Below, one piece after another: positions 1 through 64,000 of a stretch of DNA of 64,000 bases; within the stretch, counting starts at the first letter, position 1, and every line of letters begins with the position of its first letter. The stretch comes from Haloprofundus salilacus (GTDB lineage Archaea; Halobacteriota; Halobacteria; Halobacteriales; Haloferacaceae). The DNA lies in the NCBI RefSeq assembly GCF_020150815.1, contig NZ_CP083723.1:1426001-1490000 (forward strand). Reading direction: 5' to 3'. Position numbers and translations under genes: made by a program. The notes beneath the pieces are model-generated. The model saw only the letters and a program-made list of their open reading frames with translations, had not been told where the DNA came from and did no database searches.

Positions 1-549
1 AAGCTGTTTGAGCGTGTTCTGCGTTCGGTCGTCGTGGACCGTCGAGTCCATGCAGAACAGTCCCAGACCGTCGACGCTCTGAATTCGTCCCGTAAAGACG
101 TGGAGGAAGCGAAACACCGTCTGAAGGTTCGAGTACATCAGAAGCGTCGAGAGCGAGTGGACTGCGATGCGGTTCCGCGCGACGTTCTGCTCGGCGTAGA
201 ACGCCTGGAGAAACTCCGAGAGCTTGATACCGATGCCCGTCATGTCGACCGGCGACGAGGTGTACTTCACCCGGTCGTCGTCCCGCGCGTCGCCGACGCC
301 GCGCTGCCGGGTGACGCAGTCGACGACGGCGACTGGACGGTCGTCGTAGGCGATTCGCTCGCCGAACTCTTCGAGAACGCGCGTGGCGCTGTCTTTCGTC
401 GTTACGAAGATGCAGCCGTCGCCGGCACTGGCTCCGGATGCGAGGATGTCCAACGCAATCGTTCGCTTTCCGGTGAGCGGCGGACCGGAGACGAGAAGGT
501 TCGTTCCCGGTTCGACCTGCTCGTCGAGGACGGGTGAGAGGTCATACAT
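1..549 (-). CDS. RecA/KaiC-superfamily ATPase, partial (C-terminus beyond left edge)
   Basis: Open from an ATG at 549 to the left edge, giving the first 183 residues. Near the N-terminus is a Walker A loop, GPPLTGKRT (residues 22-30). A hydrophobic strand ending in Ser (IAVHSLSTLL, about residue 135) sits where KaiC/RadA-like ATPases carry Walker B. The start MYDLSPVLDEQVEPGTNLL followed by the P-loop is typical of haloarchaeal RecA-like proteins of the DUF7504/KaiC-like group, often linked to signalling or gas-vesicle-like regulators. The molecular role is unknown. The gene is cut by the window edge, so its full length and operon partners cannot be judged. Family assignment is from the P-loop and overall pattern. 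Confidence 0.72.
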   Translation of the reverse strand, partial: MYDLSPVLDEQVEPGTNLLVSGPPLTGKRTIALDILASGASAGDGCIFVTTKDSATRVLEEFGERIAYDDRPVAVVDCVTRQRGVGDARDDDRVKYTSSPVDMTGIGIKLSEFLQAFYAEQNVARNRIAVHSLSTLLMYSNLQTVFRFLHVFTGRIQSVDGLGLFCMDSTVHDDRTQNTLKQL

Positions 550-687
550 GCGCGCTGCTCACCACCAAGTGCACTGGTCGAGGATAGCGGTCAGCGTGGC
601 ACAATGCCTCACCCGGAGTCATAGGGTGATCTGACCATATAGTGTCCCGATATTATTCTTTTTGATTAGGTAGCATCTCCCTTTGGC

Positions 688-1536
688 TCACAGTAACGTC
701 GTCGCTCGACCGGCGAGAAACGCCCCCGCAGCCAGAAACATCCCGATTTTCAACCGCCGTTGTCCGGCGGCCGGGTCGCGGAACGACTGGACGGCCGCGC
801 CGAGCATCACCGCATCGGCGGGAACCACCAACACGAGGTAGACGATGCCGAGCGTGCCGTAGACGTACGGAACCGGACTCACGAGGATCGCGACTGCCAT
901 CGTGGCGACGCCGACCCACAGCGCCCGCCTCTCACCGACGACGATGGGGAGTGTCCGCAGCCCCTCCTCCCGGTCGCCGTCGACGTCCTCCACGTCTTTG
1001 ACGATTTCGCGGGTGAACGTAGCGACGGCCGCGAGGAGAAACAGGACGAACGCGTCGGCGGGGTCGCCCACAGCCGCCGCGCCGAACAGGAACGTGCTAC
1101 CGGTGAGATACGCGACGACGGCGTTGCCGACGCCGGGGAGCCCTTTGAACAGTTTCGTGTACGCGACCAGCGCCAGCAGGTTCGTCACCGCGATAGCGAT
1201 GGCGAGCGGCGGCAGCACTACCGCCGAGACAACCGCGCCGAGAAACAGCGCGACGCTGAACGCGAGCGCGCCGCCGGGGGAGACGGCACCGCGCGGAATC
1301 GCCCGGTCGGGGCGATTGATTCGGTCGATTTCGTGGTCGAAGTAGTCGTTGACCGCGTTGCCTGCCGCGGTCGCGCAGGCCGTCGCCGCGACCGCCGCCA
1401 ACGCTGCCCTCTGGCCGCCGAGTATCGCGTCCGGGGTGGCGATGAACGCGCCGGTCGCCGTCAGCAACGCCGCCGCAATCGTGTTGCCCGGTCGGGTGAG
1501 ATCGAGCAGACCGCGGAGGCGTTCGCCGAGAGACAT
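688..1536 (-). CDS. ubiA: UbiA-family geranylgeranylglycerol-phosphate geranylgeranyltransferase (DGGGP synthase)
   Basis: Protein of 282 residues, the usual length for archaeal UbiA prenyltransferases. It shows both Asp-rich Mg-diphosphate motifs: NAVNDYFDHEIDRINRPDR (about residues 60-80) and KDVEDVDGDREEG (about 180-192), with around eight hydrophobic membrane segments between and around them. Family knowledge: the archaeal enzyme adds the second geranylgeranyl chain to geranylgeranylglyceryl phosphate at the membrane, completing the core diether lipid. Other UbiA enzymes (menaquinone, haem O) are alternatives, but the motif spacing and the GDREEGLRTLPI segment fit DGGGP synthase best. It is monocistronic, with a TATA-like box about 28 nt before the start, suggesting a leaderless mRNA. 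Confidence 0.85.
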   Translation of the reverse strand: MSLGERLRGLLDLTRPGNTIAAALLTATGAFIATPDAILGGQRAALAAVAATACATAAGNAVNDYFDHEIDRINRPDRAIPRGAVSPGGALAFSVALFLGAVVSAVVLPPLAIAIAVTNLLALVAYTKLFKGLPGVGNAVVAYLTGSTFLFGAAAVGDPADAFVLFLLAAVATFTREIVKDVEDVDGDREEGLRTLPIVVGERRALWVGVATMAVAILVSPVPYVYGTLGIVYLVLVVPADAVMLGAAVQSFRDPAAGQRRLKIGMFLAAGAFLAGRATTLL

Positions 1537-1559
1537 AGCAGGGTCTGCTTCACCGGCGA

Positions 1560-1568
1560 TGATAAATC
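1560..1568 (-). promoter_or_regulatory. TATA-like box of the UbiA gene
   Basis: On the minus strand this reads GATTTATC. Its centre lies about 28 nt before the ATG at 1536, the normal spacing for a haloarchaeal leaderless transcript. Assigned from sequence and spacing only. Confidence 0.45.
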
Positions 1569-1599
1569 GCGCGGAGTGGGCGCGACGTCAAACCACGGA

Positions 1600-1607
1600 A
1601 TTTAAAT
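1600..1607 (+). promoter_or_regulatory. TATA box of tRNA-Arg
   Basis: ATTTAAAT, an A/T island in GC-rich DNA, centred about 30 nt before the mature 5' end of the tRNA at 1634. This is typical archaeal tRNA promoter spacing. Confidence 0.55.
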
Positions 1608-1633
1608 CTCACCCGGTGTTCGGTTATCGTGAA

Positions 1634-1708
1634 GGGCGCTTAGCTCAGTCTGGACAGAGTGCTTGGCTTCGGACCAAGTTGCCGTGGGTTCAAATCCTGC
1701 AGCGCCCA
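1634..1708 (+). tRNA. tRNA-Arg (anticodon TCG)
   Basis: A 75-nt cloverleaf. The acceptor arm GGGCGCT (1634-1640) pairs perfectly with AGCGCCC (1701-1707), and the discriminator base is A1708. The D-arm contains TAGCTCAGTCTGGACAGAG, the anticodon stem-loop is CTTGG-CTTCGGA-CCAAG giving anticodon TCG, and the T-arm has GTGGGTTCAAATCCTGC. It has no intron and no encoded CCA, as usual in haloarchaea. A decayed copy of its 3' end lies about 100 nt downstream, a sign of past integration here. Confidence 0.95.
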
Positions 1709-1778
1709 TCGAATTCTGTCGCGAACTACGTGGGTGACTGACGAGAGTATCGCGAAGGATTTGAACGAGACCGAGGTT

Positions 1779-1793
1779 CTGCGCGAAGCGCAG
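1779..1793. repeat. Perfect inverted repeat, 6-bp stem with 3-nt loop
   Basis: CTGCGC-GAA-GCGCAG, between tRNA-Arg and the partial tRNA copy. It could form a small RNA hairpin or be part of an old recombination site. There is no direct functional evidence. Confidence 0.5.
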
Positions 1794-1806
1794 GTTCTCA
1801 GGCGTA

Positions 1807-1826
1807 GTTCACAATCCCGCAGCGCC
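1807..1826 (+). repeat. Degenerate copy of the tRNA-Arg 3' end (possible attachment-site remnant)
   Basis: GTTCACAATCCCGCAGCGCC matches the T-loop/acceptor end of the tRNA at 1634-1708 (GTTCAAATCCTGCAGCGCC) with one inserted and one changed base. Integrases of archaeal mobile elements often target the 3' half of a tRNA and leave a partial duplicate. The duplicate here is close and no integrase gene is visible, so any element has gone or never lay between the copies. Confidence 0.5.
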
Positions 1827-1875
1827 GCTTGTAGCATTCGCCCGGAGTTCGTTCGTGTTCGATTCCCAGTCGCGT

Positions 1876-2754
1876 TCAGTCCTGGTCGGGAGTCTCCGAA
1901 TCGGCTCGAAATTCGTCCGCGTACTCTTCGACGAACGTCCTCATCTTTCGCGGCTCCCGACCAAGAATCCGGCTCGTATCGTCAGTCACGCGAGCGGCTA
2001 ATCCGAGACGTGCGGTGGTGTAGATGCCACCCATGAGCGCGATGAACGCCAGTGAGTTCCCACGCCGTCGCATCCGTACTCCGAATTCCAACAGAGACGG
2101 CTTCGGATACGTAATCTGCCTATCGAGTACGCGAGTGAAGACGGCAGCCACCTCCGTGTAGCCTACAGCTTCGGACCCAGTGAGATCGTAGGCGTGGTTT
2201 TCGTGTCCGCGTTCGGTCAACACGGTCGCGCCGGCCTCGCCCAGGTCGCGTGCGTCGACGAAGCTGGTCTTCCCGTCGCCAGCGGGTACGAAAATTTGGT
2301 TATGTTCGACGATATCGGCTCGGTGAACTTCGAGGAAGTTCTGCATGAAGAACGACGCTCGGAGGAGCGTATAGTCGGCTTCCGTCGCCATGATTCGCTT
2401 CTCGATCCGGTGATGCGGAATGAGCACGTTCCTCTCTGCACCAAGCGTCGAGAGGTATACAATGTGGGCGACGCCGACACGGGCGGCCGCCTCTGCGAAC
2501 CTCCCGACGGTTTCTGCATCGACGGTGGGTGGGCGGACGAGGAAGAGGCCGTCAACGTTAGCCAGCGTCGACCCCCACGCCTCGGGTTTTTCGAAGTCGA
2601 ACTCCACGACATCGGCAGTCTCCGGCACACGTCTCGACGAAGCATCGGGGTTGCGGAGACCGACGCGCACAGTCGCGGGTCGGTCCGAAAGCGTACTGAC
2701 GACGTGTCGACCGACGGTTCCCGTCGCTCCCGTGACGAGGACAGCTTTCGTCAC
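1876..2754 (-). CDS. NmrA-like atypical SDR, NAD(P)-binding protein
   Basis: Protein of 292 residues with a Rossmann nucleotide-binding start, VLVTGATGTVGRHV (residues 5-18), matching the TGxxGxxG motif of atypical short-chain dehydrogenases. The middle (LFLVRPPTVDAETVGRF, IVYLSTLGAER) resembles NmrA/HSCARG and NAD(P)H azoreductase-like proteins. These bind NAD(P)H and act as redox sensors or as reductases of quinones or nitroaromatics. The usual Tyr-x3-Lys pair of classical SDRs is not evident. Its codons are less GC-rich than those of its neighbours and it lies next to a tRNA with an att-like remnant, so acquisition by transfer is possible. Substrate unknown. Confidence 0.75.
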   Translation of the reverse strand: MTKAVLVTGATGTVGRHVVSTLSDRPATVRVGLRNPDASSRRVPETADVVEFDFEKPEAWGSTLANVDGLFLVRPPTVDAETVGRFAEAAARVGVAHIVYLSTLGAERNVLIPHHRIEKRIMATEADYTLLRASFFMQNFLEVHRADIVEHNQIFVPAGDGKTSFVDARDLGEAGATVLTERGHENHAYDLTGSEAVGYTEVAAVFTRVLDRQITYPKPSLLEFGVRMRRRGNSLAFIALMGGIYTTARLGLAARVTDDTSRILGREPRKMRTFVEEYADEFRADSETPDQD

Positions 2755-3096
2755 TGTTCATGCACCCAGCAGACGAGCAATCAGGCTGCTTCGTACCCGA
2801 AACGCCGGGACGAACACTCGGCGGCGACCACTCCGTACCGTTGACATCGGTTCAGACACGCGCTTCGGTACAGATTTCAAGCTATTATACTCTCGACTCC
2901 GCGGTGTCCGCCTCGGTCGGGAGCTGACAAGCCTGCTTGGACGGACTCGCGCACTGACGATTCAGTACCGACCGTGTCGTCTCGTCCTCATCGTACCAAG
3001 CCGGTCGAATCCTGTCAGAGGGGGCGAACTCACCGGAACCGACCGACTCCTCGGGGAGTCATCCACGTCGACATCGAAAGCCCGACGACTCTCGGC
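2755..3096. other. Intergenic region without a recognisable gene
   Basis: This 342-nt stretch lies between the NmrA-like gene (upstream side) and a small membrane-protein gene. Open frames exist in it but none has a recognisable protein or typical haloarchaeal codon use. A short AT-rich island near 2880-2893 (GCTATTATACTC) is the only promoter-like signal. It may be a decayed gene or spacer at a former integration site. Confidence 0.4.
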
Positions 3097-3321
3097 TCAG
3101 TACCGCGCTCGGAACAGATACTGCCCGAGGACGACGACCGAAAAAACCAACAGTACGATAGAGACGCCCCACAGCGCCGGATATCGCAACTGATGGACGA
3201 ATAGCTCGTAGCCCGCCAGCAGCGTGCCCAGAATCCACAGCGTTGCGCCGACGTACGGCGCGTCGACGGGACGAAAGCCGGACGCCGAAGCGAGCACTTC
3301 GGTCGGGTCGGAACCGTTCAT
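3097..3321 (-). CDS. Small two-helix membrane protein, unknown function
   Basis: From the chosen ATG at 3321 (MNGSDPTEVL) the protein has 74 residues, with two hydrophobic spans: YVGATLWILGTLLAGYELFV and the segment around LWGVSIVLLVFSVVVLGQYL. It ends in RARY. The frame remains open upstream to an ATG at 3375, but that extension is Arg-rich and basic, unlike haloarchaeal coding sequence, so the inner start is preferred. No enzyme motif is visible and its neighbours do not suggest a role. Confidence 0.55.
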   Translation of the reverse strand: MNGSDPTEVLASASGFRPVDAPYVGATLWILGTLLAGYELFVHQLRYPALWGVSIVLLVFSVVVLGQYLFRARY

Positions 3322-3469
3322 TCGATGTTCCCGTCTCCGAGAGCGCCTGTGTAGCTCTTTCGATGCCGAACGCATCGTTCGGTGACGATGACACTACCCG
3401 ATACCTGACCCTCGGTTAAGTTGTGCATACTATTGCCTCTCCGGAGTCTCCACCGACCGGGGAACCAAC

Positions 3470-3835
3470 ATGCCCCAAGCACGAAATAGCGGAGACGGAC
3501 GAAGTGACGCTCGTCAGTCCGGCACCGCCGACAACCGAGCGACGGCCGACGACTCGGCCGACGCCCGCGCGTCAGCGACTACCGAACGACGGACGGAGCG
3601 ACCGGGTGCGTTCGAACGCATGTCGTCGTGGTTCGCGGAGGCGGCTCTTCGGAGCGGTCTCGCGATCATCGGCTTCGTCTTGCTGCTGTTCGCACTCGGA
3701 CAGGCCGTCGGCTTCGACCTCTTAGGGGTCGTCGCCGACGCCTTGACGTCTCAGACCGGCCAGTGGCTCGTCGTCGCCCTGTTCGCGGTGTTCATCATCG
3801 CGGCGGCGGCGCAGCGCGGTCTCCCGAGCCGGTAA
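3470..3835 (+). CDS. Small membrane protein with polar N-terminal tail, unknown function
   Basis: Protein of 121 residues. The first about 50 are low-complexity and rich in Asp, Ala, Thr and Arg. Two hydrophobic helices follow (residues about 62-82, GLAIIGFVLLLFALGQ; and about 97-114, WLVVALFAVFIIAAAAQ), and the protein ends in RGLPSR. This layout, a disordered tail plus two helices, is common in haloarchaeal envelope proteins of unknown role. It is transcribed alone, upstream of the esterase gene. Confidence 0.6.
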   Translation: MPQARNSGDGRSDARQSGTADNRATADDSADARASATTERRTERPGAFERMSSWFAEAALRSGLAIIGFVLLLFALGQAVGFDLLGVVADALTSQTGQWLVVALFAVFIIAAAAQRGLPSR

Positions 3836-3920
3836 CGCTCCCTGTTTCGGCTTTTTCGACGTGATACTCCGACGACTAAGATACCCCGACGACTAAGAGC
3901 GCCGCCCGCGAGCGCGAGGT

Positions 3921-4892
3921 ATGCGAGAGAGACGAGGCGCGCTCGACCCGCAGGCCGAAGCCGTCGTCGACGGTATCGAGCGACTGGGCGTCCCCGAGTG
4001 GCGCACGATGTCGGTCGACTGCGCCAGACGCGTCGAGGACGACCTCTTCACGCCCGAGGGGCCGCCGAACGACGACGGCATCGAGTTCGTCCGCGACCTG
4101 GCGTTCGAGGGTCCCGACGGGGAGGTACCGATACGCGTCTACCGACCGGACGGGGAGGGACCGTTCCCGACGCTCGTCTACTACCACGGTGGCGGGTGGA
4201 CGCTCGGGACGCTCGACTCCATCGACGGCGTCTGCCGCGCGTTCGCTCGGCGCGCGAACTGTCTCGTCGTCTCCGTCGACTACCGCCTCGCGCCGGAGCA
4301 TCCGTTTCCCGCCGCCGTCGACGACGCTTACGCCGCCGTCGAGTGGGCCGCCGCCAACGCGGAGACGTTCGACGGCGACGCCGGCTCTGTCGGGGTCGCC
4401 GGAACCAGCGCGGGCGGGAATCTGGCCGCCGTGACGGCGCTTCGCGTCCGAGCGTTCGACGGACCCGAACTCGCCCACCAGACGCTTCTCTACCCGATGA
4501 TAGAGCGGAACTTCGAGCGCGACTCGTACGTCGAGAACGCCGAGGGGTATCTGCTCTCCGCGCGCGACGTTCGCTGGTTCTGGGAGCAGTATCTCCGCAG
4601 TCCAGTCGACGCGTACAACCCCTTCGCCGCGCCGATTCGGGCGTCGGACCTCTCTGGGCTCCCGCCGACGACGGTGGTCACCGCCGGGTTCGACCCGTTG
4701 TGCGACGAAGGAGTCGCGTACGCCGAACGACTCTCGGAGGCCGGCGTCGCCGTCGAACGCCGCCACTACCCCGCGATGATCCACGGTTTTCTCAGCTTGA
4801 CCGACGACGTGGACGTCGCCGACGAGGCGATGGATGCGGTGGCGGAAGACGTTCGCAGCGCGCTCGAACGGAAGTCGGGAGAAAGGGAGTAA
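3921..4892 (+). CDS. HSL-type (family IV) alpha/beta hydrolase, carboxylesterase
   Basis: Protein of 323 residues with all hallmarks of the hormone-sensitive-lipase group. The oxyanion motif HGGGW is at 89-93, the nucleophile Ser163 sits in GTSAGG, Asp258 in AGFDPLCDEG, and His288 in the IHGF motif near the C-terminus. These enzymes hydrolyse short acyl esters in the cytoplasm. There is no signal peptide. An upstream helical cap (residues 1-60) is present, as in archaeal family IV esterases. It stands alone, convergent with the TRAP permease gene (12 nt between stop codons). The natural substrate cannot be told. Confidence 0.88.
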   Translation: MRERRGALDPQAEAVVDGIERLGVPEWRTMSVDCARRVEDDLFTPEGPPNDDGIEFVRDLAFEGPDGEVPIRVYRPDGEGPFPTLVYYHGGGWTLGTLDSIDGVCRAFARRANCLVVSVDYRLAPEHPFPAAVDDAYAAVEWAAANAETFDGDAGSVGVAGTSAGGNLAAVTALRVRAFDGPELAHQTLLYPMIERNFERDSYVENAEGYLLSARDVRWFWEQYLRSPVDAYNPFAAPIRASDLSGLPPTTVVTAGFDPLCDEGVAYAERLSEAGVAVERRHYPAMIHGFLSLTDDVDVADEAMDAVAEDVRSALERKSGERE

Positions 4893-4903
4893 GAGGCGAG
4901 CGT

Positions 4904-7018
4904 TTACTCGCGGTCCGTCTGTCCGGCCTTCGGTGCAGAGCGCCCCGAGAGTCCGAACACCGAGCGAATCGTCGCGATGGGTTTCGGTCGCCCGACGCTC
5001 GACTGGACGACATACATCAAGATAGCGGCGCCGACGGCGGCAAACTGCACGGTCCGCGAGGGGTGAAGCATCGCGAGCACGCCAGTCGCGAAGAACGCGA
5101 TGCGCGCGCCGAGAGTAATGGGTCGCCCGAACGCGAACCGGTAGTTGATGCCGTGGATGATGGCCACCGCGCCGAGCAGCGCGAGCGCCCCGGACGTGAG
5201 CGACAGCGAGTCGAACTCCGAGGAGACGATCTCGGGGTGATAGACGAACACGAACGGGAGCACGAACAGCGGCGCGGAGATTTTGATCGCCTCCACGCAA
5301 CTCTTCCAGAAGTCGCCGCCCGCGATCCCGCACGCCACCGCGACACAGGTCGCGATAGGCGGCGTGAGTCCCGCGAGGATAGCTGCGTAGAAGACGAAGA
5401 AGTTGCTGGCGAGTTCGGGTAGGAAGAACTGGTTGGTCAGCGTCGGCGCGATGAGCAGCGCGACGATGGTGTAGGACGCCGTCGTCGGCATCCCCAGTCC
5501 GAGGACGATACAGATGATCATCGCGAGGATGGCGGCGAACAGCAACACGCCGCCGGAGAGGTCCATCAGCGTGAGCGAGATGGCCGTCGGGACACCCGTC
5601 GTGGTGAGGATGTCGACGACACCGTTGATGGCTGCGAGGATGATGGTCACCGGTGCGAGCACGATGACACCCTCGCGTGCACCGTTGAGCGTCTCCCAGA
5701 CGACGCGCAGGACTGCTTCAACCGGAGTCTCGTCGGCCACGCCGACTGCGGCCTGCACGATGGGGATGAGCGTGCCGGTGAGCAGCATCGCGGTGGCCGT
5801 CCACAGCGCCGCAGTCATCACCGTCACCTGGATGATGCCCAGCAGGTAGATGAGGATGGCGAGCGGGAGGCCGTACTTCACTACCTCCGTGAGGAACTCG
5901 GCGCGGGGCATCGGCTCGGAGATGAGTCGCTCGGGATCGGTGTTGTCGAGCTGGGGGACGGAGACGTAGTGGACCGCCACGAAGATGGTCACGCAGAGGA
6001 TGACCGCCGGAATCAGTCCGGCGACGATGACGTCCGCGTAGGTGATCCCCGTGATGAGCGAGGCCATGATGAACGCGCCCGCGCCCATCACCGGCGGGAG
6101 CACCTGTCCAGCCGTCGACGCGACCGCCTCAATGGCGCCCGCAGTCTCTGGTTTCATGCCGTTTCGCTTCATCAGCGGGATGGTAAACGAACCGGTCATC
6201 CCCGCGTTCGCGGTCTGGCTCCCGTTGACGGAGCCGATGACCGCACTCGAGAGCACCGCGGTCTGTGCGATGCCGGAGTCGATGTACCGCGCGGAGCGGA
6301 ACGCGATCCGCATGATGAGGTCGAACGCGCCGTACGCCTTCAGGAAGCCGGCGTAGAGGAGGAACAGCGCGATCCACGCCGCGACGAGTCGCGTCAGGAA
6401 CCCGAAGAAGCCATCGACGCTGATGACGACCGTCCGTAGGATGCGCTCGATGCCGAGACCGCCGTGTTCGAGCGGTCCGGGGGCGTACATCCCGAAGTAG
6501 CCGTAGGCGAAGCCGGCGAGGACGACGATGAGGAACGTCTGGCCGAACGACCGCCACGTGAGGTAGATGATGACGATACTGAACGCCGCGGCCATGACGT
6601 ACTCGTTCGGCAGTGCGCGCCCGGCGCGGTCGATGGCGACCGCCTGGTAGTTGACGAACAGGTAGCCACAGGTCCCGGCGACGACGACCGACGAGATTGA
6701 CAACGGAACCGTGTCGACGAGGTTCTCGCGGCTGAACGCGCGTTTCAGGTCCGCGCCGAACCGCTCCCGTCCGCCGCCCGCAAGCGACATAATCTCCATG
6801 AAGATGTACAGTTCGAGGATTCCGCCGAGGAAGAGGACGCCGTACTGTCCGCGCGGCATCATCTGGCTGTAGGCGTACCAGATGACCACGCCCCAGAAGA
6901 GGACCGAAAATAGGATGAAGACGTTGCGCATCGACAGCAACTCGGCGTCGCCCGGTTGCTCCTGGTCGATTTTGTTTTCGGTACTCGGTTCGGCGCCGCT
7001 GACGTTCGCCCCGCTCAC
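4904..7018 (-). CDS. TRAP transporter fused permease (DctQ-DctM type, TAXI class)
   Basis: Large membrane protein of 704 residues. After a polar N-terminal stretch come about four helices of the small-permease (DctQ-like) part, then the 12-helix DctM part with conserved segments such as SAVIGSVNGSQTANAGMTGS and LGLGMPTTASYTIVALL. Fused permeases of this length partner with TAXI solute-binding proteins, and one is encoded 107 nt upstream on the same strand. Family knowledge: Na+-driven, high-affinity uptake of organic acids. The small DUF1850 subunit often found between the two genes is absent. The context points to import of the substrate of the CoA-ester enzymes encoded upstream. Confidence 0.92.
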   Translation of the reverse strand: MSGANVSGAEPSTENKIDQEQPGDAELLSMRNVFILFSVLFWGVVIWYAYSQMMPRGQYGVLFLGGILELYIFMEIMSLAGGGRERFGADLKRAFSRENLVDTVPLSISSVVVAGTCGYLFVNYQAVAIDRAGRALPNEYVMAAAFSIVIIYLTWRSFGQTFLIVVLAGFAYGYFGMYAPGPLEHGGLGIERILRTVVISVDGFFGFLTRLVAAWIALFLLYAGFLKAYGAFDLIMRIAFRSARYIDSGIAQTAVLSSAVIGSVNGSQTANAGMTGSFTIPLMKRNGMKPETAGAIEAVASTAGQVLPPVMGAGAFIMASLITGITYADVIVAGLIPAVILCVTIFVAVHYVSVPQLDNTDPERLISEPMPRAEFLTEVVKYGLPLAILIYLLGIIQVTVMTAALWTATAMLLTGTLIPIVQAAVGVADETPVEAVLRVVWETLNGAREGVIVLAPVTIILAAINGVVDILTTTGVPTAISLTLMDLSGGVLLFAAILAMIICIVLGLGMPTTASYTIVALLIAPTLTNQFFLPELASNFFVFYAAILAGLTPPIATCVAVACGIAGGDFWKSCVEAIKISAPLFVLPFVFVYHPEIVSSEFDSLSLTSGALALLGAVAIIHGINYRFAFGRPITLGARIAFFATGVLAMLHPSRTVQFAAVGAAILMYVVQSSVGRPKPIATIRSVFGLSGRSAPKAGQTDRE

Positions 7019-7125
7019 ACGACGTCACCTCCGACGCTCTCTGTCGATTCTCCGCACTGCCGCTGGTCGTCGTTTTCGTGTGTATGCATTGTTCCTGAGA
7101 TGTTCAAAAACGGGTTGTTACGAGG

Positions 7126-8205
7126 CTATTCGTTCGTTTCGCCCTTCGTCCACTCGTCGTTCCAGACGTCGTTCTCCTCCCAGTATTCGGCGACGCCGGG
7201 GTGGACTTCGAGGTCCGGAATCACCGCCTGCGTCATCGACTCGACGCCGGAGTGGTCGAGCGCGGTCGGGTCCGACTCCTGGATGGCCTCCCAGTGTTCG
7301 CTTGAGAGGCGAGCGACCTCCTTGGTCGCTCCCGCCGGGACATCGGGACCGAACGCCCACTGACCGGCGAGCGCCCATGAGGTGACTTTGTCGGTCACCC
7401 GCGTCACGTCCTGCTCCCAGCCGTACGGTTCGAACTCGGTGAGGAGCGCGCCGGGGGTGTCCTCGATGGCCTGTCGGAAGTTGTCGTCGACCTCGATGGC
7501 GTAGAGCTCGCCGTTGCTGCGCACGTCGACCTCTTGCACCCAACTCGAGAGTTCCTTCCCGTTGGCGCCGTAGATACAGAGTGCGTCGGCTCTGCCTTCT
7601 TCGACGGCACCGGCAATGTCGCTCGTGTCGAGGTTGAGGATGTCGTTCTGCTCCCAGAGACCCGCTGTCCGGATGACCTCCTCGGTCAGCAGTCGCGTAC
7701 CGAAGCCGGGTTGGATGGGATAGATAGTGTAGCCGCCCTCCGCGAGGTCGGCCGTCGACTCGATACCCGACCCCTCCATCGCGACCCAGTAGATCTCGAG
7801 GCTGGTGAAGATGAACCCCTGCATCGGCATGCTGTCGACAGGGTCGTCTGCGAACGGTCCCTCCTCGTTCATCGCCTTCGACAGCGAGTTGTTGTCGACA
7901 CCGATGCTCGAGAGGTTCCCACCGTCGAACTCGTAGAGGTTCGCCGTCCACCCGTCGGTCACCTGCACCGAGATGTCGAGGATGTCGCTGTGCTGACTCG
8001 CCGCCCGTGCCAGCGCCTGCCCGGCCTGCTGCGTGGAACTTCCGGACGACGTCCCGCCGATGACGATCTCGTAGCTCTCTCCGTCTCCGCTCCCGTCACC
8101 GCCACCGCCGCCGCCGATATCGGTACAGCCGGCGACACCGATTACACCGAGGGTTGTCGCCCCTTTGAGTACGTCACGTCTGTTGATACGCTGGTCGTCA
8201 GTCAT
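7126..8205 (-). CDS. TAXI-family TRAP transporter solute-binding lipoprotein
   Basis: Protein of 359 residues. It has a twin-arginine lipoprotein signal (RR at 9-10, hydrophobic stretch, lipobox GVAGC with Cys27), then a Gly/Ser-rich linker, so the mature protein is lipid-anchored outside the membrane. The body carries TAXI features: IVIGGTSSGSSTQQAGQALA near the N-terminus and a long alpha/beta region similar to type II periplasmic-binding folds. It delivers an organic anion to the fused permease encoded next. A strong TATA box 27 nt before the ATG shows that the transport pair has its own promoter. Ligand not determinable from sequence. Confidence 0.92.
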   Translation of the reverse strand: MTDDQRINRRDVLKGATTLGVIGVAGCTDIGGGGGGDGSGDGESYEIVIGGTSSGSSTQQAGQALARAASQHSDILDISVQVTDGWTANLYEFDGGNLSSIGVDNNSLSKAMNEEGPFADDPVDSMPMQGFIFTSLEIYWVAMEGSGIESTADLAEGGYTIYPIQPGFGTRLLTEEVIRTAGLWEQNDILNLDTSDIAGAVEEGRADALCIYGANGKELSSWVQEVDVRSNGELYAIEVDDNFRQAIEDTPGALLTEFEPYGWEQDVTRVTDKVTSWALAGQWAFGPDVPAGATKEVARLSSEHWEAIQESDPTALDHSGVESMTQAVIPDLEVHPGVAEYWEENDVWNDEWTKGETNE

Positions 8206-8226
8206 GCGGAACGTAAATTATTGTTC

Positions 8227-8237
8227 CTTTATTTAAG
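8227..8237 (-). promoter_or_regulatory. TATA box for the TRAP-TAXI transport operon
   Basis: On the minus strand CTTAAATAAAG, centred about 27 nt before the ATG at 8205, in an AT-rich patch. The spacing predicts a leaderless transcript covering the binding protein and permease. Confidence 0.6.
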
Positions 8238-8317
8238 CCTGCCGTCCTCGTCAGTTTCTTCGGGGATTTCACCCCGTCAACGGCCGCGATTTCTTCGCTT
8301 CCGAGTGAACCGTCATG

Positions 8318-9763
8318 TCACTCGAGCCACGAGTTCGCGGCGTCGGCGTCGAAGGGGACGTGCCCGTCGCGTTCGAGCGCTCGGTCGCGGTACGCGCGGA
8401 GGCGCTCGCGGAAGTCGGGGTGGGCCACCTCGACGAGCGCGTCCATCCGCTCGGCCGGACTCGCCCCGCGGAGGTCCGCGACGCCGTACTCGGTGACGAC
8501 GACGGAGTGATCGTGTTCGGTGTGGTCGACGTGCGACACCTTGGGGACGATTCGCGAGATGTCGTCGCCGCCCGCCGTCGACGGGAGCGCGATGATCCCC
8601 AGTCGGCAGTTTCGGTTGAAGTCACCGCCGCCGCCGATACCGTTGACGACCTGCGTGCCGCCGATATGCGTGGCGTTTGCGTTACCGTAGAGGTCGACGT
8701 CCACCGCGCTGTTGACGCCCACGACGCCGAACTGCTCGATGAGCGCCGGGTTGTTCGAGACGTCCGCCGGGCGCAGCACCACGTCGTCGGCGTAGCGGTC
8801 GATCTCCTCGAACAGCCGCTCTTGGCCCTCCAGCGACAGCGCGAGAGACGTCGCGCTCGCCCCCGAGAGCAATCCCTCGTCGAGCGCGTCCAGAAGTCCG
8901 TCCTGGAACACCTCGCCGAAGTAGACGACCTCTCGGTCGCCGAAGTCGATGCTCGAGAGCTCGCCCATGAGGGCGTTGCCGAGGCTGCCGACGCCGAACT
9001 GGAGGTGGACGGCCTCCGCGAGCGTCGGGTCGCGCTCCAGTTCTGCCTCCAGGAACGTGCCGAGTTCGTCGGCGATGGCGAGGTCCGCGTCGGTGGGGTC
9101 GCGGAACTCGTAGGGGTCGTCCGCCCGGTCGGTCTCGACGACCGCGACGAGTTTCTCGGGGTCGAACTCGACGCGCGCCGATCCGACGCGCTCGGTCGGT
9201 TCCGACACCGGAATCGGGTCGCGGTTCGGCGGGAGGTCGCGCTGGTAGACGTCGTGGACGCGTTCGAGCGCCCGCGGCTGGGCGCTGTTGACCTCCACGA
9301 CGAGACGGTCGGCGGCTGAGACGAACGACGGCGTGTGGCCGATGGAGGTCGAGGGAACGAGCCAGTCCTCGCCGACGGTGACGGCTTCGATGACCGCCAC
9401 GTCGGGGTGGCCGAGGTGACCGAGGCGCACCTCGTCGCCGAGCCGGGAGATGTGGCGGTCGTGGAACTCGACGCGCCGCTCATTGATGGCCTCGCGGGAG
9501 GCGCGCCGCGTCTGGAACGGGTAGCGACGGGCGAGTTTCCCCGCCTCGATGAGCACGTCGTCGACCTCGCCGCCGACGCCGCCGCCGGAGACGACCGTCA
9601 GCGACATCTCGCGGTCGCCCTCGGCGGCCGCGACGAGGACGCGTTTGGGGTAGCCTACGCCGCCGAAGCCGCTGACGAGCACCGTATCGTCGCTGCCGAC
9701 GTGTTCGGCGGCCGCCTCGGCCGAGACGACCGGGAGGCCGTCGGCGATGCGGTCGCGGGTCAT
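8318..9763 (-). CDS. Class I CoA-transferase (acetyl-CoA hydrolase/transferase family)
   Basis: Protein of 481 residues from the ATG at 9763, which overlaps the preceding stop as ATGA; longer starts give an Arg-rich tail and are rejected. Family features: VVSGGGVGGEVDDVL near the N-terminus, the region YFGEVFQDGLLDAL with the likely catalytic Glu, the nucleotide-binding GIGGGGDFNRN and the C-terminal VTEYGVADLRG. Such enzymes (Cat1, 4-hydroxybutyrate CoA-transferase, Yersinia RipA) move CoA from acetyl- or succinyl-CoA to a carboxylic acid. It is translationally coupled to the MaoC gene and probably activates the imported acid. Exact donor and acceptor unknown. Confidence 0.88.
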   Translation of the reverse strand: MTRDRIADGLPVVSAEAAAEHVGSDDTVLVSGFGGVGYPKRVLVAAAEGDREMSLTVVSGGGVGGEVDDVLIEAGKLARRYPFQTRRASREAINERRVEFHDRHISRLGDEVRLGHLGHPDVAVIEAVTVGEDWLVPSTSIGHTPSFVSAADRLVVEVNSAQPRALERVHDVYQRDLPPNRDPIPVSEPTERVGSARVEFDPEKLVAVVETDRADDPYEFRDPTDADLAIADELGTFLEAELERDPTLAEAVHLQFGVGSLGNALMGELSSIDFGDREVVYFGEVFQDGLLDALDEGLLSGASATSLALSLEGQERLFEEIDRYADDVVLRPADVSNNPALIEQFGVVGVNSAVDVDLYGNANATHIGGTQVVNGIGGGGDFNRNCRLGIIALPSTAGGDDISRIVPKVSHVDHTEHDHSVVVTEYGVADLRGASPAERMDALVEVAHPDFRERLRAYRDRALERDGHVPFDADAANSWLE

Positions 9764-10419
9764 TCGCCGCCCGACCCGTCGTCGGGTTCGGGGTTCTCCG
9801 GCTGCGTGCCGATGCCCTCGGGCCACCCCGGCGGCTGCGCGGCGCTCGGCTGGGCGTACTCGCGCTTCAGCACCATCGGCGTGCGCTCCATCGACAGCAC
9901 CTTCGTGCCCTCCTGGTTGTACGCCCGCAGTTCCGTGGTGACGATGCCGACGTGGTCGCGCGAAGAGCTCTTGCGCTTCTCCAGCACCTCGCTCTCGGCG
10001 AAGATGGTGTCGCCGTGGTACACGGGCGCGTGGTGGCGAATCCGGTCGTAGCCGAGGTTCGCGGTAGCGTTGACGGAGACGTCGATGACGCTCATCCCGA
10101 CGGCGAGCGCGATGACGAACGTGCCGTCGACGAGCCGCTCGCCGAACTCCGTTTGAGCGGCGTACGCCTCGTTGAAGTGCATCGGGTTGAGGTTCATCGT
10201 GACGTTCGTCATCCAGACGTTGTCCGTCTCGGTGACGGTGCGGCCGAACGGGTGCTTGTAGACATCGCCGACGGTGAAGTCCTCGTAGTAGCGGCCCTGC
10301 CAGCCCTCGACGAGGCGCGTGTCGGTCGTTTCATCCTCGTCAACTCCGCCGTCGGTTGCCGGCGTGAGGTCGGTCGTCGGCGTCGGTTCGTGCGTCGAAT
10401 CGGTGAGTTCGTCTGTCAT
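9760..10419 (-). CDS. MaoC-like hot-dog hydratase, itaconyl/mesaconyl-CoA hydratase type
   Basis: Protein of 219 residues. An acidic, Thr-rich N-terminal tail (1-38) precedes one hot-dog domain. The hydratase-2 motif appears as NLNPMHFNEAYA (Asp/Asn-Pro-His type). The preceding RTVTETDNVWMTNVTM and the later GIVTTELRAYNQEG resemble the MaoC proteins that hydrate itaconyl-CoA or mesaconyl-CoA in Pseudomonas and Mycobacterium clusters. It overlaps the CoA-transferase gene by 4 nt and lies 30 nt after the acyl-CoA dehydrogenase, so all three are likely one operon. The C-terminal tail after residue 195 is Pro/Gly-rich. The family is clear; the substrate is inferred. Confidence 0.85.
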   Translation of the reverse strand: MTDELTDSTHEPTPTTDLTPATDGGVDEDETTDTRLVEGWQGRYYEDFTVGDVYKHPFGRTVTETDNVWMTNVTMNLNPMHFNEAYAAQTEFGERLVDGTFVIALAVGMSVIDVSVNATANLGYDRIRHHAPVYHGDTIFAESEVLEKRKSSSRDHVGIVTTELRAYNQEGTKVLSMERTPMVLKREYAQPSAAQPPGWPEGIGTQPENPEPDDGSGGE

Positions 10420-10449
10420 TGGTTGGTTTCGGTGTGTTCGCTGTCGGTC

Positions 10450-11706
10450 TCAGTACGACCGGGGGAGGTCGAGCACGTTCTCCCCGAGGTAGTTCAGCGC
10501 GAGTTCCTGCGTGATGGGGACGAGGCGCGTGAGCCGTGCCTCCCGGAAGTATCGCTCCACGTCGTACTCGCGGGCGACGCCGCGGCCGCCGTGTGCCTGA
10601 ACGGCCGCGTCCGCGGCCTCGAACGCCGCTTCCGCGGCGAGATACTTCGCCGTGTTCGCCCACGCGCCGACGGCCTTTCGGTCCTCGTCGCCGGTGTGCG
10701 TTGCCGCGTCGAAGGTGAACTGCTTGGCGGCCTGCACCCGGGTGAAGGCGGCCGCCAGCGGGTGTTGGATGCCTTGATTCTGTCCGACGGGCCGGCCGAA
10801 CACCTCGCGGTCACGGGCGTAGGCGACGCCCTTTTCGAGCGCGAGTTCGCCGAGTCCTACTGCCTCGGCGGCGATGACGAGGCGCTCCTCGTTGAGTCCG
10901 TCGAGGACGTGGTAGAAGCCGCGGCCCTCCTCGCCGATGAGGTTCCCCGCCGGGATGCGGAGGTCGTCGTAGGTGACGCGGAAGGAGCTGACGACGCCGC
11001 TGACCGTCTTCTCTATCTCTTCGAGAACGATGCTCCCCTCCTCGACGCCGCGCTCGATGTCGACGAGGAACAGCGAGACGCCCTCGGTCTTCTTCTCGAC
11101 CTCCTCGCGGGGCGTCGTCCGGGCGGCGAGCACAAGGTAGTCGCTCACGTCGATTCGGGAGGTCCAGAGCTTCTCGCCGTTGACGACGTACTCGTCGCCC
11201 TCCCGAGACGCGTCTGCGTCTCGGGGGTCAGCCGGGGTCTCCTCGGCGGAGGCGCGGACGGCCCGCGTCGTCATCGCCGTCGAGTCCGACCCCGCCTCCG
11301 GTTCGGTGAGGCTGAAACACTGGATCCACGCGTTGCCGTCGGCGACGCGGGGGAGCAGTCCCTCCTTGAGCTCGTCGCTGCCGTACTTGACCAGCGGCGC
11401 GGAGTTGTAGATGGCGGCGTGAACGCTCTGCGCGCCGCTGAAGCCCGCGCCGCTGGCGGCGATCTCGTGCATCATCGCCACGGCCTCCTCGGTTCCGTAC
11501 CCCTTCCCCCCGTACTCCTCGGGGAGGAGCACGCCGAGCCACCCCTCGGCGGCGAGCGCGTCGACGAACTCATGGGGGTACGCCCCCTCGGCGTCGTGTT
11601 CGCGCCAGTAGGCGTCGTCGAACCGGCGACAGACCTCACGCACCTCGTCGCGAACGGCCCGCTGCGTCGGCGTGAGCGCCAGTTCGCGCTCGAAGTAATT
11701 CACCAT
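10450..11706 (-). CDS. Acyl-CoA dehydrogenase, with helix-G type catalytic Glu
   Basis: Protein of 418 residues from the ATG at 11706 (MVNYFERELALTP); the upstream extension is basic and not family-like. The FAD/acyl-CoA signatures are present: WIQCFSLTEPEAGSDSTAM (about 128-145) and the C-terminal VQAHGGRGVAREYDVER. The usual base motif YEGT is replaced by VPIT (396-399). Instead ERL with Glu274 is present (LNEERLVIAAE), the place of the catalytic Glu in isovaleryl-CoA and long-chain acyl-CoA dehydrogenases. It oxidises a CoA-thioester at C2-C3 and passes electrons to ETF. In this operon it would act on a CoA-activated branched acid. Confidence 0.9.
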   Translation of the reverse strand: MVNYFERELALTPTQRAVRDEVREVCRRFDDAYWREHDAEGAYPHEFVDALAAEGWLGVLLPEEYGGKGYGTEEAVAMMHEIAASGAGFSGAQSVHAAIYNSAPLVKYGSDELKEGLLPRVADGNAWIQCFSLTEPEAGSDSTAMTTRAVRASAEETPADPRDADASREGDEYVVNGEKLWTSRIDVSDYLVLAARTTPREEVEKKTEGVSLFLVDIERGVEEGSIVLEEIEKTVSGVVSSFRVTYDDLRIPAGNLIGEEGRGFYHVLDGLNEERLVIAAEAVGLGELALEKGVAYARDREVFGRPVGQNQGIQHPLAAAFTRVQAAKQFTFDAATHTGDEDRKAVGAWANTAKYLAAEAAFEAADAAVQAHGGRGVAREYDVERYFREARLTRLVPITQELALNYLGENVLDLPRSY

Positions 11707-11832
11707 CGTTCGTGCAAGTCCGTGAACCGAGCATAAACGTGCGGGTGGGATACGATTCCTGCCACTTCTCAACGACCGGAGACGACGGCGACGGCGGGAC
11801 TGTTTCGGAGCGGTGTCGGACGAGTCGCCCGC

Positions 11833-13287
11833 TCACCCGCTCAGCGCGCGCAGGGCGTCGTACGGCGCGTCGCCGCTCCGTCCCAGTTCGCGGCAAGCCT
11901 CGAGCGCCGCCGTCGCTGCCTCGGGGTCGCAGTCGGCCGCGGTGGCGAGTTCCTCGAACTTCCGCGCGACCGCCTCCTCGGAGAGCGGGCACTCGGGTTC
12001 ACCTCGAGCGTGCTCGACGAATCGTTCGTGCGTTCCCGACTCGGTTTCGACTTCGACGCCCGCGGCCCACGTTTCGGGGAACCGCAATCGAGTGCGGTCG
12101 GTCGTGGTCACCGTCGTCGCGTCCATCAGACGGCGGAGTTCGGGGTCGTCGAGTCTGTCCTGCGCGTCCAGAAACGCCGACAGCCCCGCATCCCCTTCCG
12201 TGAGCACGAGCGCGGCGGCGAACGGCATGCTGAACTGGCAGTCGACGAAGTTCGACGGCCGCCGCTTTGCGTCGATGGGGTCGCCGGTGAGCGTCACGCC
12301 CGACGCCGGGAGGTCGACGCGCACGGCCGTCACGTCGGCGGGGTCGACCGCATCGGCCAGGTCAAGCAGGCCGTCGATTGCTGCATGGGTGTATCGACAG
12401 CAGGGGTACGGTTTCAGCGCCGTCCGGAGAAGCGCGCGCCCCGGTTCGAGGTCGACGAGGCGTTCCGGCTCCGCGTCCTCGGTGTACCCGGCGAAGAAGC
12501 CGTTGTCGCCCTCGAGAGGCGCGGCCGCGCCGCGGAAGCCGCTCGCCGCGAGTTCGGCGGCGACGACGGCCCGCGAGGCCGCGAGGCCGGGGTGGAGCCG
12601 CTTGTTCCACGCGCCGTTTTCGAGGAACTGCAGCAACCCGGCGGCCTGACTCCCGTTGACGCCGAACGCCGACGCGAGTTCGTTCTGCGAGAGGCCGCGG
12701 AGACGCCCCGCCGCGGCCGTCGCGCCGAACGTCCCGCAGGTCGCCGTGATGTGAAACCCCCGTCCGTAGTGAGCGTCGGGGTTGACCGCTCGCCCGAGCG
12801 CGCAGGCCACGTCGTAGCCGACGACGATGGCTGTCGCCAGTTCCTCGCCGTTCGCGCCCTCGGCCTCGCCGACGGCCAGCGCGGCCGAGACGACCGGCGC
12901 ACCGGGGTGAAGCGAGGACGCCCGGTGCGTGTCGTCGAAGTCGAGGCTGTGCGCGTAGGTGCCGTTGGCGAGCGCGGCGCGGTCCGGGGCGAGTCGCGCA
13001 CCCGACGAGAGGTCCGTCGCGAGGCCGTCTCCCGGAGAACCCACGTGGGAAGCGACTTCGCCGTCGCCGGTCGGTCGCCGACCCCCGGCGAGCGCGTCGA
13101 CGGCCGCCGAGATGCTATCCGAGGATTCCGCGAGCGACGCCCCGCCGACGACGAGGCCAGTCCAGTCGGCGAGATACTTTCCGACGGCCGCTCGAACGTC
13201 CGCGGAGAGGTCGGAGAACTCGGCGTCGAGCGCGTGCGCCGCGAGCCGTTCGGCGGCCGTACTGACGTCAGTTCGGTCGGTGCTCAC
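11833..13287 (-). CDS. MmgE/PrpD family protein (methylcitrate dehydratase / cis-aconitate decarboxylase fold)
   Basis: Protein of 484 residues, full length for the family. The conserved active-site blocks are all present: HSLDFDDTH, HPGAPVVSAAL, GFHITATCGTFGA, WNKRLHPGLA and KPYPCCRYTH. They supply the Asp, His, Lys and His residues known to be catalytic in cis-aconitate decarboxylase and PrpD. Family reactions are 2-methylcitrate dehydration, cis-aconitate decarboxylation to itaconate, or epimerisation. No methylcitrate synthase or methylisocitrate lyase gene is nearby, so a plain methylcitrate cycle is not supported here. Its start overlaps the SDR stop as ATGA, showing operon coupling. 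Confidence 0.88.
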   Translation of the reverse strand: MSTDRTDVSTAAERLAAHALDAEFSDLSADVRAAVGKYLADWTGLVVGGASLAESSDSISAAVDALAGGRRPTGDGEVASHVGSPGDGLATDLSSGARLAPDRAALANGTYAHSLDFDDTHRASSLHPGAPVVSAALAVGEAEGANGEELATAIVVGYDVACALGRAVNPDAHYGRGFHITATCGTFGATAAAGRLRGLSQNELASAFGVNGSQAAGLLQFLENGAWNKRLHPGLAASRAVVAAELAASGFRGAAAPLEGDNGFFAGYTEDAEPERLVDLEPGRALLRTALKPYPCCRYTHAAIDGLLDLADAVDPADVTAVRVDLPASGVTLTGDPIDAKRRPSNFVDCQFSMPFAAALVLTEGDAGLSAFLDAQDRLDDPELRRLMDATTVTTTDRTRLRFPETWAAGVEVETESGTHERFVEHARGEPECPLSEEAVARKFEELATAADCDPEAATAALEACRELGRSGDAPYDALRALSG

Positions 13288-14087
13288 GGCGACATCCCCC
13301 CGAGCCAGCCGCCGTCGAGCGCGAGCGTCTCGCCGGTGACGTAGTCGGCCGCGGGCGACGCGAGAAAGGCGACGGCTCGGCCGAACGACGGCGGTTCGCC
13401 GAGGGCTCCCACCGGCAGTTCGGCAGCGCGGCGCTCGCCGGTCTCCGCGACCGAGATGTCATCTCTTTCGGCGAGCAGGCGAATCTTCTCGTCCAGTCGG
13501 TCGGTGACGATGCCGCGGGGGCAGACGCAGTTGACGCGGACGCCCTCAGGTCCGTACTCGTTCGCGAGGCTCTTCGAGAGGGCGTAGATGCCCGGCCGGA
13601 ACGCCGCCTGTAACACGTCGCCGGGCAGCGGTTCGGCGGCGGTCGCGGAGACGACGTTGACGACCGACCCCCCGTCGCCGTCGGCGAGGTGCGGGAGCGC
13701 GGCGCGGAGCGCGACCACGGTGCTCCGGAGGACGCGCTCGTAGGTGCGGTCGAGCGTCTCCACGTCGGTCTCCGCGATGGACTGGACGGGCGGGCCGCCG
13801 TGGTTCGTCACGAGCACGTCGAGACCCCCGAACGCGTCGACGGCGGTGGCGACCGTCTCCTCGATGGCCGTCGGGTCGGCGAGGTCGCAGGTGAAGGTTT
13901 CCACCGCCGCAGTGTCGCCGCCGGCGGCCTCGACGAGGTGGTCGCGGGCGTCGGCGAGGTTGTCGGGGTCGCGCGAGGCAATGGCCACCCGCGCTCCCTC
14001 GCAGGCGAGTTCCGCCGCAGCGGCGCGGCCGAGTCCCTTGCTCGCAGCGAACAGCAGTGCGCGCTGGCTGTCGAGTCCGAGGTCCAC
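13284..14087 (-). CDS. SDR-family oxidoreductase (3-oxoacyl-reductase-like)
   Basis: Protein of 267 residues. The cofactor loop is AASKGLGRAAA (residues about 14-24), a variant of TGxxxGxG seen in part of the family. NHGG and the active-site Ser (VNVVSATAA) follow, then YALSK with the Tyr-x3-Lys pair and the long FabG-like tail ending in DYVTGETLALDGGW. It is an NAD(P)-dependent alcohol/ketone oxidoreductase in the cytoplasm. It sits 2 nt after the UspA gene and overlaps the MmgE/PrpD gene by 4 nt, so it belongs to the same operon, perhaps oxidising a hydroxyacid or hydroxyacyl-CoA intermediate. Confidence 0.87.
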   Translation of the reverse strand: MDLGLDSQRALLFAASKGLGRAAAAELACEGARVAIASRDPDNLADARDHLVEAAGGDTAAVETFTCDLADPTAIEETVATAVDAFGGLDVLVTNHGGPPVQSIAETDVETLDRTYERVLRSTVVALRAALPHLADGDGGSVVNVVSATAAEPLPGDVLQAAFRPGIYALSKSLANEYGPEGVRVNCVCPRGIVTDRLDEKIRLLAERDDISVAETGERRAAELPVGALGEPPSFGRAVAFLASPAADYVTGETLALDGGWLGGMSP

Positions 14088-14089
14088 GG

Positions 14090-14524
14090 TCAGTTCGCGA
14101 CGAAGACCGGTCGGTCTCCGTCGAGGATGACGCCTTGGGTGATGCTGCCGAACACCGCTTTGCCGACCGGGCTGCGCTTCCTGGCGGCGACGAGTATCGC
14201 GTCCGCGTCGAGTTCGGCGGCGGCGTCGAGAATCGTCTTGACGGGGTCGCCCCGCGTCGTCGCCGAGTCGGTCGGAACGCCGAGCGCTTCGAGTTCGGAG
14301 ACCGCGCGCCCGACCGTCTCGGGGACGCCCTGCAGCGACTCGATGTCCTCGTTGACGGCGTCGATTATCGACCGCCCGGCCTCGTCCGCCGGGGCGTCGA
14401 TCTCCTCGTGGACGTGGAGCACCGTCACCGCGAGGTCGTCGCGTCCGGGGAACTCCCTGAGCGTCCGAAACTGGGCGTCGAACCGGTTGTCGTCGCCGTC
14501 GACTGGCATGAGAATGCGATACAT
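14090..14524 (-). CDS. Universal stress protein, UspA family
   Basis: Protein of 144 residues with the single UspA alpha/beta domain. It opens with MYRILMPVDGDD and ends with an ATP-binding signature, ARKRSPVGKAVFGSITQGVI (about 116-135), of the type G-2x-G-9x-G-S/T in altered form. Usp proteins bind ATP and help cells under stress; in haloarchaea they are often placed at the head of transport or catabolic operons. Here it is the first gene of the minus-strand operon running through SDR, MmgE/PrpD and the CoA-ester enzymes, with a TATA box about 29 nt upstream. Confidence 0.87.
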   Translation of the reverse strand: MYRILMPVDGDDNRFDAQFRTLREFPGRDDLAVTVLHVHEEIDAPADEAGRSIIDAVNEDIESLQGVPETVGRAVSELEALGVPTDSATTRGDPVKTILDAAAELDADAILVAARKRSPVGKAVFGSITQGVILDGDRPVFVAN

Positions 14525-14547
14525 GACCCCTGAATCGTGAACAATCG

Positions 14548-14557
14548 GTTATTAACT
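14548..14557 (-). promoter_or_regulatory. TATA-like box for the UspA-SDR-MmgE/PrpD operon
   Basis: On the minus strand GTTAATAACC, centred about 29 nt before the UspA ATG at 14524. It lies in a 97-nt divergent promoter region shared with the VOC gene, which has its own weaker AT patch near 14594. Confidence 0.5.
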
Positions 14558-14621
14558 ATTCGTCCGCGGCGGGGGTCGCAGCGACGGGAACGCTTATGCG
14601 AGCGACGCGGGACCCTCTGCC

Positions 14622-14999
14622 GTGACGAACGACATTATCCACACGGCGCTCCGGGTGTCCGACATCGACGCGACGGTCGCGTTCTACGTCGACGGTCTCG
14701 GTCTCGAACGGAACTGGGAGTTCACGAAAGATGGCGTTCGTAACGTCTACGTCGGCGGCGAACACTGCGATTTCCAGTTCAAGTACGATCCCGAGGGCGA
14801 CGACGCGACCGGTCCCGGCGGCGGCTTCGACCACCTCGCCGTCGGCGTCGACAGCACCGACGAGGCGTTCGAGCGTCTTGTCGACCGCAGCGACCCGCCG
14901 GTCGTGACCGAACCGACGACGATAGAGCGGATCGACCGCCGGGTCGCCTTCGTCGAGGACCCCGACGGCTACGTCGTCGAACTCGTCGAGCGGCTCTGA
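14622..14999 (+). CDS. VOC-family (glyoxalase-like) protein
   Basis: Protein of 125 residues from a GTG start. Two beta-alpha-beta-beta-beta modules are visible: IIHTALRVSDIDATVAFYVDG and FDHLAVGVDSTDEAFERLV, ending in YVVELVERL. Likely metal ligands are His7, Gln52 (the Glu position of GloA), His71 and Glu120, close to the glyoxalase I pattern. Members act as lactoylglutathione lyases, epimerases or dioxygenases, so a methylmalonyl-CoA epimerase-like or detoxifying role is possible. It is divergent from the UspA operon. A ring-cleavage/glyoxalase-like gene also occurs in Pseudomonas itaconate clusters, which makes the position notable. Confidence 0.82.
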   Translation: MTNDIIHTALRVSDIDATVAFYVDGLGLERNWEFTKDGVRNVYVGGEHCDFQFKYDPEGDDATGPGGGFDHLAVGVDSTDEAFERLVDRSDPPVVTEPTTIERIDRRVAFVEDPDGYVVELVERL

Positions 15000-15018
15000 C
15001 GGCGTCGCTACCGTATTG

Positions 15019-15402
15019 TTACGTCTCCTCTTCGGGCGACCACTCGCCGCCGACGCGGTCGGCACCCATCAGGTCGTGCCCGTCGTGTTCGGTGAAGACG
15101 ACCTTCACGTTCAGTCGCGGAACGTCCCACTCCGCTTCCAGCCAGTCGACGACTGAGAGCGCGAACGTCCGTCGGCGCTCGAACGACCGTCCCCGTCGGA
15201 TATCCGCGTTCAACACCGCTATCGGCCCGTCGACGGCGCGGCCGAGCGACATCGCCGCCGGAGGGTGCTTTCTGACGGCGACGGCGACGTGGCCCGTGGT
15301 CGTGGCCATCTCTTCCGTGTAGAGCCGCGTCAGCGACTCCGTGCAGGCGCGTCGTTCGTCGGCAGTCGGTTCGTAGGTGGTATCGAGCGCGAGATACGGC
15401 AT
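15019..15402 (-). CDS. MIF-like tautomerase superfamily protein
   Basis: From the ATG at 15402 the protein starts Met-Pro-Tyr-Leu and has 127 residues. Pro right after Met, exposed once Met is removed, is the catalytic base of tautomerase superfamily enzymes. The later part VKVVFTEHDGHDLMGADRVGG resembles the end of MIF (beta strand then N/D-GxxW-like segment). A start at 15444 would bury the Pro and add a basic tail, so it was not used. The substrate is unknown; keto-enol isomerisation of a dicarboxylic or aromatic 2-oxoacid would fit the neighbouring catabolic genes. It converges with the VOC gene. Confidence 0.68.
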   Translation of the reverse strand: MPYLALDTTYEPTADERRACTESLTRLYTEEMATTTGHVAVAVRKHPPAAMSLGRAVDGPIAVLNADIRRGRSFERRRTFALSVVDWLEAEWDVPRLNVKVVFTEHDGHDLMGADRVGGEWSPEEET

Positions 15403-15490
15403 CGGCCGAGGGTCACGCGCCAGTGAAATAGCGTTTTTCCGCAAACGGGGTCTGTAATCGGAACTCTGGTCGTCCCGTCACCCTCCCGGC

Positions 15491-16681
15491 TCAGTCTGCG
15501 GCGGCGACGACGTCTGCCGGCGGTTCGGTCCGGATGACCTGCACGACGAACACGGTCGCGACGAGCGCGAGTCCGCCGAGCATGAGCCAACTCGTCCGGT
15601 AGCCGAAGGTGTCCGCGAGATAGCCGAACGCCGGCGGCGCGACGAGCGCGCCCGAGGTGAGCGCCAACTGTCCGCCGCCGGTCGCCCCGCCCATCTCCTC
15701 CGCGGAGACGACCGTCGCCATGCAGGAGTAGTAGACGCCGGTGAATCCGAGCACGAAGAAACCGAGCACGACGAACGCCACCGCCGCGGCGACCGTCGTG
15801 TCGACGAAGGCGACGACGACGAACAGCGCAGCGCTCGCCACTGTCTGCACGAGCAGAATCTTCGCGATACGTCGGCGAGGGTCGCCAGAGAGCGCGTCGC
15901 TCAGCCAGCCCGTGACGACGCGCCCGACGCTGCCGGACACCTGAAGCGCAGCGAGCACGAGGCCGCCGACGGCGACGGACGCGCCGACGGACTCTTCGAC
16001 GTAGAGAATCGTGTAGCCGGTCGTCGTGAACAGCCCCGCGCCGAGGAACGCGCCCGCCACCGTGAGCGAGCGGTACGGCCGGTTACGGAGCAGTCGTCGG
16101 AAGCTCGGAAACTTGGCGTCGCCGTCGGTCTCGGCACCGCGGTAAGCGAGCCAGAAGGCGACGGCGACGGCGAAACCGCTCGCCGCGGCAACGTAGAATC
16201 CGGCCTCCCAGAAGAGCACCCCCGCGATACCCGTGACGAGCAGCGCGCTCACCCCACTTCCGGCCGTCACGCCCACCTGCTTCACGCCAACGGCGAGGTT
16301 CTGTCGGCTCGTCGGGACGCTGTCGAATATCGCCTTGTTCGTCCCCGGCATCGCCGTCCCGTACAGCGACCCGAGCAGGAACGCGCCGACGAGCAGCGTG
16401 GCGTACGACCACGCGCCCGCGACGAGCACCGCGCCGACCGAGAGGCCGAGCAGACCGACCGTCAAGGTCCGCCGTTCGCCGAAGCGGTCGGTGAGCGCGC
16501 CCAGCGGGAGCAGAAAAACCGCGTAGCCGAGCGTCAGCGACGTCACGACGAGACCGACGGCCGTCCCCGAGAGGCCGAACTGGTCGCGGAAGAAGGGCGT
16601 CGCCGCGAAGACGGCGTAGTAACAGACGCTCGCGGCCAGTTGCCAGAGGAAAATGAGGGAGACGACGCGGCGGATATCCAT
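15491..16681 (-). CDS. MFS transporter
   Basis: Protein of 396 residues with about 12 hydrophobic helices. The cytoplasmic motif A between helices 2 and 3 is clear (GALTDRFGERRTL), and a related loop (GWLSDALSGDPRRRI) appears at the half-way point, as in 12-helix MFS permeases. A cytoplasmic loop with AETDGDAKFPSFRR separates the halves. Such proteins exchange small solutes or drugs using ion gradients. It lies between the tautomerase and the PurM-like gene on the same strand, but the gaps (88 and 103 nt) leave operon membership open. Substrate unknown. Confidence 0.88.
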   Translation of the reverse strand: MDIRRVVSLIFLWQLAASVCYYAVFAATPFFRDQFGLSGTAVGLVVTSLTLGYAVFLLPLGALTDRFGERRTLTVGLLGLSVGAVLVAGAWSYATLLVGAFLLGSLYGTAMPGTNKAIFDSVPTSRQNLAVGVKQVGVTAGSGVSALLVTGIAGVLFWEAGFYVAAASGFAVAVAFWLAYRGAETDGDAKFPSFRRLLRNRPYRSLTVAGAFLGAGLFTTTGYTILYVEESVGASVAVGGLVLAALQVSGSVGRVVTGWLSDALSGDPRRRIAKILLVQTVASAALFVVVAFVDTTVAAAVAFVVLGFFVLGFTGVYYSCMATVVSAEEMGGATGGGQLALTSGALVAPPAFGYLADTFGYRTSWLMLGGLALVATVFVVQVIRTEPPADVVAAAD

Positions 16682-16784
16682 TCAATCTCCGGAGATTCGT
16701 CGCCGGAGTATAACGGTGGGTGTCGCGGCAACCTCGCCGTCGGCCGCGCCCCTCTGGTCTCAGTCGACGCCCTCCAGCCTCAGT

Positions 16785-17801
16785 TCAGTCGGACTCGCCT
16801 TCGGCGAACGCCTCGTACACGGCCCACGACGGGTCGACCCGCGGATGTTCGGCTCGCTCTCCGTCGAGGTAGACGCCCGACCCCTCCGACACGGTTCCGG
16901 CGACGCCGACGGGCGTTCCGCGCGCTTCGAGCGCCGAGATCACGTCGTCGACGGCGGAGTCCGAGACTGTCACCACGAGCGTCCCCGAACTCGTCGCGTG
17001 CCACGGTTCGATGTCGAGGTACTCGCAGGTTTCGGCGATGCCCGGCCGCAGCGGAACCGCGTCGCGCTCGGCGTCGATGCGGACGCACGCGCTTTCGGCG
17101 ACTTCGCACAGGGCTCCTTGTAGCCCGCCCTCCGTCGCGTCGTGCATCGCGGTCACGCCGCCCGCCTCTGTGACGGCGCGGGCGTCGCGCACCGTTCGCG
17201 TCTCGTCCAGCCGTTCTCGGGCGTCGGCGAGCGTCGCTTTTGGGAGTTCCATCCGGTCGCCGAACAGCGTCGTGAGCAACCCCGTCGCCTCGACTGCAGG
17301 CCCCTTCGTGACGAGCACTCGGTCGCCGGGGCGCGCGCCGTCGGGGCGAATCACGTCGTCGCGGTCGCCGACCGCCAGCGCCGTCGCCGCGCCGACCCAC
17401 GGGAACGAACAACCAGTGTAGCGCGCAGTGTGGCCCGTGACGATGCTGATTCCCAACTCCCGCGCCTCGTCGTCTATGGCCGCCCAGAGTTCGGCGAACT
17501 GCTCGTTCGTCATCTCCGGCGGCAACGAGAAACTGATGGTGAGGTGCGACGGCGGAAGGCCTGACACCGCGACGTCCGAGAGGACGATGTGCAGCGCGAA
17601 CCGACCGGCGCGGTCGAAGCCGAGTTCCGAGAGGACGGAGAGGGGATCGGTGGCGAGCACGACGGCGGTACCGTCCACGTCGAGCATCCCGAAGTCGACA
17701 CCGTGTTTCGGGCCGAGCGCCACGTCGTCGCGGGTCGCGCCGAGGCGCGGATACAGATACTCGTCGAAGAAGTCGGGGTCGATCTTCCCGAGATCGGACA
17801 T
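16785..17801 (-). CDS. AIR synthase-related (PurM/HypE-like) protein
   Basis: Protein of 338 residues with the two-domain PurM architecture. The N-terminal half has DGTAVVLATDPLSV and DVAVSGLPPSHLTISFSLP, and the C-terminal half MHDATEGGLQGALCEVAE and TSSGTLVVTVSD. These are ATP-binding and dimer-core blocks of the AIR synthase/HypE/ThiL/SelD superfamily. HypE ends with a Cys that is carbamoylated; this protein ends EAFAEGESD without Cys, and no hydrogenase genes are nearby, so it is not a functional HypE. Probably an ATP-dependent enzyme of unknown substrate. Divergent from kynureninase. Confidence 0.78.
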   Translation of the reverse strand: MSDLGKIDPDFFDEYLYPRLGATRDDVALGPKHGVDFGMLDVDGTAVVLATDPLSVLSELGFDRAGRFALHIVLSDVAVSGLPPSHLTISFSLPPEMTNEQFAELWAAIDDEARELGISIVTGHTARYTGCSFPWVGAATALAVGDRDDVIRPDGARPGDRVLVTKGPAVEATGLLTTLFGDRMELPKATLADARERLDETRTVRDARAVTEAGGVTAMHDATEGGLQGALCEVAESACVRIDAERDAVPLRPGIAETCEYLDIEPWHATSSGTLVVTVSDSAVDDVISALEARGTPVGVAGTVSEGSGVYLDGERAEHPRVDPSWAVYEAFAEGESD

Positions 17802-17901
17802 ACGGGACGTGCGAACGCGGCGAGTAAAACGATGCCGTCATTCCGCTATGCCGGCTTTCCGCATCGCCCATCTCTATGGTCGCCGCCGCACAGTGTCGGC
17901 C

Positions 17902-19179
17902 ATGAGCGACTTCCCGCCCTGCAAGGCGGCCCGCGAGTTGGACCGTACCGATCCGCTGGCCGAGTTCGCCGACCGCTTCGAGATTCCCGACGGCCACTAC
18001 ATGGACGGCAACTCGCTCGGTCCCCTCTCCGAGGACGCCGAACGAAGCCTCCAACGCGTCGTCGACGAGTGGCGCGAACTCGCGATTCGCGGCTGGACCG
18101 ACGCCGACGAACCGTGGTTCAGCTACGCCGAGCGACTCGGGTCGATGACCGCGCCGCTCGTCGGGGCCGACGAGACGGAAGTCGTCGTCGCTAATTCGAC
18201 GACGGTGAACATCCACACGCTCGTCGGCACGTTCCTCGACGTCGTAGACTTGCCGACAGTGTTGGTCGACGACCTCGACTTTCCGACCGACCACTACGCG
18301 ATTCGCGCCCAACTGCGCCAGCGTGGCTACGACCCCGACGAGCACCTCGTGGCCGTCGAGAGCCGAGACGGACGAACCATCGACGAGGACGACGTCGTCG
18401 CCGCCATGGACGACCACGACCCGGGCATCGTCTTCCTCCCGTCGGTGCTCTACCGCAGCGGGCAGCTGCTCGACGTCGAGCGAATCACCGAGGCGGCGCA
18501 CGATCGCGACGTCCTCGCCGGGTTCGACCTCGCGCACTCGGTCGGCGCGGTCGACCACGACCTCTCGGGTGTCGGCGTCGACTTCGCCGTCTGGTGCGGC
18601 TACAAGTATCTGAACGCGGGTCCCGGCGCGATTGCGGGACTGTACGTCAACCGAGACCACTTCGGGACGACGCCGGCGCTCGCCGGGTGGTGGGGCCACG
18701 ACAAGGAGACGCAGTTCGACATGAACCTCACGTTCACCCCCGCCGACGACGCGGGCGCGTGGCAGATCGGGACGGTACCGATGCTCAGCGCCGCGCCGCT
18801 GGAAGGCTCGCTTCGGATGTTCGAGGAGGCCGGTATCGGGACCGTTCGCGAGAAGTCGCTCTCGCTCACGGGCTACCTCGTGGAACTCGTCGACGCGCTC
18901 GCGGACGCGGGCTACGACTGCGACGTCGGCACGCCCCGGGAACCGGACCGACGCGGCGGCCACGTCGCCGTCGAACACCCCGAAGCCTATCGGCTGAGTC
19001 TCGCCCTGAAGGAGCGCGGCGTCGTCGTCGACTTCCGTCCGCCGAACGTCGTCCGCGTCTGTCCCGCGCCGTTGTACACCAGCCACGTGGACGTGTGGGA
19101 GGTCGTCGCCGAACTCCGAACGCTGCTGGACGAAGAAGCGTACGAACGATTCGACCGGCAAGACGGCGGCGTGACGTAG
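17902..19179 (+). CDS. kynU: Kynureninase
   Basis: Protein of 425 residues from the ATG at 17902. It shows the aminotransferase class V fold with kynureninase traits: the N-terminal YMDGNSLGPLS, ANSTTVNIHTL around residue 100, FDLAHSVGAV near 208, and WCGYKYLNAGPGA with the PLP lysine Lys235. The GHVAVEHPEA segment is also typical. It cleaves L-kynurenine to anthranilate and alanine in tryptophan breakdown. No tryptophan dioxygenase or formamidase gene is in view, so the pathway is not clustered here. Divergent from the PurM-like gene (100 nt). Confidence 0.93.
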   Translation: MSDFPPCKAARELDRTDPLAEFADRFEIPDGHYMDGNSLGPLSEDAERSLQRVVDEWRELAIRGWTDADEPWFSYAERLGSMTAPLVGADETEVVVANSTTVNIHTLVGTFLDVVDLPTVLVDDLDFPTDHYAIRAQLRQRGYDPDEHLVAVESRDGRTIDEDDVVAAMDDHDPGIVFLPSVLYRSGQLLDVERITEAAHDRDVLAGFDLAHSVGAVDHDLSGVGVDFAVWCGYKYLNAGPGAIAGLYVNRDHFGTTPALAGWWGHDKETQFDMNLTFTPADDAGAWQIGTVPMLSAAPLEGSLRMFEEAGIGTVREKSLSLTGYLVELVDALADAGYDCDVGTPREPDRRGGHVAVEHPEAYRLSLALKERGVVVDFRPPNVVRVCPAPLYTSHVDVWEVVAELRTLLDEEAYERFDRQDGGVT

Positions 19180-19215
19180 GACGGTACTTCGGATGCGAAA
19201 CGGCGTCTGACGGTC

Positions 19216-19830
19216 TCAGAACGTCGCTTCCGCAATCGAGGGGTACTGCGACCGAATCTTCTCGTGCGGCTGGAACACGCCGACGGTGGCGTTCTTCGTC
19301 GACGCGGTCATGTCCGCGAGGTGGACGAGTTGCTGGAGCGGCGTCTCCGGTTCGGGACCGTTGTACCAGGGGCCCATGTGTCGCTCCACAGCGTCGGCGA
19401 CACGCGAATCGAGCTCCGTCTCCGCGCGAAGCCAGTCGGCCGCCTGCACGTCGTGGTCGCGGTCGGCGTGGTCGCCCTCCTCGTACATTTCGCCGTACTT
19501 CTTCACGTCGTGGAGGAGACACGCCGCCCGACCGAGATCCCGTTCCGTCTCGGTGAGAAGACCTTGTTCGAGGTACGAGTCGACGAGGCGCTCGAACGCG
19601 GCGAACACCATCTTCGTGTGAATCCAGAGTCCGCGTTCGGCGCAGCAGTAGAGGTTGTGGTGCGCGTAACTCGACGCGGCGGGCGCGGTCCAGAAGTAGT
19701 CTTCGTGTCCCTCGAAGAACGCGGCGGCGGTCGCACGCATTAGCTCCTGATTGTCCAGAAGCGCTATCTCCGGCAGCCGTTCGCAGACTGCGGTGAAGGC
19801 GTTCTCCTCGCATCGAATCGTCTCGGTCAT
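19216..19830 (-). CDS. HD-domain metal-dependent phosphohydrolase-like protein
   Basis: Protein of 204 residues from the ATG at 19830 (MTETIRCEENAF); an upstream extension of 52 residues is basic and not supported. Metal-binding residues of an HD domain are visible: His71 (WIHTKMV), His107-Asp108 (CLLHDVKKYG), His121/His126 (DHADRDHD) and a later LVHLADM. HD proteins hydrolyse phosphate esters such as nucleotides or cyclic nucleotides. Cysteines in the CCAERGLW segment are unusual for a haloarchaeal protein. It converges with kynureninase and is divergent from the BtpA-like gene. Substrate unknown. Confidence 0.75.
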   Translation of the reverse strand: MTETIRCEENAFTAVCERLPEIALLDNQELMRATAAAFFEGHEDYFWTAPAASSYAHHNLYCCAERGLWIHTKMVFAAFERLVDSYLEQGLLTETERDLGRAACLLHDVKKYGEMYEEGDHADRDHDVQAADWLRAETELDSRVADAVERHMGPWYNGPEPETPLQQLVHLADMTASTKNATVGVFQPHEKIRSQYPSIAEATF

Positions 19831-19938
19831 AATACGGTCATCTCTTGAACGACGGATTATACGCGTCGGTTCTCCGCGCCGCCGGACTGGTCGAACCGAA
19901 TCCGTCGCACCTTTTTGCTGCTCCCGCGAGCGACCCGT

Positions 19939-20739
19939 ATGAACGACTTCCTCTCGCTGGACGCACCCGTCGTCGGGATGGTTCACCTCCCGCCGCTCCC
20001 CGGAGCGCCCGAGTTCGCGGGCGACCGCGCCGAACTCCGAGAACGCGCGCTACGCGACGCTGCGGCGCTCGAATCCGGTGGTGTCGACGCCGTGATGGTC
20101 GAAAACTTCGGCGACGCGCCGTTTCACCCCGACGATGTGCCGAAACACACCGTCGCGTCGATGACGGCGCTCGTCGGCGCTGTTCGCGGGGCCGTGTCGG
20201 TTCCCGTCGGCGTCAACGTCCTGCGCAACGACGCGGCGGCGGCGCTCTCTGTCGCCGCTGCAACCGGCGCGTCGTTCGTCCGCGTGAACGTCCACACCGG
20301 CGCGCGGGTGACCGACCAGGGTGTCGTCACCGGCCGAGCGCACGAGACGATGCGTCTCCGCGACCGACTGGACACCGACGTGGCCGTCCTCGCTGACATC
20401 GACGTCAAACACTCCGCGCCGGTAACGCCCCGCGAAATGGACGAAGTCGTCGCCGAGACGCTTGATCGCGGACTCGCTGACGGCGTCGTCGTCTCCGGCG
20501 TCGGCACCGGCGAAGCGGTCGACCGCGAAGCCCTCGGTGAGGTGGTCGCTCGCCGCGACGAACTAGCTCTCGACGCGCCCGTCGTCGTCGGGAGCGGGAC
20601 GACCGTAGAGAACGTCTCCGACCTGCTCGACGTCGCCGACGGAATCATCATAGGGACAGCACTCAAACGGGGCGGGGAGACGACGAACCCCGTAGACGAG
20701 ACGCGGGTCCGAGAACTGATCGAAGCGGTAGAGTCGTAG
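19939..20739 (+). CDS. BtpA/SgcQ-family TIM-barrel protein
   Basis: Protein of 266 residues from the ATG at 19939. The start VVGMVHLPPLPGAPEF and later blocks GVDAVMVENFGDAPF, VGVNVLRNDAAAAL and GSGTTVENVSDLLDVADG match the BtpA family. In cyanobacteria BtpA is needed for stable photosystem I; elsewhere (SgcQ) relatives sit in sugar pathways, and the fold is a ribulose-phosphate-binding TIM barrel. A haloarchaeon has no photosystem I, so an enzymatic role on a phosphorylated sugar or nucleoside seems likelier. Monocistronic. Confidence 0.85.
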   Translation: MNDFLSLDAPVVGMVHLPPLPGAPEFAGDRAELRERALRDAAALESGGVDAVMVENFGDAPFHPDDVPKHTVASMTALVGAVRGAVSVPVGVNVLRNDAAAALSVAAATGASFVRVNVHTGARVTDQGVVTGRAHETMRLRDRLDTDVAVLADIDVKHSAPVTPREMDEVVAETLDRGLADGVVVSGVGTGEAVDREALGEVVARRDELALDAPVVVGSGTTVENVSDLLDVADGIIIGTALKRGGETTNPVDETRVRELIEAVES

Positions 20740-20968
20740 TTAGTCGGTCGCCGTCGCGGGCTACCGGAGTCGCCGCTTTCCGGAGGTGACGGCGCTGAAA
20801 CGCTGACTAACAGGCGACCGGTTCGAGGGTTGGCGGCCGCGAGCGGTCGGTCGCACACCCGCTGTTCGCTCGCGATCGGTCGTCAGAACACGCGGGTGGG
20901 TGGTCCCGCCTCCGTACTTGAACCTTCGTCGCGGGAGGTCGGAGAACCGGCGAGTGGAACCCCACGGA

Positions 20969-22108
20969 CTACGCGTTCAGTTCTTCGTCGACCAGTTCGG
21001 CGGCTTTCTCGGCCGCTCTCACCGACCCGAGATACCCCGCGCCGACGGTCGTTTTCATCGCCTTCGCCGCCGCCCCGGTGACCACCTTCGGGCCGACCTG
21101 CGCCACCGCGCCGTCGCCGACGGAGACGATCCACCCCGGCACCTCGAAGCGGTACGGTTTCATCCGCGGTTCGAAGCAGGAGCCGTCGCCGTCGAGTCGG
21201 TGAGTTACGAGCTGCTCGAGGTTTCTCGCTACCGTCCCGGCTTCTCGAATCGCCGCGGATGCGCTGGCGGGGACGGCCTCGCCGTCGACGTCGACGGCGC
21301 GAGCGGCGTCGCCGACGACGAACGTCCGATCGGTGAGCCGGAGGTCGTTGCGGACGACCGGGCGCTCGCCACTCATCGCGTCAGCGCCGCGGATGCCGCC
21401 GGTCCAGACGAACAGGTCGTACGAGAGGTCGCCGTCGGCCAGTTCGACGGCGTCGGCATCCACGCGCCGGACCGGCGTGTTCGTCCGAATATCTACGTCG
21501 CGGGCCTCCAGTTCGTCTCGGACCGCCCGCTGGAAGTTCTCGGGGAAGGTGGGCGCGACGCTGTCGAACTGTTCGAGCAGGACGACGTCGACGCGGTCGG
21601 CGGCGTCGCGTTCCTGTACGAGCGCGGCGAGTTCGCCCGCCGTCTGCACGCCGGAGAGACCCGCGCCGCCGACGACGGCGGTGCCGCCGGACTCGCAGAC
21701 GTCGAGGAACCGCTCGCGAATCGCCTCGGCGTGGCGGACGCGTTTCAACGGGAGTGCGTGTTCCTCGACGCCCGGGAGGTCGTAGAAGTTGGTCTGCGCG
21801 CCGAGACAGACCGCGCCGTAGTCGTAGTCGAGTTCCGTCCCGTCGGCGAGCGTCGCGAGGCCCGCCTCGGCGTCGACTCGGTCGACGCGTTCGGTAACGA
21901 TCTCCGCGTGGTCCAGTACGTTGCGCAGCGGAAGCGTGATAGCGTCGGCGACGGAAGGGCGGCGAATCACGCGGTGGAGTTCGTGTTGGACGAGATGCGT
22001 CGGCGATTCGTCGACGACGACGACGTCGACGGCGGAGGGCAGACGCGTTTCGAGACGTTGCGCGAGGGCCAGACCGGCGTAACCGGCACCGAGTACGGCG
22101 ACTCTCAT
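20969..22108 (-). CDS. NAD(P)/FAD-dependent oxidoreductase, NDH-2-like
   Basis: Protein of 379 residues with two Rossmann motifs: GAGYAGLALAQRL at the N-terminus for FAD and VVGGAGLSGVQTAGELA (about 155-171) for NAD(P)H. The flavin-contacting TFVVGDAARAVDVDG lies near residue 275. The layout matches type II NADH dehydrogenases and sulfide:quinone reductase relatives, which oxidise NADH at the membrane surface without pumping. The redox-active Cys pairs of SQR or of disulfide reductases are lacking, favouring NADH dehydrogenase. Monocistronic. Electron acceptor (menaquinone) is inferred. Confidence 0.82.
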   Translation of the reverse strand: MRVAVLGAGYAGLALAQRLETRLPSAVDVVVVDESPTHLVQHELHRVIRRPSVADAITLPLRNVLDHAEIVTERVDRVDAEAGLATLADGTELDYDYGAVCLGAQTNFYDLPGVEEHALPLKRVRHAEAIRERFLDVCESGGTAVVGGAGLSGVQTAGELAALVQERDAADRVDVVLLEQFDSVAPTFPENFQRAVRDELEARDVDIRTNTPVRRVDADAVELADGDLSYDLFVWTGGIRGADAMSGERPVVRNDLRLTDRTFVVGDAARAVDVDGEAVPASASAAIREAGTVARNLEQLVTHRLDGDGSCFEPRMKPYRFEVPGWIVSVGDGAVAQVGPKVVTGAAAKAMKTTVGAGYLGSVRAAEKAAELVDEELNA

Positions 22109-22277
22109 AGCCGGGGGTTAGAGCCACGAGACAATGAGGATGTGGGCCGTCCGCGACGTTCGTTGCGGCTGATTCGTCCGTCTCGCCGCCAGATTGTACC
22201 CGTTTCGCACAGTAACAACTGACTTTCACGTATACGGACCAACCGTTATTTCCCGTTCGTCACGGTAACATGAGCCA

Positions 22278-22412
22278 ATGATCGTTCGCTGCGCCGAGTG
22301 CAAGAACCGCTTCGAGGTACCCGAGTACGTTCGCGCAAACGTCCAGTGTCCGAAATGCAATCACTACTTCAGACCCGGCCGACTGACCCGTCGGCGCGAG
22401 CGGTTCGTCTGA
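22278..22412 (+). CDS. 44-residue zinc-ribbon microprotein
   Basis: A very short gene from the ATG at 22278 to TGA at 22412. The protein has two Cys pairs, CAEC (5-8) and CPKC (24-27), 15 residues apart, then a basic tail RPGRLTRRRERF. This is a minimal zinc ribbon. The codons are GC3-rich and an AT patch (CCGTTATTT, 22244-22252) lies about 30 nt upstream, giving a leaderless promoter. Zinc-finger microproteins are abundant in haloarchaea and influence growth or biofilm; the role of this one is unknown. Confidence 0.72.
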   Translation: MIVRCAECKNRFEVPEYVRANVQCPKCNHYFRPGRLTRRRERFV

Positions 22413-22577
22413 CGGGTTACGCGTGTTCCAGATAACAGCCGTCTCGGCGTCGACTACGACCGTCTCCTCTCTTGTTTATCCCATTCTCTCGCTCTCCTGT
22501 TCGACCCTCGTGTTATCACGGATACATCAAACCGAGACGAAAGAGGTGACTCTCCGCCCGAAATCTGCGACTATCGG

Positions 22578-22583
22578 AAAAAA
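22578..22583 (-). terminator. T-run terminator after the AhpD-like gene
   Basis: Six consecutive T on the minus strand, about 20 nt past the stop of the AhpD-like gene. Archaeal RNA polymerase stops at short T-runs without needing a hairpin. Confidence 0.4.
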
Positions 22584-22603
22584 GAGAATGTGGCGTAGCC
22601 AGG

Positions 22604-23008
22604 TCAGTCGGCATCGGCCGCTTCCGCACCCTGCTCTTCGATGTATCCGACGATTTCGCTCGTCTCGTGTCTGAACTCGTCGAGGTCGACTTCCGCCCCG
22701 TGAAGGATAGTCGAGAAGTATCGAACGTTGGCGGCGACGTTTACGGCCTCGTTGCGGCCTCTCTCTTCGACTCCCTCTAATCTTGCCTCTTCGGCGTGGA
22801 AGTGGATGCAGTACGGACAGTTCATCGCGGCGGCGGCCCCGAGCGCGACGAGCGCCTTTTCACGATTCGGCAGTTCGGTCTCGCCAAGTTCGAGGTCACG
22901 TACGACTCCCCAGCTATGGTCGGCTGCAGGCTCTGAAAGCGCGTCGAGCCAACTCGGCACCTGTCCGAGATACGCTTCTATCTCCGCTCGCATCTGGTCT
23001 GATACCAT
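22604..23008 (-). CDS. Carboxymuconolactone decarboxylase / AhpD-like protein
   Basis: Protein of 134 residues from the ATG at 23008 (MVSDQMRAEI). The CMD/AhpD signature is present: NREKALVALGAAAAMNCPYC with Cys64 and Cys67, then His71. These form the redox-active CxxC-x3-H centre of alkylhydroperoxidase AhpD. Family members reduce peroxides or, in other branches, decarboxylate carboxymuconolactone; the CxxC pair favours peroxidase or disulfide chemistry. A frame open further upstream includes a Pro-Arg repeat coded by the hexamer repeat at 23031-23054 and is taken to be non-coding. Monocistronic. Confidence 0.82.
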   Translation of the reverse strand: MVSDQMRAEIEAYLGQVPSWLDALSEPAADHSWGVVRDLELGETELPNREKALVALGAAAAMNCPYCIHFHAEEARLEGVEERGRNEAVNVAANVRYFSTILHGAEVDLDEFRHETSEIVGYIEEQGAEAADAD

Positions 23009-23030
23009 GGTCTCCTCTGGATTTCGTGAA

Positions 23031-23054
23031 CGTGGTCGTGGTCGTGGTCGTGGT
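23031..23054. repeat. Four tandem copies of the hexamer CGTGGT
   Basis: CGTGGT repeated exactly four times, 23-46 nt upstream of the AhpD-like start codon, where a TATA box would be expected. A slippage-prone simple repeat in a promoter could tune expression, but no function is shown. Confidence 0.7.
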
Positions 23055-23294
23055 CCCTCCCAGTCGGTCCCGTCGAACGCATCGAAACCCAGCCGAATGT
23101 TGTTTGCTATCACTATTCACACTTTCCGATGGTGTCGCGGACGAGGCTTCGTAGGGTTAGCAGGTCGATTGTCGAATCCAACGACTGTTTGACACGTTAT
23201 CGGGTCGTCAGACTGGGATACCGAACCGGGACACACCTCCTCTAATTGCAACGCCGGTACGAGGCGGTGTTCGGACGAAGTCGATCGGTCCCTC

Positions 23295-24266
23295 TCAGAA
23301 CAGCGCGTCGGAGTCGGGGAGAATCTCGGCGGGGCCGCCGACTTCCCAGACCATCGTCTCGACGCCGCAGTCGGCGACGGCGGCCTCGACTTCGTCGACG
23401 TACGCGTCCTTCGTGTTGACGTAGACGCTCGCGCCGGTGTCGGTCGAGAAGTAGACCGGGACGCCCTCCTCTCGAAGTTCGCGGACGGCGTTGAAGATGG
23501 CGATGGTCTCCGGTTGCCAGTACACCCACCCCGAGGGACCGGTCATCGTCGTCGCCGTCAGCGACAGCGAGTCGTGCTCGGCCAACTCGAAGGTGCGGTC
23601 GAAGTCGGCGTCGCGGAGCGCGTCGCGCATCTCCGCGATCTGGCCGTGGATGTGCGCCATCCGCGCCTGAAACATGTGGCTCTCTGCGGCCTCCTCGTGC
23701 GCCTGCTCGGTCTCTTTGTACGCGGGAACCAGTCCCGCGACGATACGGAGGTCGTCTTCGAGGTCGCTTACGATGCGCTCGGAGCGGCAGTCCTCGTCGT
23801 TCAACCCCGTGTACAGTTGGGAGAACGCGCCCGTGACGGCGCGGGCCGCCGAGGAGGAACCGCGGCGGGCGATAGTCGAGATTTCCGGCCGCGTGAGGTC
23901 GAGTCCAGCGGCCTCCGAAAGCGCCATCGCCGCGGCGGCGAACCCCGACGAAGAAGAGCCGAAGCCGACGTTCGAGGGGAAGTTGTTCTCGCTCTCGAAG
24001 CGGACGGCGTGCTCGAGGTCGGCCAACTCGCGGACGTGGTCGACGACGGCCTGAATCCGCTCTGCGCCGCGACCGTCGACTTCCTCGCCGTCGATGAGAA
24101 ACAGGTCGTCGTTCGCGTCGGGGTCGAACTCGATGGTCGTCGTCGTGTTCGACGGGGCGGTGCAGACGCTGATGCTGTCGTGGTACGGGAGTCGGAGTTC
24201 CGGGTCGCGCATCCCGTGGTACTTCACGAGCCCCTGAATCGGGTGTGCTCGGGCGGTGGCTTTCAT
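23295..24266 (-). CDS. mvaD: Mevalonate-5-phosphate decarboxylase (haloarchaeal modified mevalonate pathway)
   Basis: Protein of 323 residues from the ATG at 24266 (MKATARAHPIQGLVKYHG). GHMP-kinase-fold decarboxylase traits: APSNTTTTIEF (substrate-binding Ser/Asn block), the glycine/serine loop NVGFGSSSSGFAAAA, RRGSSSAARAVTGAF and the catalytic-Asp region STDTGASVYV. Family knowledge: Haloferax uses this protein to decarboxylate mevalonate 5-phosphate, and isopentenyl phosphate kinase then makes IPP. It supplies all isoprenoids in the cell. The neighbouring gene, 93 nt upstream on the same strand, is a squalene/phytoene synthase, so supply and use are linked. Confidence 0.9.
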   Translation of the reverse strand: MKATARAHPIQGLVKYHGMRDPELRLPYHDSISVCTAPSNTTTTIEFDPDANDDLFLIDGEEVDGRGAERIQAVVDHVRELADLEHAVRFESENNFPSNVGFGSSSSGFAAAAMALSEAAGLDLTRPEISTIARRGSSSAARAVTGAFSQLYTGLNDEDCRSERIVSDLEDDLRIVAGLVPAYKETEQAHEEAAESHMFQARMAHIHGQIAEMRDALRDADFDRTFELAEHDSLSLTATTMTGPSGWVYWQPETIAIFNAVRELREEGVPVYFSTDTGASVYVNTKDAYVDEVEAAVADCGVETMVWEVGGPAEILPDSDALF

Positions 24267-24358
24267 GCCAGAAGGCGTGCGCGACTGCGGGTTAAACGTC
24301 CCGGAAGTCGTCCGCGCAGGAACGCGCGTCTCAGAGTCGGGCGTCTCGGAGTCGGGCG

Positions 24359-25435
24359 TCAGTCTGCTTGCTGGGCGACGCGGTGGTACGGCGCGCGCGA
24401 GATTGCCTCGCGGAGCTCGGCAAGCGACTCGCGTCCCCCGCTCGTCATCGCGCCGACGACGGCGAACACCTCCTGTCGAGACACCTTCACGCCGCGGCCG
24501 GTGAGCGCGTCCTCGGGGTTGGCCGACAGTTCGCGGAGCGTGCCGACGGCCAGGAGGAACGGGATCGCCCACGCAGCGAGTGTGTTGCCGTCGGTCGTCG
24601 GCACCGTTTCGAGGTACGTCTGCGCGTCGTCGAGGAACGACCGGGCGTGGTTGGCCGTTCGGCGGACGACCGTCGTCGCCCCCGCTTTGTTCGCGGGGTC
24701 GACCACGTTATCCTGCGCGATGCCCTCGTCTTCGAGCCACTCCGCCGGGAGGTAGACGTTGTTCTCCTCGGTGTAGTCGTCGTAGACGTCTTTGGAGATG
24801 TTGACGAGTTGGAGGAGGAGGCCGAACTCCTCGGCGGTGTTGTAGAGGCGCTTGCGGCGCTCGGAGTCGATGTCGCCGCGGGTGACGAGGTTGGTGATGA
24901 GGTTGCCGACGGTTCCGGCGGCGTAGTAGCAGTACTCTTCGAGTTCCTCACGCGACTGGATGCGGAGACCGTCGGTGTCGGCGTAGCGTTCGACGAACAT
25001 CGCCATTCCCTGCACGAGTTCGCGGGCCGGCGGCGTCACTGCCTCCCGAACATCCTCGGGGAGCGACTCGAACGTGCGGAACACCCGCGGCGACTCGGCG
25101 ACGACCTCCCAATCGTCGTTTCGAGCCTCCGGGGCGGGTAACCAAGGCTCAACGGCCTCGGTGAACTGTTCGATACTCGTCTCGTCTGTCGGGTTGAGCG
25201 TGGCATCGTACAGGTGGAGCAGTCGGGACTGCTCGTCTGCGGGGATGTGCTCTGCGTCTTCGACGGTATCGGCGATACGGCAGACGAGGTAGCCGAGACA
25301 GATGTACGATGACATCGGCTCGTCGAGGACGCGCACGGTGAGTGCGAACGTCCGCGAGACGCCTTGGACGGCGTCGTGACACCACTGCAAGTCTGCGTCG
25401 TTCCCGGGCGGGCGGGCATCTGCGTCTTCAGGCAT
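24359..25435 (-). CDS. Squalene/phytoene synthase family protein, probably squalene synthase
   Basis: Protein of 358 residues, the typical length. The first Asp-rich motif is IADTVED (Asp56-Asp60), the second NISKDVYDD (212-220) within QLVNISKDV, and YYAAGTVGNL is the conserved flap. These bind the two prenyl diphosphates for head-to-head condensation. The long spacer and the acidic loop DYTEENNVYLP fit squalene-type enzymes of haloarchaea; a phytoene synthase (CrtB) role cannot be excluded from sequence alone. It is read in the same direction as the mevalonate-pathway decarboxylase and is divergent from an acyl-CoA dehydrogenase gene. Confidence 0.83.
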   Translation of the reverse strand: MPEDADARPPGNDADLQWCHDAVQGVSRTFALTVRVLDEPMSSYICLGYLVCRIADTVEDAEHIPADEQSRLLHLYDATLNPTDETSIEQFTEAVEPWLPAPEARNDDWEVVAESPRVFRTFESLPEDVREAVTPPARELVQGMAMFVERYADTDGLRIQSREELEEYCYYAAGTVGNLITNLVTRGDIDSERRKRLYNTAEEFGLLLQLVNISKDVYDDYTEENNVYLPAEWLEDEGIAQDNVVDPANKAGATTVVRRTANHARSFLDDAQTYLETVPTTDGNTLAAWAIPFLLAVGTLRELSANPEDALTGRGVKVSRQEVFAVVGAMTSGGRESLAELREAISRAPYHRVAQQAD

Positions 25436-25554
25436 CCGAAGTATCCGTGTTTACGGCAGGAGACATAAAAAGCCTCGTGGCACTTTCTTCGAATTCGCCT
25501 CCGTCGCGGCGCCCACCCGGAAAACCTAAACGGAAGACGGTGAAAGACCGCAGC

Positions 25555-26697
25555 ATGGACTTCCAGCTCTCGGCCGAGCAGAAGCAGATTCGGGATATGG
25601 TCGCGGAGTTCGTCGACGAGGAGATCCGTCCCGTCGCCGCCGACATCGACGAAACCGACGAGTTCCCCGCCGACCTCGTCTCCGAGATGGCCGAACTCGG
25701 ACTGATGGGGATGCCTTTCCCCGAGAAGTACGGCGGTGCGGGTCTCGACTACCACTCCTACGCCATCGGTCTCGAAGAGATCTCGCGCGGCAGCGGTGGT
25801 CTCGGCACCATCGTCGCCGCTCACACTAGCCTCGCAGGTAACATGGTCTACGCGTTCGGCAACGAGGACCAGAAGCAGGAGTACCTCACGCCGCTCAACA
25901 CGGGCGAGGACATCGGCGCGTTCGCGCTCTCGGAGGCGGGAGCCGGCAGCGACGTTCCGTCGATGACGACGACAGCAGAGAAAGACGGCGACGAGTACGT
26001 CGTCAACGGCGGAAAACTCTGGATTTCGAACGGCTCCGTCGCCGACACGGTCACGCTGTTCGCCAAGACGGACCCCGAAGCGGACAACAAGGGAATCAGT
26101 TCGTTCGTCGTCCGCCCCGAGGAGGACGACGGCTTCGTCGTCGAAGGCACCGAGCACAAACTCGGCGACAAGGGCTGTCCGACCGCCGAACTCCGCTTCG
26201 ACGACATGCGCATCCCCGAAACCCGCCTGCTCGGCGAGGAGGGCGACGGCTTCGTCCACGCGCTAAAGACGCTCAACGGCGGTCGCATCACCATCGCAGC
26301 GCGCTCCATCGGCATCGCTCGCGCCGCGCTCGACGACGCACTCCGTTACTCCCAAGAACGTGAGCAGTTCGACCAGCAGATCGCCCGCTTCCAGTCCATC
26401 CAACACAAACTGGCCGACATGGACACGAAGATTCAGGCAGCCAAACTGCTGATGCACCGGGCGGCGGACAAGAAGATTCGCGGCGAGAACTTCATCAAGG
26501 AGGCCGCGCAGGCGAAGCTGTACGCCAGCGAAATCAGCCGCGAGGTGGCCAACGAGGGCATCCAGATTCACGGCGGCTACGGCTACACGAAGGATTTCGC
26601 CGCCGAGCGCTACTACCGCGACGCGAAACTCAACGAAATTTACGAAGGGACGAGCGAGATCCTGCGCAACACCATCGCCGCGCAGTTGCTGGACTGA
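25555..26697 (+). CDS. acd: Acyl-CoA dehydrogenase
   Basis: Protein of 380 residues, the standard length. Signatures: FALSEAGAGSDVPSM (FAD contact), WISNGSVADTVTLF, the C-terminal QIHGGYGYTKDFAAERYYRD and IYEGTSEI, with catalytic Glu364. It oxidises acyl-CoA to enoyl-CoA, passing electrons to ETF. Unlike the enzyme at 10.5 kb it has the normal YEGT base. Chain-length preference cannot be read from the sequence; short- or branched-chain substrates are common for this haloarchaeal type. It is monocistronic, with an AT-rich CCTAAACGG about 28 nt before the ATG. Confidence 0.93.
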   Translation: MDFQLSAEQKQIRDMVAEFVDEEIRPVAADIDETDEFPADLVSEMAELGLMGMPFPEKYGGAGLDYHSYAIGLEEISRGSGGLGTIVAAHTSLAGNMVYAFGNEDQKQEYLTPLNTGEDIGAFALSEAGAGSDVPSMTTTAEKDGDEYVVNGGKLWISNGSVADTVTLFAKTDPEADNKGISSFVVRPEEDDGFVVEGTEHKLGDKGCPTAELRFDDMRIPETRLLGEEGDGFVHALKTLNGGRITIAARSIGIARAALDDALRYSQEREQFDQQIARFQSIQHKLADMDTKIQAAKLLMHRAADKKIRGENFIKEAAQAKLYASEISREVANEGIQIHGGYGYTKDFAAERYYRDAKLNEIYEGTSEILRNTIAAQLLD

Positions 26698-27174
26698 AGC
26701 CGTCGGCTCCGTCGCCACAGACGAATGCCGACGGTGGCAACCCAGACGGTGAGAATTCGACGGCCGCAGAGGTGATCGAAGTTCCGAAGCAGACGACTCG
26801 TAAGTGAGCGACGACGAGAAAATCGTTCTCCGGCGACGACCGACACGGAGTGAGACGCTTTCGATAACACGACTTTCGCGTGTCCTTCTCTCATAGAACA
26901 CACTCAGACCAGCATGTCTATTCACCACGGGCGAGTTTCCCACTATCTTCTGACAATTCTTTTCAGCGGTCGCGGCGGACTCTCAGTAAGGAACCGACGA
27001 CCCGTCAGGCAGTTCACCGCGCTCCGGACCGTCACGACAGTTCGTCGCTACTGGGAGATAACCGATGCTACCAGACGACCACCTACCAACGCCGACACGT
27101 TCGGACCGACGCGCCGAGAGCCGAACCGAACGACACAGCGGAGACACACCCGCGGTGAGCGGTGGTGCGTCCGC
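26698..27174. other. Intergenic region before nuoCD; no convincing gene
   Basis: This 477-nt stretch carries no recognisable protein. A 37-codon frame (27065-27178) ends in TGA overlapping the GTG start of nuoCD as GTGA, which could be a coupled leader peptide, but its residues are polar low-complexity and there is no family match. AT-rich patches near 26880-26960 (AACACACTCAG, CACTATCTTCTGACAATTC) may hold the nuoCD promoter. No other nuo subunit remnant could be read. Confidence 0.35.
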
Positions 27175-28854
27175 GTGAGCCTCGAAGAGTCCGAAGGAGC
27201 GGAGTCCGAGGCGACGACGCCAGCCGTCGAGCAGACTCGTGAGGAAGCGCTCGCCGACCTGCTCGGCGACCGCGTCGTCGAGCGCGACGACCACAAGAAC
27301 GCTCCGGCGTTCGTCGTCCGACCAGACGCCGTCCAAGACGTGCTCTCGACGCTGAAGGAGGAGGCCGGATTTGACCACCTCTCCTGTCTCTCCGCCCAAG
27401 AGTACGTCGACCGCTACGAGTCCATCTACCACCTGAAGAAGTACGCCGACCCGACCGACGAAGTGAGCATCGTCGTTCCGACGCCGACGGACCGTCCGGT
27501 GAGCCAGTCGGCCGAACCCGTGTTTCGGACCGCGGACTGGCACGAACGCGAGGCGTACGACCTCATCGGTATCGAGTACGAGGGCCACCCCGACCTCCGG
27601 CGCATCCTCCTCCCCGAGACGTGGCAGGGTCATCCGCTGGCGCTCGATTACGACCAGGAGCGACCGCAAATCGTCGCCTTGCGCGAGCACGCGAACCCCC
27701 TTCGGGACGACCACCGCGGCGACCAGGACTCGGATACGATGTTTCTCAACATCGGCCCGCATCATCCAGCGACTCACGGGGTGCTGCACCTCAAGTGTAC
27801 GCTCGACGGTGAGCAGGTCGCCGACGTGGATCCCGACATCGGCTATCTGCATCGCTGCGAGGAGCAGATGTGTCAGCAAGGCACCTACCGCTACCAGATA
27901 ATCCCGTACTCGGACCGCTGGGACTACACCGCCAATATCCCGAACGAATGGGCCGTCGCGCGGGCCATCGAAGATTTGGCAGATATCGACGTGCCCGAGT
28001 ACGCGGACGTGCTCCGGACTATGTCGGTCGAACTAGGCCGGATGCTCGGCCACTTCCTCGCCGTCGGGACGTTCGCACTGGACGTGTACGGCGACTTCAC
28101 GGCCATTTTCATGTACGCCGTCCGCGACCGGGAGAAGGTCCAGAACATCCTCGAAGACCTCACCGGCCAGCGGATGATGTTCTACTACTTCCGGCTGGGG
28201 GGCGTCGTCTGGGATCTCCCCGAACCGCGCGAGGAGTTCTTCGAGAACGTCAGGGATTTCCTCGAAGAGCTCCCCCCGACGCTCGAAGAGTACCACGACC
28301 TCATCACCGGCAACGAGATTCTGCAGTCGCGCACCGTCGGCACCGGCGTGTTGCCACCCGAGGTCGCCAAGGACTACGGCGTCACCGGCCCCGTCGCCCG
28401 CGCCTCCGGCATCGATTACGACCTGCGCCGTGACGACCCCTACGGCTACTACTCGGAACTCGACTGGAACGTTGCGGTCGAGGACGGCTGCGACAACTAC
28501 GCACGGTTACTCGTTCGCCTCCGCGAGGTCGAGGAGTCGGCGAAGATCGTCGGCCAGTGTATCGATATCCTCGAAGACTGGCCCGAGGAGGAACGAACCA
28601 TCCAGTCGAACGTGCCGCGGACCTTGCGCCCCAACGACGACACGGAAACGTACAAGGCGGTCGAAGCGGCGAAGGGCGAGATGGGCATCTACATCCGCGC
28701 AGACGGCACCGACTCGCCCGCGCGGTTCAAGATACGGAGCCCCTGCTTCAACAACCTCCACTCGCTACCCGAGATGGCCAACGGCGAGTACGTCCCGGAC
28801 CTTGTCGCGGCGCTCGGCAGTCTCGACATCGTCCTCGGGTCGGTCGACCGATAA
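27175..28854 (+). CDS. nuoCD: Fused NuoCD subunit of NADH dehydrogenase-like complex I (orphan copy)
   Basis: Protein of 559 residues from a GTG start ([10 protein letters not shown]). Residues about 1-180 form the NuoC part ([20 protein letters not shown]), the rest the NuoD 49-kDa part with [30 protein letters not shown] and the C-terminal [18 protein letters not shown]. The fusion is normal for haloarchaea. NuoCD helps form the quinone site of the F420H2/NADH-type complex I in the membrane. Here no nuoA, B, H, I, J-N gene is adjacent, so this is an isolated copy, probably a paralogue of one in the main operon. It converges with mscS; a longer 5' frame is basic and rejected. Confidence 0.9.
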
Positions 28855-28858
28855 AAAA
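28853..28858 (-). terminator. T-run terminator downstream of the mscS operon
   Basis: Six T on the minus strand directly past the MscS stop codon at 28874, overlapping the nuoCD stop on the other strand. A likely site of convergent termination. Confidence 0.4.
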
Positions 28859-28873
28859 GATATCCGGCGTCGC

Positions 28874-29797
28874 TCAGTCGTCGGCGCGGGACATCACGCG
28901 GTCCAGCCCTTCGATGTCGATCGATCCTGTGAGAGTGCGGTTCGGGAACGGGATGCTGATTCCCTCGGCGTCGAACCGCTGTTTCACGTCCGTCACGTAC
29001 TCGCCGCGCGTCCTCACGAAGTCCGAACGACTCGGCTGCGAGATCCAGATGCGCGAGTTTAGCACGACCGCCGAGTCGCCGAGTTCCGTCAGGCGGACCG
29101 ACGGTTCGGGGTTGGCGAGGATGTCGTCGCGCTTCTTCGCCTCTTCGAGGATGATCTCCGTCGCTTTCTCGATGTCGTCGTCGTAGCCGATGCCGAACGG
29201 CACCTGCAGGCGGAGTTTGTTCTTCGCGACGGGGTTCTTGATGACGCCGTCGGTGAGGTGGGAGTTCGGCACGGTCAGGAGTTCGTTGTCGAACGTCCGG
29301 ACGCGGGTGACGCGGAAGCTGATGTCCTCGACGATGCCGGAGTTGTCATCCCACTCTATCCAGTCACCGATGCGGAACGGTTTGTCGGTGAAGATGAACA
29401 CGCCCGCGACGAAGTTGGCGATGACGTCCTGCATCGCGAACCCGATGGCGAGCGTCGCCGCCGCCCCGATGGTCGCTAGCGCGGTGAGGATGTTCCCGAA
29501 CCCGGCGGCGGCGAACGCGACGCCGACGGCGACGAAGACGACGACGACGCCCAGCAGTTTACGGAGCGGCTTCTGGGCGTGTTCTTCCAGTCCCCGTGTG
29601 TCCAGCAGACGCCCCACGAGCGGCATGACGAGGAGTCGCCCAGCGAGATACACTGCCGCGAAGACGACGACGAACATCATCGCCGCGTCGATAGCGTTCG
29701 CCGTCGCGACGTTGCTGTCGAACCCGAGCGAGTTGACGAGGAACTTCGCTATCGGACCTTTCGGGACGACTTCGCCCGCCTGCAGCACGATTACCAT
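28874..29797 (-). CDS. mscS: Small-conductance mechanosensitive channel, MscS family
   Basis: Protein of 307 residues: three N-terminal hydrophobic helices, then the conserved pore/beta region TIGAAATLAIGFAMQDVIANF with its Gly/Ala-rich TM3, VAGVFIFTDKPFRIGDWI, and a cytoplasmic vestibule. It opens under membrane tension to release solutes during osmotic downshift, important for a halophile. Its ATG (29797) shares the last base of the preceding YhbY gene's TGA (TGATG), so it is translated by coupling. Promoter probably lies upstream of the YhbY gene. Confidence 0.92.
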   Translation of the reverse strand: MVIVLQAGEVVPKGPIAKFLVNSLGFDSNVATANAIDAAMMFVVVFAAVYLAGRLLVMPLVGRLLDTRGLEEHAQKPLRKLLGVVVVFVAVGVAFAAAGFGNILTALATIGAAATLAIGFAMQDVIANFVAGVFIFTDKPFRIGDWIEWDDNSGIVEDISFRVTRVRTFDNELLTVPNSHLTDGVIKNPVAKNKLRLQVPFGIGYDDDIEKATEIILEEAKKRDDILANPEPSVRLTELGDSAVVLNSRIWISQPSRSDFVRTRGEYVTDVKQRFDAEGISIPFPNRTLTGSIDIEGLDRVMSRADD

Positions 29798-30042
29798 CAG
29801 TGGAAGACCGCTGTGTTCCCGCGTGTCTCGACGAGCGTGGCGTTCACCGCCTCGGCGAGTTCGTCGGCGAGTTCCTCGGTCGAACTGCCGCCGCGGGCCG
29901 CTCGGAGGAACTTCACTTTCACCAGTTTCCGGTCGCCGAGTTGGTCGCGTAACTCGTCGGTGACCGCTTCGATACCGCTCTTGCCGACCCAGACCGTCAC
30001 GTCGACGTCGTGAGCCTGCTCGCGTAACTCGTTGTCTACCAT
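29797..30042 (-). CDS. YhbY-type (CRM domain) RNA-binding protein
   Basis: Protein of 81 residues, exactly one CRM domain. It reads as the YhbY fold: DVTVWVGKSGIEAVTDELRD, KLVKVKFLRAARGG and a C-terminal strand LVETRGNTAVFH. The GxxG RNA-binding loop is represented by VGKSG. In bacteria YhbY binds pre-50S ribosomes; in haloarchaea it is thought to act in ribosome or tRNA maturation. RNase P component 4 is encoded 118 nt upstream on the same strand, so an RNA-processing mini-cluster is likely, with mscS coupled behind it. Confidence 0.88.
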   Translation of the reverse strand: MVDNELREQAHDVDVTVWVGKSGIEAVTDELRDQLGDRKLVKVKFLRAARGGSSTEELADELAEAVNATLVETRGNTAVFH

Positions 30043-30160
30043 CTGTCCCGTCGTAGCAAGCGACGCGGTTTGAACCTTTAGTTACCGACCGGCGTTACCT
30101 GCCGTCGATACCAGTCGGAGGGGCGAGCGCCGAGGAGCGAATACAGCCGCAGGCGAACGC

Positions 30161-30442
30161 TCAGTCGCGGTACGGGTAGCGGTCGATGTGGCCGCAGTCG
30201 CAGCGAATCACCACGTGTCCGTCCTGCAGGCGGACGCGGGCGTTGACGCCCGGAACGAGGTAGACGTCGCAGGCGTCGCAGGAGAAACGTTTGAACTGGC
30301 GGGGCAGCCCGCACCGATGTCGCTCGTCGAGGCGGCGGGCGAGGCGGACGTACTCGCGGGAGCGGTCGAACTCGCGTTCTTTCGTCGCTTCGCAAGCGAG
30401 TTCGTGTAACCGCGCGATGCGCTCCTCGGCGATCGTCGTCAC
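30161..30442 (-). CDS. rnp4: Ribonuclease P protein component 4 (Rpr2/Rpp21)
   Basis: Protein of 93 residues from a GTG start at 30442. N-terminal helices (IAEERIARLHELACEA and REYVRLARRLDERH) are followed by the zinc ribbon: Cys44, Cys55, Cys58, Cys81 and Cys83, with the family block VPGVNARVRL and ending CGHIDRYPYRD. It is a protein subunit of archaeal RNase P, which trims tRNA 5' leaders. No ATG in frame gives a better start; a longer frame would add a non-family extension. Its CRM-protein neighbour downstream fits an RNA-processing role. Confidence 0.88.
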   Translation of the reverse strand: MTTIAEERIARLHELACEATKEREFDRSREYVRLARRLDERHRCGLPRQFKRFSCDACDVYLVPGVNARVRLQDGHVVIRCDCGHIDRYPYRD

Positions 30443-30562
30443 TCGTGAAGATGGTTCGCGACGCGCCAATAGATGTTGCGAAGCGCGGCGGGTTGGCCGT
30501 CTTCGCTCGCCTGCGGCGGCGAATCCCCGTACACTAATGCGGTCTCCGGGGAACCGACGAGC

Positions 30563-31621
30563 ATGCGCGTCCTCAACTATCTCGAACTCGCCTCCGAACT
30601 CGACCGGAGCGGCATCGGGACCGCGACCGACCAGCAGCGGGCCGCCCTCGAACGAACCGACGTCGAGGTCGTGACGTCGCCGTGGCGCGGTGACCACCCG
30701 GCGTGGGCCGCCGTCGAGGCGCTCCGCGGACGACGTGCGTTCGCGAACTACGACGTGGCGCACTGCAACCTCATCGGTCCCGGCAGCGTCGCCGTCGCCC
30801 GCCACGCCGAGCGCAACGACCGGCCACTGGTCCTCCACGCGCACGTAACGCGCGAGGATTTCGCCGAGAGCTTTCGCGGGTCGACACTCGCCGCGAAACC
30901 GCTCGGCCGCTACCTCAAGTGGTTCTACTCGCAGGCCGACCTCGTGCTCTGTCCGAGCGAGTACACCAAGGAAGTCCTCGAATCCTACCCGGTCGACGCG
31001 CCCGTCCGCCCGATGAGCAACGGCGTCGACCTCGACTCCCTCGAAGGCCACGAGGCCCTCTGCGAGGAGTACCGCGAGCGCTACGACCTCTCGGGACCGG
31101 TCGTCTTCGCCGTCGGCAGCGTCTTCGAGCGCAAGGGACTCACCACCTTCTGCGAACTCGCGCAGGCGACAGAGTACGAGTTCGTCTGGTTCGGCACGTA
31201 CGACGAGGGGCCGCACGCGTCGTCGACGGTCCGGCACTGGACGCAGAACCCTCCGCAAAATCTCACGTTCTCGGGCTGGGTCGACGACAAGCGCGGCGCG
31301 TTCGCGGCGGGCGACATCTTCTGTTTCCCGACGAAAGTCGAGAACCAGGGATTGGTCGTCCTCGAAGCGATGGCCTGCGGGAAGGCAGTCGTGCTCCGCG
31401 ACATCCCCGTCTTCCGCGAGTTCTATACCGACGGCCACGACTGCCTGCTCTGTTCGACGCGTGAGGAGTTCGAAGCGGCGCTCGACCGCCTCGCCGCGGA
31501 CCCCGACCTCAGGGAGCGACTCGGCAAAAATGCCAGAAAGACGGCCGAAGAACACGGACTCGACCGCGTCGGTGAGCAACTCGTCGAGGCGTATGAGGAC
31601 GTGTCGGCGGGCCGCGTCTGA
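30563..31621 (+). CDS. GT4-family glycosyltransferase (first of a tandem pair)
   Basis: Protein of 352 residues from the ATG at 30563. It has the GT-B fold of family 4: donor-site blocks VVFAVGSVFERKGL (about 181) and FPTKVENQGLVVLEAMACGK (about 255-274) containing the EX7E motif, and NGVDLDSLEG as a linker. The acceptor domain begins MRVLNYLELASELDRSGIG. It is a retaining nucleotide-sugar transferase, likely acting on lipid or protein acceptors at the membrane. A second GT4 gene begins 81 nt downstream in the same direction; the two may act in sequence in glycolipid synthesis. Acceptor unknown. Confidence 0.88.
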   Translation: MRVLNYLELASELDRSGIGTATDQQRAALERTDVEVVTSPWRGDHPAWAAVEALRGRRAFANYDVAHCNLIGPGSVAVARHAERNDRPLVLHAHVTREDFAESFRGSTLAAKPLGRYLKWFYSQADLVLCPSEYTKEVLESYPVDAPVRPMSNGVDLDSLEGHEALCEEYRERYDLSGPVVFAVGSVFERKGLTTFCELAQATEYEFVWFGTYDEGPHASSTVRHWTQNPPQNLTFSGWVDDKRGAFAAGDIFCFPTKVENQGLVVLEAMACGKAVVLRDIPVFREFYTDGHDCLLCSTREEFEAALDRLAADPDLRERLGKNARKTAEEHGLDRVGEQLVEAYEDVSAGRV

Positions 31622-31701
31622 GGCCGACGACCTCCGAACGGAACGCCGACCGGGGCGGAAAGTCAAAACGACTTAACCCCGAGTCTTCGAATCTCGTGAC
31701 A

Positions 31702-32817
31702 ATGCACTCGGTCGTCGCGTTCACCGACACCTACCTGCCTACCGTCAACGGCGTCACCTACACCGTCCACTCGTGGCGGGATCGCTGGCAGGCCCGTGGC
31801 GGTCGGATGGACGTGGTCTACCCCGACGCCGACGGGTACGAACCGGAGAACGGGGAGTACCCCATCCGCAGTCTCCCCTTTCCCTTCTACGACGGCTTCC
31901 GCTTCGGTCTCCCTCGCGTCCCCCGTGCGGTGCGGAACGTCGACGTCGTCCACGCGCACACGCCGTTCGCGCTCGGTCTCGGCGGCCTGCGCCTCGCCCG
32001 CCGCGAGGGGTTGCCGTTCGTCGTCTCCTACCACACCCCGAGCAGCGAGTACGCCTCGTATCTCACCTCGCGCCGGCGACTCGAAGACGGCATCGAACGC
32101 CTCTCGGAGTCGTACGAGCGGTGGTTCCTCGGCCACGCGGCAGCCGTCGTCGTCCCGAGCGAGGCGACCCGCGACGACCTTCGGAGCCGAGTCGGCGACG
32201 ACGTGGGGATCAGCGTCGTCCCCAACGGCGTCGACGTCGACCGGTTCCGCCCCGTCGACGCGACGGCGTTCCGCGACCGGCACGGTCTCTCGGACTCGGA
32301 CACTCTCGTCGGCTACACGGGACGACACGGCTACGAGAAATGTCTCAGCGACATCATCGACGCCGCCGCGGGACTCGACGCGACCGTCGTCTTCGGCGGC
32401 GACGGTCCCGCGCGCGAGCATCTCGAAGCGACGGCGCGAGAGCGCGGCGTCGACGCCCGGTTCCTCGGATTCCTCGACCGCGAGGAGCTCCCGGCGTTCT
32501 ACAGTTCGCTCGACGCGTTTCTCTTCCCGAGTCCCGTCGAGACGCAAGGGCTGGTCGCGCTCGAAGCGAACGCCTGCGGGACCCCCGTCGTCGGCGTCGA
32601 CCGCGGGGCGCTCTCCAACACCATCGAGGAGGGCGTCACTGGCTACCACTACGACCTCGGCGACACCGAGGGCTTTCGAGCGGCTATCGAGCGGACGCTC
32701 GACGAGACGGCGGAGCTCGAACGTCGCTGTCTCGACCGGCGCGAGTCGCTGAGCGTCGAACACGCCGTCGACCGACTCGCGGACGTGTACGACGCGGTCA
32801 CCGGTAGCGGAGCTTAA
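31702..32817 (+). CDS. GT4-family glycosyltransferase (second of the tandem pair)
   Basis: Protein of 371 residues from the ATG at 31702; a GTG two codons earlier is an alternative. The N-terminal acceptor domain has FTDTYLPTVNGVTYTVHSW, typical of glycosyltransferases making diacylglycerol- or archaeol-linked sugars such as MgtA/PimB-like enzymes. The donor domain has TLVGYTGRHGYEKCL, VVFGGDGPAREHLE, and VETQGLVALEANACGTP with EX7E. It likely adds a sugar to a lipid in the cytoplasmic leaflet. Its closeness to the upstream GT4 gene suggests joint expression. Confidence 0.88.
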   Translation: MHSVVAFTDTYLPTVNGVTYTVHSWRDRWQARGGRMDVVYPDADGYEPENGEYPIRSLPFPFYDGFRFGLPRVPRAVRNVDVVHAHTPFALGLGGLRLARREGLPFVVSYHTPSSEYASYLTSRRRLEDGIERLSESYERWFLGHAAAVVVPSEATRDDLRSRVGDDVGISVVPNGVDVDRFRPVDATAFRDRHGLSDSDTLVGYTGRHGYEKCLSDIIDAAAGLDATVVFGGDGPAREHLEATARERGVDARFLGFLDREELPAFYSSLDAFLFPSPVETQGLVALEANACGTPVVGVDRGALSNTIEEGVTGYHYDLGDTEGFRAAIERTLDETAELERRCLDRRESLSVEHAVDRLADVYDAVTGSGA

Positions 32818-32858
32818 CGAGAAAATCGGAGCCGACAGTCGGTCGACTTCTGATCGAC

Positions 32859-33302
32859 TTACCGGTCTTCGAGCGCGTCGGCGATGCGCTGGAGCTGTCG
32901 CGTCTGGTCGCGGACCTCGTCGCGCAGTTGGCGCACCTCGCGGACGAGCGCCTCGTTGTCGTTGCCGCTCTCCTCGGGTCGGCCGCCCGGACCGCCGCCC
33001 ATGCCGCCGGGACCGCCCGGTCCGCCGCCCATCATGCCGCTCATCATCTGTGCGAACGGGTTGCCGCCGCCACCCATGCCGCCGGGACCGCCCGGTCCGC
33101 CGCCGCCCATCATCTCGGCCATCGGGTCCTCACCCTCCTCGCCGCGTTCTTCTCGTTCCTTCGCGCGCCGCTCTCGAATCTCCTCGACGCGCTCGCGGAA
33201 CGATTTCTCCTCCTCGTCGCCGGATTCGGCGTCGGCGTTCTCCTCGGCTTCGATGTTCACGTCCTCGGACTCCGTCGGCTCGTCGGGTTCGTCTTCTGGC
33301 AT
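32859..33302 (-). CDS. Acidic coiled-coil protein with Gly/Pro/Met-rich repeats, unknown function
   Basis: Protein of 147 residues from the ATG at 33302. Three parts: a very acidic N-terminal tail (1-60) with a charged helix (RERVEEIRERRAKEREE), a low-complexity centre with two copies of GGGPGGPGGMGGG separated by NPFAQMMSGMMG (about 66-106), and a C-terminal coiled coil of about 35 residues (REVRQLRDEVRDQTRQL). The layout resembles haloarchaeal proteins of unknown role with disordered Gly-rich linkers, possibly oligomeric or condensate-forming. Monocistronic, convergent with the GT4 gene. Confidence 0.6.
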   Translation of the reverse strand: MPEDEPDEPTESEDVNIEAEENADAESGDEEEKSFRERVEEIRERRAKEREERGEEGEDPMAEMMGGGGPGGPGGMGGGGNPFAQMMSGMMGGGPGGPGGMGGGPGGRPEESGNDNEALVREVRQLRDEVRDQTRQLQRIADALEDR

Positions 33303-33389
33303 AGCTTCGCGTTCGCACCCCACGCCGAAAAGCGTTGGCACTCGGGCGACGGAGCGGCGGCGTCTGGCGGTTTCTTCAGCTCTGGTAGC

Positions 33390-34043
33390 TCACTCGGCGA
33401 CGAACGTGGCGACACACTCGACTCGCGTTCGAGGCGGCGCGTCGCGTTCGGACTCGGGTTCGGTCCCGTTCGACGAGAGGTGTCGTGCCATCGGCGACTC
33501 GCCGAGGTTCCCGGAAAACGAGAACGCATACGTGCCGGGTTTGAGGTCTGCGCTCGCCGGGTAAACCCGTTCCTCGTCGTCAGGGACCCCCGTCCCCCGA
33601 CTCCCGTCGTCAGTCTCGTCGCTGTCGGTGTCTCCAGTCTCATCGCTCGCATTGCGCAGTCGCCAGCGAAGCGAGTCGCCGGGGCCTACAGTCAGCAACG
33701 GCAGCAGTACTGCGTCGGGAACGACGTGTTTCCACAGCAGACCGTTCTTCCGGTACACGGCCCAGGCGTACGGATTACAGGAGAACGGCTGCTCAGAGCG
33801 ATTCATCAACTCGAATTCAAGGCCTGCCCTGTTTTCGTCGAGCGACAGGAGATCACCGCTCGCGGCGAATTCGATTCCTTCGACGCTCGTTCCGGCGCAG
33901 ACGAGTTCGTCGGTGCGGTCGTGAAAACCGGGACAGCCGTCCTCGGCGTCGTCGCGGGTCACGTTGTTTCCTAACTGTGTTCCGCGAACGGTACAGCCTG
34001 CGAGGACCGCGGGGAGGGCCGAGAGGAGGGAGCGACGGCGCAT
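33390..34043 (-). CDS. Tat lipoprotein of unknown function
   Basis: Protein of 217 residues. It starts MRRRSLLSALPAVLAGC: twin or triple Arg, hydrophobic span and a lipobox with Cys17, so it is a lipoprotein on the outer face. The mature part has Cys pairs (around CPGFHDRTDELVC and FSCNPYAW) and a Thr/Asp/Ser-rich linker (DETGDTDSDETDDGS). The Cys may form disulfides outside the cell. The later part (LKPGTYAFSFSGN) looks like a beta-sandwich domain. No enzyme motif. Divergent neighbours do not reveal a partner. Confidence 0.65.
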   Translation of the reverse strand: MRRRSLLSALPAVLAGCTVRGTQLGNNVTRDDAEDGCPGFHDRTDELVCAGTSVEGIEFAASGDLLSLDENRAGLEFELMNRSEQPFSCNPYAWAVYRKNGLLWKHVVPDAVLLPLLTVGPGDSLRWRLRNASDETGDTDSDETDDGSRGTGVPDDEERVYPASADLKPGTYAFSFSGNLGESPMARHLSSNGTEPESERDAPPRTRVECVATFVAE

Positions 34044-34089
34044 ACTCGGAGCTCACGAGGAGTCGATATAAGCGCGGCGGAGGCACAAA

Positions 34090-35502
34090 TCATCGTTTGA
34101 GATACGGAAATTCTCGGATTCTCGGCATCTTTCGACGGTAGTTCGGAACGCCGCCGGTCGGCTTGAGTACGCGCCACGCGATTGCGGGCCGAAACAGCGT
34201 CGTCGGCGGTTGTTCCATCATCATCACGCGGAAGTGGGCATCCCGCAACACGCCGTCGGTGTGGCTCCTACGAAACAACCGGGAGAGATACCGACCGACG
34301 AGGTCTGTGCCCCGAGGTTTCGGACCCGCTGTCTCCGGGAACTGGAAGTCGCCGCCGACGGCCATCATCCACGCGATGTCGACGAGTTCCTCTGTGCGCC
34401 CGAAGAATCGCCGGGCGAGGTCGTCGCGGCCGCCCGCCGCAAGCGCGTGGTGCAGAAGCACCGCCTCCAGCGACGCTACCGACATTCCCTGCGCGTATAT
34501 CGGATTGAAACTCGCAATCGCGTCGCCGACGACGACGAGGCCGTCGGGGAATCGGTCGAGATCCTCGTACCGGCGTCTGACGTTCGAGGGGAACCGATAC
34601 TGGACCACCTCCTCGGCGGTCTGGTCGTGGTCGGCGAGCAGTTTCTCCACGTCCGAGACTGGAAGCGTCGCGGCGAACGACTCGAACTCCTCGAAGTTCG
34701 TCGGGGGACGGTTGCCGTGGACGCCGTACAGCGTCACCAACCACTGGTCGTCCTCGATAGGGACCATACCTGACCCACGAGGGCACGCCGGCGAGGCTGC
34801 GACGACGTACGAGCGACGTTCGGCCGGCGGTCGGTTGACGAGGGTTGTGCTGTACGCGAGGTCGATATACACCTCGTCCACGGGGGGCGACTCGTAGCCG
34901 GCGCGTTCCAGCCACGCCGGCGTTCGACTCGTCCGACCGGAAGCGTCGACCACCAGATCGGTGGCGAGTTCCATTCTGCCGGACGCTTCGTCTTCGACGG
35001 TGACGCCCCTTACGGTGGTCCCCGGGCCGTCGAGTCGGTAGTCGACGACGCGGCAGTTCGGTTGGAACTCGACGCCGTCGAGGCCAGCAACGCGACGGCG
35101 GAGTAACTGTTCGTACAGCGAGCGAGTCGCCCCGTACTGCGGGATGCGCTGCGGGCCGTCGGCGAGGTAGTCACCTTCGAGGTAGAAGTGTACGTCTCGG
35201 GAGCCGTCGAACACGACGCCGCCCGCGGAGAGCATTTCTTCGCCGTAGCCCGGAAAGAGGTCTTCTATCGTCGACTCACCGCCTTTCAGGAGAACGTGGA
35301 CGTGGCGCGCCTGCGGTACTCCGCGCCGGGCGACAGGTTCGTCTGGGAGCGAGTCTCGTTCGACGACCACCACCTCCGCGAACCCGTCGGCGAGGACGCG
35401 CGCCGCGAGTAGTCCCGCGATGCCCGCTCCGACCACTACCGCGCGTTCGCCCCACTCGGACACCTGCTCGCTGTCGTACCGCGGAACCGTCGCCAAGGTC
35501 AT
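34090..35502 (-). CDS. FAD-dependent oxidoreductase, halogenase/hydroxylase-like
   Basis: Protein of 470 residues from the ATG at 35502. The FAD motif GAGIAGLLAARVLADG is near the N-terminus (GxGxxG), followed by ARRGVPQARHVHVLLKGG, a block shared with flavin-dependent halogenases and geranylgeranyl-reductase-like proteins. VVVGDAIASFNPIYAQGMSV (about 317-336) is the GD flavin-contact motif. The PHBH-type fold oxidises or reduces hydrophobic substrates using NAD(P)H. A start upstream at 35559 adds a non-family tail. The substrate cannot be told; halogenase, lipid reductase and hydroxylase are options. Confidence 0.78.
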   Translation of the reverse strand: MTLATVPRYDSEQVSEWGERAVVVGAGIAGLLAARVLADGFAEVVVVERDSLPDEPVARRGVPQARHVHVLLKGGESTIEDLFPGYGEEMLSAGGVVFDGSRDVHFYLEGDYLADGPQRIPQYGATRSLYEQLLRRRVAGLDGVEFQPNCRVVDYRLDGPGTTVRGVTVEDEASGRMELATDLVVDASGRTSRTPAWLERAGYESPPVDEVYIDLAYSTTLVNRPPAERRSYVVAASPACPRGSGMVPIEDDQWLVTLYGVHGNRPPTNFEEFESFAATLPVSDVEKLLADHDQTAEEVVQYRFPSNVRRRYEDLDRFPDGLVVVGDAIASFNPIYAQGMSVASLEAVLLHHALAAGGRDDLARRFFGRTEELVDIAWMMAVGGDFQFPETAGPKPRGTDLVGRYLSRLFRRSHTDGVLRDAHFRVMMMEQPPTTLFRPAIAWRVLKPTGGVPNYRRKMPRIREFPYLKR

Positions 35503-35625
35503 CGTCGCCACTCCCTCTGGAAGTGGATTCGCGCAGCGACGTGTTAGACGTTCCCACACATTACTCTCGGTGGGACATACTCGGGAACGATCCGATTCTC
35601 GTCCCTCGGGTTGCCGGCTCGCCCG

Positions 35626-36411
35626 TCACCCGAACGCGCCGAGACTCGACTGCAGATTTCGGTCGCTCTTGCCCTCGCGGAGTTCGTAGCCAACGAGGTC
35701 GCGCATGTCGACGGCGTACGTCGTCCCCGCGTTGTCGAGGACGAGTAACCGACCTTTCGTTCCGACGACGCGCCCGGCGGCGATAGTCTCGTCCATCGGT
35801 CGACTGTCGAGCGAGAAGCCGTAGTCGAACTCGAAGGTGTCGAGCGGGTCGAACTCCGCGAGTAGCGACTCCCACGCGTCGGCGTCGACCCGTCGGTGGA
35901 GGCCCGCACGCTTCGTCGGGACGCGCACCCGGTCGGTCAACTCGCGGGCGAGTTCGGATTCGAGTTCGCGGGCGACGCGGCCGTTGTCGACGGTCCGGAG
36001 GTGGGCGGCCCTGTCGGCACCCTGTTCTCGAAGCCGCGTGTCGAGTCGCCACTCCTTGGTGACGCCGACTTTGAACACGTCGGGCGCGAACGCCGCGAGG
36101 TAGACGGCGTGGTCGTCGAAGCAGTCCATCTCGTCTTTCAGGCAGGTGCCCGTACAGCGGGCGCAGACCCACGTGCTCCGGTGGTACTCGCAGTACGGCG
36201 CGGCGTCGTTCTCGCAGGCGTAGTGCCCCTCCTCGGCGACGGTTCCAGCGCAGTGTCGCATGCCGAGTCGGTACGCGAGTTCGTCGCCGGCGTCGAGCGA
36301 GAGGTACTCGACCTCGGACGGGTCCGTCGCCTTGCCGTCGCCGAGCCTCGTCTCCTCGCTCGGCGCAAGATAGAGCCCTCCGTCGAGTGAATCGTAGCCG
36401 ACGACTTGCAC
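35626..36411 (-). CDS. DUF2797 protein
   Basis: Protein of 261 residues from a GTG at 36411 (VQVVGYDSLDGG), chosen because homologues start with this motif; a longer Arg-rich frame is rejected. The N-terminal part has Cys-rich segments: RHCAGTVAEEGHYACENDAAP, CEYH and CARCTGTCLKDEMDC, a putative metal-binding region. The remainder includes AFAPDVFKVGVTKEWRLDTRL, related to GIY-YIG-like nuclease folds, as noted for DUF2797. The function is unknown; nucleic-acid binding is inferred from the fold. Start codon uncertain by a few codons. Confidence 0.72.
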   Translation of the reverse strand: MQVVGYDSLDGGLYLAPSEETRLGDGKATDPSEVEYLSLDAGDELAYRLGMRHCAGTVAEEGHYACENDAAPYCEYHRSTWVCARCTGTCLKDEMDCFDDHAVYLAAFAPDVFKVGVTKEWRLDTRLREQGADRAAHLRTVDNGRVARELESELARELTDRVRVPTKRAGLHRRVDADAWESLLAEFDPLDTFEFDYGFSLDSRPMDETIAAGRVVGTKGRLLVLDNAGTTYAVDMRDLVGYELREGKSDRNLQSSLGAFG

Positions 36412-36664
36412 ACCTGCAGTATCCGTTCCGACGGTAAAAGCGTCTCTTTCGACGGCGCGGGTCGTCCCTCGGCGAGATTCCGTCCTTCGGCCGATGGCTC
36501 CGTTCACCGGCGGCGACTCCGTCCCTCCGCGACGACTCCGTCGCGGCAGCCGTAGGCGACGTTTGCTCGCACGCGACCGTTCGATACGACTGAGAGAGCG
36601 TCTGCCGCGACAGTCGCGCCGATCGAAATTACAGATAAGGGTCGCTGGCCCGAACGTCCCGAAG

Positions 36665-37858
36665 ATGCCGACACAGTCAGCGGCGACGCGTCGAACCGTG
36701 CTCCGATCGGTCGGCGGCGGGGCAGCGACTGGACTCGCGGCAACGGACGTCCGGGGAGCGACGGACCGCACCGGCGACAGCGTTCAGGTGAACGTCGGCG
36801 TCGACGGAGATACCGACATCGTTCGGCGCGTCGCCGACCGGGTGGTTCGACGGTTCGCGTTCGACGCGCTGACGGTCGAGCTGCCGCGTACTGCCGTCGA
36901 GACGCTTCGTCGACGACCCGAGATACGGTACGTGGAGACCAACGGCACGATGCGAGCGTATCAGCAGTCGCCTGCGCAGTCTGTTCCCTACGGTATCTCC
37001 CAAGTCGGCGCGCTGCTCGCTCGCGAGGCGGGAATCACGGGCGAGGGCGTCGACGTGGCTATCGTCGACTCCGGCGTCGACTCCGACCACCCGGATCTCC
37101 GCGAGAATCTCGGCGCAGGGCGCGCGTTCGTCAACTGTCGCGGACGGCCGCGACTCTGCCGTGTCGCCGGAAACGAGAACGCCTGCAGGACCGACTGGGA
37201 CGACGACCAGAACCACGGCACGCACTGCGCGGGCATCGTCGCCGCCGTCGACAACGACGAAGGCGTCGTCGGCGTCGCTCCCGAGGTGACGTTGCATGCG
37301 GTGAAAGTGCTGTACTGCGCCGGTGTCGGACTGATTTCGGACATCGCCGCAGGCATCGAACACGTCGCCGACCGAAGGTGGGACGTGGCGAGTCTCAGCT
37401 TCGGGTCGCAGCGACCGACGAACCTCGTCCGCGACGCCTGTCGCTACGCCGCCGACGAGGGCGTACTCCTCGTCGCCGCCGCGGGCAACGGACGGTCGCG
37501 TCCGAACACGGTCGGGTTCCCGGCGACGCTCCCGACGGTGCTAGCGGTTAGCGCCGTCGACCGGAACGGCGCGCTCGCCCCCTTCTCCTCGACGGGACCG
37601 CGTGTCGACATCGCCGCGCCGGGCGCGAACGTCCGTTCAACGGTTCCGGGCGGCTACAGAACGCAGTCGGGAACGTCGATGGCGTGCCCGCACGTCGCCG
37701 GGGCGGCGGCGCTACTGGTCTCGACGGGTCTCACGGCGTCGGAGACGCGCGAGCGACTCATCGAGACCGCCGACGACCTCGGTCTCGGACAGACAAGACA
37801 GGGTGCCGGTCTGTTGAACGTCGCCGCCGCGTTAGACCTCGACGGCGAAGACGATTGA
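36665..37858 (+). CDS. Tat-exported subtilisin-like (S8) serine protease, first of a tandem pair
   Basis: Protein of 397 residues from the ATG at 36665. A Tat signal (RRTVLRSVGGGAATGLAA, RR at 9-10) is followed by a propeptide of I9 type (about 38-105), then the catalytic domain with Asp135 (IVDSGVDSDHPD), His184 (NHGTHCAG), Asn275 (oxyanion hole) and Ser338 (GTSMACPHVAG). It ends just after the domain, without the C-terminal extension of halolysins. Odd: three extra Cys (158, 165, 174) in a loop before the His. It lies 114 nt upstream of a second protease gene, a likely tandem duplication, with a proteinase-inhibitor homologue after that. Confidence 0.92.
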   Translation: MPTQSAATRRTVLRSVGGGAATGLAATDVRGATDRTGDSVQVNVGVDGDTDIVRRVADRVVRRFAFDALTVELPRTAVETLRRRPEIRYVETNGTMRAYQQSPAQSVPYGISQVGALLAREAGITGEGVDVAIVDSGVDSDHPDLRENLGAGRAFVNCRGRPRLCRVAGNENACRTDWDDDQNHGTHCAGIVAAVDNDEGVVGVAPEVTLHAVKVLYCAGVGLISDIAAGIEHVADRRWDVASLSFGSQRPTNLVRDACRYAADEGVLLVAAAGNGRSRPNTVGFPATLPTVLAVSAVDRNGALAPFSSTGPRVDIAAPGANVRSTVPGGYRTQSGTSMACPHVAGAAALLVSTGLTASETRERLIETADDLGLGQTRQGAGLLNVAAALDLDGEDD

Positions 37859-37939
37859 AATACGGTCGGTGAAATATACTGTTGTAGATTACTAATACAA
37901 TGGTGAAATTTACCGGCAAAATTCTTCTATTCATGAATG

Positions 37940-37949
37940 TTTAAAATAG
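37940..37949 (+). promoter_or_regulatory. TATA box of the second subtilase gene
   Basis: TTTAAAATAG in a long AT-rich stretch (37860-37960), about 28 nt before the ATG at 37973. It predicts a leaderless transcript for the second protease, so the two proteases are transcribed separately. Confidence 0.6.
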
Positions 37950-37972
37950 ATTAATGCGTTTGGGCGGCTGCA

Positions 37973-39127
37973 ATGGTAGATGATACCACGGGTGTAACTC
38001 GACGTAACGTGCTGAAGACGACTGGCGTAGCGGTCGGCGTCGGCGGTTTAACCGGACTCGCGACGGCGAAGGGCAACGACAACCTCGTCGAAGTGAACGT
38101 CGGTTATCGGGACAAGAGCGGGAAGCGAGCGGCTGAGAACGCCGCCTCCTCCGTCGTCCGCCGGTTCAACTTCGACGCGATGACCATCCGCGTCGACGAA
38201 CACGCAGTGAAAGGCCTGCAAAACCGCGGCGACGTTCGGTACGTCGAGGCGAACGGCCAGATGCACGCGTTCGCGCAGTCGCTGCCGTACGGGATCGACC
38301 GCGTCGATGCGGAGGTCGCGCACGCTAACGGCGAGACCGGCGCTGGCGCGGACGTCGCCATCCTCGACACCGGTATCGATTCGAACCATCCCGACCTGCA
38401 GGCGAATCTCGGGAAGGGAAAGGCGTTCGTCTCGGCGAGGGGCTCGTACAGCGAACCGTGGGACGACGACAACGACCACGGCACCCACTGCGCCGGAACC
38501 GCCGACGCCGTCGACAACGACGAGGGTGTCGTCGGCGTCAGCACGGAGGCGACGCTACACGCGGTGAAAGTGCTCGACAAGCGCGGCAGCGGGTCGTTCT
38601 CCGACATCGCGGCGGGCATCGAGTATACGGCCGACCAGGGCTGGGATATCGCCAGCATGAGCCTCGGCGCGTCCAGCGGGTCGCAGACGGTCAAAGACGC
38701 CTGTACGTACGCCTACGACCGCGGTGTGTTCCTCGTCGCCGCCGCTGGCAACGACGGGCCGTGTAGCGACTGCGTCGGCTACCCAGCCGCCTACTCGGAA
38801 GTCGTCGCCGTGAGCGCCACCGACAGCAACGACGCGTTGGCCAATTTCTCCTCGACCGGGTCGGAGGTCGAGATCGCCGCCCCCGGCGTCGACGTCGAGT
38901 CGACCGTCCCCGGCGGTGGCTACGACGTGTTCTCCGGCACGTCGATGGCGTGCCCGCACGTCGCCGGTGCCGGCGCGCAACTGATGGCGAACGGCTACAC
39001 GAACGTCGAAGCCCGCGACCGCCTGATCTCGACGGCCGAGGACATCGGTCTCGCGTCGAACGAACAGGGTGCCGGACTGCTCGACACCGCGGCGGCGCTC
39101 GGTCTCGACTCCTCCGACGACCTGTAG
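37973..39127 (+). CDS. Tat-exported subtilisin-like (S8) serine protease, second of the pair
   Basis: Protein of 384 residues. Tat signal TRRNVLKTTGVAVGVGG (RR at 10-11), I9 propeptide about 36-100, catalytic Asp132 (ILDTGIDSNHPD), His169 (NDHGTHCAG), Asn260 and Ser324 (GTSMACPHVAG). It is closely similar to the protease encoded just upstream and likewise lacks a C-terminal halolysin extension. A Cys pair (CSDC, 264-267) sits near the oxyanion Asn. It is an extracellular endoprotease for peptide scavenging. An AT-rich promoter precedes it. A BsuPI-type inhibitor homologue follows by 48 nt. Confidence 0.93.
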   Translation: MVDDTTGVTRRNVLKTTGVAVGVGGLTGLATAKGNDNLVEVNVGYRDKSGKRAAENAASSVVRRFNFDAMTIRVDEHAVKGLQNRGDVRYVEANGQMHAFAQSLPYGIDRVDAEVAHANGETGAGADVAILDTGIDSNHPDLQANLGKGKAFVSARGSYSEPWDDDNDHGTHCAGTADAVDNDEGVVGVSTEATLHAVKVLDKRGSGSFSDIAAGIEYTADQGWDIASMSLGASSGSQTVKDACTYAYDRGVFLVAAAGNDGPCSDCVGYPAAYSEVVAVSATDSNDALANFSSTGSEVEIAAPGVDVESTVPGGGYDVFSGTSMACPHVAGAGAQLMANGYTNVEARDRLISTAEDIGLASNEQGAGLLDTAAALGLDSSDDL

Positions 39128-39175
39128 AGTCTGACAGACCCAGACAGTTATTCCTCACTTTCTCGTACCTCACAT

Positions 39176-39517
39176 ATGCTTACTGCGACACTCACGGCGA
39201 AACCGGAAGTGGACCGTGTCGACTTCGAACTGAAGGTCGAAAACCAAGGGACTGAGGAGGTGACGCTCTCGTTTCGCGACGCGAGACGCGCGGAGTTCCT
39301 CGTCGTCGACGTGGAGGGAGAAGAGGAACAGTGGCGCTGGAGCGACGGTCGGATGTTCGCGCAGATGCTCGGCAGCGAGACGCTCGCCCCTGGCGAGTCG
39401 ACAACGTTCGAGGGCGTCTGGGACGACCCAGAACCGGGCGGCTACGTCGCCGTCGGCGAACTTGCGGCCGCGGACGCCGACGCGGAGGCGGAGACGCAGT
39501 TTTCGGTGCCGGCCTGA
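39176..39517 (+). CDS. BsuPI-type intracellular proteinase inhibitor homologue
   Basis: Protein of 113 residues without a signal peptide, so cytoplasmic. The pattern fits the BsuPI beta-sandwich: VDFELKVENQGTEEVTLSF, the middle VVDVEGEEEQWRWSDGRMF, then LAPGESTTFEGVWDD and a closing GGYVAVGEL segment. Bacillus BsuPI inhibits the intracellular serine protease, a subtilisin. Here the gene follows two subtilisin-like protease genes by 48 nt, a strong functional hint. Because the proteases carry Tat signals they should fold in the cytoplasm, where such an inhibitor could restrain them. Activity is inferred, not shown. Confidence 0.72.
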   Translation: MLTATLTAKPEVDRVDFELKVENQGTEEVTLSFRDARRAEFLVVDVEGEEEQWRWSDGRMFAQMLGSETLAPGESTTFEGVWDDPEPGGYVAVGELAAADADAEAETQFSVPA

Positions 39518-40462
39518 TTACGACTCGCGCTCGGCGCGGAGCTCCTCGTACAGTTCGCCCGCAGCGCGTTCGACCGCCTCATCGCTGGCCGTCGGCGGTT
39601 CCCACCCGAGCGCCGAGAGCTTCTCGATGGAGAGTCGCATCTTCGGCACGTCGCCTTTCCAGCCGCGCTCGCCGCCGGTGTACTCGTAGTCGGGGTCGAG
39701 GCCCATCACGTCGGCGACAATGTCGGCGATGCGGTTCACCGAGGTGGTCGTCCGTGTTCCCAGATTGTAGGTGTTCATCGACTGATTGGCGTTCTCGACG
39801 ACGTGGCAGATGGCGTCGACGCAGTCGTCGACGTACAGATAGGACTTTTCCTGGCGGCCGTCGCCGAGGATGGTGAGCGTCTCGGGATCGTCGAGCAGTT
39901 TCTCGATGAAGTCCGGGATGACGTTGCCGCGCTGCTTCGGGCCGACGATGTTGGCGAAGCGGAACACCCACGCGGTGAAGCCGTGCGAATGCGCGTACGT
40001 CGACATCAGCGCCTCGTCGGCCAGTTTGCTCGCACCGTATGCGCTGATGGGTTCGATGGGCGCGTAATCCTCGGGCGTCGGTCGCGGGGCCTCGCCGTAG
40101 ATAGTCGACGAAGACGTGAACGCGACGCTGTCGACGCCGACGTCGTCCATCCGTTCGAGGACGTTGTACGTCATCTCGGTGTTCTCCTCGAACAGCTTTC
40201 GGGGGTCCTCGTAGTTCGTGTCGGTGTACGCCGCGAGGTGGAAGACGATCTCCACGTCTTCGGTGATTACCTCGGCCACATCGGACGGTTCGCGCATATC
40301 CGCGCGGACGAACTCGACGCTGTCGGGGACGCGCGACTCGGTTCCTTTCGAGAGGTCGTCGGCGACGACTACATCGTTCTCGGCCGACAGTCTAGCGGCC
40401 AAGTGCGACCCGACAAGACCCGCCCCGCCGGTGACGACGACTCGTTTGTCTACGAGGTCCAT
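39518..40462 (-). CDS. NAD-dependent sugar epimerase/dehydratase (GalE-like SDR)
   Basis: Protein of 314 residues. Extended-SDR signs: VVVTGGAGLVGSHLAARL at the N-terminus (TGGxGxxG), FHLAAYTDTNYEDP, SSTIYGEA, the catalytic YGASK (Tyr-x3-Lys, about 145) and RFANIVGPKQRGNVI. It is probably a UDP-glucose 4-epimerase or related nucleotide-sugar enzyme, giving precursors for glycoprotein or glycolipid synthesis. Its stop codon directly abuts the stop of the inhibitor gene on the other strand. The sugar substrate cannot be assigned from sequence. Confidence 0.9.
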   Translation of the reverse strand: MDLVDKRVVVTGGAGLVGSHLAARLSAENDVVVADDLSKGTESRVPDSVEFVRADMREPSDVAEVITEDVEIVFHLAAYTDTNYEDPRKLFEENTEMTYNVLERMDDVGVDSVAFTSSSTIYGEAPRPTPEDYAPIEPISAYGASKLADEALMSTYAHSHGFTAWVFRFANIVGPKQRGNVIPDFIEKLLDDPETLTILGDGRQEKSYLYVDDCVDAICHVVENANQSMNTYNLGTRTTTSVNRIADIVADVMGLDPDYEYTGGERGWKGDVPKMRLSIEKLSALGWEPPTASDEAVERAAGELYEELRAERES

Positions 40463-40625
40463 ACTTCACCCTCCGGAGACGACAGTAAGTCGATTGTGGT
40501 TACTCGCGCGCCGCGAGAGACTGTCCGTAGATGCCGCAGGAGTCCCAGACGGTCGAGGTGCAGAGCCTCGGCGTTCACCGTTGGCTTCCGAAACCCCCTA
40601 ACCGTGGCCTCTCTTCGGACAGAGC

Positions 40626-41162
40626 ATGCAAGGCGAATCCGAGGTCGTCGTCCTGCGTCTCGGCCACCGACCGGGCCGGGACGACCGGATGACGACGCAC
40701 ATCGGGTTGACGGCGCGGGCGCTCGGCGCGGACCGCGCGCTCCTCGTCGGCGACGCGAACCAGTCCGAAGCGACGGTGACCGACATCACGAGTCGCTTCG
40801 GCGGTCCGTTCGAGGTCGAGGTCGTCGACTCCTACCGCGATATCATCCGCGACTGGGAGGGGACGGTCGTCCACCTGACGATGTACGGCGAGCGCGTCCA
40901 GGACGTGGAAGAAGACGTGAAAGCGGCGCACGGCGAGGGGCCGCTTCTTGTCATCGTCGGCGCGGAGAAGGTGCCGTTCGAGGTGTACGACTACGCCGAC
41001 TACAACGTCGGGGTGACGAGCCAACCGCACTCGGAGGTGGCAGCGCTGGCGGTGTTCCTCGACCGACTGTTCGAGGGCCGAGAACTCGACCGGAAGTGGG
41101 AGGACGCCGACAGGGAGGTCGTGCCGATGGAGACGGGCAAGCGCGTCGAGGAAGTGGAGTGA
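40626..41162 (+). CDS. trm56: tRNA (cytidine(56)-2'-O)-methyltransferase, aTrm56
   Basis: Protein of 178 residues, the length of archaeal Trm56. The start VVVLRLGHRPGRDDRMTTHI is diagnostic, and SPOUT-fold blocks TVVHLTMYGE, LLVIVGAEKVPFEVYDYADY and NVGVTSQPHSEVAALAVFLD form the knotted SAM site. It methylates the 2'-hydroxyl of C56 in the T-loop of tRNA, replacing the box C/D RNA used in some archaea. Monocistronic, upstream of the TFE operon and divergent from the epimerase gene. Confidence 0.93.
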   Translation: MQGESEVVVLRLGHRPGRDDRMTTHIGLTARALGADRALLVGDANQSEATVTDITSRFGGPFEVEVVDSYRDIIRDWEGTVVHLTMYGERVQDVEEDVKAAHGEGPLLVIVGAEKVPFEVYDYADYNVGVTSQPHSEVAALAVFLDRLFEGRELDRKWEDADREVVPMETGKRVEEVE

Positions 41163-41404
41163 GCGTGTTGCGGCCGTCAAGAGCGGCCCCCGAAACGACC
41201 TGACGGCCGCTCCGAGCGGACCGAATGGCGAACAGACGGCGCTTTCGAGGTATCCGCGGCGGCGCACTGTACACCCGCCTCGACCGACCGCGGACGGCGG
41301 TTAGCTCACGACGTCGAATCGTCCTGTTTCCGTACAAAAAGCTACGTCCGTCGCGCTCCGGCGGCGGCGGACCTGACAGTCCCGCTCGACGCCGCTATCC
41401 GGTG

Positions 41405-41413
41405 CTTTTAAAC
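41405..41413 (+). promoter_or_regulatory. TATA box of the TFE operon
   Basis: CTTTTAAAC, centred about 30 nt before the ATG at 41439. It predicts a leaderless transcript for tfe and its coupled downstream genes. Confidence 0.6.
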
Positions 41414-41438
41414 GATTCTGGGATAAACTGGTAGAATA

Positions 41439-41963
41439 ATGGCTTTTGAGGACCTGCTGGGAAACCCTGTCATTCAGAAGTACCTCCACGAGTTGGTCGG
41501 GCCGACGGGGATGCCCGTCGCCGCCGCGCCGCCGGACGGCGAGGTCACCGATGAGGAACTCGCGGAGGAACTTGGTCTCGAACTCAACGACGTTCGCCGG
41601 GCGCTGTTCATCCTCTACGAGAACGACCTCGCGACGTACCGCCGCGTCCGCGACGAGGACTCCGGATGGCTCACCTACCTCTGGACGTTCGAGTACGACA
41701 ACATCCCCGAGAACCTCGAAGAGGAGATGTACCGCCTGCTCGACGCGCTCGAAGAGCGCCAAGAGTACGAACGAACCCACGAGTTCTACCTCTGTGAGGT
41801 CTGCTCGATTCGCTTCGAGTTCGGCGAGGCGATGGATTTCGGGTTCGAGTGCCCCGAGTGCGGGTCGCCCCTCGAATCGATGGAGAACAACCGCCTCGTC
41901 GAATCGATGGACCGACGAGTCGACGAACTCCGCGAGGAGTTGAACGTCGACGTGACTAGCTGA
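41439..41963 (+). CDS. tfe: Transcription initiation factor E, alpha subunit (TFE)
   Basis: Protein of 174 residues, the archaeal TFE-alpha length. The N-terminal winged helix includes EVTDEELAEELGLELNDVRR, and the C-terminal zinc ribbon uses Cys119, Cys122, Cys138 and Cys141 (CEVC and CPEC). TFE binds RNA polymerase and the promoter complex, helping DNA melting. Its stop overlaps the next ATG (TGATG), so the DUF2110 protein is translated with it. A TATA box 30 nt upstream shows that it heads this operon. Confidence 0.95.
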   Translation: MAFEDLLGNPVIQKYLHELVGPTGMPVAAAPPDGEVTDEELAEELGLELNDVRRALFILYENDLATYRRVRDEDSGWLTYLWTFEYDNIPENLEEEMYRLLDALEERQEYERTHEFYLCEVCSIRFEFGEAMDFGFECPECGSPLESMENNRLVESMDRRVDELREELNVDVTS

Positions 41964-42637
41964 TGGTCGTTCTCGCAACCAAATGTTACGTCGAGGGCGA
42001 CGCCCGCGAGCGAACGCTCGACAGCCTCCGGTCGCTCGTCGAAAACGAAATCGGCTCGCTTGACATGGAGTTCACCGTCGGCGTCCGCCACGACGAGTTC
42101 GTCGCGGTCACCGTCGAGGGCGACGACGAGACGGTCGCCCGCAACGCGCTCCGTGAGGAGTGGGGCGAAATCCCGACGCATCTCGACGCGGGTGAAACGT
42201 ACATCGGAACGCTCGAATCGTGGGACGATGACGGCTTCGTCCTCGACGCGGGCGAGGAGATTCGCATCCCGACCGACGAGATCGGTCTCGGACGAGGGAG
42301 CCCCGCCCAGATACGCGAACGGTTCGGACTCGTCCAGCACCAGCGCCTCACTTTCGTCTACGGCGGCGACGACGATCCGTCGCGCATTGCCGACGAGACG
42401 CGCGACCAGTTGTACGACTGGCGACGTGGCGCGGGGCGCGTCAACGTCAACAGCGCCACCCGCGGCGAGGTCCGCGCGACGGTGAACCGCGCTGGGCACG
42501 CCAACGACATCATCACCGTCGAGCGACTCGGCCTCCTCGAACAGAGCATCATCTGCGCGGAGGGTACCGACCCGCCGGGGCTTCTGGCCAGTATCGGGTC
42601 GTACCTCCCGTCGGAGCTCCGCTGCGTCATCCCATGA
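41963..42637 (+). CDS. DUF2110 protein, coupled to TFE
   Basis: Protein of 224 residues beginning MVVLATKCYVEGDARERTLD. The whole protein matches the archaeal DUF2110 family and shows alpha/beta segments such as VGVRHDEFVAVTVEGDDETV, VLDAGEEIRIPTDEIGLGRG and NSATRGEVRATVNRAGHAND. No catalytic motif is evident. Placement directly after tfe in a TGATG overlap is conserved in haloarchaea, so a role in transcription or RNA biology is the best guess. Its own stop overlaps the next gene by 4 nt (ATGA). Confidence 0.85.
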   Translation: MVVLATKCYVEGDARERTLDSLRSLVENEIGSLDMEFTVGVRHDEFVAVTVEGDDETVARNALREEWGEIPTHLDAGETYIGTLESWDDDGFVLDAGEEIRIPTDEIGLGRGSPAQIRERFGLVQHQRLTFVYGGDDDPSRIADETRDQLYDWRRGAGRVNVNSATRGEVRATVNRAGHANDIITVERLGLLEQSIICAEGTDPPGLLASIGSYLPSELRCVIP

Positions 42638-43431
42638 ACCGTCGACTCGTCCTCGCGTCCGTCGCCGTCGTCTTGCTTCTGGCCACATCGGGCTGTCTCG
42701 GCTTCTTCGGCGACAACGAGATTCCCGAGGGCCGCCTTGACGGGAACGTCTCCGGCGAGTACGAGTGGAACGCTGACGCCGACGTGCACATCAACATCTC
42801 CGAGCAGGCGACGTACCAGGCGGTCTACCGCTTCGAGGGCGAGGAGCTACGTCTGTACCGGAACGACGGCCTCGGCAGCGAGAACCCCCTGTACGTCGAA
42901 GCGGTCCGGTATCGCTACCCGAACGGAAGCGTCATCAACGGGACGACGCTCGTCGCGCGCGGCGGCACCATCGAGGAACGCAGGGACGCCGTCGTCGTCA
43001 CGCCGCCGGCGGACGCGCCGAGCGACGAAGCCGGACAGCTGGCGTTCACCGGACAGAGCTCGCCGAAACAGTTCTCGCTCCCGACGTTCGTGAAAGGGTC
43101 GTACGAGATTGTCCTCCCGGAGGACCGCCGTCTCGACGTCCCCATCCTGAGCGGCACGACGCCAAACACCGACCGGCGGAGCGAGATTGACGGCCGCGTC
43201 CACCTCTACTGGGACGACGTGGAGCGCGACGTAATCTCGGTGCAGTACTACCTCCAGCGCGACCTGTACATCTTCGGCGGTATCGTCGGCATTTCGGCAA
43301 TCGTCGCGCTCGTCGGCGGTCTCTACTACCGTCGCCAGATAGAGAAACTCCGACGGCAGCGCCAAGAACTCGGTCTCGACGTCGACGTCTCGGACGACTC
43401 CGACCGCGGCCCGCCGCCGGGAATGCGGTGA
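42634..43431 (+). CDS. DUF5803 lipoprotein
   Basis: Protein of 265 residues. Signal peptide MNRRLVLASVAVVLLLATSGC with lipobox LATSGC (Cys21). A globular outer part follows (about 22-210), then a TM helix near the C-terminus (residues about 215-235, IFGGIVGISAIVALVGGLYY) and a basic cytoplasmic tail (RRQIEKLRRQRQELGL). Anchored at both ends, it spans the envelope. Role unknown, but the 4-nt overlap with DUF2110 makes it part of the tfe operon. Assigned to DUF5803 by the haloarchaeal context. Confidence 0.78.
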   Translation: MNRRLVLASVAVVLLLATSGCLGFFGDNEIPEGRLDGNVSGEYEWNADADVHINISEQATYQAVYRFEGEELRLYRNDGLGSENPLYVEAVRYRYPNGSVINGTTLVARGGTIEERRDAVVVTPPADAPSDEAGQLAFTGQSSPKQFSLPTFVKGSYEIVLPEDRRLDVPILSGTTPNTDRRSEIDGRVHLYWDDVERDVISVQYYLQRDLYIFGGIVGISAIVALVGGLYYRRQIEKLRRQRQELGLDVDVSDDSDRGPPPGMR

Positions 43432-43549
43432 GTCGTCGATAGCGCGATAGGCGACGGAGTGACGGAACGATGGAGCGACGGAGCGACAGTCGCGGTAACC
43501 CGGTCGGGGGAACGCGGCGCTTTTCGTCGCGCCGCCCCTTGTTCGGTCG

Positions 43550-44242
43550 ATGCGAACCGCAATCGTCAGCGTCGGCGACGAACTGCTCGTCGGCGACACG
43601 GTGAACACGAACGCGGCGTGGCTCGGCGAACGGCTCGCCGCGCGAGGCACGACGGTCGAACGCGTGACGACGGTCCCCGACCGACTCGCCGACATCGCGC
43701 AGGTCGTCAACGAGTCGCTGGCGGCGTACGACGCGGTGGTCGTCACCGGCGGACTCGGACCGACGCACGACGACGTTACGATGGAGGGCGTCGCGGCGGC
43801 GGTCGGTAAACCGTTGAAACCGCACGCAGAGGCGTCGGCGTGGCTGGCCGAACGCGGCGGCTACGCCGCCGACGACGGCGACTCGCGAACAGTCGAACTC
43901 CCCCCCGGAGCGCGTTTCCTCCCGAACGACGAGGGCGTCGCTCCGGGGGCCGTCGTCGAGTCGGTGTACGTTCTCCCCGGGGTGCCCGCCGAGATGAAAG
44001 CGATGTTCGAGCGCGTCGAAGACGAGTTTTCGGGAACCGAGACGCATGTCGAGCGCGTTCTCGTCGACGAGCCCGAGAGCGCGCTCGCCGACAGGCTACT
44101 GGAACTCCAGCGGCGCTTCGGCGTCGCCGTCGGCAGCCATCCGGGTGACGGCGTCCGCGTGAAAATCAGTGCCGCCGACCCGGAGACGGCGAAGGAGGCG
44201 GCCGAGTGGCTCCGCGGGTGCGCCGACGTCGTCGGTCCGTAA
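43550..44242 (+). CDS. CinA-like, molybdopterin-binding (MoaB/Mog-like) domain protein
   Basis: Protein of 230 residues. It has the CinA N-terminal fold: MRTAIVSVGDELLVGDTVNTN, WLGERLAARGTTVERV, VVVTGGLGPTHDDVTMEGVA and the PPGARFLPNDEGVAPGAVV block. This is the molybdopterin-binding domain found in MoeA/MogA and in competence-damage protein CinA; the C-terminal nicotinamide-mononucleotide deamidase part is missing, as is normal in archaea. It may act in cofactor repair or nucleotide pyrophosphate hydrolysis. Downstream of the tfe operon by about 118 nt, likely separate. Confidence 0.87.
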   Translation: MRTAIVSVGDELLVGDTVNTNAAWLGERLAARGTTVERVTTVPDRLADIAQVVNESLAAYDAVVVTGGLGPTHDDVTMEGVAAAVGKPLKPHAEASAWLAERGGYAADDGDSRTVELPPGARFLPNDEGVAPGAVVESVYVLPGVPAEMKAMFERVEDEFSGTETHVERVLVDEPESALADRLLELQRRFGVAVGSHPGDGVRVKISAADPETAKEAAEWLRGCADVVGP

Positions 44243-44262
44243 GTCGCACCTCCCAGGTCGGC

Positions 44263-44373
44263 TCAGCGGTAGAGGTAGAGCAACCAGCCGACAGTGATGA
44301 GCAGGCTCAACAGGAGAACGACGCCACCGGTTTCGGCGGCCGGGAGCGACTGACCCGACGCGAGTACGTACAT
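44263..44373 (-). CDS. 36-residue single-helix membrane microprotein
   Basis: A small gene from an ATG at 44373 to TGA at 44263. The protein has an N-terminal tail (MYVLASGQSLPAAETGG) then one membrane helix (VVLLLSLLITVGWLLYLYR). The codons are haloarchaeal in use. It converges with the CinA-like gene, 21 nt from its stop. Such one-helix proteins often attach to larger membrane complexes; the partner is unknown. Identification is from the hydrophobic pattern and clean start/stop, without a family match. Confidence 0.55.
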   Translation of the reverse strand: MYVLASGQSLPAAETGGVVLLLSLLITVGWLLYLYR

Positions 44374-44525
44374 GGGTGCGCGTTATCAGGCAGGTCGTTT
44401 AACTGTTGACGGTTCGCATCAGTCAGTATCGCCCCGAGGCCACAGCTCGGCGCACCGGACGATACGAACGATGGCGCACGACGACATGCAAAAGTTGAAT
44501 TGCACTCCTCTAATGAGCTACGTCT

Positions 44526-44813
44526 ATGGTTGACCGAGCGACGCCACTACCGGAGGGTGCGGTGAACGTCGCGTCGTGGGACGAGTCGACGCCGCCGAGC
44601 ACCGCCGCTGCGGTGGCCGTCGCGGAGGCCCAGGGCGTCGACCCCTGCGAGATGCAGCAACTGTATCGGTTCGTCGACCCCGACGCGCTCGACGCGCTGT
44701 TCGTCAGACAGTCGGCGGCGTCGGTCGCGTTCGGACTCTCCGGCTACGAAGTGCTGATCACCAGCGACGGTACCGTGGTCGTCTTCGACCAGACGTCCGA
44801 ATCGACCCGCTGA
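44526..44813 (+). CDS. HalOD1 output-domain protein
   Basis: Protein of 95 residues with the short domain found on haloarchaeal response regulators: STAAAVAVAEAQGVDPCEMQQLY, RFVDPDALDALFV and VAFGLSGYEVLITSDGTVVVF. It matches HalOD1, a putative signalling output domain. Here it stands alone without a receiver domain, as is common in haloarchaea. Function unknown; probably interacts with regulators of transcription or motility. AT-rich sequence upstream (AAAAGTTGAATT, near 44490) may be the promoter. Confidence 0.75.
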   Translation: MVDRATPLPEGAVNVASWDESTPPSTAAAVAVAEAQGVDPCEMQQLYRFVDPDALDALFVRQSAASVAFGLSGYEVLITSDGTVVVFDQTSESTR

Positions 44814-45078
44814 AATCGCACGCACACACCGCATACTCGGGATACTCCGCACACTCCGCACATACCCCATCCTCCGCCGATATCGCCGCTGCACTCGGTT
44901 CCTCGTCGCGACACTGCCCCGTACAGTTTCCACCGGGGAGCTTTCGATCGGCGATAGCGCTAACTGGAGATCGTTTCGACCAGAAGTCTCCGGAGAGTCG
45001 CGTCCCCCACGCGCCCGCGGCGCTCCCGACGGCCGCCGAGTCGGCGGGCTTTTGCCGCCGCCGCCGCAGTGTTCGGCT

Positions 45079-46143
45079 ATGCGAATCGGCGTCGTCGTCA
45101 ACCCTATCGCTGGGATGGGCGGACGAGTCGGACTGAAAGGGACGGACGGAAAGGTCGCCGAAGCGCGCGCCCGGGGGGCTGAGGCGCGCGCGCCCGCCCG
45201 AGCGAGGCGCGCACTGACCGAACTGGCCGATCGGATCCACGACGCGGAACTCGTCGTCTACGGCGGCGAGATGGGCGAAGATGCCGCCCGCGACGCCGGG
45301 TTCGACCCCGAAGTCGTCGGTGCGCCGGAGGGGCCAGAAACGACAGCCGACGATACTCGGCGCGCCGTTGAGGCGTTCGTCGCCGCCGGCGTCGACCTCG
45401 TCCTCTTCGTCGGCGGCGACGGCACCGCTGCCGACGTCGCCGAGGCGCTCGCGGAGTTGGAGAGTCGAACGCCGATGCTCGGCGTCCCCGCGGGCGTGAA
45501 GGTGTACTCGTCGGTGTTCGCCGTCTCGCCGGAGGACGCCGCCGGTATCGTCGCCTCCTTCGAGCGCACCGAGCGCCGCGAGGTTATGGACATCGACGAG
45601 GACGACTACCGCGAGGGCAAAGTACACCCCGAACTCCGAGCCGTCGCCACGGTCCCAGTCGCCGACGACCTCCAATCCTCGAAGCAGTTGGGCGGCGGCA
45701 CCGTCGAGGCGCTCGCCGAGGGCGTCGCCGCCGACGTGGAATCGAGCGTCACCTACGTGCTCGGTCCCGGTTCCACCGTCGGCGCGGTGAAGGGAGCCCT
45801 GGGGTTCGAGGGGTCGGCCATCGGCGTCGACGTGTGGCGAGATGGTGAGGTAATCGTCCGCGACGGCAGCGAGTCGGAGATTCTCGACGCACTTTGCGAG
45901 GAGAACGTCATCGTCGTCTCGCCCATCGGCGGACAGGGGTTCGTCTTCGGCCGCGGCAACCCGCAGCTATCGCCCGCGGTCATCGGGCGGTGTTCGGTCG
46001 AAATCGTTGCCTCCCGCTCGAAACTCGACGATATCTCCGTCCTCCGCGTCGACACCGACAACCCCGAACTCGACGAACAACTGCGCGGGTGGACGAAAGT
46101 CCGCGTCGGCCGGTTCGAGCGCCGGATGATGAAGGTGGTCTGA
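45079..46143 (+). CDS. ATP-NAD kinase-like protein (AcoX type)
   Basis: Protein of 354 residues from the ATG at 45079 (MRIGVVVNPIAGMGGRVGLK). The diacylglycerol/NAD-kinase fold shows the ATP loop GGDGTAADVAEAL (about 115-127), and GVPAGVKVYSSVFAVS. The C-terminal region GGGTVEALAEGVAADVE and SPIGGQGFVFGRGNPQLSP is characteristic of the AcoX-like ATP-NAD kinase branch. It phosphorylates NAD or a related small molecule. Monocistronic. Substrate specificity (NAD versus other) cannot be set from sequence. Confidence 0.87.
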   Translation: MRIGVVVNPIAGMGGRVGLKGTDGKVAEARARGAEARAPARARRALTELADRIHDAELVVYGGEMGEDAARDAGFDPEVVGAPEGPETTADDTRRAVEAFVAAGVDLVLFVGGDGTAADVAEALAELESRTPMLGVPAGVKVYSSVFAVSPEDAAGIVASFERTERREVMDIDEDDYREGKVHPELRAVATVPVADDLQSSKQLGGGTVEALAEGVAADVESSVTYVLGPGSTVGAVKGALGFEGSAIGVDVWRDGEVIVRDGSESEILDALCEENVIVVSPIGGQGFVFGRGNPQLSPAVIGRCSVEIVASRSKLDDISVLRVDTDNPELDEQLRGWTKVRVGRFERRMMKVV

Positions 46144-46357
46144 ACGTCGTCGCCGTTTCCGCCTCCTCGTCTCACCCTTTGTTACTCTTAATCACGTTCC
46201 GTCTTCGTCTCTCTCGCCCCGTCTCCCCGTTTCGACCACCTCGCTCCGTATCCGCGGAGCCGTGCATCCGTAGTGACCTAGCGATGAATTCTCCCGATTT
46301 ATGATGTATTATCCCCCTATAGTGAAGATTAAGGTCATAGAAGGGATACTGAGTGCC

Positions 46358-47389
46358 ATGGAGACGCGGAAAGTCCAGCGACTCGGCCCCTCGACGCTGG
46401 CGATGACGCTCCCGGCGGAGTGGGCGAAAGAACACGGCGTGAACAAAGGCGACGAGGTGTCGATTCGGATGGGCGGTAAAGGGACGCTCACCGTCCTCCC
46501 CGAATCAGCGTCGACGGAGGATTCGGAGGCGGTTATCCACGCCGACAACCTCGACGCGGACGGTCTCGAACGCGCCATCGTCGCCCAGTACGTGCTCGGG
46601 CGGCGCGTGATTCACGTCGAGAAGTCGGAGGGCGCGCTCAGTAGCGAGCACATCAACGCCGTCTACAAAGCCGAGACGCAGTTGATGGGTCTCGGGGTCA
46701 TCGAGGAGACGCCCGAGCGCATCGCCATCCGGTGTTCGGTCGACCCAGAGGACTTCACCCTCGACAACCTGCTCGAACGCCTCGAAAACACCGGCAGCAC
46801 GATGCGCGGCGAAGCGGTTAAAGCGCTGGCGCACGGCAATCCCGACCTCGCAGAGCGGGCGCTCAATCGCGAGCGACAGGCGAACAAGATTTTCGTCCTC
46901 CTGCTTCGCCTCATCTTCACGGCCTACCAGAACCCGAACCTCTGTCGCGCCGTCGGCCTCGAATCCGGCTTCCCGCTCATCGGCTACCGCTCGGTTGCGA
47001 AGAACCTCGAACTCACCGCCGACAACGCTGAGGACATCGCCGAAATCGTCCTGAACACGGAGGGCCACACCATCGACGTCGACTCGGCGACGATGCGGCG
47101 CATCCGCGAGTTCACGGACCAGATAGACGACATCACGGCGAAGGCTGTCCAGTCGGTCGTCGATCGCGACTACGACCTCACCATCGAGGTCAGAGAGCAG
47201 TTCCGCGAACTCACCGACCGCGAACAGGACATCCTCTCGGAGATTCCGGAGGTCTCGAACGAGGAACTGCTGCGCATCCGCGAAGTGCTCGTCAGCCTCC
47301 AGCAGACGGCGCAGTACGCGATGCGAAACGCCGAAATAGCGGCGAATCTCTCGCTCAACGAGAAGTCCGACCACGTCACCATCTCCTGA
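46358..47389 (+). CDS. AbrB-PhoU fusion, phosphate uptake regulator
   Basis: Protein of 343 residues from the ATG at 46358 (METRKVQRLG). An N-terminal SpoVT/AbrB swapped-hairpin DNA-binding domain (1-50, TLAMTLPAEWAKEHGVNKGDE) is followed by two PhoU-like helical bundles (about 110-340) with repeats of the type ELTDREQDILSEIPE. PhoU proteins repress the phosphate response and sense the Pst transporter. Fusing AbrB gives it DNA binding. No pst genes are nearby, so it would act in trans. AT-rich sequence and a possible TATA (GATTTATGATG, 46296) lie upstream; a T-run terminator follows. Confidence 0.88.
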   Translation: METRKVQRLGPSTLAMTLPAEWAKEHGVNKGDEVSIRMGGKGTLTVLPESASTEDSEAVIHADNLDADGLERAIVAQYVLGRRVIHVEKSEGALSSEHINAVYKAETQLMGLGVIEETPERIAIRCSVDPEDFTLDNLLERLENTGSTMRGEAVKALAHGNPDLAERALNRERQANKIFVLLLRLIFTAYQNPNLCRAVGLESGFPLIGYRSVAKNLELTADNAEDIAEIVLNTEGHTIDVDSATMRRIREFTDQIDDITAKAVQSVVDRDYDLTIEVREQFRELTDREQDILSEIPEVSNEELLRIREVLVSLQQTAQYAMRNAEIAANLSLNEKSDHVTIS

Positions 47390-47431
47390 GCGGCGACGCT
47401 CAGCGGTGCGAACTCTATTCGGTCCTCTCGG

Positions 47432-47437
47432 TTTTTT
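47432..47437 (+). terminator. T-run terminator after the AbrB-PhoU gene
   Basis: Six T in a row, about 45 nt past the AbrB-PhoU stop codon at 47389, in an otherwise GC-rich gap. Archaeal-type intrinsic terminator. Confidence 0.45.
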
Positions 47438-47488
47438 GTTCTGACTCGAAAGACGGCGTCTGGTCTGCTCAGTCGGCGTCTCGTCCGC

Positions 47489-47944
47489 TCAGTCGGCCGT
47501 CGCGTCCATCTCTGTCGGTGCGTCGTCGACAGGGGCGTCTGCGGCGTCGGTCTCGGTCTGCTCGGCGGTCAGCGGATTTCTGTGGACGATTCGACAGTCG
47601 AACGCCGGATGTTCGCCGAAGTGCCGAATCAGCATGTGGCGGCGCGACCCGGTGATACCGGTCCTGCCCACGTCCTCAGCGGTGAACTCGCGGGGCAGGC
47701 GGTCGTACAGCCGGCGCAGCGCCTCGAAGCTCTCGAACACTTTCGCGTTGCCCGCGGAGTCCGCGCCGCGACGCGAGACGACGTAACTGCCGTCGTCGCG
47801 GTACTCGCCCGCAGTGCGGAAGAACTCGCGCTTCTCGGTCAGCGCGTTCCCGATGGTGTCTTGCAGTTTCGCGGCGTCGGCTCTCGACAGTTCGCACGTG
47901 CGGTCGCCGATGCGCAGCAAAATCGATTCGTCGTCGCTCGTCAC
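47489..47944 (-). CDS. Haloarchaeal conserved protein (DUF7528-like), unknown function
   Basis: Open from a GTG at 47944 (VTSDDESILLRIG), about 151 residues; the frame remains open upstream without a good start, so the N-terminus is uncertain. The core is conserved in haloarchaea: SRADAAKLQDTIGNALTEKR, SYVVSRRGADSAGNAKVFES, LREL/RLPREFTAEDVGRTGI and RRHMLIRHFGEHPAFDCRIV. It resembles small regulators, with a helix near the centre and an acidic tail (TDAADAPVDDAPTE). No enzyme motif. Orientation is opposite to AbrB-PhoU. Confidence 0.6.
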   Translation of the reverse strand: MTSDDESILLRIGDRTCELSRADAAKLQDTIGNALTEKREFFRTAGEYRDDGSYVVSRRGADSAGNAKVFESFEALRRLYDRLPREFTAEDVGRTGITGSRRHMLIRHFGEHPAFDCRIVHRNPLTAEQTETDAADAPVDDAPTEMDATAD

Positions 47945-48102
47945 GGATACGGCGTTCTCATCGCGGGAGAAGAACTCGACCAGGAGACTGGGTACTCCGT
48001 TGCATGTACCCGATTCATGAACGGACGGGGTAAAAACGTTGTCGACGTGCGCAGGTTTGGCCGCGGGCGGAGTTCGGTCTGCGAGAACAGTCCGGTATCC
48101 GG

Positions 48103-49278
48103 CTACGAGAACAGTCCGGTTTCCGACAACAATCCGCCGCCGTCCGTCGTTTCGTTTCCGCCGGGCGTCTCCGTCGCAGTGGACGTGCCGCTCGGGGCCG
48201 CAGTGTCCGCGCCGGCTGTCGTCGTAGCCGTCGCCGTCCCGTCGGCGGTCCGGGTCGAGTTCCCGCCGCCGGTCGAGTCGTCGGTGGCCGAGGAGTCGGT
48301 CGCGCTCTCGCCGTCCGGCTTGTTGTCGAACATGTCGGTCTCGATGGTCTCGGTGTAGGTAATCGCGTCCAGCGGCACCCTGACGGTCGTCCCGCTGGTC
48401 ACCCGGATGACCGCGTAAAAGTCGATTCGCAGTTCGGTGACCTCGTTTCGCTGGAGGTGGGTTACCCACCACTCGTCGAGTCGACTGTTGTCGATGAACG
48501 CTCTGGTCTCGATGGCCTGCGTCCGCTTCGGTTGCATGACATACTCACGGTCGGTCGATCCTTCGCCGACCTGCACGTCGTTCATCGTGATCGTGTAGCC
48601 GACCTCCGTTACGGCGACGGGGTACGATTTCGGATTATACGTGACGAACGTGAGGTCGAGCGGCGTCTGCGACTCGTTCACGTTGCCCCACGTCGCGTTC
48701 GTCTGGTTGATGTAGGCGACGGGGTCCGAGACGACCGGCTGGTTTGCGTCGACCGGCCGCGTCTCCGAGGAGTTGAACGAGGAGATGAGATCGGTCTCTA
48801 TCTCGCGTTCGACGGTCGGCGCGTCGAACGTTCGGTTGACCGTCGACCAGTGGGCGTCCGCGTCGATGCGAAGGGTGGTCCGTTCGTCGTTCTCGATGTG
48901 ACTCGCCCACCACGCGGGGATCTTCTCGTTTCGCATCTGCGTCCGGAAATCGAGCGTCGTGTTGCCGCGGTCGACTCGGATGCCCTCGCGACTCCCGCCG
49001 GCCATCCGAACGTCGTTCATCGACACCTGGTAGTCGACGGTGAGGTCGGCGATGTGGACGCCGATCGGGTTCGGATTGTTCACCGTCATGTTCGTCTCGA
49101 TGGTCGTCGTCTCGTTGTTGACGCCCGCGAACCGGTTGTCGATGTCGACGACGCTCGGCGTCCCGACGACACCGAGCGCGACGGCCCCGACAACGACGAC
49201 GGCGAGTGCCACTATCGCCGTCGCCGCGACGCGGAGGCGACTCCCTAGCGCTAGCGCCCGAAGCCCGCTCAGATCCAT
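48103..49278 (-). CDS. LEA14-like (WHy) membrane-anchored protein
   Basis: Protein of 391 residues. An N-terminal TM helix (about 20-42, VAATAIVALAVVVVGAVALG) anchors two LEA type 2 beta-sandwich repeats: the first includes TVNNPNPIGVHIADLTVDYQ, the second LDLTFVTYNPKSYPVAVTEV. Each repeat ends in a similar WW-x-H-I/L block (WWASHIEN and WWVTHLQRN). LEA14 proteins are linked to desiccation and salt stress. The C-terminal 60 residues are Thr/Gly-rich and disordered. Outside-facing topology is inferred from the signal-anchor. An AT patch about 28 nt upstream suggests a leaderless mRNA. Confidence 0.82.
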   Translation of the reverse strand: MDLSGLRALALGSRLRVAATAIVALAVVVVGAVALGVVGTPSVVDIDNRFAGVNNETTTIETNMTVNNPNPIGVHIADLTVDYQVSMNDVRMAGGSREGIRVDRGNTTLDFRTQMRNEKIPAWWASHIENDERTTLRIDADAHWSTVNRTFDAPTVEREIETDLISSFNSSETRPVDANQPVVSDPVAYINQTNATWGNVNESQTPLDLTFVTYNPKSYPVAVTEVGYTITMNDVQVGEGSTDREYVMQPKRTQAIETRAFIDNSRLDEWWVTHLQRNEVTELRIDFYAVIRVTSGTTVRVPLDAITYTETIETDMFDNKPDGESATDSSATDDSTGGGNSTRTADGTATATTTAGADTAAPSGTSTATETPGGNETTDGGGLLSETGLFS

Positions 49279-49366
49279 GAGCGCGCCAACTCAGCGAAAC
49301 CTCTTATGCTGTGTGACTACGAGCGATCCGGTCGGCGGTCTCACGAACTGACGCACCCGCTGTCGA

Positions 49367-49376
49367 ATAAATTAAG
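49367..49376 (+). promoter_or_regulatory. TATA-like box of the 61-residue membrane protein gene
   Basis: ATAAATTAAG, centred about 28 nt before the ATG at 49400; leaderless spacing. Confidence 0.55.
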
Positions 49377-49399
49377 TACGCACCGCCGAACCGGGTGAT

Positions 49400-49585
49400 A
49401 TGGTAACGCAGACGTCTCAGACCGACATGGGCATCGGTATCGCGATGGTGTTTTCCGTGCTCACACTCGTCAGTGCGGCGGTGATGCTCGGCGGACCCGG
49501 ACAGTTGACGAAAGCGTGGGGCTTCGCCGGCGCGATGGTCGCCGCGTCGCTGGCCGTCGTCGCCGTGCAGGTGTACGCAGACTGA
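49400..49585 (+). CDS. Small membrane protein (DUF7525-like), unknown function
   Basis: Protein of 61 residues with two hydrophobic helices (about 10-30, GIGIAMVFSVLTLVSAAVML; and 39-59, WGFAGAMVAASLAVVAVQVY) joined by a GGPGQ turn. A TATA box precedes it by 28 nt. It belongs to short, haloarchaea-restricted membrane proteins; no function known. The wHTH protein encoded next has its own promoter. Confidence 0.68.
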   Translation: MVTQTSQTDMGIGIAMVFSVLTLVSAAVMLGGPGQLTKAWGFAGAMVAASLAVVAVQVYAD

Positions 49586-49613
49586 TCGCGAGTCGCTCGA
49601 CCGACCAAGTAAC

Positions 49614-49624
49614 CGTTAATATCG
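49614..49624 (+). promoter_or_regulatory. TATA-like box of the 74-residue wHTH gene
   Basis: CCGTTAATATC, centred about 28 nt before the ATG at 49648. Between it and the ATG lies a perfect inverted repeat at 49630-49642 that may be an operator. Confidence 0.5.
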
Positions 49625-49629
49625 TCAGA

Positions 49630-49642
49630 CCCTAAGCTAGGG
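49630..49642 (+). promoter_or_regulatory. Inverted repeat, possible operator
   Basis: CCCTA-AGC-TAGGG, a perfect 5-bp palindrome between the TATA box and the start of the wHTH gene. Its place suggests a binding site for the product or another regulator; unproven. Confidence 0.4.
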
Positions 49643-49647
49643 CGTAA

Positions 49648-49872
49648 ATGACCGAGTACACCGACGAGGAACAGCGGATTATCGCGTACCTCCGGGAGAG
49701 CGTCACTCGCGGTGAGCGGTACTTCCGGGCGAAGAACATCGCCGAAGCCATCGGTCTCTCGGCGAAGCAGGTCGGGTCACGACTGCCGCGGCTCGCCGAG
49801 AAGTCCGAAGACGTCGAAATCGAAAAGTGGGGCCGAGCGCGCTCGACGACGTGGCGTGTCACGCGCAGCTAA
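49648..49872 (+). CDS. Small winged-helix protein (DUF7123-like)
   Basis: Protein of 74 residues. It has a helix-turn-helix pattern: EEQRIIAYLRESVTRG, then AKNIAEAIGLSAKQVGSRLPRL as recognition unit, and a wing ending in GRARSTTWRVTR. A DNA-binding regulator is likely; ligand and targets unknown. The inverted repeat in its own promoter hints at self-control. It precedes the SRPBCC gene by 37 nt, so they may be co-transcribed. Confidence 0.72.
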   Translation: MTEYTDEEQRIIAYLRESVTRGERYFRAKNIAEAIGLSAKQVGSRLPRLAEKSEDVEIEKWGRARSTTWRVTRS

Positions 49873-49909
49873 TCCACGGATTTTTGCCCTCTCCTCCAGA
49901 GATACACAC

Positions 49910-50347
49910 ATGACTGTCCGGGTTACGCGGACCTTCGAGTTCGATCGGCCCCCTGAAGACGTGTGGGCGTTCATCGCCGACCCAGAGAAACGAGCGGGCG
50001 CGATAAGCGTCGTTGAGGAGTACGAGGTCGACCCGACCGACGACCGGAAGGCGACGTGGCGCGTCGCGCTCCCCATCCCCGTCATTAGGTCGACGGTCCC
50101 CGTCGAAACGGAGGACGTCGCGCGCGACCCGCCGCGGTACGTGAAGTTCGTCGGCCGCTCGCACGCGCTCCGCGTCACCGGCGAACACACCATCAAAGAG
50201 ACCGAAGACGGCTGTCGCCTCGTCAACGAGTTCGTCGTCGACGGCAGTCTGCCGGGCGTCGAGCGCTTCTTCAAACGGAACCTCGATCGCGAACTGGACA
50301 ACTTAGAGCGCGCGCTTCGTCGCGAGATGGCCGAGGTGGAGCGCTGA
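49910..50347 (+). CDS. SRPBCC (START-like) domain protein
   Basis: Protein of 145 residues from the ATG at 49910. The fold pattern is typical: a beta strand then helix RTFEFDRPPEDVWAFIADPE, a beta-rich middle (ATWRVALPIPVIRSTVP) and a long C-terminal helix (VERFFKRNLDRELDNLERALR). Proteins of this type (CoxG/polyketide-cyclase-like) bind hydrophobic ligands in a cavity. Ligand unknown. Co-directional with, and 3 nt before, the nitrilase-family gene, so probably one operon. Confidence 0.82.
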   Translation: MTVRVTRTFEFDRPPEDVWAFIADPEKRAGAISVVEEYEVDPTDDRKATWRVALPIPVIRSTVPVETEDVARDPPRYVKFVGRSHALRVTGEHTIKETEDGCRLVNEFVVDGSLPGVERFFKRNLDRELDNLERALRREMAEVER

Positions 50348-50350
50348 CCG

Positions 50351-51157
50351 ATGCGCCTCACCCTCGCCCAACTGGAGCAGGACGCCGGAAGCGTGGACAC
50401 GGCGCTCGACGACGCCGAATCCGCCGTCGAAGCCGCGGCGGCGGACGGTGCGGACCTCGTCGCGCTCCCCGAACTGTTCGCCGTCGGCTACTTCGCGTTC
50501 GAGTCGTACGCGCGAGTGGCCGAAGGACTCGACGGGCCGACGTTCGGCCGCCTCCGCGACATCGCCGCCGACAACGACGTGGGACTGTTGGCCGGTAGCC
50601 ACGTCGAGGACCTCGGAGCGAGCGCCGACGCGGGCTACGATGTCCCGGACGACACCGGACTGGCGAACACGACGACGTTCTTCGACCGCGACGGCGCGCT
50701 CCAGACGACGTACCGGAAACACCACCTGTTCGGCTACGAGTCCGCCGAATCCCGCCTGCTCACGGCGGGAGAGCAACTCGAACCGGTCGAGTTCGACGGC
50801 TTCACCGTCGGCACCTGCACCTGTTACGACCTCCGCTTTCCCGAACTGACTCGCAGACTCGTCGACTCGGGCGTCACGCTACTTCTGGTACCGAGCGCGT
50901 GGCCCTACCCCCGCGTGGAGCACTGGCAGACGCTGACGAGGGCGCGAGCCATCGAGAACCTCTGGTATCTCGGCGCGATAAACGGCGTCGGGACTTTCGA
51001 GTCGGCGACGCTGCTCGGCCGCTCGGCCGTCTACGACCCGTGGGGGAATCCGCTAGCCGGCACGGGCGACGATCCGGCGCACGTCACTGCTGACCTCGAC
51101 CCCGACGAGGTGACGCGGGTCCGCGAGGAGTTTCCCGCACTCGCCGACCGGCGGTAA
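50351..51157 (+). CDS. Carbon-nitrogen hydrolase (nitrilase superfamily)
   Basis: Protein of 268 residues with the catalytic triad Glu41 (ALPELFAVGYF), Lys123 (YRKHHLFGYE) and Cys158 (CYDLRFPEL). Further blocks are VPSAWPYPRVEHWQTLTRAR and YDPWGNPLAGTGDD. The enzyme hydrolyses amides or omega-amides in the cytoplasm; relatives include omega-amidase, N-carbamoylputrescine amidase and apolipoprotein acyltransferase-like proteins, with omega-amidase-like (Nit2) a plausible choice. It starts 3 nt after the SRPBCC gene. Confidence 0.9.
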   Translation: MRLTLAQLEQDAGSVDTALDDAESAVEAAAADGADLVALPELFAVGYFAFESYARVAEGLDGPTFGRLRDIAADNDVGLLAGSHVEDLGASADAGYDVPDDTGLANTTTFFDRDGALQTTYRKHHLFGYESAESRLLTAGEQLEPVEFDGFTVGTCTCYDLRFPELTRRLVDSGVTLLLVPSAWPYPRVEHWQTLTRARAIENLWYLGAINGVGTFESATLLGRSAVYDPWGNPLAGTGDDPAHVTADLDPDEVTRVREEFPALADRR

Positions 51158-51425
51158 CACTACCACGGTCCACGATACCACGATACGTTCACCGTGTCGA
51201 TGCCTTTATTGAGACGCACACCTTAGCCGAATTCGCCGACGATATCGACGCTTTTCTCGTCGATGACTCGGCACAAATCAACCGCCGCACCACGCTGCAG
51301 TGAGGGGTCCACTGCGGCCATCGTCGCATCGCTCCCCCTCGCCCGGTGGGGAGCGCTCCCACCTCGCCTTCGCCAACCGTTCTCTTCGCCCCCGAGCGCC
51401 GACTCGCGAGTACGTCGCTTCGAAT

Positions 51426-52517
51426 TTACTCCCGCGAGTACCGTATCTCGACGCGTTCGCCGCTCTCGGCGGCCTCGTACGCCGCGGCCGTCACCTGCAC
51501 GTCCCGCAGTCCCTCCTCGCCGTCCGGAGCGATTTCCCCTCCCGTGAGCACCGCGTGCGCGAAGTAATCGAACTCCTCGCGAATCTCGCTCGTCTCCGGG
51601 CCGTCGACCACCGCGCGAACGTCGTCGCGGTAGACGCTCACTCGGCGCGCGTCTTCGGTGCCGAACGCGGAGTCGGAGAGTTCGACCCTGCCCTCGGTCC
51701 CCCGAATCGAGAGGTGGCTCTCCCGGTAGCCGGAGAACCCGGCGGTGAAGGAGGCGGTGACGCCGTCGGGAAACTCCAGTTGGAACGCGATCTGTTCGTC
51801 CACGTCGGCGAAGACGCCCTCGCCGCGCGTCGTCGCGGTGACCGCCACCGGGTCGGCGTCGACGAGGTAGCGCGCCGTGTTCAGCGGGTAGACGCCCACG
51901 TCCATCAGCGCGCCCCCGCCCGCGAGGTCGGCGTCGAGCCGCCACTGGTCCGGTCCTCGACTCCCGCCCAGCACTTCGAAGGCGAACCCGCCGTGCAGTT
52001 GGAGCGGGTCGCCCACGCCGCCCTCACCAACAAGCTCGCGGAGTCGGCGCACGACCGGGTCGAACTGCATCCGGTAGGCGGTCATCAGCGGCACGTTCGC
52101 GTCCTCGCACGCGGCGACGGCGCGCTTTGCTCCCTCGACAGTCGCCGCTAACGGCTTTTCGGAGAGAACCGCTTTCCCCTGCCCCGCCGCGGTCTCGATG
52201 GCTTCGGGGTGGAGCGCGTTCGGCGTGACGACGTAGACGGCGTCGTATGCGTCCGTCGCCGCGCCGTCGTGGTACTCCTCGTATGTGAGAACGCGCTCGA
52301 TACCGTGTTCCTCGGTGATGTCCTCGACGTCTCCGGGCGACCCGGTGACGAGCACCGTCGCCTCGGCGTAGTCGCCGTCGGCGATGGCGGGGAGCGCCGC
52401 CTTACGGGCGAATCCACCGACGCCGACGACGGCGAATCGGACGGTTCCGTCAGGTCCGTCTGTCCCGGTGTCCCAGTCGCGCCGCGTCAGGTCGTCGAAG
52501 TAGTCGTGGACGTGCAT
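51426..52517 (-). CDS. Gfo/Idh/MocA-family oxidoreductase (sugar dehydrogenase-like)
   Basis: Protein of 363 residues. The Rossmann motif VVGVGGFARKAALPAI (about 28-43), the EKPLAATVEGAKRAV block with catalytic Lys, and AGGGALMDVGVYPLNTARYL with Asp/Tyr-His-type active-site residues define the family. The N-terminal lead with LTRRDW resembles haloarchaeal D-xylose 1-dehydrogenase (Gfo6 type), NADP-dependent. Substrate may be xylose or another aldose, but no xylose pathway gene is adjacent. Monocistronic. Upstream 268-nt gap (51158-51425) downstream of it shows no gene. Confidence 0.85.
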   Translation of the reverse strand: MHVHDYFDDLTRRDWDTGTDGPDGTVRFAVVGVGGFARKAALPAIADGDYAEATVLVTGSPGDVEDITEEHGIERVLTYEEYHDGAATDAYDAVYVVTPNALHPEAIETAAGQGKAVLSEKPLAATVEGAKRAVAACEDANVPLMTAYRMQFDPVVRRLRELVGEGGVGDPLQLHGGFAFEVLGGSRGPDQWRLDADLAGGGALMDVGVYPLNTARYLVDADPVAVTATTRGEGVFADVDEQIAFQLEFPDGVTASFTAGFSGYRESHLSIRGTEGRVELSDSAFGTEDARRVSVYRDDVRAVVDGPETSEIREEFDYFAHAVLTGGEIAPDGEEGLRDVQVTAAAYEAAESGERVEIRYSRE

Positions 52518-52650
52518 ACGTCGCGTACGGCGGCCAACACAAAAGTGATACTTCGACGGTCGGTTCGCGCCGACCGACTGTCGTCAGTCCCCGACGTCGG
52601 CTCGGAAGTCGGTCGTCGAATCGGTCGCGGAACGCACCCGCCAGAGGCGT

Positions 52651-53295
52651 TCAGCTGTCGGCGCGGAGCAGGTTGTACGCCACCAGCAGCCACGCCGTCG
52701 CGTACGCGCCGACGAACAGCAGTCCGCCGAAGAGACCGTTGAGACCGTAGAAGATGGCCCCCTGCGATATCGACGGACCGGTTCCGGCGAACGCGAGACC
52801 CGCGACGCGGAGTTCGGGCGCCTTCGCCCACCCGCTCAACAGAAGCGCGACGCCGAGCGGCAGCGACGCGCCGATGAACGCGACGTTCCCGGCGAGAAAG
52901 CCGTAGGCGGCGTACTGTGTGAGCGTCGCCATTCCGAGCATGTCGAAAACAACCTGCACGCCGGCGCTGACGAGACTGAGCGCCATCCCGCTTCCGGTGC
53001 CGAGCACGCCGAGCCACCAGTAAGCGCCCTTCGCCTCTTCGTGATACAGTACGAACCCGACGAGCGCGACGAGAAGCAGCAGGATACCCGCGACGAGTAA
53101 CCCCTGGTCGACGACGAAGACCGTGTTCTGTACGTCGAACACCACGTCGCCGCCGGCGGTCACGTCGCTGAGCGCCCGCCGGAGCAGGCTCGCAGTGACG
53201 AGGAGCGTCCCGAGGAACGCGGCGACGCCCGCGAGGCGCCGCGACGTTCGGTTCAAACGACGGTTCTCCCTGTCTGAGATGGTGGTACTGGCCAC
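52651..53295 (-). CDS. Multi-span membrane protein of unknown function
   Basis: Protein of 214 residues with about six hydrophobic helices. A basic, polar N-terminal tail (SDRENRRLNRTSRRLAG) suggests the N-terminus is inside. Loops hold GDVVFDVQNTVFVVDQG and YHEEAKGAYWWLG, and helices follow in the second half (GNVAFIGASLPLGVALLLSG). No transporter motif is recognisable. Monocistronic, on the same strand as the sugar dehydrogenase gene but 133 nt away. Confidence 0.6.
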   Translation of the reverse strand: MASTTISDRENRRLNRTSRRLAGVAAFLGTLLVTASLLRRALSDVTAGGDVVFDVQNTVFVVDQGLLVAGILLLLVALVGFVLYHEEAKGAYWWLGVLGTGSGMALSLVSAGVQVVFDMLGMATLTQYAAYGFLAGNVAFIGASLPLGVALLLSGWAKAPELRVAGLAFAGTGPSISQGAIFYGLNGLFGGLLFVGAYATAWLLVAYNLLRADS

Positions 53296-53455
53296 GGTGT
53301 ATCAACCGAGTCACTCGGTAGGGGCTAGCCGGACGTTCGGCCGGCGGGACCATAAATCCGCGACCGACTCTCCGACCACGTCGCGACGGCGGGAAAAATC
53401 GTCGTCCCGGAGACGACTGTCTCCGACTCTCACCGCGACGTCAGTCGCGGGTTAC

Positions 53456-54988
53456 TCACTCGTCTTTCGTCTTGATGTCCGCCGACAGCCCCTGCGCCAT
53501 CTCGATGTCGTAGGAGTTGTTGAGCGTCCACGCGGTGCGCTCGGTGACGGCTTCGATGATCTCGCGGGCCGAGGGGTAGCCGTTACCGGACTTCTTGACG
53601 CCGCCGAACGGCAGGTGGACCTCTGCGCCGATGCACGGCAGGTTGCCGTAAGCGAGACCGACCTCCGCGTAGTCGCGGAAGTGGTTGATCTGGCGGTAGT
53701 CCTCGGAGATGATGGCGCCGGCGAGACCGTACTCGGTGTCGTTCTGAATCTCGACGGCCTCCTTGATGTCGCCGTCGTACTTCAATAGCGCGACGTGGGG
53801 ACCGAACACTTCCTCGTGCGTGCAGCGCAGGTCGTCGTAGGGGTCCGCCTCGTAGACGAACGGACCGATCCAGTTGCCGTCCTCGTGGCCCTCTGGAATC
53901 TCGCTCTCGTCGAGTTCCGTGCGGTCGACGAGGACGTTGGCGCCCTCCTCTTTGGCTAACTCGTTGTACTTCGAGACCTTCTCCTTGTGTTCGGGTTCGA
54001 TGAGCGGTCCCATGAACGTGTCCTCGCTGAGCGGGTCGCCGACGGCGATGTCCTCGGCGATGTCGACGAAGCGCTCCTTGAACTCGTCGTAGACGTCGGC
54101 GTGGACGACGAGGCGCTCGGAGGAGACGCAGCGCTGACCGGTCGTCTTGAACGAGGACATCACGGCGGAGTGAACGGCCGTGTCGAGGTCAGCGTTCTCG
54201 GTGATGACGATGTTGTTCTTGCCGCCCATCTCGGCGGCAACGAGTTTGCCCGGTTCGCCGCCGACTTTCGAGGCAATCTCCTGGCCGACCTCCGCGCTGC
54301 CGGTGAAGAGGACGGTATCGACGCGCGGATCCTCGACGATGGCCGCGCCGGCGTCGCCGAAGCCCTGCACCATGTTGAACACGCCCTCGGGGATACCGGC
54401 GTCCTCGAACATCTCTGCGATGACCTGGCCGCACCACGGCGTCTGCTCGGCGGGTTTCCAGACGACCGTGTTGCCCTCGACGAGCGCGACGGCCATGTGC
54501 CAGAACGGGATGGCCACGGGGAAGTTCCACGGCGTGATACAGCCGATGACGCCGCGGGGCTTGCGGCGCATGTAGGCGTCTTTGCTCGGAATCTCGGAGG
54601 GAACCACGTCGCCTTTCGGGTGGCGAGCGTCGCCGGCGGCCCACTCGACCATGTGCGCGGCCTCGACGACGTCGGCTTTCCCTTCGCTTATCTCCTTGCC
54701 GCACTCTTTGGTGACGATTTCGCCGAGTTCGTCGGTGCGCTCACGGAGTTCGTGGTAGATGTCCCACAGGTACTCCGCGCGTTTGATGTGCGAGAGGTCG
54801 CGCCACTCGTCGAACGCCTCCTCGGCGGCTTCGAGCGCGCGGTCCACGTCCGCCTCGGTGCCGCGTCGGAACTCGCCGAGCGTCTCGCCCGTCGCCGGGT
54901 TCGTGCTCTCGAACGTCTCCTCTCCCTCGCCGTCGGTCCATTCTCCGGCGATGTACTGCTGGTAGATACCGCCCGTCTGTTGACTCAT
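53456..54988 (-). CDS. Aldehyde dehydrogenase (NAD(P)-dependent)
   Basis: Protein of 510 residues from the ATG at 54988 (MSQQTGGIYQ). Catalytic residues are clear: Asn155 (TPWNFPVAI), Glu253 (AAEMGGKNN) and nucleophile Cys287 (TTGQRCVSSERL); VLFTGSAEVGQEIASKV binds cofactor. C-terminal PFGGVKKSGNG is typical. It oxidises an aldehyde to acid in the cytoplasm. Similarity to ALDH7/P5CDH-like enzymes is possible, but substrate is unknown. A TATA box 30 nt upstream gives a leaderless mRNA; the upstream open frame is basic and non-coding. Confidence 0.93.
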   Translation of the reverse strand: MSQQTGGIYQQYIAGEWTDGEGEETFESTNPATGETLGEFRRGTEADVDRALEAAEEAFDEWRDLSHIKRAEYLWDIYHELRERTDELGEIVTKECGKEISEGKADVVEAAHMVEWAAGDARHPKGDVVPSEIPSKDAYMRRKPRGVIGCITPWNFPVAIPFWHMAVALVEGNTVVWKPAEQTPWCGQVIAEMFEDAGIPEGVFNMVQGFGDAGAAIVEDPRVDTVLFTGSAEVGQEIASKVGGEPGKLVAAEMGGKNNIVITENADLDTAVHSAVMSSFKTTGQRCVSSERLVVHADVYDEFKERFVDIAEDIAVGDPLSEDTFMGPLIEPEHKEKVSKYNELAKEEGANVLVDRTELDESEIPEGHEDGNWIGPFVYEADPYDDLRCTHEEVFGPHVALLKYDGDIKEAVEIQNDTEYGLAGAIISEDYRQINHFRDYAEVGLAYGNLPCIGAEVHLPFGGVKKSGNGYPSAREIIEAVTERTAWTLNNSYDIEMAQGLSADIKTKDE

Positions 54989-55013
54989 ACGGTGACAAAA
55001 TTTGCGACGGGGG

Positions 55014-55023
55014 TACTTAAAAG
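55014..55023 (-). promoter_or_regulatory. TATA box of the aldehyde dehydrogenase gene
   Basis: On the minus strand CTTTTAAGTA, centred about 30 nt before the ATG at 54988; leaderless spacing. Confidence 0.55.
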
Positions 55024-55166
55024 ACACCCGGTCACGGGAAGCGTCGCCGCGTCCTCTTCGAAAGGTCGGCTGACAACCGACTTCCGTGTCGAACCGTCCG
55101 CTCCGCCGACCCGTGGGCGAGTGAACAGGCACAGCCGTCATACGTTTGGACGCCCACCGTGGATAC

Positions 55167-55601
55167 ATGGACGAGCACTCCCTCGAAGACGCGCCCGACT
55201 CGCTGGACGAACCCGCGCTGAAACGGATCCGGGCGGTCGCCACGTTCCTAGACGAGTCGGTGAGAGTTCCGGGTATCGGCTACCGAATCGGGGCCGACCC
55301 CATCCTCGGCGTCCTGCCGGTCGCCGGTGACCTCGTCTCCGCGGGTCTGTCGGTGTACATCGTCGCCGAAGCGGCGAACCTCGGCGTCCCGCTGAACAAA
55401 CTTCTCCGGATGATCGCCAACGTCACCGTCGACACCGTCGTCGGCTCGATTCCGGTCCTCGGAACGCTGTTCGACGCGGTGTGGAAGGCGAACGTGAAGA
55501 ACGTCGAGATGGTCGAAGACCACCTCGAATCGATGGCGGAGTCCTCGGACTCGGACGGTCTCGAGCGCGACCCGGTGAAGATAGAGATCGAGGAGGAGTA
55601 A
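55167..55601 (+). CDS. DUF4112 membrane-associated protein
   Basis: Protein of 144 residues from the ATG at 55167; a TTG seven codons earlier is less likely. It has the DUF4112 block: IGYRIGADPILGVLPVAGDL, a hydrophobic stretch VSAGLSVYIVAEAANLGV and NVTVDTVVGSIPVLGTLFD, with repeating Pro-V-L-G turns, likely membrane-embedded hairpins. The acidic C-terminal tail is disordered. No known function. Divergent from the ALDH gene, with a separate promoter region. Confidence 0.82.
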   Translation: MDEHSLEDAPDSLDEPALKRIRAVATFLDESVRVPGIGYRIGADPILGVLPVAGDLVSAGLSVYIVAEAANLGVPLNKLLRMIANVTVDTVVGSIPVLGTLFDAVWKANVKNVEMVEDHLESMAESSDSDGLERDPVKIEIEEE

Positions 55602-55675
55602 TCGCCCACGGGCGGACTACTTCGAGCGGACTACTTCGGGTCGCCGTCGAGCGTCGCAGAGAACGGTAGCGACGG

Positions 55676-56473
55676 TTACGACGCGCGTTTTTCGATCTCG
55701 CCTTTGACCGCCGCGGCGTCGAAGTCGTGGTCGGGGCGGATGTTGACGAAGTCGAGAAACTCCAGCGCCGCGAGCACGTCCTCCGTCGAGTACGCCGAGA
55801 GCGCGGAGCCGACGGTCGCCGACGGGCCGATGAGCGGTTCCAGCGCGGCCAGTCCGCAGGCGATGTCGTACGACCGGGCGTCCTCGCGGCCGTCCTCGCG
55901 GACGCTCGTCGCGTCGATGAAGTAGAGTTCGCCGTCAAGGATGAGCACGTTTTCGCTGCGCAGGTCGCCGTGGGCGAGGCTGTTGTCGTGTAGCGTCTTC
56001 AGCGCAGCGAACAGGTCCGGCGCCAGTTCCCGCTCCCGTTCGCGGTCCAACTCGTCGAGCGACCGGAACTCGGGGAGGTACTCGAGGATGACGACCCCGA
56101 AGCCATCGATTTCGAGCGCTTCGACCGGCTCCGGTGCGTTGATGCCGATCTCGCGCATCCGTTTTGTCGCCTCCAGTTCGTGTTCGGCCATCTGGTACGG
56201 CGTGCCGAAATGTTCGAAAAAGCCCTCGGTGCCGCTGGAGAACGCGCCGAGGTTCCGTCCCGTGGTGAACAGCGCGTGGACGAGCGAGTTCTGCCGACTG
56301 ATTATCTTGACGAACCACTCGTCGTCCAACACGAGCGGCGTCGACAACCAGTTGTCCGCGTCGAGAAACCGGACGTGGACCTCCTCTCGGTCGAGTCGCT
56401 CCGCGAGCGCGTAAACGACTCCTTCGAGGCGGTCCCAGTCGATTCGGCCGCGGACCAGACGGCGGAGTTCCAT
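55676..56473 (-). CDS. RIO-like / Kae1-associated-like protein kinase
   Basis: Protein of 265 residues from the ATG at 56473. Kinase signs: ATP-anchoring Lys in EWFVKIISRQN (about 64), catalytic loop LAHGDLRSENVLILDG (about 181-196) with Asp and Asn, and metal-binding Asp in YFIDATSV (about 202), where DFG reads DAT. It is smaller than Rio2 and has no winged helix, so it belongs to the Kdo/RIO-like lineage of atypical kinases. It may phosphorylate proteins or small molecules. Monocistronic; partner unknown. Confidence 0.78.
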   Translation of the reverse strand: MELRRLVRGRIDWDRLEGVVYALAERLDREEVHVRFLDADNWLSTPLVLDDEWFVKIISRQNSLVHALFTTGRNLGAFSSGTEGFFEHFGTPYQMAEHELEATKRMREIGINAPEPVEALEIDGFGVVILEYLPEFRSLDELDRERERELAPDLFAALKTLHDNSLAHGDLRSENVLILDGELYFIDATSVREDGREDARSYDIACGLAALEPLIGPSATVGSALSAYSTEDVLAALEFLDFVNIRPDHDFDAAAVKGEIEKRAS

Positions 56474-56616
56474 CGGCGTGTGAAACGCAGGCAAACGCAA
56501 TAAGTGACACCCCGTGCGTCGGCGAAACGACAGCGAGACGGACAGTACCGACGACGCTTTCGAATTCCTCACGGTCGTTCGCTGACTTTATCACTCGTCT
56601 CCCCGGAGTCGTCGGT

Positions 56617-57759
56617 ATGGACTTCGAACTCTCTGCGGAGCACCGGATGATTCGCGACAGCGTCCGGGAGTTCTGCGAGGAGGAGATCGCCCCCATCGCC
56701 CAGGAGGTCGAGAACGAACACCGCTTCCCCGCGGAGGTGTTTGAGGAACTCGGTGAACTCGACATGATGGGCGTCCCCATCTCCGAGGAGTACGGCGGTC
56801 TCGGCGGCGACCAGCTGATGTACGCGCTCGTCACCGAGGAACTCGGCCGCGTCTCCGGCGGCATCGGCCTCTCCTACGCCGCGCACGTCTCGCTCGGGTC
56901 GAAACCCATCGAGATGTTCGGCACCGACGAGCAGAAGGAGCGCTGGCTCACCCCGTTGGCGTCGGGCGAGGCAATGGCCGCGTGGGCGCTCACCGAACCC
57001 GGCAGCGGGAGCGACGCCAGCGACATGGACACGATGGCCGTGAAGGAGGGCGACGAGTACGTCCTCAACGGCACGAAGCAGTTCATCACGAACGCTTCTG
57101 TCGCCGGGAGCGTCCTCGTGAAAGCCGTTACCGACCCCGGCGAGGGCTACGACGGCATCTCGACGTTCATCGTTGACCCCGAGGAGGATGACGGCTTCGA
57201 GGTGACGACCGTCTGGGACAAGATGGGCTTGAACTGCTCGCCGACCTGCGAGATTTCGCTCGACGACGTACGCATCCCGGAGGACCGCCTGCTCGGTGAG
57301 GAGGGTGAAGGCTGGAAGCAAACCATGAAGACGCTGGACGGCGGACGAATCTCCATCGCCGCGCTCTCGACGGGTCTCGCGCAGGGAGCCTACGAGGCGG
57401 CGAAGCAGTACTCGGGCGAACGCGAGCAGTTCGGCCAGCCAATCTCGAAGTTCGACGCCATTCGCGACAAGGTCGTCGACATGTACCGCAAGACCGAGCG
57501 GGCACGCCTGCTGACCCACAAGGCGGCCGTCCGTTACGACGCGGGCGAGTCGGTGACCACGGAGTCGGCGCTGGCGAAACTCGACGCCAGCGAGGCGGCC
57601 CGCGAGGTCGCGGAGGACGCCGTGCAGGTGCTCGGCGGCTACGGCTACACCGAGGACTTCGCGCCGCAGCGGTTCTACCGCGACGCGAAACTGATGGAGA
57701 TCGGCGAGGGGACGAGCGAGATTCAGCACCTCGTTCTCGGTCGGCAACTCGGTCTCTGA
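56617..57759 (+). CDS. acd: Acyl-CoA dehydrogenase
   Basis: Protein of 380 residues. Signatures: AWALTEPGSGSDASDMDTM (FAD contact), FITNASVAGSVLVKAV, VQVLGGYGYTEDFAPQR and GEGTSEI with catalytic Glu364, where Gly replaces the usual Tyr before it. It has the same length and architecture as the enzyme at 25.6 kb; the two are paralogues. It makes trans-2-enoyl-CoA and reduces ETF. Branched-chain or short-chain substrates are likely. Its promoter region is a 143-nt gap divergent from the RIO-like kinase gene. Confidence 0.93.
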   Translation: MDFELSAEHRMIRDSVREFCEEEIAPIAQEVENEHRFPAEVFEELGELDMMGVPISEEYGGLGGDQLMYALVTEELGRVSGGIGLSYAAHVSLGSKPIEMFGTDEQKERWLTPLASGEAMAAWALTEPGSGSDASDMDTMAVKEGDEYVLNGTKQFITNASVAGSVLVKAVTDPGEGYDGISTFIVDPEEDDGFEVTTVWDKMGLNCSPTCEISLDDVRIPEDRLLGEEGEGWKQTMKTLDGGRISIAALSTGLAQGAYEAAKQYSGEREQFGQPISKFDAIRDKVVDMYRKTERARLLTHKAAVRYDAGESVTTESALAKLDASEAAREVAEDAVQVLGGYGYTEDFAPQRFYRDAKLMEIGEGTSEIQHLVLGRQLGL

Positions 57760-57805
57760 ACGGGGTCGACCCGCCGACGTAACGGTTCGATCGTCGACCA
57801 GTGGA

Positions 57806-57818
57806 TTTTATATTATAG
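57806..57818 (+). promoter_or_regulatory. TATA box of the histidine kinase gene
   Basis: TTTTATATTATAG, the strongest A/T run between the acyl-CoA dehydrogenase stop and the kinase ATG at 57870. Spacing allows a leader of about 30 nt. Confidence 0.5.
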
Positions 57819-57869
57819 TTCCTCATCGAGTAGCTGAAACCGAAGTTTCGCGCTTCGAACAGAACGCAG

Positions 57870-59984
57870 ATGGTCTCCCTCACCGCTCCCATCGCGCTGC
57901 TGCTGCTCTCCGGAGCTGTATGTACGCTCGTCGCTGTCGCGGTTTCGAGCGCCGCGGACGGCTACTCGGGGAGGGTTCGGTACCCGTTCGCGGCGCTGTC
58001 GGCGACGGGGACCGTCTGGGCGGTTTCGTACGCCGCACTCCTTCTGGCGCCGACGCGGTCCGAGATGGTGCCGTGGTTCCGACTCGTGCTCGCCTGTACG
58101 GCGCTCGTCTCGACGCTTTGGTTCGTCTTCGTCCTCGCCTACGCGGGGCACGAGCGGTTCGGGACGCGCGAACTCACCGCTGCGCTCGCGGTCGAACCGC
58201 TCGTCGTCGTCGGATTCGCCACGACCGGGAGTTCGCTCCTCGTCCGCGACACCGTCGTCGAAGCAGCGGCCGGATACACCACGCTTGCGCTGGTCCCCGG
58301 CCCGCTGTACACCGCGCACGTTCTCTACTCGTTCCTGTTGAACGCGGTGGCGCTCGCGCTGCTCGCCCGACTTTTCGTGCGGTCGAAGGGCGTCTACCGC
58401 AAACAGGTGGTCGTGCTGGTGCTGGCGGCGCTCATCCCGCTCGTGAGCGCCCTGCCGACGGTTCTCGACATCGGTCCCGCGCTCGACTTCACGCCGATGA
58501 CGTTCTGGCTGAACAACGGTCTCATCCTCCTCGCACTGCTTCGGTATCGCCTCCTGGACGTGGTCCCCGGCGCGCACTCGCACCTGTTCGAGCGACTCGA
58601 CGACGGCATCGTCATTCTCGACCCCGACCGTCACGTCGTCGAGATGAACCGCGCGGCCTGCAGTGCGCTCGGATTCGAGCGTACTCCCGTCGGCGTGCCC
58701 GCGGCAACCGTCCTCCCGAGGGCGTCGGCGGTGCTCTCGCTACTCGACGACGACGAGGACCACGTCGAACTCGTCGTCGACGACGGAACCGAGCGTCGAA
58801 TCCTCGACGCGACGGCGGCGGCGGACGGGCCGAACGGAAGCGCGATTCTCGTCTTCCGTGACATCACCGAACGCCGCCACGCCGAGCGACAGTTCCGTGC
58901 GCTCATCGAGAACTCCCACGACATCGTCGTCGTGCTCGACGCGGCGGCGAACTTCGAGTACGTCAGCCCCTCAATGGAGGCGGTGATGGGCTACGAGCCC
59001 AGCGAACACGTCCACGAACATCCGTTCGACTACATCCACCCCGACGACCGCGAGCAGGCGATGACGGTGCTGCAGCGCGCGATGGCGTCCGGTACCCCCG
59101 AGCGCGCCGAGTACCGGTACCGCCACGTCGACGGCACCTGGCGGACGTTCGAGGCCGTCGGCGTCAGCCTGCTCGACGACCCGGCGGTGGAGGGTATCGT
59201 CATCAGCGCACGTGACGTGACTGAGCGTCAGCAGTACGAGCAACGACTCCGCGTGTTGAACCGCGTGCTCCGGCACGACTTGCGAAACGACATGAACGTC
59301 GTCCTCGGGTACGCCGACTTGCTCCGCGAGAACCCGAGCGCGCCGGAGGTGCACGAGTACGCGCGGAAGATTCACCACCGGGCGGCGTCACTCGTCGATC
59401 TCGCCGACCGTACGCGGTTTGTCGACCGGACGCTCAACCGAGCGCCCGAGGAGTTCGGTGCAGTCGATGTCGCGAGACTGGTCAACGAGGAGCTCGCCGC
59501 CGCGCGCCGAAACCACCCCGATGCGACGTTCTCCGCCAGCGCCTCCGGCGAGCACTGGGTTCGCGGCGACGACCGGATCCGCGTCGCCATCGGAAACCTC
59601 CTTGAGAACGCGGTCGAACACAGCGACCAGGAGTCACCCACAGTCGACGTCGGCGTCGAAACTACTGTCGTCGACGACAGCGGGACGATCGTCGAGGTCT
59701 CCGTCGCCGACGACGGTCCCGGCATCCCGGACGTAGAGCGGAGCGTGCTCGAATCGGGCGTCGAGACGCCGCTCGAACACGGCAGCGGCGTCGGTCTCTG
59801 GCTCGCGAGTTGGATCGCCACCGAGGCCGACGGCGACCTCGGATTCGCCGAGAACGATCCGCGGGGAACCGTTGCCACGCTTCGCCTCCGCGGGGCGACG
59901 CCGGAGAGCGAGGAATGCGAGAGAGACACTGAGAACGAGGAATGCGAAGAAACCGTCGGCAGCGTGTCTCGATCCGAGGACTAA
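57870..59984 (+). CDS. Membrane-bound PAS sensor histidine kinase
   Basis: Protein of 704 residues. About seven helices (1-227) form a histidine-kinase N-terminal 7TM sensor. Two PAS domains follow, at about 235-335 (FERLDDGIVILDPDRHVVEM) and 341-455 (NSHDIVVVLDAAANFEYVSP). The kinase core has the H-box LRHDLRND with His469 (467-474), the N-box GNLLENAVEHSD (575-586), ADDGPGIPD (613-621) and GSGVGLWLASWI (638-649). Autophosphorylation then transfer to a response regulator is expected. No receiver gene is adjacent. Ligand or light signal unknown. Confidence 0.93.
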   Translation: MVSLTAPIALLLLSGAVCTLVAVAVSSAADGYSGRVRYPFAALSATGTVWAVSYAALLLAPTRSEMVPWFRLVLACTALVSTLWFVFVLAYAGHERFGTRELTAALAVEPLVVVGFATTGSSLLVRDTVVEAAAGYTTLALVPGPLYTAHVLYSFLLNAVALALLARLFVRSKGVYRKQVVVLVLAALIPLVSALPTVLDIGPALDFTPMTFWLNNGLILLALLRYRLLDVVPGAHSHLFERLDDGIVILDPDRHVVEMNRAACSALGFERTPVGVPAATVLPRASAVLSLLDDDEDHVELVVDDGTERRILDATAAADGPNGSAILVFRDITERRHAERQFRALIENSHDIVVVLDAAANFEYVSPSMEAVMGYEPSEHVHEHPFDYIHPDDREQAMTVLQRAMASGTPERAEYRYRHVDGTWRTFEAVGVSLLDDPAVEGIVISARDVTERQQYEQRLRVLNRVLRHDLRNDMNVVLGYADLLRENPSAPEVHEYARKIHHRAASLVDLADRTRFVDRTLNRAPEEFGAVDVARLVNEELAAARRNHPDATFSASASGEHWVRGDDRIRVAIGNLLENAVEHSDQESPTVDVGVETTVVDDSGTIVEVSVADDGPGIPDVERSVLESGVETPLEHGSGVGLWLASWIATEADGDLGFAENDPRGTVATLRLRGATPESEECERDTENEECEETVGSVSRSED

Positions 59985-60035
59985 CCGCAGCGGTCGACCA
60001 GGGTGTCGGGTCCGGCGTTCTAACGCGCGTCGCCC

Positions 60036-60560
60036 TCACGCCTCGAACTCGTCTTCGAGCAGTCCGTAGTGCAGCAAGTCGCGATACTCGCCGCCGACGT
60101 ACGCCTCTTCTCGGTGCGTTCCTTCGAGCGTGAACCCGGCTTTTTCGAGCACACGCTGCGAGCCAACGTTGTGGTCGTACGCCTCGGCGACGACTTTGTG
60201 CATCCGGCGCTCCTCGAACGCGTAGCGCGCCACCGTCCGGACGGCGTCGGTGCAGTAGCCGTTGCCCCACGCCTCCGGCGTTATCATGTAGCCGAGTTCG
60301 GCGTTCCCCCATGTCTCGTTCGACTGCATTCCGACCACGCCGACCGGATCGCCGTCGACGCAGACGAGAAACTGGTCGTCGCCGTCGTCGCCGACGGACT
60401 CCAGCCACTCCGTCTCCTGCTGGCGGTTCTTCGGCCGCGAGGCTCCGAGCGTCGACCACACCTCCGGGTCGTTGACGAGTCGCTGCAGGAAGTCGACGTC
60501 TCCCTTTTCGACGGTCCGAAGTTCGACGCGTTCGCCTCGGAGAAAGATCGGTCCGGGCAT
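60036..60560 (-). CDS. GNAT-family acetyltransferase (RimJ/RimL-like)
   Basis: Protein of 174 residues. Strands and motifs follow RimJ/RimL: RGERVELRTVEKGDVDFLQR, GVVGMQSNETWGNAELGYMI, the acetyl-CoA loop TPEAWGNGYCTDAVRTVARY (Q/RxxGxG-like) and the late VLEKAGFTLEGTHREEAYV. It probably acetylates N-terminal or side-chain amines of a protein such as ribosomal proteins. No partner gene adjacent. Convergent with the sensor kinase gene. Confidence 0.88.
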   Translation of the reverse strand: MPGPIFLRGERVELRTVEKGDVDFLQRLVNDPEVWSTLGASRPKNRQQETEWLESVGDDGDDQFLVCVDGDPVGVVGMQSNETWGNAELGYMITPEAWGNGYCTDAVRTVARYAFEERRMHKVVAEAYDHNVGSQRVLEKAGFTLEGTHREEAYVGGEYRDLLHYGLLEDEFEA

Positions 60561-60622
60561 AGGTGAGGCTCTCGGCGCGCGCTACTGAATCGTTCGGTGG
60601 TGTGTCACGGGTTCGCGCCCTA

Positions 60623-61048
60623 TCAGGGTCGAACGAGTATCATCGGGTCGTCGCCGCCGTCATCGTTTCCGGCGATTTCTCTGTCGTCGCCGTCGTCTCT
60701 GACATTGTTCACGTCGGTATCCTCGCCCACGTCAACCCGCATCTGTGCGGCGTGAACCGCCTGCAACGCCGCCAACTCGGTGTCCGACAGCGACAGCGCC
60801 GACGCGAACTCCGGCCAGACGTGCGACGGTACCGAGAGCAGATAGCGTTCCGTCTGCCGCTCGACGACCGGATTCTCCGCGAACGCCTTGCGCCACTCGT
60901 AGACGATGTCGTCGACGCCGGGGAGGTCGCGGACCGACCGTTGGTGTCGGGCGACCAGTTCGGACAGTCGCTCGGGCGTCGTCTCGTGGTCGGCGGCGAC
61001 GCTCGATACGAGGTCGGCGTCGAACCCGTCGAGGGGGTCGCGCGTCAT
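60623..61048 (-). CDS. Haloarchaeal conserved protein, unknown function
   Basis: Protein of 141 residues with helical N-terminal part (DPLDGFDADLVSSVAADHET, LSELVARHQRSVRDLPG) and a VYEWRKAFAENPVVERQTER middle, then a C-terminal acidic disordered tail. It has no known motif, but codon use and a clean ATG at 61048 support a real gene. Divergent from the TIM-barrel isomerase gene by 80 nt. Confidence 0.55.
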   Translation of the reverse strand: MTRDPLDGFDADLVSSVAADHETTPERLSELVARHQRSVRDLPGVDDIVYEWRKAFAENPVVERQTERYLLSVPSHVWPEFASALSLSDTELAALQAVHAAQMRVDVGEDTDVNNVRDDGDDREIAGNDDGGDDPMILVRP

Positions 61049-61128
61049 AGTTCGAACGAGGGTCGAGGCGGGCGAAAAAACCTCCCGCTCGGGGAACCAC
61101 CTAAACCGTTCGCGGCCCGAGATACGCC

Positions 61129-61917
61129 ATGGACGCCCGAACTGGGTTCGTCACCCAGATGAGTATGGACCTCGACGCGGCTATCGAGGCGGCCGCCGAG
61201 TACGAGTTCGACTTCGTAGAGGTGATGATGGACGGCGACGCCGAGCGGCGCCGCCTCGACGACCGGGCCGACGAAATTCGGGGGGCGCTCGCCGACCGGG
61301 ACCTCGACCTGCTGGTCCACCTGCCGTTCGGCGGTATCGACGTGGGGTCGCCGTTCGAACACGTTCGGGCGGGCACGGTCGCCGAGCAGAAAGCCGCCAT
61401 CGACGCCGCCGCGGCGCTCGGTGCGGAGAAGGGCGTCCTCCACCCGACGACCGACGCGTGGTCGCCCGCGTGGGACCGCTCGTCGCTGCGGAACAACGCG
61501 CTCGACTCGATACGCGAACTCGTCGCGCACGCGGACGAGCGCGGGTTCGAGGTCTGCGCCGAGAACATACCCAGAAGCATCTTCCGAACCCACGAGTTTC
61601 CCCAACTGCTCGCCGAGACGGAGGCGTCGATGACGCTCGACACCGGACACGCACGGATGGACGGTCGCGACTCCGGCGGCATCGCGGCGTTCGTCGAGGA
61701 ACACGCCGACCGAATCAGCCACGTCCACCTCAACGACACACGGCAGGCCGCGGACGAACATCTGCCGTTCGGCGCGGGGAACCTCGACTTCGATCAAATC
61801 CTGGGCGCGTTCCCTGACGAGTGGCGAGGGACGCTCTCGCTCGAAGTGTTCACGTTCGGTTTCGACTACATCAAGACGAGCAAGCACCAGCTCGACGCAC
61901 TGCTCGCTGAGCGCTGA
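61129..61917 (+). CDS. TIM-barrel sugar isomerase/epimerase (xylose-isomerase-like)
   Basis: Protein of 262 residues of the AP-endonuclease-2/xylose-isomerase-like family. Metal-binding blocks follow in order: FVEVMMDGD, LLVHLPFGGI, GVLHPTTDAW, FEVCAENIPRSIF (Glu), LDTGHARMDGRD (Asp-His), VHLNDTRQAADEH (His) and TLSLEVFTFG (Glu). These suit a divalent-metal isomerase of a sugar or sugar phosphate. A PfkB kinase gene follows by 85 nt in the same direction, and an MFS gene after it, hinting at a small carbohydrate-use locus. Substrate unknown. Confidence 0.85.
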   Translation: MDARTGFVTQMSMDLDAAIEAAAEYEFDFVEVMMDGDAERRRLDDRADEIRGALADRDLDLLVHLPFGGIDVGSPFEHVRAGTVAEQKAAIDAAAALGAEKGVLHPTTDAWSPAWDRSSLRNNALDSIRELVAHADERGFEVCAENIPRSIFRTHEFPQLLAETEASMTLDTGHARMDGRDSGGIAAFVEEHADRISHVHLNDTRQAADEHLPFGAGNLDFDQILGAFPDEWRGTLSLEVFTFGFDYIKTSKHQLDALLAER

Positions 61918-62002
61918 GTAGCATCTCCGACGGTCCCCGAATCACAGCGAAACCGTAACGGAACCGTCCGGATTGATGGTAGCCGCTCGCATACCGTCGC
62001 GT

Positions 62003-62968
62003 ATGACACGGATCCTCGTCACCGGCGAGACGCTCATCGACTTCATCCCCGACTCGTCGGGTCGCCTCGCGTCGGTCGAGTCGTTCTCCCGACGACCCGG
62101 CGGCGCGCCAGCGAACGTCGCCGTCGCGCTGTCGCACCTCGACGCGCCCATCTCCTTCTGGACCCGCCTCGGAACCGACCCGTTCGGCGACTACCTCGCC
62201 GAGTTCCTCGACGAACAAGGACTCTCCGGTGAGTACGTCGAACGCGACCCGAACGGGAAGACGACGCTCGCGTTCGTCAGTCTCGGCGACGACGCCGACA
62301 GGGAGTTCAGCTTCTACCGCGACGTGGCCGCCGACGCCCGACTCGAACCCGGCACCGTCGACGACGCCGCCCTCGCGGAGTTCGGCTGGCTCCACGCCGA
62401 CGTGCTCTCGCTTGACACCGACCCCTCTCGGACCGCCGTCCTCGACCTGCTCGAACGCGCCGGGGAGGCGGACGTCACCGTCTCGTTCGACCCGAACGCC
62501 CGCCCCGAGCGGTGGAGCGAGTTCTCCTACCGCGAGTCGGTGCGGAAGGGGTTCGCACTCGCCGACGTGGTGAAGGCGACGCCCGAAGACCTCCACGAAG
62601 CGGGACTCACCGGCGACGCTGCAGAACTGGCGCGCGAGATCTGTACGTACGGTCCACACACGGCGGTCATCACGCTCGGCGACGCGGGGGCGTACGCCTA
62701 CGCGACGCCCAACGCGCCGTGGACCGACGACGAGGAGGCGGAAGCGACCCACGAGGGCTACGTCGTCGACCCGGTCGACACGACCGGCGCGGGCGACGCG
62801 TTCACCGCGGGCGTCGTTGCAGCGTTATCGGAGGGTGAGTCGCTCGCCGAAGCGCTCGCGTTCGCCAACGCCGTCGCTGCGGTGACGACGACCGAACCCG
62901 GCGCGATGACGGCACTCCCGAGCAGAGCGTCGGTCGCCGAGTTCAGGAACGAACAAGCCGAACTCTGA
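62003..62968 (+). CDS. PfkB-family sugar kinase (fructokinase-like)
   Basis: Protein of 321 residues from the ATG at 62003. PfkB traits: ILVTGETLIDFIPDSSG, the substrate-site RRPGGAPANVAVALS (di-Gly motif), FWTRLGTDPFGDYLAEFL, and the C-terminal anion hole/base motif DTTGAGDAFTAGVVAAL with catalytic Asp. It phosphorylates a hexose such as fructose or 2-keto-3-deoxygluconate. The TIM-barrel isomerase gene lies 85 nt upstream in the same direction. Its downstream neighbour, a frameshifted MFS gene, is convergent. Confidence 0.9.
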   Translation: MTRILVTGETLIDFIPDSSGRLASVESFSRRPGGAPANVAVALSHLDAPISFWTRLGTDPFGDYLAEFLDEQGLSGEYVERDPNGKTTLAFVSLGDDADREFSFYRDVAADARLEPGTVDDAALAEFGWLHADVLSLDTDPSRTAVLDLLERAGEADVTVSFDPNARPERWSEFSYRESVRKGFALADVVKATPEDLHEAGLTGDAAELAREICTYGPHTAVITLGDAGAYAYATPNAPWTDDEEAEATHEGYVVDPVDTTGAGDAFTAGVVAALSEGESLAEALAFANAVAAVTTTEPGAMTALPSRASVAEFRNEQAEL

Positions 62969-62982
62969 GCCGACACCGGCGC

Positions 62983-64000
62983 TCAGAGCCGAGGCGTGAG
63001 TCGTCGCCGCGAAGCGAGAACGGCCGCGACGCCGATTAGAACGAGGACACCCGCCGCGCCGAACGTGTAGACGTACCCGATTCCGTCGGCGAGCGCACCG
63101 CCGAGCGCGCTCCCGACCCCGCCACCGACGCCCGCGAGCGCCGCGTAGACGCCGAAGGCGTCGCCGCGAACCGATTCGGACGCGAGGCGCGAGACGAGGC
63201 CGGTTGCCGTCACCGAGATGACCGCCCACGTGAAGCCGACGAGCGCGAACAGCACACCCGCGACGACGAGTCGCGTCGTTCCCGGCACGGCGAGACCGAC
63301 GAGCGCGACTAGCGGAAAACAGGCGGCGCGCGTCGTCAGCGCCCCCGACTGCAGGAGGTGGATGTCGTGCTCAGCAGCCATCTCCCCGGCGCGGACGTAT
63401 AACACCGCCGACCCGACGCTCGAGAGGACGAACAGCGCGAATATCTCACCGGTCGCGTAGCCCGCGTCGGTGAGATACGCCGGGAGCGGCCCGAAGAACA
63501 CCGAGAACGCGACGAAGCAGAGCGTCACCGCCGCGAGGTAGCGGACCAACTGCGACGGAAAGCGGTCGGTGACGGCGTCGAGGTTCACCGAACGCAGCGA
63601 CCAGTAGAGTCTACTTGGGCCGAACGGCACCGCGCGAACGTACCGACCGGCGCCCCAGCCTCGGCGGTGCGGCAGGTCGTGGTACGCCTTCTCGAACTTC
63701 CCAGCCGATATCGTCGGTCGGGGTACCAGACCCGGACGGCGACAAATCCCGTCGCGGCCGCGAGCGCGCTGAGGAGGAAGAACGCGCGCTGGGCACCCAG
63801 GGGTGAGAGGTCGACGAATCGCGGCGCGACGGCGGTCCACCCGGCACCCGCGAGCAGGCCGGCGAGCCAGCCATACCCCTGGTAGTGGTTCAGGAGTCCG
63901 AAGCGGCGCTCCCACCTGTCGGCGGGGACGCCCTCGACGACGATGAGGTTCAACACGGGTGCGGCCGCCGACACCGCGAACCATAGCGCGGCGTTGAGCG
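62983..64000 (-). pseudogene. MFS transporter gene broken by a frameshift, partial at right edge
   Basis: The C-terminal half reads in one frame (stop at 62983, through helices such as LVALVGLAVPGTTRLVVAGV, up to about 63715). The N-terminal half continues in another frame to the right edge (LNLIVVEGVPADRWERRFGL, WYPDR). The switch is near 63712-63722, where the minus strand reads CCCCGACCGACGATATCGG. Frames join as VWYPDR then PTISAGKFEKAYHDL, so the pieces form one MFS protein. A change in the CGAC tandem, by slippage or a sequencing error, explains it. Start codon is beyond the window. Confidence 0.8.

Follow-up and report, generated by a model that had tools for sequence, protein, structure and literature searches.

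Organization of the locus

The locus lies on a Haloprofundus chromosome, in a stretch of 64,000 nucleotides that is called the window here. It consists mainly of a block of minus-strand genes which begins with UspA (14090..14524, PF00582) and continues with an accessory SDR oxidoreductase (13284..14087, PF13561), an MmgE/PrpD protein predicted to be a methylsuccinate isomerase (11833..13287, PF03972 and PF19305), and an acyl-CoA dehydrogenase (ACAD) predicted to act on methylsuccinyl-CoA (10450..11706, PF00441, PF02771 and PF02770). These are followed by a RipB/Ich-like MaoC-type protein, a predicted mesaconyl-C4-CoA/itaconyl-CoA hydratase (9760..10419), a class I CoA-transferase of the AarC/ScpC/Cat1 kind (8318..9763), a TAXI substrate-binding lipoprotein with the Tat motif RRDVLKG and the lipobox AGC (7126..8205), and a fused TRAP transporter permease of the DctQM type (4904..7018; TIGR02123, 374 bits against a cut-off of 320.65; PF06808, 8.7e-52). 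On the other side of UspA are a divergent VOC protein of glyoxalase fold on the plus strand (14622..14999, PF00903, 3.5e-16) and, on the minus strand, a protein of the MIF/tautomerase superfamily with Pro after Met (15019..15402) and an MFS transporter (15491..16681, PF07690, 6e-48). The initial annotation had placed its named genes here, and every one was confirmed.

The MaoC and CoA-transferase genes overlap by 4 nucleotides (9760-9763), as do the SDR and MmgE genes (13284-13287); both overlaps had been described before and are real. The intergenic gaps are 2 nucleotides for SDR/UspA, 30 for MaoC/ACAD, 126 for ACAD/MmgE, 112 for TAXI/CoA-transferase and 107 for TRAP/TAXI. A TATA-like TTTATG about 28 nucleotides upstream of the ACAD start suggests more than one transcription unit. 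Another TATA-like element, TTAATAA, is found just upstream of UspA on the minus strand. No CitE-type lyase was found near the operon, in agreement with the initial annotation; the nearest one in the genome is about 87 kb away.

Enzymes and importer

The CoA-transferase scores below the cut-offs of both families tried, TIGR03458 (484.4 bits, cut-off 658.7) and NF053853 (475.8 bits, cut-off 500). Its closest PDB matches are AarC/ScpC-type structures, from 4e-107 (2g39) to 1e-77, and its FGEVFQDG segment aligns with the Glu294 stretch of AarC, so that the catalytic Glu is kept. The RipA structure (PDB 4n8h) matches at 1e-23 over residues 250-456 in the C-terminal half only, and the CoA-transferase shares 32% identity with a RipA-type protein encoded on a plasmid. 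The RipA-like assignment made earlier was therefore rejected. For the MaoC protein the best family is RipB_Ich (NF038241, 181.6 bits, cut-off 340), compared with 91 bits for the mesaconyl-CoA hydratase Mch (NF041625); RipB of Paraburkholderia caribensis reaches 356 bits with the same RipB_Ich model. A phylogenetic comparison gave the same answer: in the tree the protein groups with bacterial Ich/RipB-type hydratases of CitE clusters, far from haloarchaeal Mch, with modest support for several inner forks.

In the ACAD, Glu274 of the isovaleryl-CoA dehydrogenase (IVD) type is kept, while the MCAD-type Glu is replaced by Pro397. This pattern is common to the cluster ACADs of Thermus, Deinococcus, Rhodococcus, Rubrobacter and Shinella (41-48% identity). 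The neighbouring MmgE protein has IDS-epimerase as its best PDB match (2hp3/2hp0, about 1e-36) and keeps all seven catalytic residues of IDS-epimerase/methylsuccinate isomerase, His113, Asp116, His127, Tyr174, His179, Lys229 and Lys292, where Tyr174 is the Tyr of two-base isomerases. Its best bacterial match (42%) belongs to a CitE-MmgE-ACAD-MaoC cluster of Shinella. A function as cis-aconitate decarboxylase was rejected in view of the two-base Tyr and the IDS-epimerase match, and 2-methylcitrate dehydratase was rejected as well (NCBIfam PrpD 45 bits, cut-off 950). The corresponding pair in the Pseudomonas/Cupriavidus cluster is methylsuccinate isomerase and methylsuccinyl-C4-CoA dehydrogenase (PMC12290011; PMC9875883). 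The presence of ACAD and MmgE side by side points more to methylsuccinate than to itaconate.

The TAXI protein scores 60 bits with TIGR02122, under the cut-off of 84.35, and a sequence search of the PDB gave nothing but a chance antibody match. However, the top seven PDB matches of its structural model (pLDDT 61.7) in Foldseek are all TAXI-type binding proteins (E 2e-12 to 9e-11), including VC0430/VcGluP and a Thermus TAXI. Those with a named ligand all bind glutamate. A literature search on TAXI in haloarchaea found nothing relevant.

The VOC and MIF-like proteins are putative members only. The latter matches Pfam Tautomerase_2 at E=0.011 only, and its model (pLDDT 66) resembles the cis-CaaD/MIF family (Foldseek E 2e-7, TM about 0.7). 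For the VOC protein, a role as 2-hydroxyparaconate lactonase like PA0880 was dropped, its basis being only a similar size and a guess at the fold class.

Conservation in Halobacteria and likeness to known systems

The MaoC orthologues form a tight group (at least 70% identity) found in about one third of the sampled Halobacteria genomes. The recurring partners at 94 MaoC loci are the AarC/ScpC-type class I CoA-transferase, ACAD, MmgE/PrpD and TAXI-TRAP. Linkage beyond chance is indicated by a gene order that is maintained in other genera and by the confinement of the CoA-transferase family to MaoC-positive genomes (13/0/2/27; Fisher 4e-9, relatedness ignored). The CoA-transferase adjoins MaoC in 50 of the 94 loci, and a fused TRAP permease beside TAXI occurs in 25; ACAD accompanies 22 and MmgE 15 of these 25 TAXI loci. 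Across the loci, ACAD and MmgE co-occur (Fisher 7e-6). The MmgE proteins belong to several subfamilies, 31-69% identical to that of the window. The SDR is present in 12 loci and UspA lies within 6 kb in 13, while CitE adjoins MaoC in just two. The VOC and MIF-like genes, which the initial annotation had counted in the block, are present in it but add little, as they recur in only 5 and 6 loci, respectively. The MFS transporter accompanies MIF/TAXI in several genera. ACAD is missing nearby in about 40 loci and some variant loci contain AMP-ligase, thiolase and DHODH-like genes, a hint that MaoC may have further uses.

The window can be compared with operons which form mesaconate from glutamate through glutamate mutase and methylaspartate ammonia-lyase (mutS-mutE-mal). 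In four genomes of three families (G018, G173, G259 and G052), MaoC and the CoA-transferase stand at the end of such an operon, and the same block was seen in two named contigs as well. These orthologues match the proteins of the window at 70-80% (MaoC) and 58-63% (CoA-transferase). Sequence and synteny establish this tie between the pair and mesaconate-forming operons of relatives, just as they do the gene families, the catalytic residues and the conserved linkage. ACAD and MmgE are absent from all four loci. No true Mch above the cut-off was found in G018, G173 or G259. In G052 a true mutE/Mch set occurs in addition to the mutS-mutE-mal-MaoC-CoA-transferase set, which makes it unlikely that the two are redundant.

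The haloarchaeal methylaspartate cycle (MutSE, Mal, Mct, Mch, Mcl) shares mesaconate chemistry with the window, and MaoC's sister loci are joined to mutS-mutE-mal. However, the window differs from it in CoA-transferase class and hydratase family. Neither MutE nor an Mch match above the NF041625 cut-off was found in the window's genome, which rules out the cycle there. The suggestion that its lyase supplies the missing step could not be upheld.

Bacterial MaoC homologues (50-59%) are located in complete clusters, beside CitE lyases and CoA-transferases. Azospirillum has CitE/MaoC-MmgE-ACAD-CoA-transferase, Amycolatopsis MaoC-CoA-transferase-CitE and Paraburkholderia a CitE-ripB-RipA type. The Thermus thermophilus pAA2-2c locus (TRAP-TAXI-CitE and class I fumarase-ACAD-CaiB-MaoC) shares with the window TAXI-TRAP, ACAD and a 59% identical MaoC, but it has CitE, a class I fumarase and a CaiB/BaiF CoA-transferase and no MmgE. 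In Rhodococcus rhodochrous pGD02.2.1, the shared MmgE, CoA-transferase, MaoC, ACAD and SDR form one run with CitE (CitE-MmgE-CaiB-MaoC-ACAD-SDR); unlike the window, it has a class III CoA-transferase and CitE, and no TAXI in the stretch read. The Yersinia-type ripABC itaconate operon, in its P. caribensis copy, has in common with the window a class I CoA-transferase superfamily member and a RipB-like MaoC. In the window, however, the CoA-transferase is of AarC/ScpC type rather than RipA, no RipC is linked, and ACAD, MmgE and TAXI are extra.

By gene content the window resembles the itaconate-methylsuccinate cluster of Pseudomonas/Cupriavidus (PA0878-PA0886; Ict, Ich, Ccl, Mcd, Msi, TRAP), a likeness already drawn for Pseudomonas in the initial annotation. 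Both have a TRAP importer, a CoA-transferase, a hydratase, ACAD beside MmgE/PrpD and a small VOC-type gene. The archaeal window differs in its class I instead of class III CoA-transferase, RipB-like single-domain MaoC and TAXI instead of DctP-type TRAP; it has no linked lyase, and the SDR and UspA are extra.

Proposed pathway and its meaning

These comparisons allow us to propose that the locus probably serves the catabolism of a branched C5-dicarboxylate taken up from outside. Methylsuccinate is the most likely substrate, and mesaconate or itaconate may possibly be used as well. The class of pathway put forward in the initial annotation is thereby retained, while ACAD and MmgE favour methylsuccinate over itaconate as its substrate. 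TAXI-TRAP would import the diacid and MmgE/PrpD would interconvert the methylsuccinate enantiomers. The AarC-like CoA-transferase may transfer CoA to the diacid from succinyl-CoA, the presumed donor, and ACAD would oxidize methylsuccinyl-CoA to mesaconyl-CoA. For MaoC, the predicted regiochemistry is hydration of mesaconyl-C4-CoA (or isomerisation and hydration of itaconyl-CoA) to (S)-citramalyl-CoA, which the unlinked CitE could split into acetyl-CoA and pyruvate. The logic of the pathway fits the distribution of ACAD and MmgE, absent where mesaconate is made inside the cell (4/4) and frequent where TAXI is present.

The lyase proposed for this step is a CitE which nearly all haloarchaea carry. 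It has similarity to RipC_Ccl, whose equivalog cut-off it does not reach, and its closest solved relatives include human CLYBL and Rv2498c. In a Halopenitus genome (G097), MaoC, CoA-transferase, ACAD and MmgE are present without a CitE orthologue of this type. Counting against the pathway are this genome, the lack of a lyase in the operon, the rarity of CitE beside MaoC and the scores below the equivalog cut-offs for RipB_Ich, RipC_Ccl, ScpC and TAXI. The diversity of MmgE subfamilies, the loci without ACAD or with variant gene content, glutamate as the ligand named for solved TAXI matches and the unexplained SDR also count against it.

Import of mainly mesaconate or itaconate, with ACAD and MmgE just widening the range of a core of CoA-transferase and MaoC that CitE completes, is an unlikely alternative. 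MaoC and the CoA-transferase alone suffice after mutS-mutE-mal, three-gene clusters of Paraburkholderia and Amycolatopsis do without ACAD and MmgE, and fewer of the 94 loci have MmgE than the 50 with the MaoC/CoA-transferase pair. However, the operon of the window retains both ACAD and MmgE, and the two co-occur. It is also unlikely that MaoC is a replacement for Mch in mutE genomes. In favour of this, some genomes with a mutE operon that includes MaoC have no true Mch; its RipB_Ich score, about twice that for Mch, its distance from Mch in the tree and the presence of both sets in G052 argue otherwise.

It is improbable that the compound degraded is a different but related 2-substituted succinate or another dicarboxylate, a larger homologue for ACAD, MmgE, MaoC and SDR. 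Larger C3-substituted substrates could fit into the site of methylsuccinate isomerase (PMC12290011), ligase, thiolase and DHODH-like genes occur at some loci, and the SDR is in the operon, but the same MaoC group serves mesaconate-forming operons and the operon has neither thiolase nor ligase. Degradation of leucine, isobutyrate or butyrate would agree with the acetyl/succinyl/butyryl CoA-transferase superfamily and the isovaleryl-type Glu of ACAD. Such a monocarboxylate route is very improbable, as it has no place for MmgE/PrpD and TAXI-TRAP, and the mutE-mal linkage and the CitE lyases beside bacterial homologues also speak against it.

A broader view can be offered tentatively, at somewhat less than even chances. 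Haloarchaea may have a separate CoA-dependent route for branched C5-dicarboxylates, built on the class I CoA-transferase and RipB-like hydratase. One module would be fed by TAXI with external methylsuccinate or itaconate, and a mutS-mutE-mal module would degrade glutamate by way of mesaconate and citramalyl-CoA, independently of the methylaspartate cycle. A housekeeping MaoC2-CitE pair would supply the lyase.

Itaconate and methylsuccinate catabolism have so far been described only from bacteria, and methylsuccinate isomerase was assigned to 1767 species, 96.2% of them Pseudomonadota (PMC12290011). A role of methylsuccinate in haloarchaea has been called doubtful (PMC5592240). The literature searched held no archaeal precedent for a branched C5-dicarboxylate pathway, in keeping with the earlier view that an archaeal version would be new. 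Direct testing is possible, as there are carriers that can be grown in pure culture and relatives that can be manipulated genetically. With about one third of haloarchaea carrying it, the locus would bring C5-dicarboxylate chemistry to Archaea and give an orphan TAXI family a substrate. It would also point to a second fate of mesaconate, and hence of glutamate, in haloarchaea beside the methylaspartate cycle.

The gene block and its products

All the genes named in the initial annotation are present in the block at 4904-15402 of the window, which itself covers 1426001-1490000 of a 3.24-Mb contig. On the minus strand the order of transcription is UspA, SDR, MmgE/PrpD, acyl-CoA dehydrogenase (ACAD), MaoC, CoA-transferase, TAXI binding protein and a fused TRAP permease. 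The VOC gene is divergent from these and is followed by a MIF-like gene and an MFS gene. The two claimed overlaps of 4 nt were also found, SDR/MmgE at 13284-13287 and MaoC/CoA-transferase at 9760-9763. TATA-like elements (found by eye only) upstream of UspA and of ACAD suggest two or more transcription units. Beside the block, at 16785-19179, an AIR-synthase-like protein (minus strand) and a kynureninase-like protein (plus strand), both named by eye from translations, are apparently unrelated.

The closest solved relative of MmgE is IDS-epimerase, and all 7/7 catalytic residues are kept, among them the tyrosine of the two-base mechanism. ACAD combines the isovaleryl-CoA-dehydrogenase-type Glu with loss of the usual C-terminal Glu, two positions which we take from general knowledge of the family. 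This pattern is common to the cluster ACADs of Thermus, Deinococcus, Rhodococcus, Rubrobacter and Shinella; that of Azospirillum is of another lineage. The top NCBIfam model for MaoC is RipB_Ich, with a score below the cut-off, and in the tree the protein groups with the bacterial Ich/RipB types. The haloarchaeal paralogue MaoC2 (about 44% identical) is its neighbour in this tree, and the mesaconyl-CoA hydratase Mch is far off. The proposed likeness of the CoA-transferase to RipA did not hold, as it is of the AarC/ScpC type, with its Glu present. For a predicted TAXI model of moderate confidence the best fold matches are TAXI proteins, and those with a named ligand bind glutamate.

Linkage in Halobacteria and the substrate

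The window MaoC belongs to a sharp orthologue group (matches of at least 70% identity, the next falling to about 50%) found in about 90 of 292 Halobacteria genomes of many families. Partners within 6 kb were scored by tblastn over 94 MaoC neighbourhoods, the window and 93 others: class I CoA-transferase 53/94, ACAD 48/94, MmgE 39/94, TRAP 25/94, TAXI 23/94, IclR regulator 17/94 and class III CoA-transferase-like protein 16/94. The class I CoA-transferase adjoins MaoC in 25/25 TAXI loci and, in a sample of the family's genomes, is confined to those carrying MaoC (both 13, CoA-transferase alone 0, MaoC alone 2, neither 27; Fisher 4e-9). ACAD and MmgE co-occur across the MaoC loci (Fisher 7e-6); the loci are related, and both Fisher values are a guide only.

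The strongest clue to the substrate of MaoC and the CoA-transferase is their linkage to mutS-mutE-mal. Glutamate mutase (MutSE) and methylaspartate ammonia-lyase (Mal) together convert glutamate to mesaconate. The orthologous pair closes a mutS-mutE-mal-MaoC-CoA-transferase operon in four haloarchaeal genera of three families (genomes G018, G173, G259 and G052; loci L070 6544-11843, L073 6442-11822, L116 7825-13069 and L117 about 8207-13422), so the products of the last two genes would be expected to activate mesaconate and then to hydrate its CoA ester. In G018, G173 and G259 nothing scored above the cut-off for true mesaconyl-CoA hydratase (NF041625). G052 does carry one, in a second set that includes another mutE, and its two sets therefore probably differ in function. 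Neither ACAD nor MmgE occurs in any of the four loci, as expected where mesaconate is made internally and there is no methylsuccinate to oxidise or isomerise. This arrangement is a second type of glutamate mutase operon and may represent an aerobic route from glutamate via mesaconate that has not been described. MutE is missing altogether from the window's genome, so the substrate there should be external, in agreement with TAXI-TRAP.

Other arrangements were seen. L048, L051, L054, L056, L121, L140 and L165 are variant MaoC loci whose differing gene sets draw on an acyl-CoA ligase, a class III CoA-transferase, a thiolase, MmgE/PrpD and a protein resembling DHODH, which suggests another substrate. 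In L055 (11736-12536), L057, L134 and L145 an Asp/Glu-racemase-family protein with weak similarity to arylmalonate decarboxylase adjoins MaoC and the CoA-transferase, and may act on citraconate as a cis-trans isomerase. In a plasmid region of Halomarina sp. BND7 rich in organic-acid catabolism (L262, 1171-3134), the gene beside MaoC is annotated as the tricarballylate dehydrogenase TcuA; MmgE/PrpD genes and a tartrate dehydrogenase are close by.

Bacterial counterparts and the lyase

Bacterial homologues 50-59% identical to MaoC occur in gene clusters together with a CitE lyase and a CoA-transferase, often with ACAD and MmgE as well: in Amycolatopsis, Paraburkholderia (ripB), Azospirillum, Rhodococcus (SDR included) and Thermus. 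The Thermus cluster also has TAXI-TRAP and a fumarase of class I, a family for which mesaconase activity is known (PMC4682846). Shinella has CitE-MmgE-ACAD, but its MaoC is of a different type. The MmgE/PrpD protein of Pseudomonas and Cupriavidus is an (S)-(R)-methylsuccinate isomerase and their ACAD a methylsuccinyl-C4-CoA dehydrogenase (PMC12290011; genetics in PMC9875883), and itaconate enters through a TRAP system (PMC12599236).

CitE is absent from the operon, as the initial annotation had stated, and lies near MaoC in only 2/94 loci. The genome encodes three PF03328 proteins. One, of 280 aa, is nearest to human CLYBL, also matches Rv2498c, and scores 193 bits against RipC_Ccl, below cut-off. 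It is near-universal in haloarchaea, and its gene is close to that of MaoC2 in several genomes; the two are possibly a housekeeping citramalyl-CoA lyase/hydratase pair. In the window's genome (L169, about 1520965-1523947 of the same contig) CitE is close to MaoC2 and to glutamate dehydrogenase genes. This CitE is the obvious candidate enzyme to cleave citramalyl-CoA. That step is the weakest of the pathway, since one Halopenitus genome has the complete set of MaoC, CoA-transferase, ACAD and MmgE but no CitE of this type.

Assignment of the pathway

The linkage in archaea and bacteria gives good support to the proposed class of pathway, a branched C5-dicarboxylate route through mesaconyl-CoA. 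Methylsuccinate is our best guess for the main substrate, since the ACAD and MmgE pair is present; itaconate or mesaconate is possible. A role of methylsuccinate in haloarchaea has been called doubtful (PMC5592240), and our literature search found no archaeal description of such a pathway. The proposed chemistry is the same as in the bacterial systems; what differs here is the lack of a linked lyase, the different CoA-transferase and transporter, and the lineage.
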